DNA of 33,779 bases from Bacteroidota bacterium (GTDB taxonomy: Bacteria > Bacteroidota > Ignavibacteria > Tepidaquicellales > Tepidaquicellaceae), in NCBI GenBank assembly GCA_021286895.1, contig JAJTBN010000006.1, positions 1-33,779 of the forward strand, given 5' to 3'. Each line of letters opens with the position of its first letter. The first letter of the stretch is position 1. Below the pieces are notes generated by a model, which was given only the letters and a program-made list of their open reading frames with translations, did not search any database and was not told the DNA's origin. A program made the translations under genes and the position numbers. Positions 1 to 33,779 of the stretch are shown one piece after another.

Positions 1-70
1 TTTTCTATTTTCCTTTTTCTATTTCCCCTTTTCTATTTTCCCTTTTCTATTTTCCTTTTTCTATTTTCTA
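1..70. repeat. Pyrimidine-rich short tandem repeat
   Basis: About five imperfect copies of a 12-14 base unit of the form TTTTCTATTTTCC(C) fill the first 70 bases. They are followed by TTGATATTTGATTTTTGATA-like low-complexity DNA running up to the acyl-CoA synthetase stop codon. No hairpin or reading frame was seen. Similar TTGATTCTTGATTCT strings occur at the far end of the window, so such intergenic repeats may be frequent in this genome. Confidence 0.7.
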
Positions 71-98
71 TAATTTTTGATATTTGATTTTTGATATT

Positions 99-1886
99 TT
101 ATATTTTATGGTACATGTTGTCGATAATGTGTTTATATTTCTCTTCGACTAATTTTCTTTTAATCTTGAGAGACGGGGTTAGTTCGCCGCCTTCGATTGT
201 GAAGGGCGTCTGGAGCAGATTGAATTTCCGAATCTTTTCAAAAGACGCGAGATTCTTCTGCACTTCGTTTATGTCTTTTTCAATTTGTTTTAGTATCACC
301 GGGCTCGTAAACAAATCTGATTCGAACTCGATGTTCACGTTCAGGCGTTTGGCGAGTGATTTCAGTTCAATGACGTCAGGGACAATCAGCGCGGTAACGT
401 ACATGCGCTCGTTCCCGATTACGATTATCTGGTCGACGTAAGGCAGGAAAGAAACCATTTCTTCTATATGCGTCGGAGCGATGTATTTGCCGCCGGACGA
501 CTTGAACAGCGATTTCTTCCTGTCGGTTATTTTCAGCCTGCCTAACTCGTCGAACTCGCCGATGTCTCCGGTATGAAACCATCCGTCAACAAGCGCTTCG
601 GCGGACTGTTCGGGCTGGTTGAAATAGCCTTTCATGACAATATCGCCTTTGACGAGTATTTCTCCGTCTTCAGCGATTTTCACTTTCACTCCGCGCATGG
701 GATAGCCGACAGTGCCGTATTTATTCGAGTCGAGGCGATTGACGGCTACAACAGGCGATGTTTCTGTAAGTCCATAGCCCTCGAGAGTCATTATTCCTAT
801 GCCTTCGAAAAACTCTCCTACAGTCCTGTTGAGAGCGCCGCCGCCAGAAGCGAACAACTGAAGTCTTCCGCCGGTTTTTTCGCGGATTTTCGAGAACACA
901 AGTTTGTCGGCGAGTTTCCATTTCACGGAATCCTTGTTATGCCAGTGCGACCTCGCGACGCTTATGCCCCAGTTGAAAATCTTTTTCTTGTATCCGTCGG
1001 GCATTTCGTAAGCGTTCTTCATGAGTTTATTGTAAATCTTATCGAGTAGCCTCGGCACTGTGATAACAATAGTCGGCCTGACCTCCAGCATCTGCGAGCC
1101 TATCGTGTCTATGCTCTGCGCGTAATAGACCTTTGAGCCCCAGAAGAACGGCAGATAATATCCCGCGGTACGCTCGTATATATGAGAGTACGGAAGATAC
1201 GACAGGAATACTTCCTTCTCGTCAATATGCAGTACCTCGGGAAACGAAATGAGATTCGAATAAATATTTTTGTGCGAGAGCATAACGCCTTTCGGCACTC
1301 CGGTCGTACCCGATGTATATATAATTGTAAGAAGGTCGTCGTCGTTCACGTTGTCGGAAATCATCTCGATTCTTTCCAGCAGTTCGCTCTTGGAAAGTTT
1401 TTTGTTGTCGCAGAAAATATTCTGGAAGGAAATTATTTTTTCTTTAATATTGGCGCGTTCAAAACTGTTGAACGAGATTATGTATTTAAGAGCCGGGCAT
1501 TCGCCGCGTATTGAAAGAATTTTATCTAATTGCATACCCGTCGAGACGAAAACGATTTCCGCCTCGCAGTCGTTGAGTATGTATTTTATCGATTCGGCGG
1601 TAAGAGAGGGATAAATAGGGACTGTTCTGTTCTGCGATAGAATGCATGCGACGTCGGTTATTACCCATTCGACGCGGTTTTCGGAGATAATCGCGAGATT
1701 GCTGTTCTTTCTAAGCCCCAGTTTTTCGAGATAATCCTTAAGGCAGAGAGAATAATTTACAATCTCAAACCTGTTCATGCCCTCGTAGCCGTTTTCCTTC
1801 TTTGTGAAAAGTATATCCTGCATCACGTCGAACTTCTTCATCGAATCAATAAGAAGCTGTACAAGAGTTTTTTTGTGAATATTCAT
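99..1886 (-). CDS. Long-chain fatty-acid-CoA ligase (AMP-forming acyl-CoA synthetase, FadD15 type)
   Basis: This predicted cytoplasmic or membrane-associated enzyme activates free fatty acids to acyl-CoA through an acyl-adenylate, feeding beta-oxidation or lipid synthesis. The 595-residue length is normal for the large long-chain synthetase branch. The adenylation P-loop-like motif YTSGTTGVPKG lies at residues 190-200. Downstream are the GYGLTETSP motif and the hinge region with WFHTGDIG and TDRKKSLFKSSGGK, where the conserved lysine follows. All core ANL-superfamily motifs are intact. The ATG start at 1886 is preceded by AT-rich DNA without a strong ribosome site. It stands alone on the minus strand, separated by more than 160 bases and a terminator from the next gene upstream. 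Exact chain-length preference cannot be read from the sequence. Confidence 0.93.
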   Translation of the reverse strand: MNIHKKTLVQLLIDSMKKFDVMQDILFTKKENGYEGMNRFEIVNYSLCLKDYLEKLGLRKNSNLAIISENRVEWVITDVACILSQNRTVPIYPSLTAESIKYILNDCEAEIVFVSTGMQLDKILSIRGECPALKYIISFNSFERANIKEKIISFQNIFCDNKKLSKSELLERIEMISDNVNDDDLLTIIYTSGTTGVPKGVMLSHKNIYSNLISFPEVLHIDEKEVFLSYLPYSHIYERTAGYYLPFFWGSKVYYAQSIDTIGSQMLEVRPTIVITVPRLLDKIYNKLMKNAYEMPDGYKKKIFNWGISVARSHWHNKDSVKWKLADKLVFSKIREKTGGRLQLFASGGGALNRTVGEFFEGIGIMTLEGYGLTETSPVVAVNRLDSNKYGTVGYPMRGVKVKIAEDGEILVKGDIVMKGYFNQPEQSAEALVDGWFHTGDIGEFDELGRLKITDRKKSLFKSSGGKYIAPTHIEEMVSFLPYVDQIIVIGNERMYVTALIVPDVIELKSLAKRLNVNIEFESDLFTSPVILKQIEKDINEVQKNLASFEKIRKFNLLQTPFTIEGGELTPSLKIKRKLVEEKYKHIIDNMYHKI

Positions 1887-2011
1887 TATTTGATTTATAA
1901 ATGAGACAAATTGAATTTAATAAAAATGATATTCAATTTAAATAATCATTATCATAGCAATAAATTATTATTATTTTCTCATTTGTTTATTAAAAACACT
2001 TACAGTAATTC

Positions 2012-2025
2012 TGAACGAATGTTCA
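2012..2025. promoter_or_regulatory. Palindromic candidate operator upstream of the acyl-CoA synthetase
   Basis: TGAACGAATGTTCA has 5-base inverted arms, TGAAC and GTTCA, around a 4-base centre. It lies in the AT-rich leader about 125 bases upstream of the acyl-CoA synthetase start. TetR-family fatty-acid regulators bind inverted repeats of roughly this kind, which is why it is noted. No regulator gene is next to it, and a site this short can occur by chance. Confidence 0.25.
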
Positions 2026-2052
2026 ATTATTCTTATTTTTGATTTTCAATAA

Positions 2053-2084
2053 TAAAAAAAGGGAGCAGGCTAATGCCTGCTCCC
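2053..2084 (-). terminator. Rho-independent terminator of the 5491-2108 unit
   Basis: A perfect 10-bp stem, GGGAGCAGGC against GCCTGCTCCC with a TAAT loop (2061-2084), is followed on the minus strand by a run of eight T (2053-2060, written as A on the plus strand). It lies 24 bases beyond the stop codon of the T9SS protein, so it ends that transcript. Confidence 0.9.
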
Positions 2085-2107
2085 CTTCTGAAAAATCAAG
2101 CCAAAGA

Positions 2108-3832
2108 TTATTTGATGAGTATCATTCTTTTCACGTCGGTGAAGTCGCCTGATTCTATTCTGTAGAAGTAAACGCCGCTTGCGAGGTTAGAGCCGTTGAA
2201 TTCAACGATATAATCGCCCGAATTTTTGAATTCATTTACAAGCACTTTTACCTCCCTTCCGGTAATATCGTATATTTTTAATTTTACAATACTGGGCTTA
2301 TTGATTGTGTAACCGATCTTAGTAATGGGATTGAATGGATTGGGAAAGTTCTCATTAAGATGCGATTTTGAAAAATCAAGCATCTGTTTATCGGTACTAT
2401 ATTTGATATTGGAGGCAACTGATATTATTTTACCATTAACTTCGATGATGTAATCTGTAATACTAGTAGGTCTGTAAACCGAATTATTACTAAATACAAG
2501 ATCAATATATGAATTTTGGCTCGTATAGGTGTAAGATGAATCATTCGTATTTAAATTTAACGTCACATTACCCTCCAACGAATGAAATGCACTATCTAAA
2601 GTAAGTAAACTCAGTTCTGTATTAACGTAAGTTAAATTTGTTATAGCAGCGTATGTAATTTTAAAATCCTTGTTCCACTTCAAATGTATACTATCTACTG
2701 AAATATTGGTCCTTGATCCATTACTTAAAGGGATTACCAAAAGAGACGAGTTTTCACGTCTAACAAAATTTCCTTCGACTAATCCGCTTTGAGTATTAGC
2801 ATAATAATGTCCTGAATAATTATCTTTAACTACTGGATTGATAGGATTAATAATACCACCTGAGTATAAAATAATACCAGGAGTACCCAGAGAGATTGGT
2901 TTATATTCAGAGTAAATATGATAAAGTGTATCCCCTGTAGGAGGGATACCTCTGTATTGGTTGTGGAATTGTATTTGCGAGGTTATATTCGAACCATTAT
3001 AAAGGCTATCAAACATTATTGCATTTTTCGTCTGAATGACATTAGCGCTATCAAAAATCACTATATCATTATTTTCTGTTATCCCGACTTTTGTACCCGA
3101 AGGATGCGATAATGAGTACAATTTAATTGAATTATAAACGGTTGAATCTTGCCCGGTTTCTAATAGTGTAAGCTTTATTTTACCATCAAAAATTCCAGGT
3201 TTTGGATTCAATAGATATCTGTCGGAAATAAACTGACCGGAAAACTGAGGAAATAATGATTTGTCAAGCAGATTATTATCATAATTAAAAGATGAATCCT
3301 GAAGCTGCACGACTATCCATGGACAACCCCCGATATCATCATACCCCCAATTTACTTTATGTAGTCCGTACCAATAACTATATCCTGTTACTGAATTTTG
3401 AACTCTTACATTATAATAGAAAACTTTACTAACATCCTTTGATTGTTTTGGAGGAATAGTAAATTCAAGCCAGTTATCACCTTGTGAAAAAGTTGTTCCA
3501 TTAGGTTCACCAGAGTGTTCCCAATAAAATGTATTCGAACCACCACATTGACTTGGTTGAAGATTGCAATATAATCGTCCTGTACCTGGTGCTTTTGTAT
3601 AAGATGGGGATTGAATGACAGATGAAATTACAGGCCTTGGTGGATTCGAACTTGGATTGGGCTTGCTGTGTATATACCAAAGCAACCCGGCTACTGCCCT
3701 AATACAAAATACGAGAGCATGATTTCTTATTTCGAGACAAACAGCATTTTTCTCTTCGTTCGTTTTTGGGGCAAGTCCGTCGTGAGTTACATTGTGACTC
3801 GTGTTAATATGATTTATCATGTTATAAATCAA
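2108..3832 (-). CDS. C-terminal part of a split exported protein: end of phospholipase-like domain, linker domains, T9SS sorting domain
   Basis: This frame ends with a T9SS type A sorting domain: FPNPFNPITKIGY, then IYDITGREVKVLVNEF, SGVYFYRIESG and a basic MILIK end. T9SS cargo with this tail is carried across the outer membrane and anchored or released. The apparent TTG start at 3832 is probably not a real start. The frame stays open for 17 codons upstream to a single TGA at 3881-3883, beyond which lies the signal-peptide-bearing gene in the same frame. Residues 1-60 (THDGLAPK, then RAVAGLLWYIHSK) look like the last helix of the zinc phospholipase C fold, so they complete the upstream domain. 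The middle is beta-rich and not assigned. Without the upstream half it has no signal peptide and could not be exported. Base composition is clearly more AT-rich than in the glycan operon. Confidence 0.8.
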   Translation of the reverse strand: MIYNMINHINTSHNVTHDGLAPKTNEEKNAVCLEIRNHALVFCIRAVAGLLWYIHSKPNPSSNPPRPVISSVIQSPSYTKAPGTGRLYCNLQPSQCGGSNTFYWEHSGEPNGTTFSQGDNWLEFTIPPKQSKDVSKVFYYNVRVQNSVTGYSYWYGLHKVNWGYDDIGGCPWIVVQLQDSSFNYDNNLLDKSLFPQFSGQFISDRYLLNPKPGIFDGKIKLTLLETGQDSTVYNSIKLYSLSHPSGTKVGITENNDIVIFDSANVIQTKNAIMFDSLYNGSNITSQIQFHNQYRGIPPTGDTLYHIYSEYKPISLGTPGIILYSGGIINPINPVVKDNYSGHYYANTQSGLVEGNFVRRENSSLLVIPLSNGSRTNISVDSIHLKWNKDFKITYAAITNLTYVNTELSLLTLDSAFHSLEGNVTLNLNTNDSSYTYTSQNSYIDLVFSNNSVYRPTSITDYIIEVNGKIISVASNIKYSTDKQMLDFSKSHLNENFPNPFNPITKIGYTINKPSIVKLKIYDITGREVKVLVNEFKNSGDYIVEFNGSNLASGVYFYRIESGDFTDVKRMILIK

Positions 3833-3880
3833 AGGATAGGTAAATCCATTATCAGGTCCCTGATTTAAAATGTTATCATC

Positions 3881-4813
3881 TCAGGGAGCATCGTCACTTG
3901 GAAATCTATCAGCAATTTGATTTGTAGTATACATTAAAGCCCTTAATGGATCAGTTACACAAGTATTGACATCTATTAACCCTCCCTGTTGTAAGGCATC
4001 TACATAAGACACTCCAAGATAATTTTGGGGGCTACCTGAATTCAACCAAATATCCTCATAATAATCCGAACCCGGATGACGATCTAAATGTGTGTGAGCG
4101 GGTACTGAATTATCTTCAATTAAATGACACATTCTTCCAACTGCTTCATATAGAAATTTTCTTATAGCAATTAATGCTTCTTCTTGAGTAATACTTGTAT
4201 TATACATAAAAAAATTGAGCAATGATATTTGCGAAAAATAAATCGGCGGTAAATTTGGATCATAATATTTATATGCATCACAATTTATATATTCCGGATG
4301 AGAAAGTGCTGTATTGATATCCCAGAAATAAATATTAAGGGCAACTGGTAATGGATTTTCATTTACGTGTATGTCCAGAAATGGACTCCCTAACCAATAC
4401 ACATCTTCACTTGCTGCGGCATTGTAGCCAGAAAATATATATTTAAGCTTTACTATAGAATAATCGTACGGACAAACAAGTGGATGCCAATGATTATTAG
4501 TTGGGTCATCAGCATCCCAGAAATGAGTACATGTATAACCCGCATCATTACATGCGAGATGATAAATTATTTCATCTTCATCTTCCAAACTTCCGGATCC
4601 TTTTAACACAGTTCCATCAACTGCATTACCAAGAGTACCAATATATTGGTCAATTTCAGATCCTATTACTTCGCTATGCTGTGCTTTAACAAGCTGCCAG
4701 GCCTGGTAAGTAATATATTCGTGCATATTGCCCCATAGTTTATCCTGCGAATATACAGACAGAACCATATTCAAGGAAATGACTAATACGCAGATAATTA
4801 TCGTTTTTCTCAT
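3881..4813 (-). CDS. Zinc-dependent phospholipase C / S1-P1 nuclease-like exported protein, N-terminal part
   Basis: Residues 1-22 form a signal peptide ending VYSQ. The mature part starts near a tryptophan (W27, WGNMHEYIT), reminiscent of the N-terminal Trp zinc ligand of bacterial phospholipase C. Other likely ligands are H31, H97 in TCTHFWD, the HLIEDNSVPAH box (H230, D234, H240), and H246 with E253 in HPGSDYYEDIW. This His/Asp pattern matches the trinuclear zinc family that cuts phospholipids (phospholipase C) or nucleic acids (S1/P1); the substrate is not decided here. The frame stops at a TGA directly after RFPSDDAP, but the same frame continues open downstream through the fold's last helix into a T9SS tail (2108-3832). 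The intact ancestor would be about 900 residues. The gene is therefore a pseudogene, a recoded gene or a sequence error. Confidence 0.75.
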   Translation of the reverse strand: MRKTIIICVLVISLNMVLSVYSQDKLWGNMHEYITYQAWQLVKAQHSEVIGSEIDQYIGTLGNAVDGTVLKGSGSLEDEDEIIYHLACNDAGYTCTHFWDADDPTNNHWHPLVCPYDYSIVKLKYIFSGYNAAASEDVYWLGSPFLDIHVNENPLPVALNIYFWDINTALSHPEYINCDAYKYYDPNLPPIYFSQISLLNFFMYNTSITQEEALIAIRKFLYEAVGRMCHLIEDNSVPAHTHLDRHPGSDYYEDIWLNSGSPQNYLGVSYVDALQQGGLIDVNTCVTDPLRALMYTTNQIADRFPSDDAP

Positions 4814-4855
4814 ATATTTTTTTTTATAATTGTTCCGTTAATAAAATATTTTTAT

Positions 4856-5491
4856 TTAAATTGGATACACAATTACAATTCCTACTGAAGCAGTTAAATA
4901 ACTAAACCAACCGTTTTCATCGGATTTAAAAGCATTAACAGAGGGTCTGAATTCAAGGGAAACATATTTTCCCAAAGGAGTGTTGATGCTGGCAAGAATT
5001 TTACCGCCGAAATAAACATCCTTAACACCTAATACCCAAGCGCCTTGATTGTCTTTAGCGCGCTCATAAATATAAGGTCCAAGTCCTATACCGATTTCGA
5101 TATTTGAGTTAGTGTTATTTATTACTCTGTACAATAATCCGGTTGTAAAATTCTTTATTTCGAACAAATGATTACTTGATGCGGGATGGTTTTCATTCTT
5201 AAATAACATGTACTCAAAATTCAGGAAAATATCATACCTGTCCTTAATGAGTGTTTTAACACCAAAATCAAAAGATAACTTTCCTTTTGTGCAAATACTG
5301 TTAAAATTCCCTAATGATTTCGGAAGCCCAGCATCAACATTCAAGGATATTTCTTTCAGGGTTTTCGAATAGTTGTTCTTTTCTCCGTTTTTTCTGCCAG
5401 TTGTCAGCATTTGTTTTTCTAGCACTATTTCCTGACAATTTCCAAGATTCACGAGTAGAAAAAACAGAATTGCAAATTTTAAAGTAGGCAT
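4856..5491 (-). CDS. Outer-membrane beta-barrel-like hypothetical protein
   Basis: The 211 residues begin with a signal peptide (MPTLKFAILFFLLVNLGNC), possibly with a lipobox-like LGNC before QEI. They continue as alternating polar/apolar strands typical of a small eight-stranded barrel: FDFGVKTLI, FLNFEYMLF, TGLLYRV, NIEIGIGLGPYIY, YFGGKILASI, VSLEFRPSVNAF and YLTASVGIVIVYPI. The C-terminus ends with a hydrophobic residue after an aromatic, as outer-membrane barrels often do. No known family was recognised. It lies 42 bases upstream of the phospholipase-like gene on the same strand and is probably co-transcribed with it. Composition is AT-rich like that gene. Confidence 0.7.
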   Translation of the reverse strand: MPTLKFAILFFLLVNLGNCQEIVLEKQMLTTGRKNGEKNNYSKTLKEISLNVDAGLPKSLGNFNSICTKGKLSFDFGVKTLIKDRYDIFLNFEYMLFKNENHPASSNHLFEIKNFTTGLLYRVINNTNSNIEIGIGLGPYIYERAKDNQGAWVLGVKDVYFGGKILASINTPLGKYVSLEFRPSVNAFKSDENGWFSYLTASVGIVIVYPI

Positions 5492-6245
5492 GTGTCTAGA
5501 TAATTTGATTATTCAAATTTTATTATATCCTTCGGGATTACATTTTATGTAGGGTGCATAAATATTCCTCCTCTTGTTTATTACTTATGCATTTTAAAGT
5601 TTATATCTTTTTTAAGAACATTTAATGTTATTAATATACCATAATATCAATTTTTTCGGCCATTATATCAAAATTATAAGTTATTTTTATAAATTACAAG
5701 TTAATATACATATTAACGTTAAATTGGGACATTATAAGCGTTTTTTCGCAATATTACATTTTATTACCAATATTATAATGCTGATTATTCATCTCTTTTC
5801 ATTGCTATGATTTTCGGATTTTTAATATATAATCGCTCTTTTAATCAACGTTAAATTTTATAATGATAATAATTTACGGCTGACACGACTCTTCGTAGTT
5901 GGCAAATTCAATTTCACCGCTGGTTTCCTCCTATTTATATATCGGTTCAATAAATAATTAATCGATATATTCAAAATGAATTATTTGAACATTTTAAAGA
6001 AGACGCAGTAACCGAGAATTGTATCAGAACCTTATTATTGATTTAGTAAATTCTGGTAAAACTATATGCGGAAGCAGATACTATGAAAACAGGTTATTCG
6101 TTCTTTTTTTGAGAAATAAATATGAATTCATGAAAGACTGTAAAATCTATATGTAGAGTGTTATCTTGATATTCTAACGGTTAACGCATATTTAATATAA
6201 TTTATCTATAAAGAGGTGCAAATTTCATAAATGTACGGATTCCAA
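5492..6245. other. Long AT-rich intergenic region with possible gene scraps
   Basis: About 750 bases without a convincing gene. On the plus strand, two short open stretches (about 5957-6046 and 6005-6156) overlap in neighbouring frames. Joined by one frameshift they would read NELFEHFKEDAVTENCIRT and then DLVNSGKTICGSRYYENRLF, which looks protein-like but matches no family I know. On the minus strand, a GGAGG (5927-5931) precedes a GTG (5915-5917) opening a 19-codon frame. A second strong GAGGAG (5566-5573) precedes a four-codon frame. The rest is low-complexity AT DNA that may carry the promoter of the 5491 gene. Confidence 0.4.
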
Positions 6246-6284
6246 AATAAAAAAATCCGGTTATCGCCTCGCAACAACCGGATT
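6246..6284 (-). terminator. Terminator of the T9SS-glycan operon
   Basis: The arms AATCCGGTT (6254-6262) and AACCGGATT (6276-6284) form a 9-bp stem with a 13-base loop. On the minus strand the stem is followed by a T-rich run (6245-6253, A-rich on plus). It lies about 100 bases past the flippase stop codon, the last gene of the minus-strand run that begins near 18612. It could also work weakly in the other direction. Confidence 0.75.
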
Positions 6285-6388
6285 GGTTTTAAATAAGAAA
6301 GGGTAATTCTTATTTTATCTCATCCATCTACTACAAACATAAGTACATTATTCTTAATTGTCAAGAGAAAAATCAATAAAGTTTTACT

Positions 6389-7855
6389 TTAGGTGCGTTT
6401 TATAAATATTGATTTTACAGTGGTTAATTTTATGGCTTTTGTGAGGTTCAAAATAAAAATGTAGAGCGCCGTAATTAGAATTGAAATTATTATTAAATTT
6501 ATGTTATCGAAGTATGATGCGGCAAGAAGATATATGAAATATGAAATCGCCGCAAACCCGCTGATGATAAGGATTCTGGCGGTTTCGAATTCTATTCTGT
6601 AAATTTTCAGGGAGCGTACGTAAAGATAGATGAGCATGAAGAGATATGTGAAGAGCGTCGACAATGCCGCGCCCGTCATTATGTACTTCGGTATGAGAAT
6701 GAAATTCAAAAAAGTATTTATTACGAAGCCGAAAAACGTTACAAAGAACAATTCACCGGTTTTATTGGCGTAAAACGGAGCGACGCTCATCGCCGAATAC
6801 ATGCCCGAGAAGAAATACGCGAGAAGCACGATAGGAACTATCACAAGTCCGCCCTGATACCGCGGGTCGAGTAACGAAAATTTTCCGAAAGATATTTTTA
6901 CAACAGGAGCCGTGAAGAAAGAAAAAACGAGAAACATAAGCAGTCCCGCGAAAACGAGATACGTGAATATTTCCGAAATCATTTTCCTGTTTTCGGGATT
7001 CTTCTCGAGGTTCAGAAAATACGGCGTCCACGAAAACCTGAATGCCGCGACGAGCAGAGACATTACTGACGCCAGCCTGTAGTTGGCGCTGTAAATTCCG
7101 ACGACGTCTTCATTGAAAAAATATTTAAGGAAGAACCTGTCGGATACGTCGATAAGAAGTATGAACAGCCCTATATAAATGAACTTGTTTCCGTAGGCAA
7201 CGAGTCTCTTCGCTTTTTCGAATGAGAAAGTGAGACCGAGATATCTGCCCGTAACCGCAAGTCCAGCGATGAACGTTACAACGCATGAAATAATGTAACT
7301 GTAAAATATTCCCTCGACTCCCGTTTTGAGATAAACAATAAGCAGGAAATTCGCGATGATGTTCACGAAAACGGAGAGCAGCGTGAGATACAGGTAGGAC
7401 GCGGCTTTCAGCTCGGCGCGTATCAGAAGCAGCGGAAATCTGAACAGCGTATCGGTAAAAAGCAAAAGACCGAGTATCTTGACAAGTTTAAGCCCCGTCT
7501 GCGGATTTTCGAATTTAAACAATCCCGCAAGCGGCGCGGAAAGAAAATACAATACTGCCGAGAACACGAGGGAAGTAACAATGAGCATTAAAAGCGTGGT
7601 GGAATATATGCTTTTCCTCTCATCTTCGTTTTCCGCGTCTATGAAAAATTTGATAAAAGCCGTCTCCTGTCCGTAAAGATAAATGAGTATGACAAAAAGC
7701 CACACTGACTGAACAATGTTATAAACGCCGAGTTCGGCTGGTGCGAAGTAATATGTGTACAGCGGAAGCAGAACGAATGAAATCGCCTTGTTAGCGAAAA
7801 GTCCGATTCCATAAATTGTGGTCTGCGAGAACAGGTCTTTTACGTGTCTGCTCAT
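6389..7855 (-). CDS. Wzx-type polysaccharide flippase (MOP superfamily)
   Basis: A 488-residue integral membrane protein with about 12-14 predicted helices, opening with FSQTTIYGIGLFANKAISFVL. That N-terminal pattern is typical of oligosaccharide flippases. Such proteins turn undecaprenyl-linked oligosaccharides from the cytoplasmic to the periplasmic face of the inner membrane. Helices follow throughout, for example VWLFVILIYLYGQE and FKIYRIEFETARILIISGF near the end. The ATG at 7853-7855 overlaps the stop of the upstream glycosyltransferase by four bases (ATGA), which implies translational coupling. It is the last gene before the terminator at 6246-6284. Its presence means that the locus probably builds a lipid-linked glycan; which glycan cannot be read. 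Confidence 0.88.
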   Translation of the reverse strand: MSRHVKDLFSQTTIYGIGLFANKAISFVLLPLYTYYFAPAELGVYNIVQSVWLFVILIYLYGQETAFIKFFIDAENEDERKSIYSTTLLMLIVTSLVFSAVLYFLSAPLAGLFKFENPQTGLKLVKILGLLLFTDTLFRFPLLLIRAELKAASYLYLTLLSVFVNIIANFLLIVYLKTGVEGIFYSYIISCVVTFIAGLAVTGRYLGLTFSFEKAKRLVAYGNKFIYIGLFILLIDVSDRFFLKYFFNEDVVGIYSANYRLASVMSLLVAAFRFSWTPYFLNLEKNPENRKMISEIFTYLVFAGLLMFLVFSFFTAPVVKISFGKFSLLDPRYQGGLVIVPIVLLAYFFSGMYSAMSVAPFYANKTGELFFVTFFGFVINTFLNFILIPKYIMTGAALSTLFTYLFMLIYLYVRSLKIYRIEFETARILIISGFAAISYFIYLLAASYFDNINLIIISILITALYIFILNLTKAIKLTTVKSIFIKRT

Positions 7856-8904
7856 ATACCGCTCTCCCTGTACAAAGCGTCGAGTTTTCTGTTAACGCTT
7901 TCAAAAGAATGGTACTTCTCTACCCAGACCCTTCCCTTTTCGGAATAATCTTTAAGGGTTTCCCTGTTTTCGAGAATGTTTTTCAACGTATCTTTAAGCG
8001 TATCAATATCACAGCAGATGAACGGATTTTCGGGAATGAATTCGAGATACTCATCGTAGAACTCCGTTATTGTCGGGAGTCCCATAGAAAGATTCTCTAT
8101 AGAATTTTTCCCGTAACCCGAGCCGCCCATAACACCGCCGACCTGATCGATGGCAAGGTCGCATTCCCGCTTTAATTCGAGAAGTTTTTCCCTCGAAATA
8201 TTTTCCGCCAGTATAAAATCGAAATCATATTTCCTTTTAAGTTTTTCAATAACCGGCAGAATCCTGTCAGTGCCTTTATACAGGCGGTTTGTAGGCGAAT
8301 GTATGATTCTTAATTTTTCATTCTTCCGGAAACTGAATTCCGTTTCCTTAACATCGTACGGGAAGAAAAGGTAATGTATATTCTTATGCAGGCGGAGATG
8401 GTCGAATTCGACAGTAAGGTTAAGCGAACTCATCCCGTCGAGTTCTCGGAAAATACCCCTTGTACGCAGGTCGCTGCCGAAATAGCAGCAAACGATTTTC
8501 TTCCCGAGTTTATCGAGTTCTTTCGCGAATCTCAGATCTCTGTAAAAGTCCATGCCTCCATCGAAATGATAAACGTCGTAATCGTAAAGTTTATTCTCGT
8601 CGATAAACTTCTCAATAGTTCCGCTGTTCTTAAAATCCCTGAGTTTAAAATAAACGCTTTCGAGAATGTTCTTCGGTTTGTAGTATTTCATCCCCGTGAT
8701 TTTCGAGTCGCGCCATTTCTTCGCGGTCTTACTTACGGGGAGTGTAAAGTTGAGGGACAGGTCTTCGTCAAAATCAATCGTATTCCTGAAAATCGTTACC
8801 AGACGGGCGTTATAGCCGTTCTCCGACTGCATCCTCGCGAAATCGAGCGGCATGCCCGCGAAATTCTGAGGGGCGATATGCAGAATTTTCTTATTCAATA
8901 CCAA
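7852..8904 (-). CDS. Glycosyltransferase, GT-B-like (family 1/4 type)
   Basis: The 350-residue cytoplasmic protein opens with KKILHIAPQNFAGMPLDFARMQ, a Rossmann strand and loop typical of GT-B transferases. Its C-terminal half contains LRIIHSPTNRLYKGTDRILP, a conserved patch linking the two domains, then AIDQVGGVMGGSGYGKNSIE and MGLPTITEF, which correspond to the nucleotide-sugar binding region with the catalytic-side glutamate. It probably transfers a sugar onto the lipid-linked intermediate exported by the next gene. The start is not certain: TTG at 8902-8904 or TTG at 8896-8898 (giving MNKKILHIAPQ) both overlap the end of the amidohydrolase gene. Sugar donor and acceptor are unknown. Confidence 0.83.
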   Translation of the reverse strand: MVLNKKILHIAPQNFAGMPLDFARMQSENGYNARLVTIFRNTIDFDEDLSLNFTLPVSKTAKKWRDSKITGMKYYKPKNILESVYFKLRDFKNSGTIEKFIDENKLYDYDVYHFDGGMDFYRDLRFAKELDKLGKKIVCCYFGSDLRTRGIFRELDGMSSLNLTVEFDHLRLHKNIHYLFFPYDVKETEFSFRKNEKLRIIHSPTNRLYKGTDRILPVIEKLKRKYDFDFILAENISREKLLELKRECDLAIDQVGGVMGGSGYGKNSIENLSMGLPTITEFYDEYLEFIPENPFICCDIDTLKDTLKNILENRETLKDYSEKGRVWVEKYHSFESVNRKLDALYRESGI

Positions 8905-9628
8905 GCAGTCTTGATATATTGCGGTAAAATATCAATTCTTTTTCTTCACTGCTGATTTTCAGACTTTCAATTATTGGAATATACATTTTCGGCAGGCCGA
9001 GATTGTAATCGCTGCCGAATATTATCCTGTCAGCGCCGGATGTCTTAACGACCTCATTCACGAAATGGAATTCCCTTACCGATTCGGTCCCGAGATACAC
9101 GTTCTTCAAGCCGCTTTCCTTAACCGCCGAGGCGCACGATGTGCACAGCGAGGGCTGGTCGCCGCCGAGATGCGCGAGTATGACGTTAAGATTCTTTCTT
9201 TTCCTCGCCGCTTCAATAGGAAACGTGAAACCCGCTATATCCTGCCATCTGCCGCAATGCACGATGACGGGAATATTATTCGCTTCCGCTATATCGAGGT
9301 ATTTCGAGTAAGACGGGTCGGTTACTCTTTTCTTCTGGAATGACGGATGAATCTTGAAAACTTTAATATCTTTCAGATTATTTTCGATGAACGAATCGAG
9401 ATTGCTGTCATCGGGATTAATCCAGGCGGCAAAATGAAAAGTAAAATCGTTCTGTGACTTTATCTCGTTCAGAAGTTCTTCGTTCATGAACGTATCGCAG
9501 GGCAGCGCGACAGCCGAGTCAACGCCCGACTCTTTCATTACCCTGACCGCGTCTGCGACGTTCGTTTCGTAGTCGAGAAATACGCCGCTCCATTTTCCGA
9601 TATGTATATGCCCGTCAATTATCTTCAA
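8891..9628 (-). CDS. TIM-barrel amidohydrolase (amidohydrolase-2 family, metal-dependent)
   Basis: The 245 residues carry the ordered metal-site motifs of the amidohydrolase superfamily: DGHIHIG at residues 5-11 (HxH), VIVHCGRW in the middle, VILAHLGGDQP, and IIFGSDYNLG near the end (metal-binding Asp). Members hydrolyse or decarboxylate small cyclic or acidic substrates; substrate type cannot be assigned here. The start is TTG at 9626-9628, inside the stop of the upstream formyltransferase (TTGA overlap). The next gene overlaps its 3 prime end. Being embedded in a glycan operon is unusual and suggests a role in sugar modification, such as deacylation or lactone opening (inference only). It is shorter than the usual 280-340 residue amidohydrolase-2 protein but keeps all core motifs. 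Confidence 0.85.
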   Translation of the reverse strand: MKIIDGHIHIGKWSGVFLDYETNVADAVRVMKESGVDSAVALPCDTFMNEELLNEIKSQNDFTFHFAAWINPDDSNLDSFIENNLKDIKVFKIHPSFQKKRVTDPSYSKYLDIAEANNIPVIVHCGRWQDIAGFTFPIEAARKRKNLNVILAHLGGDQPSLCTSCASAVKESGLKNVYLGTESVREFHFVNEVVKTSGADRIIFGSDYNLGLPKMYIPIIESLKISSEEKELIFYRNISRLLGIE

Positions 9629-10536
9629 CTGAACCTGTCTCCTTTTTTAAATACTTCGTTATAGATAAAACTTTCCATATTCACGTCCCTTATGTCGTAC
9701 ACCATCACGTACCCGTCGCTGCATTTAACGAGAATGAAATCAATGTTTGCTTCTGTTATTTCGCCGTTTCCCGCGGGTTTGTCTATTGTATAGAACGGTT
9801 TCGCACGAAGCATATAATATCTTTTACCTTTCATTTCGGTGAAAGCGCCGGGGTACGGAAGATTCAGCGCTCTTATCTTGTCGTATATGATTTTCACGCT
9901 TTTGTTCCAGTCAATACTGCGCTCTTCATCTGTAATCGAAAGGTTTGCCTTCGGCTTTTTCGAAAGGTCCTGCTTGGTATAAATATCCCCGCCTTTGTCG
10001 AGTTTTTCGAAGGCTTCTTTCAGTATATTCGCGCAGTTGAAAGAGCATTTGTAATACAGCGAATTCACGTCGTCTTCATCGTCGATTATAACCGGCTTCT
10101 CGACGAGTATATCGCCGGAATCCACTCCGCTGTCGACCTTATGAACGGTGATATACATCGTATCCTGCCCGTCCATCATTGCTCTGGATATAGGCGCCCT
10201 TCCCCTGTACTCGGGAAGTTTCCCGCAATGCATGTTTATGATTCCGTATTTAGGAAGACTGTAAACGTCCTCTTTGATTATTTCCATAAATCCCGCGCTT
10301 ACACCCGTGTCCATGCCTGTAAAGCGGTCCTTTAATTCCGAAATTTTATCGGTTTGAACAAATTCAATTCCCGCCGTTTTGCATGCATCTTCAATCTTCT
10401 TATAAAACTTATCTTTTTGATTTTCAAATTCATAGGATTTGTGAGTCACCACCAAAGCAGGCTTTAAATTCATTTCTATGAGTTCTGAAAGGCATTTCAG
10501 GCTCATTTCGCCGTAAGACAGATAAAAGTACTTCAT
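9625..10536 (-). CDS. Formyltransferase-family protein, probable nucleotide-sugar N-formyltransferase
   Basis: The 303 residues belong to the 10-formyl-tetrahydrofolate-dependent formyltransferase family. The catalytic Asn-His-Asp set is visible: IINMHCGKLPEYRGRAP (N and H near residues 101 and 103), then VDSGVDSGDIL with the Asp near 138. The family includes methionyl-tRNA formyltransferase and sugar formylases such as the N-terminal half of ArnA. The operon context (glycosyltransferases, epimerase, flippase) favours an amino-sugar substrate. A C-terminal domain after residue 205 resembles the OB-type domain of the family (LPYPGAFTEMKGKRYYM). ATG at 10534-10536 overlaps the stop of the upstream epimerase by four bases. 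No aminotransferase that would make the amino group lies in this operon. Confidence 0.83.
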   Translation of the reverse strand: MKYFYLSYGEMSLKCLSELIEMNLKPALVVTHKSYEFENQKDKFYKKIEDACKTAGIEFVQTDKISELKDRFTGMDTGVSAGFMEIIKEDVYSLPKYGIINMHCGKLPEYRGRAPISRAMMDGQDTMYITVHKVDSGVDSGDILVEKPVIIDDEDDVNSLYYKCSFNCANILKEAFEKLDKGGDIYTKQDLSKKPKANLSITDEERSIDWNKSVKIIYDKIRALNLPYPGAFTEMKGKRYYMLRAKPFYTIDKPAGNGEITEANIDFILVKCSDGYVMVYDIRDVNMESFIYNEVFKKGDRFS

Positions 10537-11498
10537 TTGTTAAAATATTTTTTATACCATTTATAAGTCCGTAAAATACCTTCCGTCAGGTCGATTTTCG
10601 GCTTAAAGCCGAGAAGTTCCTGCGCTTTTTCGATGCTCGGAATTCTCAACTCCACGTCGACGTAATTTTTCGGAATGTATTTTATCTTTGATTTTGTTTT
10701 TGTGATAGCGACTATCTTTTCAGCGAGAGAACTTATTGTGATAGTGCCCTTTGGATTGCCGATATTGAAAATCTCCCCTACGGCTTTCCTGTTCGTAAGG
10801 CATAGGAGCGTTCCGTTTATCATATCGTCTATATAGCACCATGACCTTATCTGGTCGCCTTCGCCGTGAATCTGAATGTCCTTATTGAGCACGGCATTCT
10901 TGATGAAAATCTGAATCGCGCCTTCGCCTATCTGTCCCGGTCCGTATATGTTAAAGGGCCTGATAGAAACGGCGGGATATCCGCGGGTCTTGTAGTAACT
11001 GTAAATCAGATGTTCGCCCGACACCTTGCTGATAGAGTAAGTCCATCTTCCTTCGCCGACGGGGGCGAGGTTAGTGTTCGATGATTCGCTTGATTTGTAC
11101 GAATACGCGCCGAGCACTTCGCTCGTGGAGAAATTAATAACCCTTTCGAGTTTGCCGCTGTATTTCTCGAGTGCTTTGACGAAATTGAAAGTGCCGATAA
11201 CATTGACGTCCATAGTCTTTACGGGATTGTTTATCACCGTATCCACTCCCGCTATTGCCGCGAGATGCAGTGCATACTGCGGTTTAAAATCCTCCGCCGC
11301 TTTTTTCAGCGTCGGGAAATCCGTGATGTCGCCTTTTACTATCTTTACGTTCTTTTTGTTTATTTTCTTATACTTCAGCGAATCCCGCGCGAAAATATCG
11401 TAAATCAGAATTTCGTTATCGCCGCTGAACAGTTCAGCAAGCCTGCTGCCTATGAATCCGCCGCCGCCTGTAAGTAAAATCCTTTTGTTCTTAATCAT
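10533..11498 (-). CDS. NAD-dependent epimerase/dehydratase (extended SDR, ArnA-decarboxylase-like motifs)
   Basis: A 321-residue extended short-chain dehydrogenase acting on a nucleotide sugar. The NAD-binding GGGGFIG is at residues 11-17, the acidic ribose-binding YDIF follows, and the active site has NFSTSEVLG and YSISK (Tyr-x3-Lys). FNIYGPGQ and RSWCYIDDM are substrate-domain motifs. The pair STSEV and RWTYSISK resembles the decarboxylase half of ArnA, where the Glu of SEV takes part in catalysis. With the adjoining formyltransferase gene (ATGA overlap) this may form a split ArnA-like pair; that is inference. Generic UDP-sugar 4-epimerase activity is the main alternative. Four bases separate it from the acyltransferase gene upstream. 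Confidence 0.87.
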   Translation of the reverse strand: MIKNKRILLTGGGGFIGSRLAELFSGDNEILIYDIFARDSLKYKKINKKNVKIVKGDITDFPTLKKAAEDFKPQYALHLAAIAGVDTVINNPVKTMDVNVIGTFNFVKALEKYSGKLERVINFSTSEVLGAYSYKSSESSNTNLAPVGEGRWTYSISKVSGEHLIYSYYKTRGYPAVSIRPFNIYGPGQIGEGAIQIFIKNAVLNKDIQIHGEGDQIRSWCYIDDMINGTLLCLTNRKAVGEIFNIGNPKGTITISSLAEKIVAITKTKSKIKYIPKNYVDVELRIPSIEKAQELLGFKPKIDLTEGILRTYKWYKKYFNK

Positions 11499-11502
11499 TC
11501 GT

Positions 11503-12468
11503 CTATAAATTTAATGTATAACTTTTTCTCAGAAATCCGTCAGCCATAAACTTCTTCTTGAAATCGAAAAGCCCCTGAAGCAGTTCGTTGCCGACGTTTG
11601 ACGTGCCTATATCGTAAAGTCTGAAGTTGTTAAGTTTCGACCATTCAATTGTTTTATAGAGCAGATAATCGGAAACCCTGTCCTTTTTATGCTCTTCGTC
11701 GGCCGCCAGATAGAAGTTCAGCACAACGTCGTCTTTAACGAGAAACAAAGTGCAGATGCCGACGATTTCCCCTTTAATTTTCGCCGTAAAAAATTTTATC
11801 CTGTCCTTAAGAACGCTTTTAAGGTAAACGAGTTCTTCGAGCGAATGCGTGGGCTTTACGTTTTTCAATTCCCTGTTGGAATAGAGAATGTTATAAAAGT
11901 CGCTCAGCGTTTCCTTTGTCACGTTATCCTCTATGAAATCGATGTCTATATGTTTTGCAGATTTCTGTATCGAGCGTTTTTTAGGATTCTTCAGTTTTTC
12001 GAACTCAAAACTTTTCAGGTCGACAATATTGGTAATTGAATATCTTGTAACGCTGAAACCCGAGAGTATAAGCGCGTAATCGTATTCCTCGTTGGCGTTT
12101 CTGCTGTAGATATAAGGCGGGTTTCTCAGCAGGCATTTCTTAAAGCCCTGAGCGGCGAGATAATCCCTGAGCCCGGTGAGTATGCTTATAAAGTCAGTGA
12201 TTTTAATTTTATCATGCCACAGGAATCCTCCGAAACTGACGCCGTCGCAGGATACGTACACCTTTTCGCCGTTGTCCGTAATTTCGTTTCCCGGCAGGAT
12301 TGCCATTACTTTGTTCTTTTCCCTGAAAAGCAGGTGATGCCATTCGATATTTTTTTTGAAGACGTCGTTGTAGCAGAGGAAGCGCTTATCGTAAAACATG
12401 TTATAATCCGGGTACAGGAACTCGTTCCATTCAGCGCTGTTCGATATGTCGGTTTTAATTATTTCCAA
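11503..12468 (-). CDS. FemAB/GNAT-type acyltransferase (acetyltransferase_6 fold)
   Basis: The 321 residues show a double-GNAT layout. An N-terminal half (PDYNMFYDKRFLCYNDVF, then VSFGGFLW) is joined to a C-terminal half with FFTAKIKGEIVGICTLFLV, VLNFYLAADEEHKKDRVSD and LLYKTIEWSKLNNFRLYDIG. This arrangement is seen in FemAB-like peptidoglycan bridge enzymes and in polysaccharide biosynthesis acyltransferases (CelD/BcsL type). Here it more likely acylates or aminoacylates a glycan intermediate than peptidoglycan. The start is TTG at 12466-12468, overlapping the end of the upstream membrane glycosyltransferase by ten bases. No upstream in-frame ATG was seen. The acyl donor is unknown. Confidence 0.78.
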   Translation of the reverse strand: MEIIKTDISNSAEWNEFLYPDYNMFYDKRFLCYNDVFKKNIEWHHLLFREKNKVMAILPGNEITDNGEKVYVSCDGVSFGGFLWHDKIKITDFISILTGLRDYLAAQGFKKCLLRNPPYIYSRNANEEYDYALILSGFSVTRYSITNIVDLKSFEFEKLKNPKKRSIQKSAKHIDIDFIEDNVTKETLSDFYNILYSNRELKNVKPTHSLEELVYLKSVLKDRIKFFTAKIKGEIVGICTLFLVKDDVVLNFYLAADEEHKKDRVSDYLLYKTIEWSKLNNFRLYDIGTSNVGNELLQGLFDFKKKFMADGFLRKSYTLNL

Positions 12469-14135
12469 CTGTTTCTGTATAATTCGTATCCGGGCGACTT
12501 TTTTATGAGCACGTATCCGGGAGGAATGAAAGTGTTTGACTCGGGATATTCGCTTCGGTTGATTTTATCTTTTTCAACTATGACGTTGCATGCTTCCTTC
12601 CTGTCCGAAAGCGCCGCCCTGACATTTTCGGTTCCGTTTTTTGTGTCAAGAAACTCGAAATTGTAATTCCCCGTCTTCCAGCCGAGGTCAAGGCCGTCGA
12701 AATAAAAACTGAACTGAGGATTGAACCTGTATCCGCTCGCCACGTAAATCAGGTTCCTGCTGCCGCTCGATTCGATTTCCTTTTTGATATCGGAAATTTT
12801 GAAGGAGTTCTCCCAGTATGGTATCCTCAGCGCGTACAGCGTGTTCACAAAAAATAAAAATACTAAAATAAAAGCATAGTATATACCCGTAACGTTTATC
12901 CTCTTCCTTGTAAAGAAAAACACCGACATGCCCGAAACCAACGCCCACAAAGAAGTTAAAAGAATGAACAAGGGCAAAGAATCCTTATTCAGTATATAGC
13001 CTTCCTCTATCCTGAAATAATTCAGGACAGCCCAGAATATGTTCAGTGCGGTGGAAACGAGCAGGAACAGTTTTTCCCTGCCGCCCGCCTTCCCGAGATT
13101 TCTGACGTAATCGGCCGCGATGAACGCGCCCGGAACGAGAATAAGAAGAATATACACCTCAAGTTTCGTCCTGAACAGAGTGATTATCAGAAGACCTGTC
13201 AGAAACCACACGAGAACGAATATTTCCTTAACGTTCAGGTTTCTGAAATTCAGGATTTTCTTCACAGCGCCGAAAAGGAATATCACGCCGTACGGAAGAA
13301 TCGTAAGAAGATAGTTGATGTGGTAGAGATAACCAGAACCTTTTGTGTTGTGCTCGACGCCGAAGAGCGCCCTTTCATAGATATGATAGAAGAAGAAGTA
13401 ATTAATAAATTCGCTTCCGTACTTTATAAACATGTACGCGTGCCACGGAGCGGCTATCAATACGCCGATGCCCGTAAGCGCGGCGAGTTCCTTTAATCCG
13501 TAAGAAAACTTTTTTCCCGCCGCGAGAATTACAAGAAACAAAACTATCGGTATGAAGAAACCGACGAGAATTTTCACCATGAGGCAGAGTCCGAAGACCA
13601 CACCGGCGTAATAGTTGTATTTTTTCTTTCCCGTATCCAGATACTTCATCACAAGAAAGAACGAGGAAACTATAAGAAGAGAATATGGAATATCGAACTG
13701 GAACCTGTTGCTGAATATGCTGAATATTATGTTGCTTGAAAGAATGACAGCCGCTATTACGCCCTCTCTCTGACCGTAAGCGTTTTTCCCGAAAAGCATC
13801 ATAAGCCAAAGCAGCGCCGCGCTAAGAATAAAAATAAAAACCTTAAAACTGACGTTCGTCATGCCGAACACGGAAGTGAACAGGTAACCCGTCCAGATAA
13901 GGAGAGGCGGATGCGAGCCGGAATAGAACTTTCCGACGGAATGGGCGCTCTGGTCGAGGATATCGCCCGAATCCCTGATTGAAAGCACGCGCGATGCGTA
14001 CATGCCTTCGTCCCATGGCTGTATATCGGTGACGATGATAGTATGAATTTTCGCGGCGAATAAAAAAATGACGAGAAAAAAGAAAACAAGTTTCAGATTT
14101 TTCCCGTCATCAAAATATTTTAAAATTCCTGTCAT
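12459..14135 (-). CDS. GT39/ArnT-like membrane glycosyltransferase (GT-C fold)
   Basis: The 558-residue protein has many transmembrane helices. The first periplasmic loop carries QPWDEGMYASRVLSIRDSG, the DE-type catalytic motif of GT-C enzymes that use polyprenyl-phosphate sugars (protein O-mannosyltransferase and ArnT families). SHPPLLIWTGYLF follows, another hallmark. About eleven further helices are visible and a soluble tail begins near residue 430. It would transfer a sugar from a lipid-phosphate donor to a glycan, lipid A or protein on the periplasmic side. The ATG at 14135 lies 37 bases after the PorV-like gene. Overlap with the acyltransferase gene indicates coupling. Specific acceptor is unknown; a role in glycosylating exported protein is possible. 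Confidence 0.82.
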   Translation of the reverse strand: MTGILKYFDDGKNLKLVFFFLVIFLFAAKIHTIIVTDIQPWDEGMYASRVLSIRDSGDILDQSAHSVGKFYSGSHPPLLIWTGYLFTSVFGMTNVSFKVFIFILSAALLWLMMLFGKNAYGQREGVIAAVILSSNIIFSIFSNRFQFDIPYSLLIVSSFFLVMKYLDTGKKKYNYYAGVVFGLCLMVKILVGFFIPIVLFLVILAAGKKFSYGLKELAALTGIGVLIAAPWHAYMFIKYGSEFINYFFFYHIYERALFGVEHNTKGSGYLYHINYLLTILPYGVIFLFGAVKKILNFRNLNVKEIFVLVWFLTGLLIITLFRTKLEVYILLILVPGAFIAADYVRNLGKAGGREKLFLLVSTALNIFWAVLNYFRIEEGYILNKDSLPLFILLTSLWALVSGMSVFFFTRKRINVTGIYYAFILVFLFFVNTLYALRIPYWENSFKISDIKKEIESSGSRNLIYVASGYRFNPQFSFYFDGLDLGWKTGNYNFEFLDTKNGTENVRAALSDRKEACNVIVEKDKINRSEYPESNTFIPPGYVLIKKSPGYELYRNSWK

Positions 14136-14172
14136 TAATTCAAATTAACACAAGAAACGGTTTTCGCTCATC

Positions 14173-15069
14173 TCAGAAATTAAATCCCAGGGAAAGCGAA
14201 TTCCCCGAACTGAACCCGATTGTATAGGGCTGGAAAGCGTAGTCGAGATAGAGCGTTTTGTATTTCAGCCCCAGACCGGCGGAAAAACTCTTGTTCTCAT
14301 AACCCGTCTGATAACCTGCTCTCAGGAATATAAAATCCTTGTATCCGGCTTCAGCCCCCATGTGTGTATGCAGAGTGCCGCCGTCGAGAACTTTAAAACC
14401 GTCGAGAGCGCCCGTAAAGGTAAAATTACTTTTCCGTATAACGTAACTCGCGCCGAATCTGAGCGCGGCAGGCAGTTTGGTTTCGGTAGTGTACAGCGCG
14501 TTCATAGAGCCGAGGTTGGATAGTACCATGGCGAACGAAACATCGTTGATTTTGTAATTCGCGCCGAAATCGAAAGCGTATCCGGAAGCCTCGTCGATAT
14601 AGATTTTTTCGTAAAGCATTTTAATCGTAGCGCCTATGGAAAAATTAGGCCTGAAATCGTAGCAAAGGCTCACGCCGCCGGAAAAATTATCGGAGTTGAA
14701 TGTTTCTATAGCCTCACCGGGATTATTTCTTACTTCAATATCGCTGACAGTTGTTTTAAGCAGTCCTATGCCTATACCAAACTTATTCATCCTGAATTTC
14801 GCGCCAACAAAATTCGTCGTCATATCGAGCATTGACTTATTGAACATCACCGTGACATTCCCGTTGTTTGTAGCGTTTATCCTCGCGGGATTGTATATGA
14901 AAGCGGTTCCGTCGTCGGCAAGAGAAACGAACGCCTCTCCCATCGAAATCGAGCGAGCGCCGATTCCGAGTTTCAGGAAGGACATGCCCGTATTCGCGGC
15001 GCCGTCATTCTGCGCGAATGATACGCCCGAACAAAAAAGTACGAGAGCCGCTATTAATATTTTTCGCAT
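14173..15069 (-). CDS. PorV/PorQ-family outer-membrane protein (first of the pair nearest the glycan genes)
   Basis: About 298 residues from the ATG at 15067-15069, which I prefer over a TTG 21 bases upstream because the signal peptide MRKILIAALVLFCSGVSFAQ then starts properly. Directly after it comes the family signature FLKLGIGARSISMGEAFVSL with TAFIYNPA. The rest is strand-rich barrel sequence ending SLSLGFNF, with a terminal phenylalanine. PorV and PorQ homologues are FadL-like barrels that work with T9SS: PorV shuttles cargo from the translocon to the attachment complex. Twelve to 35 bases separate it from the second copy, so it lies in the same operon. It is shorter than its neighbour and differs in sequence, so the two are not recent duplicates. 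Confidence 0.85.
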   Translation of the reverse strand: MRKILIAALVLFCSGVSFAQNDGAANTGMSFLKLGIGARSISMGEAFVSLADDGTAFIYNPARINATNNGNVTVMFNKSMLDMTTNFVGAKFRMNKFGIGIGLLKTTVSDIEVRNNPGEAIETFNSDNFSGGVSLCYDFRPNFSIGATIKMLYEKIYIDEASGYAFDFGANYKINDVSFAMVLSNLGSMNALYTTETKLPAALRFGASYVIRKSNFTFTGALDGFKVLDGGTLHTHMGAEAGYKDFIFLRAGYQTGYENKSFSAGLGLKYKTLYLDYAFQPYTIGFSSGNSLSLGFNF

Positions 15070-15102
15070 ATTATGAGTCTTATTCTTCAAGTTATGAATA
15101 AA

Positions 15103-16134
15103 TTATTTGAATTTAAAAGCAATTCCTATGTTCTGAACAGGCCTGTGAGTATAAGGTTCCAGTTGAAAACTGTAATCCACACCGAGGTTTATATCCTTTG
15201 AAAATGATTTCATAAGCCCGATACCCGCGCCCGGCTGAATATTCCCGAAGAAGTCGTCGGACTTGAGGTCCATCCTGTCGATGCCTGCCCTGAGTTTAAC
15301 GTATTCGTTGAGGTTTATTTCGCATCCTACTTTCAGCGCGAAGTTGTAATTTCTCTTGCTTTCCGTCTCGACGCCAAGCGTATCGGTAGTCTGGAATCTG
15401 GGATTAATATATGTATCGAATCCCGCCGAGACTATTCCGAGTTTATTCGGAAGATTATATGTTCCGCCGAATCCCACAAGAACGGGAAACCTGTCCTCGG
15501 ATGTAGTTCCTGAATTTCCGTAAACAGACGGGTCCGAGGTAACCCATTTGTATTTTACGCCGATATCCCTTGCAGAAAGACCGAAAGTCAGGTCCTTTGT
15601 GGCGAGATAAGTAATACCCGCGTCAAAACCTACGCTTGTAGACGTAACCCCCTCGAACAGTTTTGAATGATACAGTTTTATTCCGACGCCGAGTGACATT
15701 TCAGGCGAAACGAGAAAACTCATGCCCATAAGGAACTGGTTTTCGTAAGTGCTCAGCATACCGATTGAGCGAGCGTCGTTGTCGCGTCCGTCTATATCTG
15801 AAACACCGGCGTTAATCCATGAAAGACTTATACCGGCTACCTGTTTTCCGCCGGAAAGCGAAAACTTTTTCGCGAAAGAAACGAAGTTAAGTTTCCTGTC
15901 GAGGCTGAGGAAAGTATAACCGAGATTAACAATCCCGTTTTCCTGAAAACAACTGAGGGAAGGATTATAATAACCCGAAATATCGCCGTACCTGTCGGAG
16001 ACGAGCGTATTACCCATCGCGAGACCTCTGGCGCCGAAGCCCATCCTCGCGAAACTTCCGGCATAACTTCCCAACTGCGCGTTCGCGGAGGATAGCGCGG
16101 CAAGAATTAATATTACAGCAAAATATTTTTTCAT
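15103..16134 (-). CDS. PorV/PorQ-family outer-membrane protein (second copy)
   Basis: About 343 residues from the ATG at 16132-16134; a TTG nine bases upstream is less likely. A signal peptide MKKYFAVILILAALSSANAQ precedes the family signature FARMGFGARGLAMGNTLVS and ISGYYNPS. Later strands include AGISLSWINAGVSDIDGR and AGAGIGLMKSF, with the terminal sequence IGIAFKFK. It is a beta-barrel of the PorV/PorQ type, linked in known systems to T9SS cargo handling or anchoring. It follows the T9SS cargo gene by 22 bases and precedes the other PorV-like gene, so cargo and two handling proteins are made from one transcript. Whether it is functionally PorV or PorQ cannot be told from sequence reading alone. 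Confidence 0.85.
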   Translation of the reverse strand: MKKYFAVILILAALSSANAQLGSYAGSFARMGFGARGLAMGNTLVSDRYGDISGYYNPSLSCFQENGIVNLGYTFLSLDRKLNFVSFAKKFSLSGGKQVAGISLSWINAGVSDIDGRDNDARSIGMLSTYENQFLMGMSFLVSPEMSLGVGIKLYHSKLFEGVTSTSVGFDAGITYLATKDLTFGLSARDIGVKYKWVTSDPSVYGNSGTTSEDRFPVLVGFGGTYNLPNKLGIVSAGFDTYINPRFQTTDTLGVETESKRNYNFALKVGCEINLNEYVKLRAGIDRMDLKSDDFFGNIQPGAGIGLMKSFSKDINLGVDYSFQLEPYTHRPVQNIGIAFKFK

Positions 16135-16156
16135 ATTCTTCAAACTCTTTGATTAA

Positions 16157-17770
16157 TTATTTCATTAAAATGACTTTGCCCCAAAGCGGAGTATCGTCGT
16201 CGACTTCAATCCTGTAAAAGTAAACAGCGTTGGCTGCAACGTATCCGTCGTCGTTCTTTCCGTCCCAGATTGCGAAATTCACGTCAGTGTTCGTTCTTAC
16301 GGCGTTTTGTATAAGCGTCCTTACGGGATTCATGCCGAAATCGAAAATCTTTATTGTAACCTTTGATGACGGTTTGCTCGTCTTGTAGAAGAACCTCGTC
16401 ACCTCGTTGTTCGGCGAAAACGGGTTCGGCGCGGCGTATGTGGTGGAAGTGGATGTTATGTCGCCGCAGGCCCGGAATATCTTCCAAGGCGAAGTCCATG
16501 GAGAAACTGTTTCTCTGATACGTAGCAAACCATCCGCACTCCCGAAATAAAGCGTGTCATTTATGAAATTTCCCGTATAAAAACTGTTTGACTTGCAGAT
16601 GTCTTTTGAAACCGGATCTGCTATCAGCGAAGGTTTCGACCAGTCGAATTTTCCGAAATTCGCACGCCATAAACCGCCGTCGGTATAAGCATAAACAACA
16701 GAATCTCTGGAACTGATTCCATTAGGCCTGTACCCCGCAAGACTATAAGACCATGAGTATCCATGATTAGTTGAATAACTTACCGCGTCAACTTCGTTCA
16801 AGTCATTCGCTTTACGTGTAGCAGCCCACCAGATTTCTTTAGTACCGTATTTTTGGACATGGAATTTGACCACGAAATTACCGGAGACCCTGTTCGTTCC
16901 AACCCCTGAATTTTGATATTTGTACTTTCTCCAACTTATACCCCAGTCTCTTGAAACATTTATGCCGTCCGCGGAGCCTGCCAAAAGCGTCGAATCGTTT
17001 ACAGCGCATACCGAAAACAGCCTGTGGTTGTAATTATCGTTTGGATTAAGTTTAAAATTATAGGTCCCGCCAATATAAATACTGTCAAGGTCGTCCGGAG
17101 GAAGGAGAACTCTCTGCCAAGTCGCGCCGTAATCGGTAGATTTCCTTAAACCTCCGGCGAAACTTGTAATCCAGATAGTATAGTTGAGAGAATCACCCAT
17201 CTTTTTTGTTACAGCAATATCATAAGATAGATTTTGCTGAGGGACTACAACAGGCAAAGCGGCGACGTTATTTGAACCATAGACAATTACAGTATCATAT
17301 CTGCCGTCCATGGGCTGAGGATAGGAGTTCCAGGTAACGCCGTAATCGGTCGAGACCTTAATACCTGTCCCCGTCGCCACGCTTTCACCGTTCAGTTCTT
17401 CCGTAATCGCCGTACCGACAACATAAACATTGTTTTTAATCACAAATCCCGCGACGTCGTCGTTACCGAACGGCTCCGTGCCGATATAATAATCGAAACT
17501 GCCGAAATGGTCAGTCGTTCTCATTATGCCGCTGCCCGTGCCGAACCATACTGTATCGCCCGCATTGAAAATATCTGTTATAAAATTGCTTATAGGACAT
17601 TTCGAGCTCTTTGGAGCGGCCGTGTAAAATGTTGTTTTCAGTGATTTCTTCACGGACGGGTTTTTTACGTCTTTGAATTTACCAAGAGTAAAGTCCTCAG
17701 GAATGACCTGCGAATATAGGTTCGCGCCCGCGAATATTATCAGTGCCAGTAATATTTTTCTTAATATCAT
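16157..17770 (-). CDS. T9SS cargo protein with BNR/propeller-like repeats and FlgD-like C-terminal sorting domain
   Basis: The 537-residue protein starts with a signal peptide (MILRKILLALIIFAGANLYSQ). Repeated motifs of the kind STDYGVTW, STDYGATWQRV, SRDWGISWRKY and STNHGYSW are Asp-box (BNR) repeats that form a beta-propeller such as in sialidase-like or photosystem-assembly-like folds. No sialidase catalytic residues were recognised, so an enzymatic role is not claimed. The end carries NPFSPNNEVTRF, then IFDFGMNPVRTL, WDGKNDDGY and YFYRIEV with a short basic end, the FlgD-like sorting domain of T9SS. It sits between the lipoprotein gene and the PorV-like pair. It is likely exposed on the surface. 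The ATG at 17770 is the first plausible start. Confidence 0.82.
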   Translation of the reverse strand: MILRKILLALIIFAGANLYSQVIPEDFTLGKFKDVKNPSVKKSLKTTFYTAAPKSSKCPISNFITDIFNAGDTVWFGTGSGIMRTTDHFGSFDYYIGTEPFGNDDVAGFVIKNNVYVVGTAITEELNGESVATGTGIKVSTDYGVTWNSYPQPMDGRYDTVIVYGSNNVAALPVVVPQQNLSYDIAVTKKMGDSLNYTIWITSFAGGLRKSTDYGATWQRVLLPPDDLDSIYIGGTYNFKLNPNDNYNHRLFSVCAVNDSTLLAGSADGINVSRDWGISWRKYKYQNSGVGTNRVSGNFVVKFHVQKYGTKEIWWAATRKANDLNEVDAVSYSTNHGYSWSYSLAGYRPNGISSRDSVVYAYTDGGLWRANFGKFDWSKPSLIADPVSKDICKSNSFYTGNFINDTLYFGSADGLLRIRETVSPWTSPWKIFRACGDITSTSTTYAAPNPFSPNNEVTRFFYKTSKPSSKVTIKIFDFGMNPVRTLIQNAVRTNTDVNFAIWDGKNDDGYVAANAVYFYRIEVDDDTPLWGKVILMK

Positions 17771-17787
17771 TTTAAATTCTTAATTCT

Positions 17788-18576
17788 TTAATTAGGTCTT
17801 ACGAATTTGATGCTGTCATATATAATTGTGCTAAACACTTCTGAACGATCTATGGCTACAAAGTTGTACTTATAATAACCGTAGAAAGAATCTGCAGCCG
17901 CATAAGTGACAGTATTTGTATATGAATAAATATTGTTCCCGTTATAATTCATTGGATATCGTCCAAGCAATAAACCGTTCGGCCTGTAAGCGTCCATATA
18001 AACAAATTGTATATCGCAATGTCCGTCGGCGTCAGTGCCTGTCAGAGACAGAGTCAGGTCGAACGAGCCGGAAAGCGGCCTCACAACGCTGTCGGGCAGG
18101 CTCGGATTCGACAGCACAGGCGCATGGTTCGAAGTATTTTTCACAATGAACCCTGAACTGAGCATGTTGCTGCTAAGGCCTTTCTCGTTAGAAGCGATGA
18201 CCTGTATTGTATAATTGCCGACAAGTAAGCAAGATATACTGCCCGCGGTAATCGTCGCGGCAAACTTCTTTCCTGTGGCGGTATCGGCTACATATATCAG
18301 GTTGGTATTGATCAGGGTATTGTTATCGGGGTCGATGACAATGCATTTAACGTCCGAAAGCGGCGCGCCGTTATTCGTATTGGCGATAACCGAAACATAT
18401 ACCTGTACATTCGGGCTGCTTGCGGTTGTCTTAACGGTATCCGGAGTTCTGACGAGGTTTGTCAGAATCGGCGAGTCATAGGAAGGGTCGATAACGGAAT
18501 CGCTCTTCTTCTCGCACGAATAAAAAACCGCCGCGGCAATCAGAAAAACCGCGATAAAACTTGCTTGTTTTAACAT
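17788..18576 (-). CDS. Ig-like surface lipoprotein
   Basis: About 262 residues from the ATG at 18574-18576; an ATG 36 bases upstream (18612) is possible, but the shorter form gives a normal signal peptide, MLKQASFIAVFLIAAAVFYSC. The lipobox is VFYSC, and a lysine-rich stretch (EKKSDS) follows the cysteine. Two Ig-like beta-sandwich units are suggested by repeated strand patterns, the second starting at NHAPVLSNPSLPDSV. No specific function is recognised. It is the first gene of the run, 17 bases before the cargo gene, with about 200 AT-rich bases upstream that should contain the operon promoter. It may act as a surface partner of the cargo or the PorV pair (inference). Confidence 0.75.
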   Translation of the reverse strand: MLKQASFIAVFLIAAAVFYSCEKKSDSVIDPSYDSPILTNLVRTPDTVKTTASSPNVQVYVSVIANTNNGAPLSDVKCIVIDPDNNTLINTNLIYVADTATGKKFAATITAGSISCLLVGNYTIQVIASNEKGLSSNMLSSGFIVKNTSNHAPVLSNPSLPDSVVRPLSGSFDLTLSLTGTDADGHCDIQFVYMDAYRPNGLLLGRYPMNYNGNNIYSYTNTVTYAAADSFYGYYKYNFVAIDRSEVFSTIIYDSIKFVRPN

Positions 18577-18828
18577 TTGATTTTTATTGAACTTAATTTT
18601 AGTTTCCCGCATAATAACGGATAAGTTATTAAAATAATCATTTAAATAAAACCTTTAAACACATTTTGTGTCCGCAGATGATATACAATACTTAAGATAA
18701 AATTATTAAGGAATTTCGGGTTTTATTTCTAAAACCTTATTTTTAATGGAAGAAATATGCTATAAGAATGATTTTGTTTTAAGCAAATTATAAATTTTCA
18801 CGCATATTGTAAAGGGTATTTGGCGAAA

Positions 18829-19716
18829 TTATATTTTATGATTTCTTACGATGTAATCTATAGTATCGGCAATATCACGCTGTTTTAACCCGTATTTCAT
18901 AAGTTTATCCGTATTCATTGAAACGTCCGGCACCTGAGGCAGGCCTCCCGCACTTTTGCATGAAACGGGTTTGATGCAAGTCTTATCGAATCCCGCTGAT
19001 TCACAAATCAATTCTCCGATTTCAATTCTTGAAACCCTGTCCCGTCCGCCGAAATTTATTATTTCGTTCCTGACTGCCATACCGCACATACGTGTTATCA
19101 TATCCGCGGCGATTTCAAGAGAAAGCGGCGATCTGTACTGATCGTAGAAAAGTTTTACTTCCCGCTTTTTTTCAAGCGAATCGTATGTTAGATGAAAATT
19201 ATTTCTCGAATGATTAAGACCGAAACCGATTAAGAGCGCGGTTCTTAATATAATGTAGTTGTTCGAATATCTCTGGACCGCTATCTCGCCCATCAGTTTT
19301 GATTCTGCGTACAACGTTACCGGGTTCAGGTCGGATTCTTCATTGAGAATCCCCCTGCCTGTACCGTCGTAAACAAGGTCTGTAGAAGTATAAATGAGTT
19401 TTGAATCGTAATCGGTGCACATCTGCGCGATGTTTTCTGTTGTCTCGACATTCAGCCTGTAAACCTCGTCCTTCGAAAGTTTCGCGCAGATTTCCGGACG
19501 GGAATAACAAGCGGTATGAATAACCGCGTCCGGTCTGAAATTTATAAAAAGAAGTGAAAGTTTTGCTTTGTCTGTAATGTCGATTTTCATGGAATCGAAC
19601 TTATAGCAGTTTCCCGCGTTCCCGTTGTATAACGTAAGCAGTTCGTTTTCCGCCGACAGTTTTATGTTCAAATACTGTCCGAGTAAGCCGCTGCCCCCTG
19701 TTAGCAATACTTTCAT
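18829..19716 (-). CDS. RmlD-like NAD(P)-dependent sugar reductase (SDR)
   Basis: The 295 residues match the dTDP-4-dehydrorhamnose reductase fold: MKVLLTGGSGLLGQYL with the GxxGxxG cofactor motif at residues 7-13, VIHTACYSRPE, YTSTDLVYDG, the active-site YAESK, and a C-terminal INFGGRDRVSRIE. Family members reduce a 4-keto sugar nucleotide to make deoxysugars for surface glycans; the related MAT2B subgroup has no such enzyme role. No rmlA, rmlB or rmlC lies nearby. It is therefore best called RmlD-like rather than rmlD. It stands alone on the minus strand; 216 bases separate it from the T9SS-glycan operon, and it is divergent from the plus-strand unit at 19803. Confidence 0.82.
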   Translation of the reverse strand: MKVLLTGGSGLLGQYLNIKLSAENELLTLYNGNAGNCYKFDSMKIDITDKAKLSLLFINFRPDAVIHTACYSRPEICAKLSKDEVYRLNVETTENIAQMCTDYDSKLIYTSTDLVYDGTGRGILNEESDLNPVTLYAESKLMGEIAVQRYSNNYIILRTALLIGFGLNHSRNNFHLTYDSLEKKREVKLFYDQYRSPLSLEIAADMITRMCGMAVRNEIINFGGRDRVSRIEIGELICESAGFDKTCIKPVSCKSAGGLPQVPDVSMNTDKLMKYGLKQRDIADTIDYIVRNHKI

Positions 19717-19802
19717 CGTTTTTACGGGAATATAATAATTATATGCAATTAAGTATAGAATTAAATCACTGCAATTGTTATGTTTACTGATAAAAAATTT
19801 TT
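19717..19802. promoter_or_regulatory. Divergent promoter region
   Basis: These 86 AT-rich bases separate the divergent starts of the RmlD-like gene (minus) and the membrane protein gene (plus). Both promoters must lie here. No clear -35/-10 or operator could be picked by eye, so only the location is claimed. Confidence 0.45.
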
Positions 19803-20639
19803 ATGGATAATACTACCGGTACCGGGAAATCATTTTATCATTATGTAAAAGTTTCAATACCCTGGATTCTCGCTCTTGTAATCACACTGGCATCCGCATA
19901 TTATCAGAGAATCACGGGTCCTTCTTACCCTGCAAAGGGCAGTGCAGTTTTTCAGGGCAAGGAAATAAACTACAAATTCGAAAGAAGCAACAGTACGAAT
20001 GAAAACTGTCCCGTGCAACTTAACGTCGCGGACAACAATCTTAAAGGCGTGCTTCTCTGGAAAAGACATAAGACTAAGGACGAATTGTCGCGCGTAGAGA
20101 TGACCAACGAGAACGGCACGCTCAAAGCCGAACTTCCGAAACAGCCGCCTTCAGGAAAACTTGATTATTCCGTGAGGGTAATCGGACAGAATACCGAGAC
20201 GGAAATACCGGAAAAACCGGTCGTTATAAGATTTAAAGGCGACGTCCCATCGGTAATTCTGATTATACATATAATTCTCATTTTCGCGGCAATGCTATTA
20301 TCTACGAGAGCCGGTATCGAAGTCTTCAGGAAAGAGCCTCAATTGAAGAAATTCACTTTCTGGTCGCTGGCGCTTATGTTAGTAGGCGGAATGATTCTTG
20401 GTCCGATAGTTCAGAAATACGCGTTTGGCGCTTACTGGACGGGCGTGCCTTTCGGTTTCGACCTTACGGATAACAAGACACTCATCGCGTTCATCGCCTG
20501 GATAACCGCGTCAATAATGGTGTTCAAATCGAAAAAGCCCGCTTACTGGGTGCTCGGGGCCGCGGTCGTAACGCTTGCCGTATTCCTTATACCTCACAGC
20601 GTGCTCGGTTCGGAACTTGATTATTCGAAAATGAATTAA
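19803..20639 (+). CDS. Conserved-looking integral membrane protein of unknown function
   Basis: The 278 residues show one helix near residues 18-38, a soluble region of about 110 residues with strand-rich, Ig-like character (KGSAVFQGKEINYKF, KLDYSVRVIGQ), then four more helices from about residue 155 to the end. The segment GAYWTGVPFGFDLTDNKT between helices is striking and is probably a functional loop; it contains several polar and aromatic residues. I do not recognise the family. It is followed after 20 bases by the M28 peptidase gene and is probably co-transcribed with it and the lipoprotein gene. A transporter, redox or sensor role cannot be told apart. Confidence 0.7.
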   Translation: MDNTTGTGKSFYHYVKVSIPWILALVITLASAYYQRITGPSYPAKGSAVFQGKEINYKFERSNSTNENCPVQLNVADNNLKGVLLWKRHKTKDELSRVEMTNENGTLKAELPKQPPSGKLDYSVRVIGQNTETEIPEKPVVIRFKGDVPSVILIIHIILIFAAMLLSTRAGIEVFRKEPQLKKFTFWSLALMLVGGMILGPIVQKYAFGAYWTGVPFGFDLTDNKTLIAFIAWITASIMVFKSKKPAYWVLGAAVVTLAVFLIPHSVLGSELDYSKMN

Positions 20640-20659
20640 ATCTATTATAAGACAAATAA

Positions 20660-22492
20660 ATGAAAAAATACTTAATAATATTATCACTGCTTTTCCTGCA
20701 GAGCGGATTCGTCCTTTCTCAGTTCGACATAGACAAAGTCAGAAACAATGATATAACGAAAGAAGAAGTTTACGAGCATATAAAATACCTCGCTTCGGAC
20801 AAACTCGAAGGCAGGTATCCCGGCACGAACGGCGATATTCTCGCGAGGCAGTATTTAAGCAGAGAGTTTCAGAAGTACGGGCTGAAACCCGAGGGCGACA
20901 GCGCTTACATTCAAAGATTCGACATGAATAACGGCGTGAAAGCGGGCAACTCGAATTCGCTGAGTTTCACGGCTCCCGGGGGCATATTGAACATTAACGG
21001 CAAGGACTTCACGCCACTTTCAATATCATCAACCGGCAGCGCGGAAGGAAAACTTGTATTCGCGGGATACGGTATAATCGCCGAGAATCTGAATTACAAC
21101 GATTTCAAGGACGCGAACGGGAATCCCGTCAACGTTGAAGGCAAGGTCATAGTGATTATGCGTTATTCTCCGACATACATGAATCCAAACAACGACAAGT
21201 TTTCTGCATTCGAATCGCTCAGGGCGAAACTATCCATAATCAAAGATTACAAACCGGCAGGCATTATTCTTATATCGCCGCCTGATAAGAATTCGAACGA
21301 CGATGAACTGATGGAAATCGGTAACGATATGGTTCACCAGAACTCGGGAATTCCCGTCATAAACGTAAAACGTTCTGTGATAGAATCGATGATGACGGAG
21401 CGCGGATACGATTTAAATAAAATCTGCGGAGACATAAACGCGAACTTTATTCCGAACTGCATAGAGTTACCTGATATAACCGCGAAATTCAACGTGGACC
21501 TGCATGAAGATTTTGCAAAAACCGGAAATGTGATAGGTCTTCTTGAAGGTTCGGACCCTGTATTAAAGAACGAGGTGCTTGTCATAGGCGCGCACTTCGA
21601 CCATCTCGGATACGGAGGACCGAATTCAATGTACAGGGGAAATGAAAAACTAATTCATCACGGCGCTGACGATAACGCTTCAGGTACGGCAGGCGTGCTC
21701 GAACTCGCTGAAAAATTCGCTTCTGAAAGGAAGAATATTAAACGCAGCATACTTTTCCTTTGCTTTACAGGGGAAGAAGAAGGACTAATCGGCTCCTCTT
21801 ACTTCGCGAATTCGGAAAAATTCAAGGAGTTTAACATAGTGGCGATGATAAACATGGATATGATAGGAAGACTGAATGAGAACAAACTGATTTTAAACGG
21901 AACCGGCACATCGACATACTGGGTGCCGGAGATTGAAAAGTTGAACAAGAATTACAATTTTTCCGTTTCGATGAGTCCTGACGGTTTCGGACCTTCCGAC
22001 CACTCGTCTTTCTACGGAAAAAATCTTCCGGTGCTTATGTTCTTCACGGACCTTCACGCGGATTATCACAAACCCTCGGACACATACGATAAAATAAACT
22101 CGGAAGGCGAAACAAAAGTATTGAAGATGGTCTATGATATGGCATCGGATATCTCCAACGCCCCGGTTAAGCCCGAATTCACAAAAGTCGTAAAGAAAGA
22201 GGACGACAACAAATCCGAAAGGAAAAGCGTAAGAGTTTATGTCGGAACGGTTCCAGATTTTTCATACACGGGCGACGGTTTCAAAATATCGGGCGTACAG
22301 GCAGGAAGCCCCGCTGAAAAATACGGCATACTCGCGGGCGACATAATGATAAAGTTCGGCGACAAAGAAATCAAAAATATTTACGACTACACCGACGCTC
22401 TCGGCCAGCACAAGCCCGGGCAGGAAGTGGACGTAACAGTGAAGAGGGACGATAAGGAAGTTACACTTAAAGTCACTCTCGGAAAGAAATAA
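20660..22492 (+). CDS. Exported M28-family zinc aminopeptidase with PA and PDZ domains
   Basis: The 610 residues begin with a signal peptide (MKKYLIILSLLFLQSGFVLSQ). A protease-associated domain (near residues 125-285, KLVFAGYGIIAENLNYNDF) is inserted before the catalytic core. Zinc and catalytic residues are visible in order: H in GAHFDHLG (about 311), D in GADDNASGTAG (about 337), E in FTGEEEGLIG (about 372), D in INMDMIGR (about 399) and H in DYHKPSDT (about 470). A C-terminal PDZ domain (about 525-605) includes GVQAGSPAEKYGILAGD. It should remove N-terminal residues from peptides outside the inner membrane. All catalytic ligands are intact. It sits between the unknown membrane protein and a lipoprotein gene on the plus strand. 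Confidence 0.92.
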   Translation: MKKYLIILSLLFLQSGFVLSQFDIDKVRNNDITKEEVYEHIKYLASDKLEGRYPGTNGDILARQYLSREFQKYGLKPEGDSAYIQRFDMNNGVKAGNSNSLSFTAPGGILNINGKDFTPLSISSTGSAEGKLVFAGYGIIAENLNYNDFKDANGNPVNVEGKVIVIMRYSPTYMNPNNDKFSAFESLRAKLSIIKDYKPAGIILISPPDKNSNDDELMEIGNDMVHQNSGIPVINVKRSVIESMMTERGYDLNKICGDINANFIPNCIELPDITAKFNVDLHEDFAKTGNVIGLLEGSDPVLKNEVLVIGAHFDHLGYGGPNSMYRGNEKLIHHGADDNASGTAGVLELAEKFASERKNIKRSILFLCFTGEEEGLIGSSYFANSEKFKEFNIVAMINMDMIGRLNENKLILNGTGTSTYWVPEIEKLNKNYNFSVSMSPDGFGPSDHSSFYGKNLPVLMFFTDLHADYHKPSDTYDKINSEGETKVLKMVYDMASDISNAPVKPEFTKVVKKEDDNKSERKSVRVYVGTVPDFSYTGDGFKISGVQAGSPAEKYGILAGDIMIKFGDKEIKNIYDYTDALGQHKPGQEVDVTVKRDDKEVTLKVTLGKK

Positions 22493-22524
22493 TTTCATAA
22501 ATTCATTTTATCATCGGAGGAAGA

Positions 22525-23064
22525 ATGAAAAAGTATTTGGCTGTGTTTGCTTTCGCTTTTCTTCTTAACGGTTGCATTACTGGTTCAATTGATTATTCAA
22601 CCAAAGACATATACAACGAAAGCGCGGCAAGGACCATGGTCTCATGGTTGATTCAGTACGATACAATTAACGGCAGAATTCTAAAAAGCGACCTGCTTGG
22701 CGGAGCGACAGAAACGAGATATCCTGATTCGACCGTACCTGAAGAACTTCTCGACGACCCGCCTAAGATAGCGGAGGCGAGAGGACAGAAACTGGCCGAA
22801 ATGATTCATACAGGCATGACGACCAAAGTTTCGGACAAAGGCGAAGGCATCATTAAAATTTCAAGGCCTTTCTTCAAGGATAAGTTTATACTGCACACAA
22901 AAATCTCGCTGTTCGACAATTCAAACTTTAAAATCGCTGAACTTGACGTGTTCAACAAGTGCGATTACGACGGAAAGAACACGACGATGGCCAACGACGC
23001 GATGCACGATTACGATTTCGCCCGTTACTGCGCGGCAAAAATTTACGAAGTAATAGGAAGATAG
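22525..23064 (+). CDS. Small lipoprotein of unknown function
   Basis: A strong GGAGG (22516-22520) precedes the ATG at 22525 with good spacing. The 179 residues begin with a lipoprotein signal peptide MKKYLAVFAFAFLLNGC, lipobox LLNGC. The mature part is mostly charged and has several hydrophobic strands (FILHTKISLF, IAELDVFNK) suggesting a compact alpha/beta or beta fold, perhaps binding a partner in the periplasm. No family was recognised. It follows the peptidase gene by 32 bases and is the last gene before the 23085 terminator, so it may serve the same process as the peptidase. Confidence 0.72.
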   Translation: MKKYLAVFAFAFLLNGCITGSIDYSTKDIYNESAARTMVSWLIQYDTINGRILKSDLLGGATETRYPDSTVPEELLDDPPKIAEARGQKLAEMIHTGMTTKVSDKGEGIIKISRPFFKDKFILHTKISLFDNSNFKIAELDVFNKCDYDGKNTTMANDAMHDYDFARYCAAKIYEVIGR

Positions 23065-23084
23065 TTTTTCGGATTTTTAAGGAA

Positions 23085-23113
23085 GAAAAAGCCCGCACGC
23101 GCGGGCTTTTTTT
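23085..23113 (+). terminator. Hairpin terminator between convergent transcripts
   Basis: GCCCGC (23091-23096) and GCGGGC (23101-23106) pair with an ACGC loop, extended by A-T pairs on both sides. Seven T follow on the plus strand (23107-23113) and five A precede it, so it can stop the plus-strand lipoprotein unit and, less strongly, the minus-strand nuo unit whose last gene ends at 23122. Confidence 0.9.
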
Positions 23114-23121
23114 ATTCCGTT

Positions 23122-23490
23122 TTACTTTTTAAATATGAAATAAACCGCAAGGACGAGGAAGACAAAACCGATAAGATGGTTCAGCCTGAATGATTCATTC
23201 CTGAAAAAGATAAGCGTAAAGAAACTGAAGATTACGAGCGTGATAACCTCCTGAATCACTTTTAACTGCCAGAGGTCGAACGGTCCGCCGTTATCCACGA
23301 AGCCGATTCTGTTTGCCGGCACCTGTATGGCGTATTCGAAAAAAGCGATTCCCCAACTGAAGACAATCACAAGCGGAAGGCTTAAATTGTTGAACCAGTC
23401 CATTTCCCTGAATTTCAGATGTCCGTACCATGCAAGCGTCATAAAGATATTCGACAGGGAAAGAAGTATTACAGTATATATTGCTTTCAT
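23122..23490 (-). CDS. DMT-superfamily small membrane protein (DUF486)
   Basis: The 122 residues form four predicted helices and include the conserved AWYGHLKF, FEYAIQVPANRIGF and LKVIQEVITLVIF segments of DUF486. The family is related to small drug/metabolite transporters but its transported molecule is unknown. Length is normal. It follows nuoF by 30 bases on the same strand and may be transcribed with the nuo genes, but family knowledge gives no link to Complex I. ATG at 23488-23490. Confidence 0.88.
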   Translation of the reverse strand: MKAIYTVILLSLSNIFMTLAWYGHLKFREMDWFNNLSLPLVIVFSWGIAFFEYAIQVPANRIGFVDNGGPFDLWQLKVIQEVITLVIFSFFTLIFFRNESFRLNHLIGFVFLVLAVYFIFKK

Positions 23491-23520
23491 TTAATCACTG
23501 ATTTATAACAACGGAAAAAC

Positions 23521-24804
23521 TTATCTGAGCGAATGCACTTTGTTTAAAACCGGTACGTCGATGTTTTCCTTCGGTATTTTTTTCTCGAATTCGGAACGGA
23601 ATTTCTTGATGGTCCATTTAACCGGCCATGCCGCCGCGTCGCCGAGCGCGCAGATAGTATTCCCTTCGATATTCTGCGCGACCGAAGTAAGCAAATCCAG
23701 ATCGCTTAATCTTCCCTTGCCCGAGTCGATTCTTTTCAGGACTCTGTACAGCCAACCGGTTCCCTCCCTGCATGGAGTGCACTGACCGCAGGATTCGTGA
23801 TAATAAAATTTCGATATTCTTATGAGAACTTTGAGCAGGTCGGTATCTTCGTTCATAACCATGACGCCCGCCGTGCCAATGGACGAGCCGAATTCCTTGA
23901 GGCTCTCGTTGTCCATATTCGCTTTCAGGCATTCTTCTTTCGTTAGAGGCGGCATTGACGAGCCGCCGGGGATTACCATTTTAATTTCTTTGCCGTCGAG
24001 CATACCGCCGCATACGTCGTTTATGATTGTCATGAGCGGCGTGCCTGTCGGCAGTTCATAAACTCCGGGTTTATTAACGTGACCGCTCACTCCGAACAAA
24101 AGCGTGCCGGGGTGTTTGGGCGCGCCGATTTTAGAGAACCATTCGGCGCCGTTCCTAATTATTTCAGGAACGTTCGCGAGAGTTTCGATATTGTTAATAG
24201 TCGTCGGGCATCCCCAGAGGCCGAAGGCCGCGGGGAACGGAGGCTTGACGCGCGGATAGCCGCGTTTGCCTTCGATTGAATTCATCAAAGCGGATTCTTC
24301 GCCGCAGATATAAGCGCCCGCTCCGCGGTGAATGTATATGTCAGTAGAGAAATCCGTACCAAGAATATTTTTTCCTATATAGCCTTTTTTATAAGCGTCG
24401 TCTATGGCGGTCTGAAGAAGATTAATCCATTTGTAATACTCGCCTCTGATGTAAACGTAAGCGGCTTTAATGCCCATAGCGTAGCAGGCAAGGAGCACGC
24501 CTTCGATGAACTGGTGGGGATTCCTCTCGAAAATTTCCCTGTCCTTGAAACTGCCGGGCTCTGATTCGTCGCCGTTGCAGCAGAGATATTTTGGTTTGTC
24601 GCTGTTCTTTGGCATGAAGGTCCATTTGAGGCCTGTAGGAAAGCACGCGCCGCCCCTGCCGCGAAGGTTGGAGGCTTTAACCTCGTTAGTAACGTCGTCC
24701 GGTGACATTTCCTTCAGCGCTTTCTTTAAAGCCGAATAGCCGCCGTTCGATTCGTAAACGTCTATCCTGTGAAAATCCTTTATATCCTTTAAAATTATAT
24801 TCAT
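23521..24804 (-). CDS. nuoF: NADH-quinone oxidoreductase subunit F (NADH/FMN-binding)
   Basis: The 427 residues make up the NADH- and FMN-binding subunit of Complex I that passes electrons to the first iron-sulfur cluster. GRGGACFPTGLKW and NGDESEPGSFKDR form the FMN/NADH site, followed by HRGAGAYICGEESAL with GKRGYPRVKPP. The 4Fe-4S motif SCGQCTPCREG plus a later cysteine in NTICALGD are intact. Length matches the family. The 5 prime gap (24805-24849) contains the left arm of the GxxExxY cassette, so the usual nuoE-nuoF junction has been separated by about 430 bases. ATG at 24802-24804 opens directly at the usual N-terminal position. Expression would need read-through from the nuoCDE genes across the cassette. 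Confidence 0.97.
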   Translation of the reverse strand: MNIILKDIKDFHRIDVYESNGGYSALKKALKEMSPDDVTNEVKASNLRGRGGACFPTGLKWTFMPKNSDKPKYLCCNGDESEPGSFKDREIFERNPHQFIEGVLLACYAMGIKAAYVYIRGEYYKWINLLQTAIDDAYKKGYIGKNILGTDFSTDIYIHRGAGAYICGEESALMNSIEGKRGYPRVKPPFPAAFGLWGCPTTINNIETLANVPEIIRNGAEWFSKIGAPKHPGTLLFGVSGHVNKPGVYELPTGTPLMTIINDVCGGMLDGKEIKMVIPGGSSMPPLTKEECLKANMDNESLKEFGSSIGTAGVMVMNEDTDLLKVLIRISKFYYHESCGQCTPCREGTGWLYRVLKRIDSGKGRLSDLDLLTSVAQNIEGNTICALGDAAAWPVKWTIKKFRSEFEKKIPKENIDVPVLNKVHSLR

Positions 24805-24828
24805 TTTATTGTTACATTTTTTAATATC

Positions 24829-25270
24829 TCACCACAGAGAACACAGAGACTACACGACTCTTCTTTTTATTCCGTCTGTTAATACTTTTGTGTTAAAATT
24901 TATTAAAAGACCTGTTTTAATATTTGCCAACTTTAAATATGATATTAGTTGAGCCTCATGTATCGGCATCAAACATTCTACTGATTTTAACTCCACGATT
25001 ACTTCTTTATTTACCAACAAATCCAATCTGTATCCGCAATCGAGTTTAACTTCTTTATAAATCAAAGGTATCGGCTTCTGTCTCTCCACTTCCAAACCCG
25101 ACTGCATAAGTTCATAACACAAACATTCTTCATACGCACTTTCAAGTAATCCCGGTCCTAATGCTTTATGAACATTAATCGCACAGCCGATTATCTTTTC
25201 AGTTAATGGATCCATGTCCAATATTAATAATTTTAGCTCTTCTCTGTGATCTCTGTGTCCTCTGTGGTGA
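24829..25270. mobile_element. Putative GxxExxY cassette with inverted CACAGAG repeats
   Basis: The left arm TCACCACAGAGAACACAGAGA (24829-24849) is matched in reverse complement by the right arm at 25250-25270 with one mismatch in 21 bases. The right arm extends inward as a third 9-base unit (NCACAGAGN). The left arm abuts the stop codon of the GxxExxY gene, and the right arm runs into the end of nuoE, so the cassette holds just that gene. No transposase is present. Whether it moved as a unit is inference; neither a target duplication nor an empty site can be seen in this window. Confidence 0.6.
24850..25215 (-). CDS. GxxExxY-family protein (PD-(D/E)xK-like fold)
   Basis: About 121 residues from the ATG at 25213-25215 (a TTG six bases upstream is less likely). 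The name-giving motif is visible as GLLESAY in ALGPGLLESAYEECL. Nuclease-fold features follow: an Asp in GYRLDLLV, the ExK of VIVELKSVE, and a Gln in EAQLISYL. The family resembles PD-(D/E)xK nucleases, but its cellular role is not established. It lies between nuoE and nuoF on the same strand, unrelated to respiration, and is flanked by inverted CACAGAG repeats (24829-24849 and 25250-25270). Base use is more AT-rich than in the nuo genes, which supports arrival as a separate unit. Confidence 0.9.
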   Translation of the reverse strand: MDPLTEKIIGCAINVHKALGPGLLESAYEECLCYELMQSGLEVERQKPIPLIYKEVKLDCGYRLDLLVNKEVIVELKSVECLMPIHEAQLISYLKLANIKTGLLINFNTKVLTDGIKRRVV

Positions 25271-25748
25271 AATGTTTTTTGAATTCGTCCAACAGAACAT
25301 CCATCTTTGATGTATCCAGGTTTTCATAATACTCCCTGTTGTTCACCTGCATCATCGGCGCCGTCGCGCATGAGCCGAGGCATTCGACTTCCTCAATCGT
25401 GAACATTCCGTCAGGAGTCGTTTCATTATTTTTTATTCCGAGTTTTTCGGAAACATAATTATACAGTTCGTAGCCGCCGCGGAGCATGCAGGACACGTTC
25501 GTGCATATCTGCATGTGATACTTCCCTCTCGGCTGCTTGTTGAACATCGTATAAAAAGTCACTACACCGAGAATGTGCTCGTAAGCGACGTCCAGCAGAC
25601 CGCCGACGTACCTCATCGAATCGGGTGAAATCCATCCTTCCTTCTCCTGCACCATCCAGAGCACGGGCAGCAGGACCGCCTGCGAAGACGGATAATGCGA
25701 CTTAATCTCTTCTACTTTCTTTAATTCTTCTTCGTTGAATAATTGCAT
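25233..25748 (-). CDS. nuoE: NADH-quinone oxidoreductase subunit E with repeat-derived C-terminus
   Basis: The 171 residues are the thioredoxin-fold, 2Fe-2S subunit of Complex I that partners NuoF. The cluster cysteines are in CTNVSC and in VECLGSC. The normal protein ends near LLDEFKK; here the last twelve or so residues (FTTEDTEITEKS) are encoded by the CACAGAG repeat arm at 25250-25270 and the bases beside it, ending with TAA at 25233-25235. The original stop codon seems to have been replaced by repeat sequence. The tail is acidic and probably disordered, and the core is intact, so function is probably kept. The gene starts 22 bases after nuoD. ATG at 25746-25748. Confidence 0.95.
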   Translation of the reverse strand: MQLFNEEELKKVEEIKSHYPSSQAVLLPVLWMVQEKEGWISPDSMRYVGGLLDVAYEHILGVVTFYTMFNKQPRGKYHMQICTNVSCMLRGGYELYNYVSEKLGIKNNETTPDGMFTIEEVECLGSCATAPMMQVNNREYYENLDTSKMDVLLDEFKKHFTTEDTEITEKS

Positions 25749-25769
25749 CTCAGTAATAAAATTTTCAAA

Positions 25770-27047
25770 TTATTTGTCGGCCTCGCCCATCACAGGGTCG
25801 AGCCCGCCGATTACGACAACGGAATCCGAGATAAATGCGTCCTTCAGCATAACAGGCAGCGCCTGCAGATTGCAGAAAGACGGCGAATGTATTTTCGTCC
25901 TGAACGGATGCCCCGTACCGTCGCTTATGATATAAAATCCGAGTTCGCCTTTTGACGATTCGACGGCTCCGTATGACTCTCCCACGGGCGGGTTCTGTCC
26001 GAAGTTTATCAGCATGAAATCATAAATGAGTTCTTCCATTTTCGTGTAAATCTTCTCTTTCTTCGGAAGCGCTTTTTTCGGAGCAAGTGCGTTCACAGGC
26101 CCTTTCGGCATCTTCTCGATACACTGCCTTATAATCTTAACCGACTGGTACATTTCCTCGAACCTCAACCAGAACCTCGCGAGACTGTCGCTCTCCGTTG
26201 CAGTAGGCACATCGAAATCAACCTTATCATACACGAGATACGGACTGTCTTTTCGCAGGTCGCTGTCGACACCCGCGGCGCGGAGTATCGGACCAGTAAT
26301 ACCGTAATTAATCACGTCCTCTTTCGACATGTATCCGATTCCTTCGAGCCTGTCTACAAACACTCTGTTTCGTTCGATAATGTTTCTCATCTCTTTCAGG
26401 TATCCCGGAAACTCGTCTATGAATTTTGTAATCGCATTTAACGCTTCATCTGTGATGTCCTGAGCGACACCGCCGATACGCGAATATGATGTCGTAAACC
26501 TCACGCCGATATACATATCGTAAATATCAAGAATCTTTTCCCTTTCCCTCATTCCCCAGAGGAACGGAGTGAGTCCGCCCGTATCCATAACGGTTGTGCC
26601 GTACGCGATAAGATGCGACTGTATTCTTCCGAGTTCGGCAGAGATGGTTCTTAAATACTGCCCGCGCTCCGGTATTTCAAGGTTTAAAAGTTTTTCCACC
26701 GCGAGTGTATAAGCGATGTTGTTCGCGACGGGCTGAAGATAATCAAGCCTGTCAGTATGCGGGATGAACTCATGAAATGACATATTCTCGGCGAGTTTCT
26801 CGTATCCGCGGTGAAGGTACCCGAGGTCGGGCACGGCTTTCTTAATAGTTTCGCCGTCGAGACTTATTAGCAGTCTTAAAACGCCGTGCGTAGCCGGATG
26901 CTGCGGTCCCATGTTAAGCACCATCTCGTTCTCGAGGGCATCGTCGAATTCCACGCTAAGGTCCTGCGATTCCAGAGCGTCGAGAATTTTCGACTTCGGA
27001 ATCCCGGGATCGTTGTCTTTTAACTTTTCGTATACTGTTTTGGACAT
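25770..27047 (-). CDS. nuoD: NADH-quinone oxidoreductase subunit D
   Basis: The 425-residue subunit of the Complex I peripheral arm, related to the large subunit of [NiFe]-hydrogenases and shaping the quinone-binding cavity together with NuoB. NMGPQHPATHGVLRL begins at about residue 45, after a longer-than-minimal N-terminus; GYLHRGYEK, PHTDRLDYLQP and the conserved C-terminal DPVMGEADK are all present. The ATG at 27045-27047 lies four bases past nuoC. The quinone-site histidine of HPATHG is kept. Nothing unusual in the core. Confidence 0.97.
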   Translation of the reverse strand: MSKTVYEKLKDNDPGIPKSKILDALESQDLSVEFDDALENEMVLNMGPQHPATHGVLRLLISLDGETIKKAVPDLGYLHRGYEKLAENMSFHEFIPHTDRLDYLQPVANNIAYTLAVEKLLNLEIPERGQYLRTISAELGRIQSHLIAYGTTVMDTGGLTPFLWGMREREKILDIYDMYIGVRFTTSYSRIGGVAQDITDEALNAITKFIDEFPGYLKEMRNIIERNRVFVDRLEGIGYMSKEDVINYGITGPILRAAGVDSDLRKDSPYLVYDKVDFDVPTATESDSLARFWLRFEEMYQSVKIIRQCIEKMPKGPVNALAPKKALPKKEKIYTKMEELIYDFMLINFGQNPPVGESYGAVESSKGELGFYIISDGTGHPFRTKIHSPSFCNLQALPVMLKDAFISDSVVVIGGLDPVMGEADK

Positions 27048-27051
27048 AATT

Positions 27052-27537
27052 CTATTTTTTAGGCAAACGCAGTGAGCCGGGAATACCCATCAGCGGAAAA
27101 TCTTTTCTTAACGGATAATGTTCGAAATCTTCGGGCATATAAATCCTTCTCATATCGGGATGTCCCGTAAAAACTATCCCCATCATATCGTACGCTTCCC
27201 TCTCGTACCAGTTTACTGAATTCCACAAACCCGTAAGAGTAGGCGTTTCGGGCTTTTTCGAATCGGGTATCAATACCTTCACAAAAAATCTGTCTCTGTG
27301 CTTTAAAGAATAGAGGTTGTATATCACCTCAAAACGGTATTGTTTCGTGAATCTATCGACGCTTACCGCGTCCCTGCACTGTTCGAATGAGATATCGCCG
27401 TCGTCTTTAAGAGTTTTGCATACATCCACAACCTTTTCGGGTGAAGTGATAATTCCGGGAGTGCCGTTTACGTCGTAGAACTCAATTCCGAATCCTGCAA
27501 GTTTTTCCTTAATTAAATTTAATCTTTCTTCGTTCAT
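27052..27537 (-). CDS. nuoC: NADH-quinone oxidoreductase subunit C
   Basis: The 161 residues match the 30-kDa subunit family. The signature region YEREAYDMMGIVFTGHPDMR is followed by RIYMPEDFEHYPLRKDFPL, the family hallmark, and the C-terminus is short. The protein links NuoD and NuoB in the peripheral arm. It is the first nuo gene of the cluster: the gene upstream is divergent on the plus strand, so nuoA and nuoB are not in the usual place. ATG at 27535-27537; the promoter should lie in 27538-27683. Confidence 0.95.
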   Translation of the reverse strand: MNEERLNLIKEKLAGFGIEFYDVNGTPGIITSPEKVVDVCKTLKDDGDISFEQCRDAVSVDRFTKQYRFEVIYNLYSLKHRDRFFVKVLIPDSKKPETPTLTGLWNSVNWYEREAYDMMGIVFTGHPDMRRIYMPEDFEHYPLRKDFPLMGIPGSLRLPKK

Positions 27538-27683
27538 AACATAATTTCATGAAAAATAGGGTTTAAGCCGTATAATTGAAATAACAAAAAACATAAACCG
27601 AAAATTCAAATTTGAATTAAATTTACATTGTTTCCTTTCGCATTTTATTGACATCTGAAATGTTATTTAATCAAAGGAGAAAA
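27538..27683. promoter_or_regulatory. Divergent promoter region between nuoC and the sugar dehydrogenase gene
   Basis: These 146 AT-rich bases separate two divergent starts and must carry the promoter of the nuo unit. AAAGGAG at 27674-27680 is the ribosome site of the plus-strand gene and decides its ATG at 27684 over a TTG at 27648. A TTGACA at 27648-27653 is present, but no -10 box is found at the right distance. Confidence 0.5.
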
Positions 27684-29144
27684 ATGAAAAACATAATAAT
27701 TTTACTGGCTTTATTTGCCTGTGCTTTATCGGTATACGGGCAAAACCCGAACGTGCAACTGGTCGACGCGTTCCCTAACCTTTCTTTCAACAAGCCTCTG
27801 CATTTCACTAACATGGGCGATAGCAGGAATTTCGTCTTGCAGCAGGACGGAAAAATCATAGTTTTCCAGAACGACTCAAACGTAACAACTGCGAAAGTCT
27901 TTCTGGACATTTCTAACAAGATTTCGGCGTCCTCAGGAGAGGAAGGACTTCTCGGTCTTGCGTTTCATCCGAACTATGCCTCTAACGGATATTTCTACGT
28001 GAACTACACCGCGCCCTCGCCGCTTCACACAGTGATAGCAAGATACAAGGTGAAAACATCCGACCCCGATAAAGCGGATTCGCTAAGCGAATACAAGTTA
28101 CTCGAAATCAACCAGCCGTTCACGAACCATAACGGCGGCACGGTAATGTTCGGACTCGACGGTTATCTTTACATCGGCATGGGCGACGGCGGGAGTTCGG
28201 GCGATCCTAACAACAACGCACAGAATCTGCAGGTGCTTCTCGGGAAGATGCTAAGGATTGACGTGAATGATACGACAGCGACGAGAAGATATCTTATTCC
28301 GCCGACGAATCCTTTTTACAACAATCCTACGGCAGGCAAAGAGGAATTATACGCATGGGGTCTGAGGAATCCCTGGAAGTTCACGCAGGACGCGACGACC
28401 GGGCTGATATACGTCGGCGACGTAGGACAGAGCGCATGGGAGGAAATCGACATACTGCAGAACGGCAAGAATTACGGCTGGCGGCAAATGGAGGGGTTCG
28501 CATGCTACAATCCTTCAACGGGATGCGATACTTCTGGAAAAACACTACCAATAAAGGTTTACGGTCATACATCAGGTAGTTGCTCTATTACCGGCGGGTA
28601 CGTTTACAGGGGGGCCAGACGTCCGGAACTCCGCGGAGCATATATTTACGGTGATTACTGCTCCGGATTTATCTGGATGCTGAGATACAACAACGGAACG
28701 GTTTCGTCGGATTCACTGCTTACGCAGAGGAGCATTTCGTTAGGTGCAATCGGCGTGGATAAAAATAATGAAATGTATTTTCTGCAGACGTCCGCGGGAG
28801 GAAAAATTTACAGGTTCAACAGAAGCCCGCTGGCAGGAATTATAAACAATCAAAGCTATGAAGCCGATAACTTTACTCTGAAACAGAATTATCCGAACCC
28901 GTTTAATCCTTCGACTAAGATAGAATTTTCCGTTCCCCAAAGGAGCGCTGTGAGACTTAGCGTTTACGACGCTTCGGGAAGATTAACACGAACGCTCGTG
29001 AACACTTATCTGCAAAAAGGAAATTACGAATTCGAATGGAACGGAACCGACGATTACGGAAAGCAGTTGTCGAGCGGAATATATTTTTACAAAATGAGTT
29101 CGGAGGGTTTCACCGAAACGCGAAAGATGATACTGCTGAAATAA
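27684..29144 (+). CDS. Exported PQQ-dependent sugar dehydrogenase-like protein (glucose/sorbosone type) with T9SS sorting domain
   Basis: About 486 residues from the ATG at 27684, which has a good ribosome site; the reading frame runs 12 codons further upstream, but those precede the signal peptide MKNIIILLALFACALSVYGQ. A six-bladed propeller of the soluble glucose/sorbosone dehydrogenase family is shown by GEEGLLGLAFHPNY, FTNHNGGTVMFGLDG, YIGMGDGGSSGDPNNNAQN, LRNPWKF, GDVGQSAWEEI and TGGYVYRG. In the family PQQ binds in the propeller and a sugar is oxidised. Metal or PQQ ligands were not checked residue by residue. The T9SS tail has NYPNPFNPSTKIEF and YFYKMSSEG. It faces nuoC divergently. 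Only one base separates its stop codon from that of the convergent transporter gene. Confidence 0.9.
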   Translation: MKNIIILLALFACALSVYGQNPNVQLVDAFPNLSFNKPLHFTNMGDSRNFVLQQDGKIIVFQNDSNVTTAKVFLDISNKISASSGEEGLLGLAFHPNYASNGYFYVNYTAPSPLHTVIARYKVKTSDPDKADSLSEYKLLEINQPFTNHNGGTVMFGLDGYLYIGMGDGGSSGDPNNNAQNLQVLLGKMLRIDVNDTTATRRYLIPPTNPFYNNPTAGKEELYAWGLRNPWKFTQDATTGLIYVGDVGQSAWEEIDILQNGKNYGWRQMEGFACYNPSTGCDTSGKTLPIKVYGHTSGSCSITGGYVYRGARRPELRGAYIYGDYCSGFIWMLRYNNGTVSSDSLLTQRSISLGAIGVDKNNEMYFLQTSAGGKIYRFNRSPLAGIINNQSYEADNFTLKQNYPNPFNPSTKIEFSVPQRSAVRLSVYDASGRLTRTLVNTYLQKGNYEFEWNGTDDYGKQLSSGIYFYKMSSEGFTETRKMILLK

Positions 29145-29145
29145 T

Positions 29146-30402
29146 TTAAGCGAATATAGACATACCGAAGAAAATCGCGGTCAGCACAATCAGGACAACG
29201 ACGGCTGCCCAGCCGATTGTATTGTTGAACAATTTATTTGTATATTCGCCCATGACTTTTTTCTTGTTCACTATAAGCATCATCGAAACAAGAACTACCG
29301 GAAGAAGCATTCCGTTCAACACCTGAGTAAGAATCGTGATTTTGATAAGCGGCGCGTCAGGAATAAGAATTATAATCATTGAAATAATGAGTATGCCGGT
29401 ATAAAGGATATAGAACTCGGGAGCCTCTTTCCATTTCTTATCGATGCCCGCCTCAAATCCGAAGGCTTCGCATACATAGAACGCTGTCGCGAGCGGAAGA
29501 ATTGTCGCCGAAAAGATTGACGCTATAAAGAGTCCGAACGAAAATACGACCGACGCGAGATTACCCGCGAGAGGCTTTAGAGCCAGCGCTGCGTCCTTTG
29601 CTTCATTGATAATTATACCCTGCGGGTTTAAAGTCGAGGCGCAGGCGACAATAATAAAAAAGGCGACAACGACGGTTGCAATACAACCGATTAATATATC
29701 AAGCAGGACAAACTTATAATTCTCTTTCTTCAGGCCTTTTTCAATTACCGACGACTGCATATAAAACTGCATCCACGGGGCAATCGTAGTTCCGATTACG
29801 CCGATTACTATTTCAAGGTATGCGGCGTCTGTCTGAATCTTGGGGCTGACGATGGAATTCCCGACTTCTGACCAGTTCGGTTTTCCCATGAGCGCGGAAA
29901 TTATATACATGAAAAGTGCGAGGCTGAAAATTATAAAGACTCTTTCCGCGATTTTATAATTTCCTTTCACAACAAGCAGCCATACCGCGATTCCCGCGAT
30001 AGGCACGGATATGTACTTGCTTATGCCGAGCACCTCCATGCTTCCCGCGACGCCCGCGAATTCTGTTGTCGAATTGCCGATGTCCGCGACGAGAAGTCCG
30101 ATGAAAATGAAAAACGTTATTTTAAGTCCCGCGTTTTCTCGTATAAGGTCCGCGAGCCCTTTGCCCGTAACGATACCCATTCTCGCGTTCATTTCCTGAA
30201 TAACGATTAAGACGATAAAAGCGGGAATCAATGTCCAGATAAGATTATAGCCGTAAAGCGCGCCCGCGACGGAATATGTCGTGATTCCGCCGGCGTCGTT
30301 GTCTACGCTGCCGGTGATAAGACCGGGACCGAGTATCGCGAAGAATATCGCGATGTTCCTGAACAATGCGCGCCTCGAGGCTTTAATTCCTTTTCCGAAC
30401 AT
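29146..30402 (-). CDS. NRAMP-superfamily transporter with altered metal-site motifs
   Basis: A 418-residue membrane protein with about 11 helices. GPGLITGSVDNDAGG (residues 25-39) is the helix-1 region; canonical NRAMP manganese/iron carriers have DPGN here, and this one has DNDAGG. The helix-6 region reads TTIAPWMQFY (205-214) instead of the usual MPHN-type motif, so the transition-metal methionine ligand is not in its usual setting. Both changes point away from classical Mn/Fe transport; NRAMP-related proteins that carry magnesium are known (NRMT group). The neighbouring gene, three bases upstream on the same strand, encodes MgtE-type magnesium-sensing domains, which supports a magnesium role. 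Substrate remains inference. ATG at 30400-30402. Confidence 0.88.
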   Translation of the reverse strand: MFGKGIKASRRALFRNIAIFFAILGPGLITGSVDNDAGGITTYSVAGALYGYNLIWTLIPAFIVLIVIQEMNARMGIVTGKGLADLIRENAGLKITFFIFIGLLVADIGNSTTEFAGVAGSMEVLGISKYISVPIAGIAVWLLVVKGNYKIAERVFIIFSLALFMYIISALMGKPNWSEVGNSIVSPKIQTDAAYLEIVIGVIGTTIAPWMQFYMQSSVIEKGLKKENYKFVLLDILIGCIATVVVAFFIIVACASTLNPQGIIINEAKDAALALKPLAGNLASVVFSFGLFIASIFSATILPLATAFYVCEAFGFEAGIDKKWKEAPEFYILYTGILIISMIIILIPDAPLIKITILTQVLNGMLLPVVLVSMMLIVNKKKVMGEYTNKLFNNTIGWAAVVVLIVLTAIFFGMSIFA

Positions 30403-30405
30403 CCG

Positions 30406-31656
30406 TTACTCCGTTTTTCTTTTATCGAGAAGGTCTTCGACGATGTCGTCGATAACGACAACGCCTTCCATCTTCTTCTCTTTGTTTATAACAGGTATTG
30501 CCAGAAGATTGTACTTTGCGATTATTTCAGCAAGAGAATCGAGACGGTCGTCGTCATAGACGAACGCCACCGTCCTTCTCATTATATCGTTGAGTATCAT
30601 GAACGGGTCGGCGATGACGAGGTCTCTAAGGGAAACGGTCCCTTTCAGACGCATATCATCGTCAACGACGTAAAGATAATAAATAGTATCCGACTCGGGT
30701 TTTTCGGTTCTGAGAAATTTTAACGTCTCCTCTACGGAAATATTTTCCTTGAACGAAATGAACTCTGTCATCATGAGGCTTCCGACTTCTTCGTCTTCAT
30801 ACTCAAGAATTTCCCTGATATCGTCCGAAGACTCTTTTTCGATTTCATTAAGAAGTTGTTCCGCTTTGTCTTCTTCGAGTTCGTCTATAAGGTCGGCGGC
30901 TTCGTCCGCGGGCATTTTTTCGAGGACATCCGCCGCTTTTTCGAGCGACAGGCTTTCAATCATCTCGACCTGCGCATCGGGTTCGAGTTCTTCGAGAACG
31001 TCGGCGGCTTTTTCCTCGTCGAGTGATTCAAAAAGCGCTTTCCCCGATTTTTTATCGAGGTCTTCGATAACGTCGGCAAGGTCCGAAGGATGAAGTGTAT
31101 GAAGTTTCGTATAAGGCTTTGAAAGCGTTATGCCGAAAGTGGAATAGTCGACGGCTTCAACGTCATCGAACAGTATGTACTTGCCCGGCACCCTCATTTT
31201 GAAGGGCGATAAAACCGACGCGACTGGCCTGCCGATGCCGAGACGTCTGATAATGCCGTCAAGGCCGACGTCAACTGCAACGGCGAAGGAGCCGGACGCC
31301 ACTTTAACGAGACGCACGTCGTTTACCCGCACGAGTTTGCGTCCGTTTATATCGAGAATCTGCTTATCGAGAATATTTTCGGCAAGATAAAGAATATTGG
31401 TATTTTCGGGGATGACGTAATCGGCCAATTCCTCGCAGTAAACTACGCAGTCCATCTGTATGCGCCTGACGTCGAACTTATCGAAACTTACGATGCGTTC
31501 TTCGCCTTTCACTTTTACTTTGGCAGCGACAATGCGCGGCTTTTCCTGAGAGAAGACGACTAGAACGTCTTTAATCCGGCCCATCGGTTCGCCCGAATTG
31601 TCGAAGAATTTCTTTCCGAGAATGTTACTCAGATAGTATGTGACCAGGAAACTCAT
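30406..31656 (-). CDS. Soluble MgtE-like regulator: two PRC-barrel-like segments, MgtE N domain and CBS pair
   Basis: About 416 residues from the ATG at 31654-31656; a TTG nine bases upstream is less likely. Residues 1-75 and about 80-165 resemble two PRC-barrel-like segments (FFDNSGEPMGRIKDVLV, DINGRKLVRVNDVRLV). Residues 170-270 form the MgtE N-domain, a superhelix of acidic repeats (EEKAADVLEEL, EKAADVLEKM, ADEAADLIDEL). Two CBS domains follow up to residue 395 (LMMTEFISF, LKGTVSLRDLVI, LLAIPVINKEKKMEG, VVVIDDIVEDLL). In MgtE these parts sense cytoplasmic magnesium and gate the channel, but the transmembrane channel part is missing here. The transporter gene three bases downstream may provide it in trans. 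Confidence 0.9.
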   Translation of the reverse strand: MSFLVTYYLSNILGKKFFDNSGEPMGRIKDVLVVFSQEKPRIVAAKVKVKGEERIVSFDKFDVRRIQMDCVVYCEELADYVIPENTNILYLAENILDKQILDINGRKLVRVNDVRLVKVASGSFAVAVDVGLDGIIRRLGIGRPVASVLSPFKMRVPGKYILFDDVEAVDYSTFGITLSKPYTKLHTLHPSDLADVIEDLDKKSGKALFESLDEEKAADVLEELEPDAQVEMIESLSLEKAADVLEKMPADEAADLIDELEEDKAEQLLNEIEKESSDDIREILEYEDEEVGSLMMTEFISFKENISVEETLKFLRTEKPESDTIYYLYVVDDDMRLKGTVSLRDLVIADPFMILNDIMRRTVAFVYDDDRLDSLAEIIAKYNLLAIPVINKEKKMEGVVVIDDIVEDLLDKRKTE

Positions 31657-32076
31657 AAGGCACAAATTAAAAGTTTTAAAAAAATGTTTAATGAATATTT
31701 TCAGATATTCATCACCATTCTGTCTTTAACTATCCGTAGTTGCTCATTATAGTACGCTGTAAGCGGGCGAAAATTAAGATACGTAACGGTTTCGTTATAC
31801 CTTCAGACTGTAGGACGTCATATTTTCTACGACAGCGTAATCGTTTCAATGCAATTTACCCAATTCAGCATTTTTATTATAGAGAAAATTTTGTCCCAAG
31901 AAAATTTTGCGAATATTTATGCGGACAATACGAAAACCAAAACAGATCAATGAATTTGTTTCGGAGATTAGGCATAGATTATTAGTGTCAAAGACTTTTT
32001 ATTAATAATAATATTATTAATTAATTGCTTTTAATATTTTCAATATATAATTTCATTTAAATAACGCTATTATATT
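31657..32076. other. Intergenic region between divergent genes
   Basis: About 420 AT-rich bases hold the promoters of the MgtE-like gene (minus) and the EreA/ChaN-like gene (plus). A plus-strand frame of 81 codons from a TTG (31740-31985) is arginine- and cysteine-rich (FVIPSDCRTSYFLRQRNRF) and has no recognised motif or ribosome site; it is probably not a gene. No terminator or strong palindrome was found. Confidence 0.45.
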
Positions 32077-33360
32077 ATGAAAAAACTCATATTCATTCTA
32101 TTAGCAGCATTTTTTACTTTCCTGAGCCCGTTATTACTATTACCACAGCAGGATGCAACAAGAAAAATTGCAACAGAAGAAATTAAAATTTACAATGAAA
32201 TCACGCGCAGTATCGGTCTGTCGAACAGGATAACAAATAATCATTACACGATCAAACAATATCTTGGTTATAAGAACAACGAAGAATTGTTTAAGGACAA
32301 GAACATCGATAACATATTCTATTCAGTTTACTCATCATTTAAATCTTTTCTGGGAAATTACCGCGAGGCTCTGCAAGATTACGCTCTGAGTCAAAAACTG
32401 AGTAAAAGTGGGATTACTGGAAACGACTCGTTATACATCAGCGGGTTGATTAAGACGGACGCGGTCGAGACTATCAGCCGTATGGCGGATTCCGTAAGAA
32501 TAGTCATGATTAATGAAGCCCACCATATGCCGCGGCACAGAATTCTGACAACGCAACTTCTTTCTTTGCTTTATGCCAAAGGTTACAGGTATTTCTGCGC
32601 CGAAACTTTGGATAATTCCGATAGTTTAAGGGATGAAAATCTAAATGCAAGAAAGTACCCGCAGATTGGTACAGGCTTTTATACACTCGAACCGCTTTAC
32701 GGTGATTTGATACGTCAGGCAATAAAAACGGGATACAAAGTTGTGCCATACGAGATACCGAATAATTCGAAGGGCGACCGTGAAGTTATAGAAGCGGAAA
32801 ATATTTATGAGATTTTTAAGCAGGACCCAAACGCTAAAGTAATTGTGCACTGCGGATATTCGCATATCACGCCTTCTTGGATGGCAGGCGAATTCAAAAG
32901 AATTTCGGGTATCCGCCCTCTGACAATCGACCAGACGGAAATGGCGGAAGAATACAGCCAAGAATATTGCAACGAGTATTATCAGGCTGCATGCAAAATG
33001 AATGTTATCGACAAACCGTCGGTATTTATTGACAGTACAGGAAAAACTTCGCTCACATACGGCAAACTTTATGACGTAATTGTATTTAATCCGATTACAA
33101 AATACGTAAACGGGAGACCTGACTGGATGGCAATGGACGGTTACAGAAGAATTTACAGTTTGAGCGCATTTGACATGAAAGATGTAAAATTCGTTCAGGC
33201 AATATATTCAAATGAAGATACGGAACTTGCGATACCCGTCGATCAGATTATTGTGAATAATGATAATCCTGTACTTTACCTGCCTGCCGGATCTTACGTT
33301 TTAAAATTTTATGACGACAAAGGAAATGTAATTTCGAGGAGGGACATTAATACGGAATAG
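32077..33360 (+). CDS. Secreted EreA/ChaN (Tiki-superfamily)-like protein
   Basis: The 427-residue protein begins with a signal peptide MKKLIFILLAAFFTFLSPLLLLP. After an alpha-helical N-terminal region comes MINEAHHMPRHR (E147, H149, H150), then YFCAETLD, and later VIVHCGYSHI with histidines near 257 and 262. This E-x-HH plus distal H pattern resembles the active site of erythromycin esterase (EreA) and the related ChaN/TraB/Tiki group, which bind metal or haem or cut esters and peptides. I infer a relationship; substrate is unknown and macrolide resistance is not implied. It stands alone on the plus strand, closed by the terminator at 33365. The C-terminus ends in a strand-rich region and carries no T9SS tail. 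Confidence 0.65.
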   Translation: MKKLIFILLAAFFTFLSPLLLLPQQDATRKIATEEIKIYNEITRSIGLSNRITNNHYTIKQYLGYKNNEELFKDKNIDNIFYSVYSSFKSFLGNYREALQDYALSQKLSKSGITGNDSLYISGLIKTDAVETISRMADSVRIVMINEAHHMPRHRILTTQLLSLLYAKGYRYFCAETLDNSDSLRDENLNARKYPQIGTGFYTLEPLYGDLIRQAIKTGYKVVPYEIPNNSKGDREVIEAENIYEIFKQDPNAKVIVHCGYSHITPSWMAGEFKRISGIRPLTIDQTEMAEEYSQEYCNEYYQAACKMNVIDKPSVFIDSTGKTSLTYGKLYDVIVFNPITKYVNGRPDWMAMDGYRRIYSLSAFDMKDVKFVQAIYSNEDTELAIPVDQIIVNNDNPVLYLPAGSYVLKFYDDKGNVISRRDINTE

Positions 33361-33364
33361 TGTC

Positions 33365-33385
33365 GCCCCTACGGGGCTTTTTTTT
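33365..33385 (+). terminator. Terminator of the EreA/ChaN-like gene
   Basis: GCCCC (33365-33369) and GGGGC (33373-33377) form a short stem with a TAC loop, directly followed by eight T (33378-33385). It starts four bases after the stop codon at 33360. A second hairpin with arms GCCCGC and GCGGGC (33408-33422) follows but lacks a long T run. Confidence 0.85.
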
Positions 33386-33452
33386 ATCTCATGTGCTATT
33401 CGGTTTCGCCCGCTACGCGGGCTTATCATTGTTCAGTTGAACTGGATTTTAA

Positions 33453-33571
33453 ATTCTTTCTTGATTCTTGCTACTTGATTCTTGATTCTAAAAAAAGCCC
33501 GCTCATCGCGGGCTTAATATTTTTTATCGCCTCGTTCCCAAAGAGGACTTTGGGAACGAGTAAAAATCATT
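33453..33571. repeat. 119-bp direct repeat, copy 1
   Basis: Identical by eye to 33608-33726, offset 155 bases. It contains, in order, a TTGATTCTTGATTCT-type stretch, a GCCCGC/GCGGGC hairpin (33497-33513) flanked by seven A and a T-rich run, and a near-perfect palindrome with 13-bp arms CTCGTTCCCAAAG and CTTTGGGAACGAG and an AGGA loop (33531-33560). No open reading frame lies in it. The palindrome looks like a dispersed intergenic hairpin element of the REP or MITE type; whether it is repeated elsewhere in the genome cannot be seen here. Confidence 0.85.
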
Positions 33572-33607
33572 GCAACTATATTCTAAATTCTTAATTCTAA
33601 ATTCTAG

Positions 33608-33726
33608 ATTCTTTCTTGATTCTTGCTACTTGATTCTTGATTCTAAAAAAAGCCCGCTCATCGCGGGCTTAATATTTTTTATCGCCTCGTTCCCAAAGAG
33701 GACTTTGGGAACGAGTAAAAATCATT
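33608..33726. repeat. 119-bp direct repeat, copy 2
   Basis: Same content as copy 1 at 33453-33571: the GCCCGC hairpin is at 33652-33668 and the CTCGTTCCCAAAG palindrome at 33686-33715. The 36 bases between the copies consist of TTCTAAATTCTTAATTCT-like low-complexity DNA. A recent tandem duplication, or an assembly artefact near a contig end, would both give full identity. Confidence 0.85.
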
Positions 33727-33779
33727 TGTCATGTCCTAAAAAAAGTAGACAAAATAAATTAGTAGTAGTAGTAATTTTT
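33727..33779. mobile_element. Possible insertion-sequence terminus, cut by the window end
   Basis: Directly after the second repeat copy comes TGTCATGTCCTAAAAAAAG with TAGACA just behind. This resembles the TGT-start and AAAAAAGTAGACA-type ends of IS3-family (IS150-like) elements as I remember them. A TAGTAGTAG triplet run follows, and the window stops 53 bases in, so no transposase can be seen and the call is tentative. Confidence 0.25.

Follow-up and report, generated by a model that had tools for sequence, protein, structure and literature searches.

In a 33,779-nucleotide stretch of DNA from a Bacteroidota bacterium (contig JAJTBN010000006.1 of genome G000; the whole stretch is hereafter called the window), a small gene flanked by inverted repeats lies within the nuo operon between nuoE and nuoF. 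We asked what kind of genetic unit this gene and its repeats represent, whether they belong together elsewhere, and how such a unit could spread. A first-pass annotation made from the letters of the window had proposed a gene for a 121-residue GxxExxY protein, bounded by inverted arms of about 21 bases with one mismatch and with a 9-base CACAGAG periodicity in the right arm, and had suggested that the whole was a poorly described mobile element.

A nuclease gene between inverted arms in the nuo operon

The nuo genes of the window are found on the minus strand, in the order nuoC, nuoD, nuoE, an open reading frame of 123 codons and nuoF. The cassette and its neighbours are laid out as follows.

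23521..24804, minus strand: nuoF, the downstream neighbour of the cassette
24829..24848, plus strand: arm on the 3' side of the GxxExxY gene, reading inward on the plus strand as TCACCACAGAGAACACAGAG, with two units
24850..25221, minus strand: GxxExxY PD-(D/E)XK nuclease gene, identified by profile matches, conserved residues, an AlphaFold model and Foldseek neighbours
25233..25748, minus strand: nuoE, with its C-terminus rewritten by the arm (..FTTEDTEITEKS*)
25242..25271, minus strand: arm on the 5' side of the GxxExxY gene, reading inward on the minus strand as TTCACCACAGAGGACACAGAGATCACAGAG, with three units at spacing 9

Translation of the GxxExxY gene could start either at an ATG at 25215, giving 121 amino acids, or at a TTG at 25221, giving 123. 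A repeat search of the window returned inverted repeats around this gene at 24823-24854 and 25245-25276 (32 nt, 84% complementary), in which the inverted arms of 20-21 nt had the core TCACCACAGAGrACACAGAGA with one mismatch. The CACAGAG units number three at 9-nt spacing on the 5' side of the gene, which is the right side in the window, and two on the other side. Together with profile matches for the protein and the identification of its neighbours as NuoE and NuoF, these results bore out the gene, the arms and the right-arm periodicity as initially described. Beyond what the first-pass annotation had pointed out, the 5' arm overlaps the 3' end of nuoE, such that the last NuoE residues and the stop codon come from the arm; the tail TTEDTEITEKS (window 25233-25268) is translated repeat, and repeat-derived tails of this type in protein databases probably betray arrays inserted at the ends of genes. 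Folding the RNA of the whole cassette, we found that the arms pair as a closing stem of 25 bp, at -124.8 kcal/mol compared to -91 +/- 5 for shuffled sequences (z -6.8).

The encoded protein is a plain member of its family, matching TIGR04256 (GxxExxY) at 161 bits with a cut-off of 35 and PF13366 (PDDEXK_3) at 154 bits with a cut-off of 22. The PD-(D/E)XK assignment was its sole match in Pfam and NCBIfam, with no match to Y1/HUH transposases. Conserved positions of GxxExxY proteins (domain numbering) are G17/G19, E22, Y25, D62 and E72-x-K74, and the putative catalytic residues D62, E72 and K74 are invariant in the alignment. An AlphaFold model reached a pLDDT of 95, and the nearest folds found with Foldseek were PD-(D/E)XK nucleases (AdnAB/AddAB, Cas4, PspGI, R2 endonuclease and lambda-type nucleases), none of them at E<=1e-3. 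Sequence searches of the PDB gave no match, the PADLOC models gave no match to an anti-phage defence family and only Cas4b at E 0.015, and PHROGs and Rfam likewise yielded no informative match. The TIGR04256 and PF13366 models cover the protein; in the open-licence literature, to which our search was confined so that a description elsewhere is possible, we found no paper describing cognate repeat arms or their association with GxxExxY genes.

Short-period arrays around GxxExxY genes

We compared the flanks (250 nt on each side) of 73 GxxExxY copies from 36 related genomes by their best match in inverted orientation, with a score threshold of at least 18. The median score between the upstream and downstream flanks was 22 for the same copy, 13 when flanks of other copies were combined and 12 for displaced flanks, with the threshold reached in 75%, 14% and 4% of cases, respectively. 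A broad sample of 77 loci from Proteobacteria, Chloroflexota, Planctomycetota, Acidobacteria, Verrucomicrobia, Chlamydiae, Cyanobacteria, Bacteroidota and others gave 69%, 14% and 8%. Arms thus flank GxxExxY genes in relatives as well as in many phyla, while 25-31% of the copies had no clear arms. Eight matches to GxxExxY copies were found on plasmids.

The anatomy of the arms was equally regular. Using a strict array pattern of two CRCnnRG units at spacing 8 or 9, inward versus other orientation was seen 33 versus 6 times upstream and 28 versus 4 times downstream in 70 relatives; inward arrays were present upstream in 33/70 relatives and 44/74 broad loci, compared to 1/70 and 4/74 of the displaced flanks. 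Of the 55 copies in which both arms could be typed, 38 had an identical commonest unit on the two sides, as against a mean of 8 and a maximum of 20 after shuffling. At 50 loci, the similarity between left and right ended sharply at an outer TTNACC, four to five bases beyond the first unit, giving an arm architecture of TTNACC followed by CRCnnRG arrays. Inverted duplication of flanking DNA was rejected as a general origin of the arms, as the similarity stops at TTNACC, and such duplication was seen only in the mini-elements of one genome (G286, see below).

The units seen in arms included CACAGAG, CACTAAG, CGCAAAG, CGCCAAG, CACGAATT and CAGATT. In the assembly of the window itself (330 contigs) there were six GxxExxY matches without CACAGAG arms in common, and the copies with readable flanks had their own arm types: CACTAAG (C43), CGCTAATT (C143) and CAGATA-like (C319/C251). 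With one other exact CACAGAG array in this genome and other units at other copies, the idea of CACAGAG as a universal arm was rejected. The CACAGAG arms proposed at first are hence present at the window, but as one of several units, so that arms need to be searched for as a class.

The type of arm followed the type of nuclease. Among pairs sharing less than 70% identity, copies with more similar nucleases also had more similar arms (Mantel r 0.25, p 0.001), in contrast to displaced flanks (r -0.04), and unit type required 42 changes on the protein tree, compared to a mean of 73.6 and a minimum of 67 after shuffling. A distant GxxExxY clade in G001-G004 had no arms anywhere in the genus; this clade serves as a natural negative control, and is also counted against reading the gene as part of an element.

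A second gene family showed a similar organization. The four-helix-bundle genes (TIGR02436) of the same genomes lie between inverted short-period arrays of other units, with scores of at least 18 in 83% of same-copy comparisons, 22% of cross comparisons and 0% of displaced ones, whereby two unrelated gene families follow one plan. At 30 such loci in relatives (L111-L140) the inverted arrays had units of about 7 nt, including AGTATTG, GTTATAA, GTTACAA, AATCAAG and GTTAACT. We found no paper describing this association in the open-licence literature, with the same possibility of a description elsewhere. At one locus (L030, G014:C8:358634-359931), a four-helix-bundle gene adjoins a tandem pair of identical GxxExxY cassettes, whose arms are of the CGCAGAT/CGCAGAG type.

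Dispersed arrays and occupancy of shared sites

Arrays were also found away from the genes. Matches to a three-unit pattern numbered 22 in G000, 45 in G001, 17 in G003, 38 in G004 and one in G002, with zero matches to the reversed pattern in each of the five genomes. In G003 and G004, which have a nuo-junction gene with CACAGAG arms, the arrays were mostly CACAGAG; G001, having genes with CGCAAAG and CACTAAG arms, held dispersed arrays of these two types, and G002 had no such armed GxxExxY gene and almost no arrays. Exceptions were G008, with CACTAAG arrays, and G000, with CGCAAAG arrays, as no matching GxxExxY gene was found in either assembly. Of 296 genomes in the phylum, 26 had ACCACAGAG-CACAGAG arrays and all 26 had GxxExxY (one only weakly), compared to 126/270 of the other genomes, although this association (Fisher 1e-8; family-stratified 0.007) is in part circular, given that the search pattern also matches the arms of the genes themselves. 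Y1 transposases were likewise enriched in array genomes (p 0.0014). The RAYT (Y1_Tnp) genes of the same genomes (L251-L265) were, however, bounded by CCGTAGGG..TTTGTAG REP hairpins and not by these arrays, and a RAYT/HUH enzyme as the mobiliser was rejected since its loci bear other repeats.

Pairs of inward-facing arrays were bimodal in length, with one group of 54-169 nt holding no gene and another of 422-706 nt. A GxxExxY gene lay inside 37 of the 38 long pairs and was the only gene found in them, a figure that is not unbiased as the loci were partly chosen for GxxExxY.

Some arrays had further structure. In two gene-less mini-elements of G286 (L277 and L278) the palindrome extends into the host flank, with 20 or more bases inverted on the other side, and at L278 the inverted copy is the end of the neighbouring gene; these palindromes look as if they had been made by fold-back copying. 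Tandem copies of the right arm with an AT spacer were seen just downstream of GxxExxY, about ten of ~53 bp at L266 1150-1750 (G001) and about six of ~60 bp at the G004 nuo junction (L085 and G004:C499:1429-1750).

These findings bear upon the possibility that the nuclease is a passive passenger, either cargo or a selfish addiction or defence gene, with an unrelated transposase or recombinase acting on the arms in trans. A GxxExxY gene can travel as cargo, as seen at two Bacteroidota loci (L144 2250-2950 and L150 2250-2950) where it lies in an element of ~700 bp with IS1595-like ends (GCTACTCTTTnTA..) and 8-bp target duplications (CCCGGGGA; TGCCCCCG), with proteins 92% identical and flanks unrelated; this element we take to be an IS1595-like MITE carrying the gene. 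Outside machinery in common could also explain why the four-helix-bundle genes have the same inverted short-array architecture. Against this stand the tracking of nuclease clade by arm unit, the content of the gene-length arm pairs, and the other repeats around the RAYT genes, which would be the most obvious candidate here, and we consider the passenger explanation unlikely. Mobilisation in trans, as had been raised in the first-pass annotation, is accordingly possible but not favoured, because the arm type tracks the nuclease clade and the gene-less mini-elements have the same ends.

The annotation had also called for relatives with an empty nuoE-nuoF junction, and such were found. A GxxExxY gene occupies the junction in G000, G001, G003 and G004, while G002 and most of the family have an empty junction and G008 a lone arm. 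G002 is the closest relative, with a NuoE 89% identical to that of G000. The GxxExxY genes at the junction in the four congeners are 52-69% identical; between G003 and G004 the identity is 93% for NuoE and 94% for NuoF, but only 53% for the GxxExxY protein. The four genes are mutual nearest kin and a single clade was not rejected (AU p 0.485), so that recent separate insertion of all four is unsupported. Related cassettes may have replaced one another at this junction, insertion may have been repeated, or a single old insertion may have diverged fast. Turnover is seen more cleanly at a site common to L060, L061 and L063, where both flanks have 72-78% DNA identity and the L060 GxxExxY is only 36-37% identical to the others. 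A mini-element of G004 is missing from the matching region of G003, which has a REP cluster there instead. With G002 empty and other sites re-occupied by unlike GxxExxY genes, pure vertical inheritance was rejected as a full account. At L055 a neighbouring gene lies to the left of the cassette, and the same gene lies to the right at L058, L074 and L076 with unchanged orientation, which is a local move or a rearrangement.

Many copies nevertheless occupy one and the same site in different species, and their genes are conserved to the same degree as the flanks. Copies are hence fairly stable, which counts against present mobility, and among the loci compared we saw no transposition event, same-species pair of empty and filled sites or target-site duplication for the common cassette; in the comparison with G002 none could be made out at the nuo junction, the empty site there being too diverged. 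Such stability could also be expected if the nuclease were sedentary, for example a self-repressing repair or defence enzyme, with the arms being its regulatory or binding sites and the dispersed arrays its genomic targets, and the proximity of its fold to Cas4, AddAB and lambda-type nucleases agrees with this. The flanking of the gene by inverted arms, the existence of mini-elements without a gene, presence and absence between congeners and the re-filling of one site by other GxxExxY lineages all fit an element better, and no defence family was matched, making a sedentary nuclease very improbable in our view. The initial proposal of a poorly described mobile element is well supported by arms elsewhere and empty junctions, with movement itself not observed.

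A proposed REPtron-like family and its relation to known systems

On balance, and with moderate confidence, we read the cassette as a gene-bearing copy of a widespread REPtron-like family having the PD-(D/E)XK nuclease as its presumed mobiliser. Its ends would be inward-facing arrays of two to four short units with a period of 8-9, each starting at TTNACC, and its core the GxxExxY nuclease. The nuclease may recognise its own arrays and cut DNA at them, and cutting could drive the spread of array-ended DNA through copy or repair; the gene-less arrays would then be non-autonomous passengers, comparable to REPs in relation to RAYT. Since neither a transposition event nor a target duplication came to light, it is from comparison that we infer this role of the nuclease, the copying step and the choice of target. 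The arm hairpin in the transcript is probably a substrate of RNase III, like that of 23S rRNA intervening sequences, an analogy which suggests processing of the cassette RNA stem and which may make an insertion in the nuo operon tolerable.

In REPtrons, a RAYT tyrosine (HUH) transposase is accompanied by GTAG REPs (PMC3733652). The likeness lies in a small gene between inverted short repeats, lone copies dispersed between genes and a repeat type linked to the enzyme, whereas the GxxExxY enzyme is a PD-(D/E)XK nuclease instead of HUH, its repeats are period-8/9 arrays starting with TTNACC instead of GTAG-tagged hairpins, and the RAYTs of the same genomes have REPs of their own. Tandem 7-9-nt units are also known from the STRR of cyanobacteria and the TAACTGA repeats, intergenic in Cyanobacteria, Bacteroidetes and Beggiatoaceae (PMC4679880); in the part of that source considered here no gene is linked to them, whereas each gene family studied herein carries its own unit, and the 7-nt unit types of the four-helix-bundle genes may be compared with those heptamer arrays. 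In the open-licence literature, the dispersed heptamers and the RAYT REPtrons (PMC3733652) are the nearest described phenomena. MITEs and IS1595-family elements with passenger genes are similar as short inverted-repeat elements lacking a transposase, although the common GxxExxY cassette is without the ends of the L144/L150 element and had no detected target duplication.

The intervening sequence of Coxiella 23S rRNA is 428 nt long, with an ORF, 28-bp terminal inverted repeats and involvement of RNase III (PMC4990558). Like the intervening sequences with an S23p/four-helix-bundle ORF, the cassette has ~430 nt, one ORF and terminal inverted repeats that pair into a long stem in RNA, and would spread without a recognised transposase; unlike them, it is found in a protein operon and not in rRNA, its protein is unrelated to S23p, and its arms are short-period arrays with dispersed relatives. 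The size and plan in common with Coxiella, the closing stem and the occurrence of IVS-type four-helix-bundle genes on the same plan could point to an element acting at the RNA level, where RNase III cuts the arm hairpin to make the insertion silent and spread occurs rarely by general recombination. As this leaves the dispersed lone arrays, the mini-elements of about a hundred bases, the fixed TTNACC end and the way in which unit sequence follows nuclease clade unexplained, we find it quite unlikely.

More tentatively, the REPtron-like reading may be extended to a pan-bacterial class of elements that spread themselves. Here a PD-(D/E)XK nuclease, and not a DDE, HUH, tyrosine or serine transposase, would recognise short-period arrays and mobilise the DNA that ends in them; nuclease and array units would have diversified together into many specificities, and the four-helix-bundle IVS-type genes would form a second, parallel class. 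Many bacterial phyla have GxxExxY genes to which no function is assigned, and arrays of the CACAGAG type fill the DNA between genes and alter the C-termini of proteins; the link between them provides both with a function that can be tested. As the arm type tracks the nuclease clade, the family offers a series of pairs of nuclease and recognition sequence, useful for learning how the PD-(D/E)XK fold reads DNA, and it may also explain the origin and spread of 23S rRNA intervening sequences and of the cyanobacterial short repeats.
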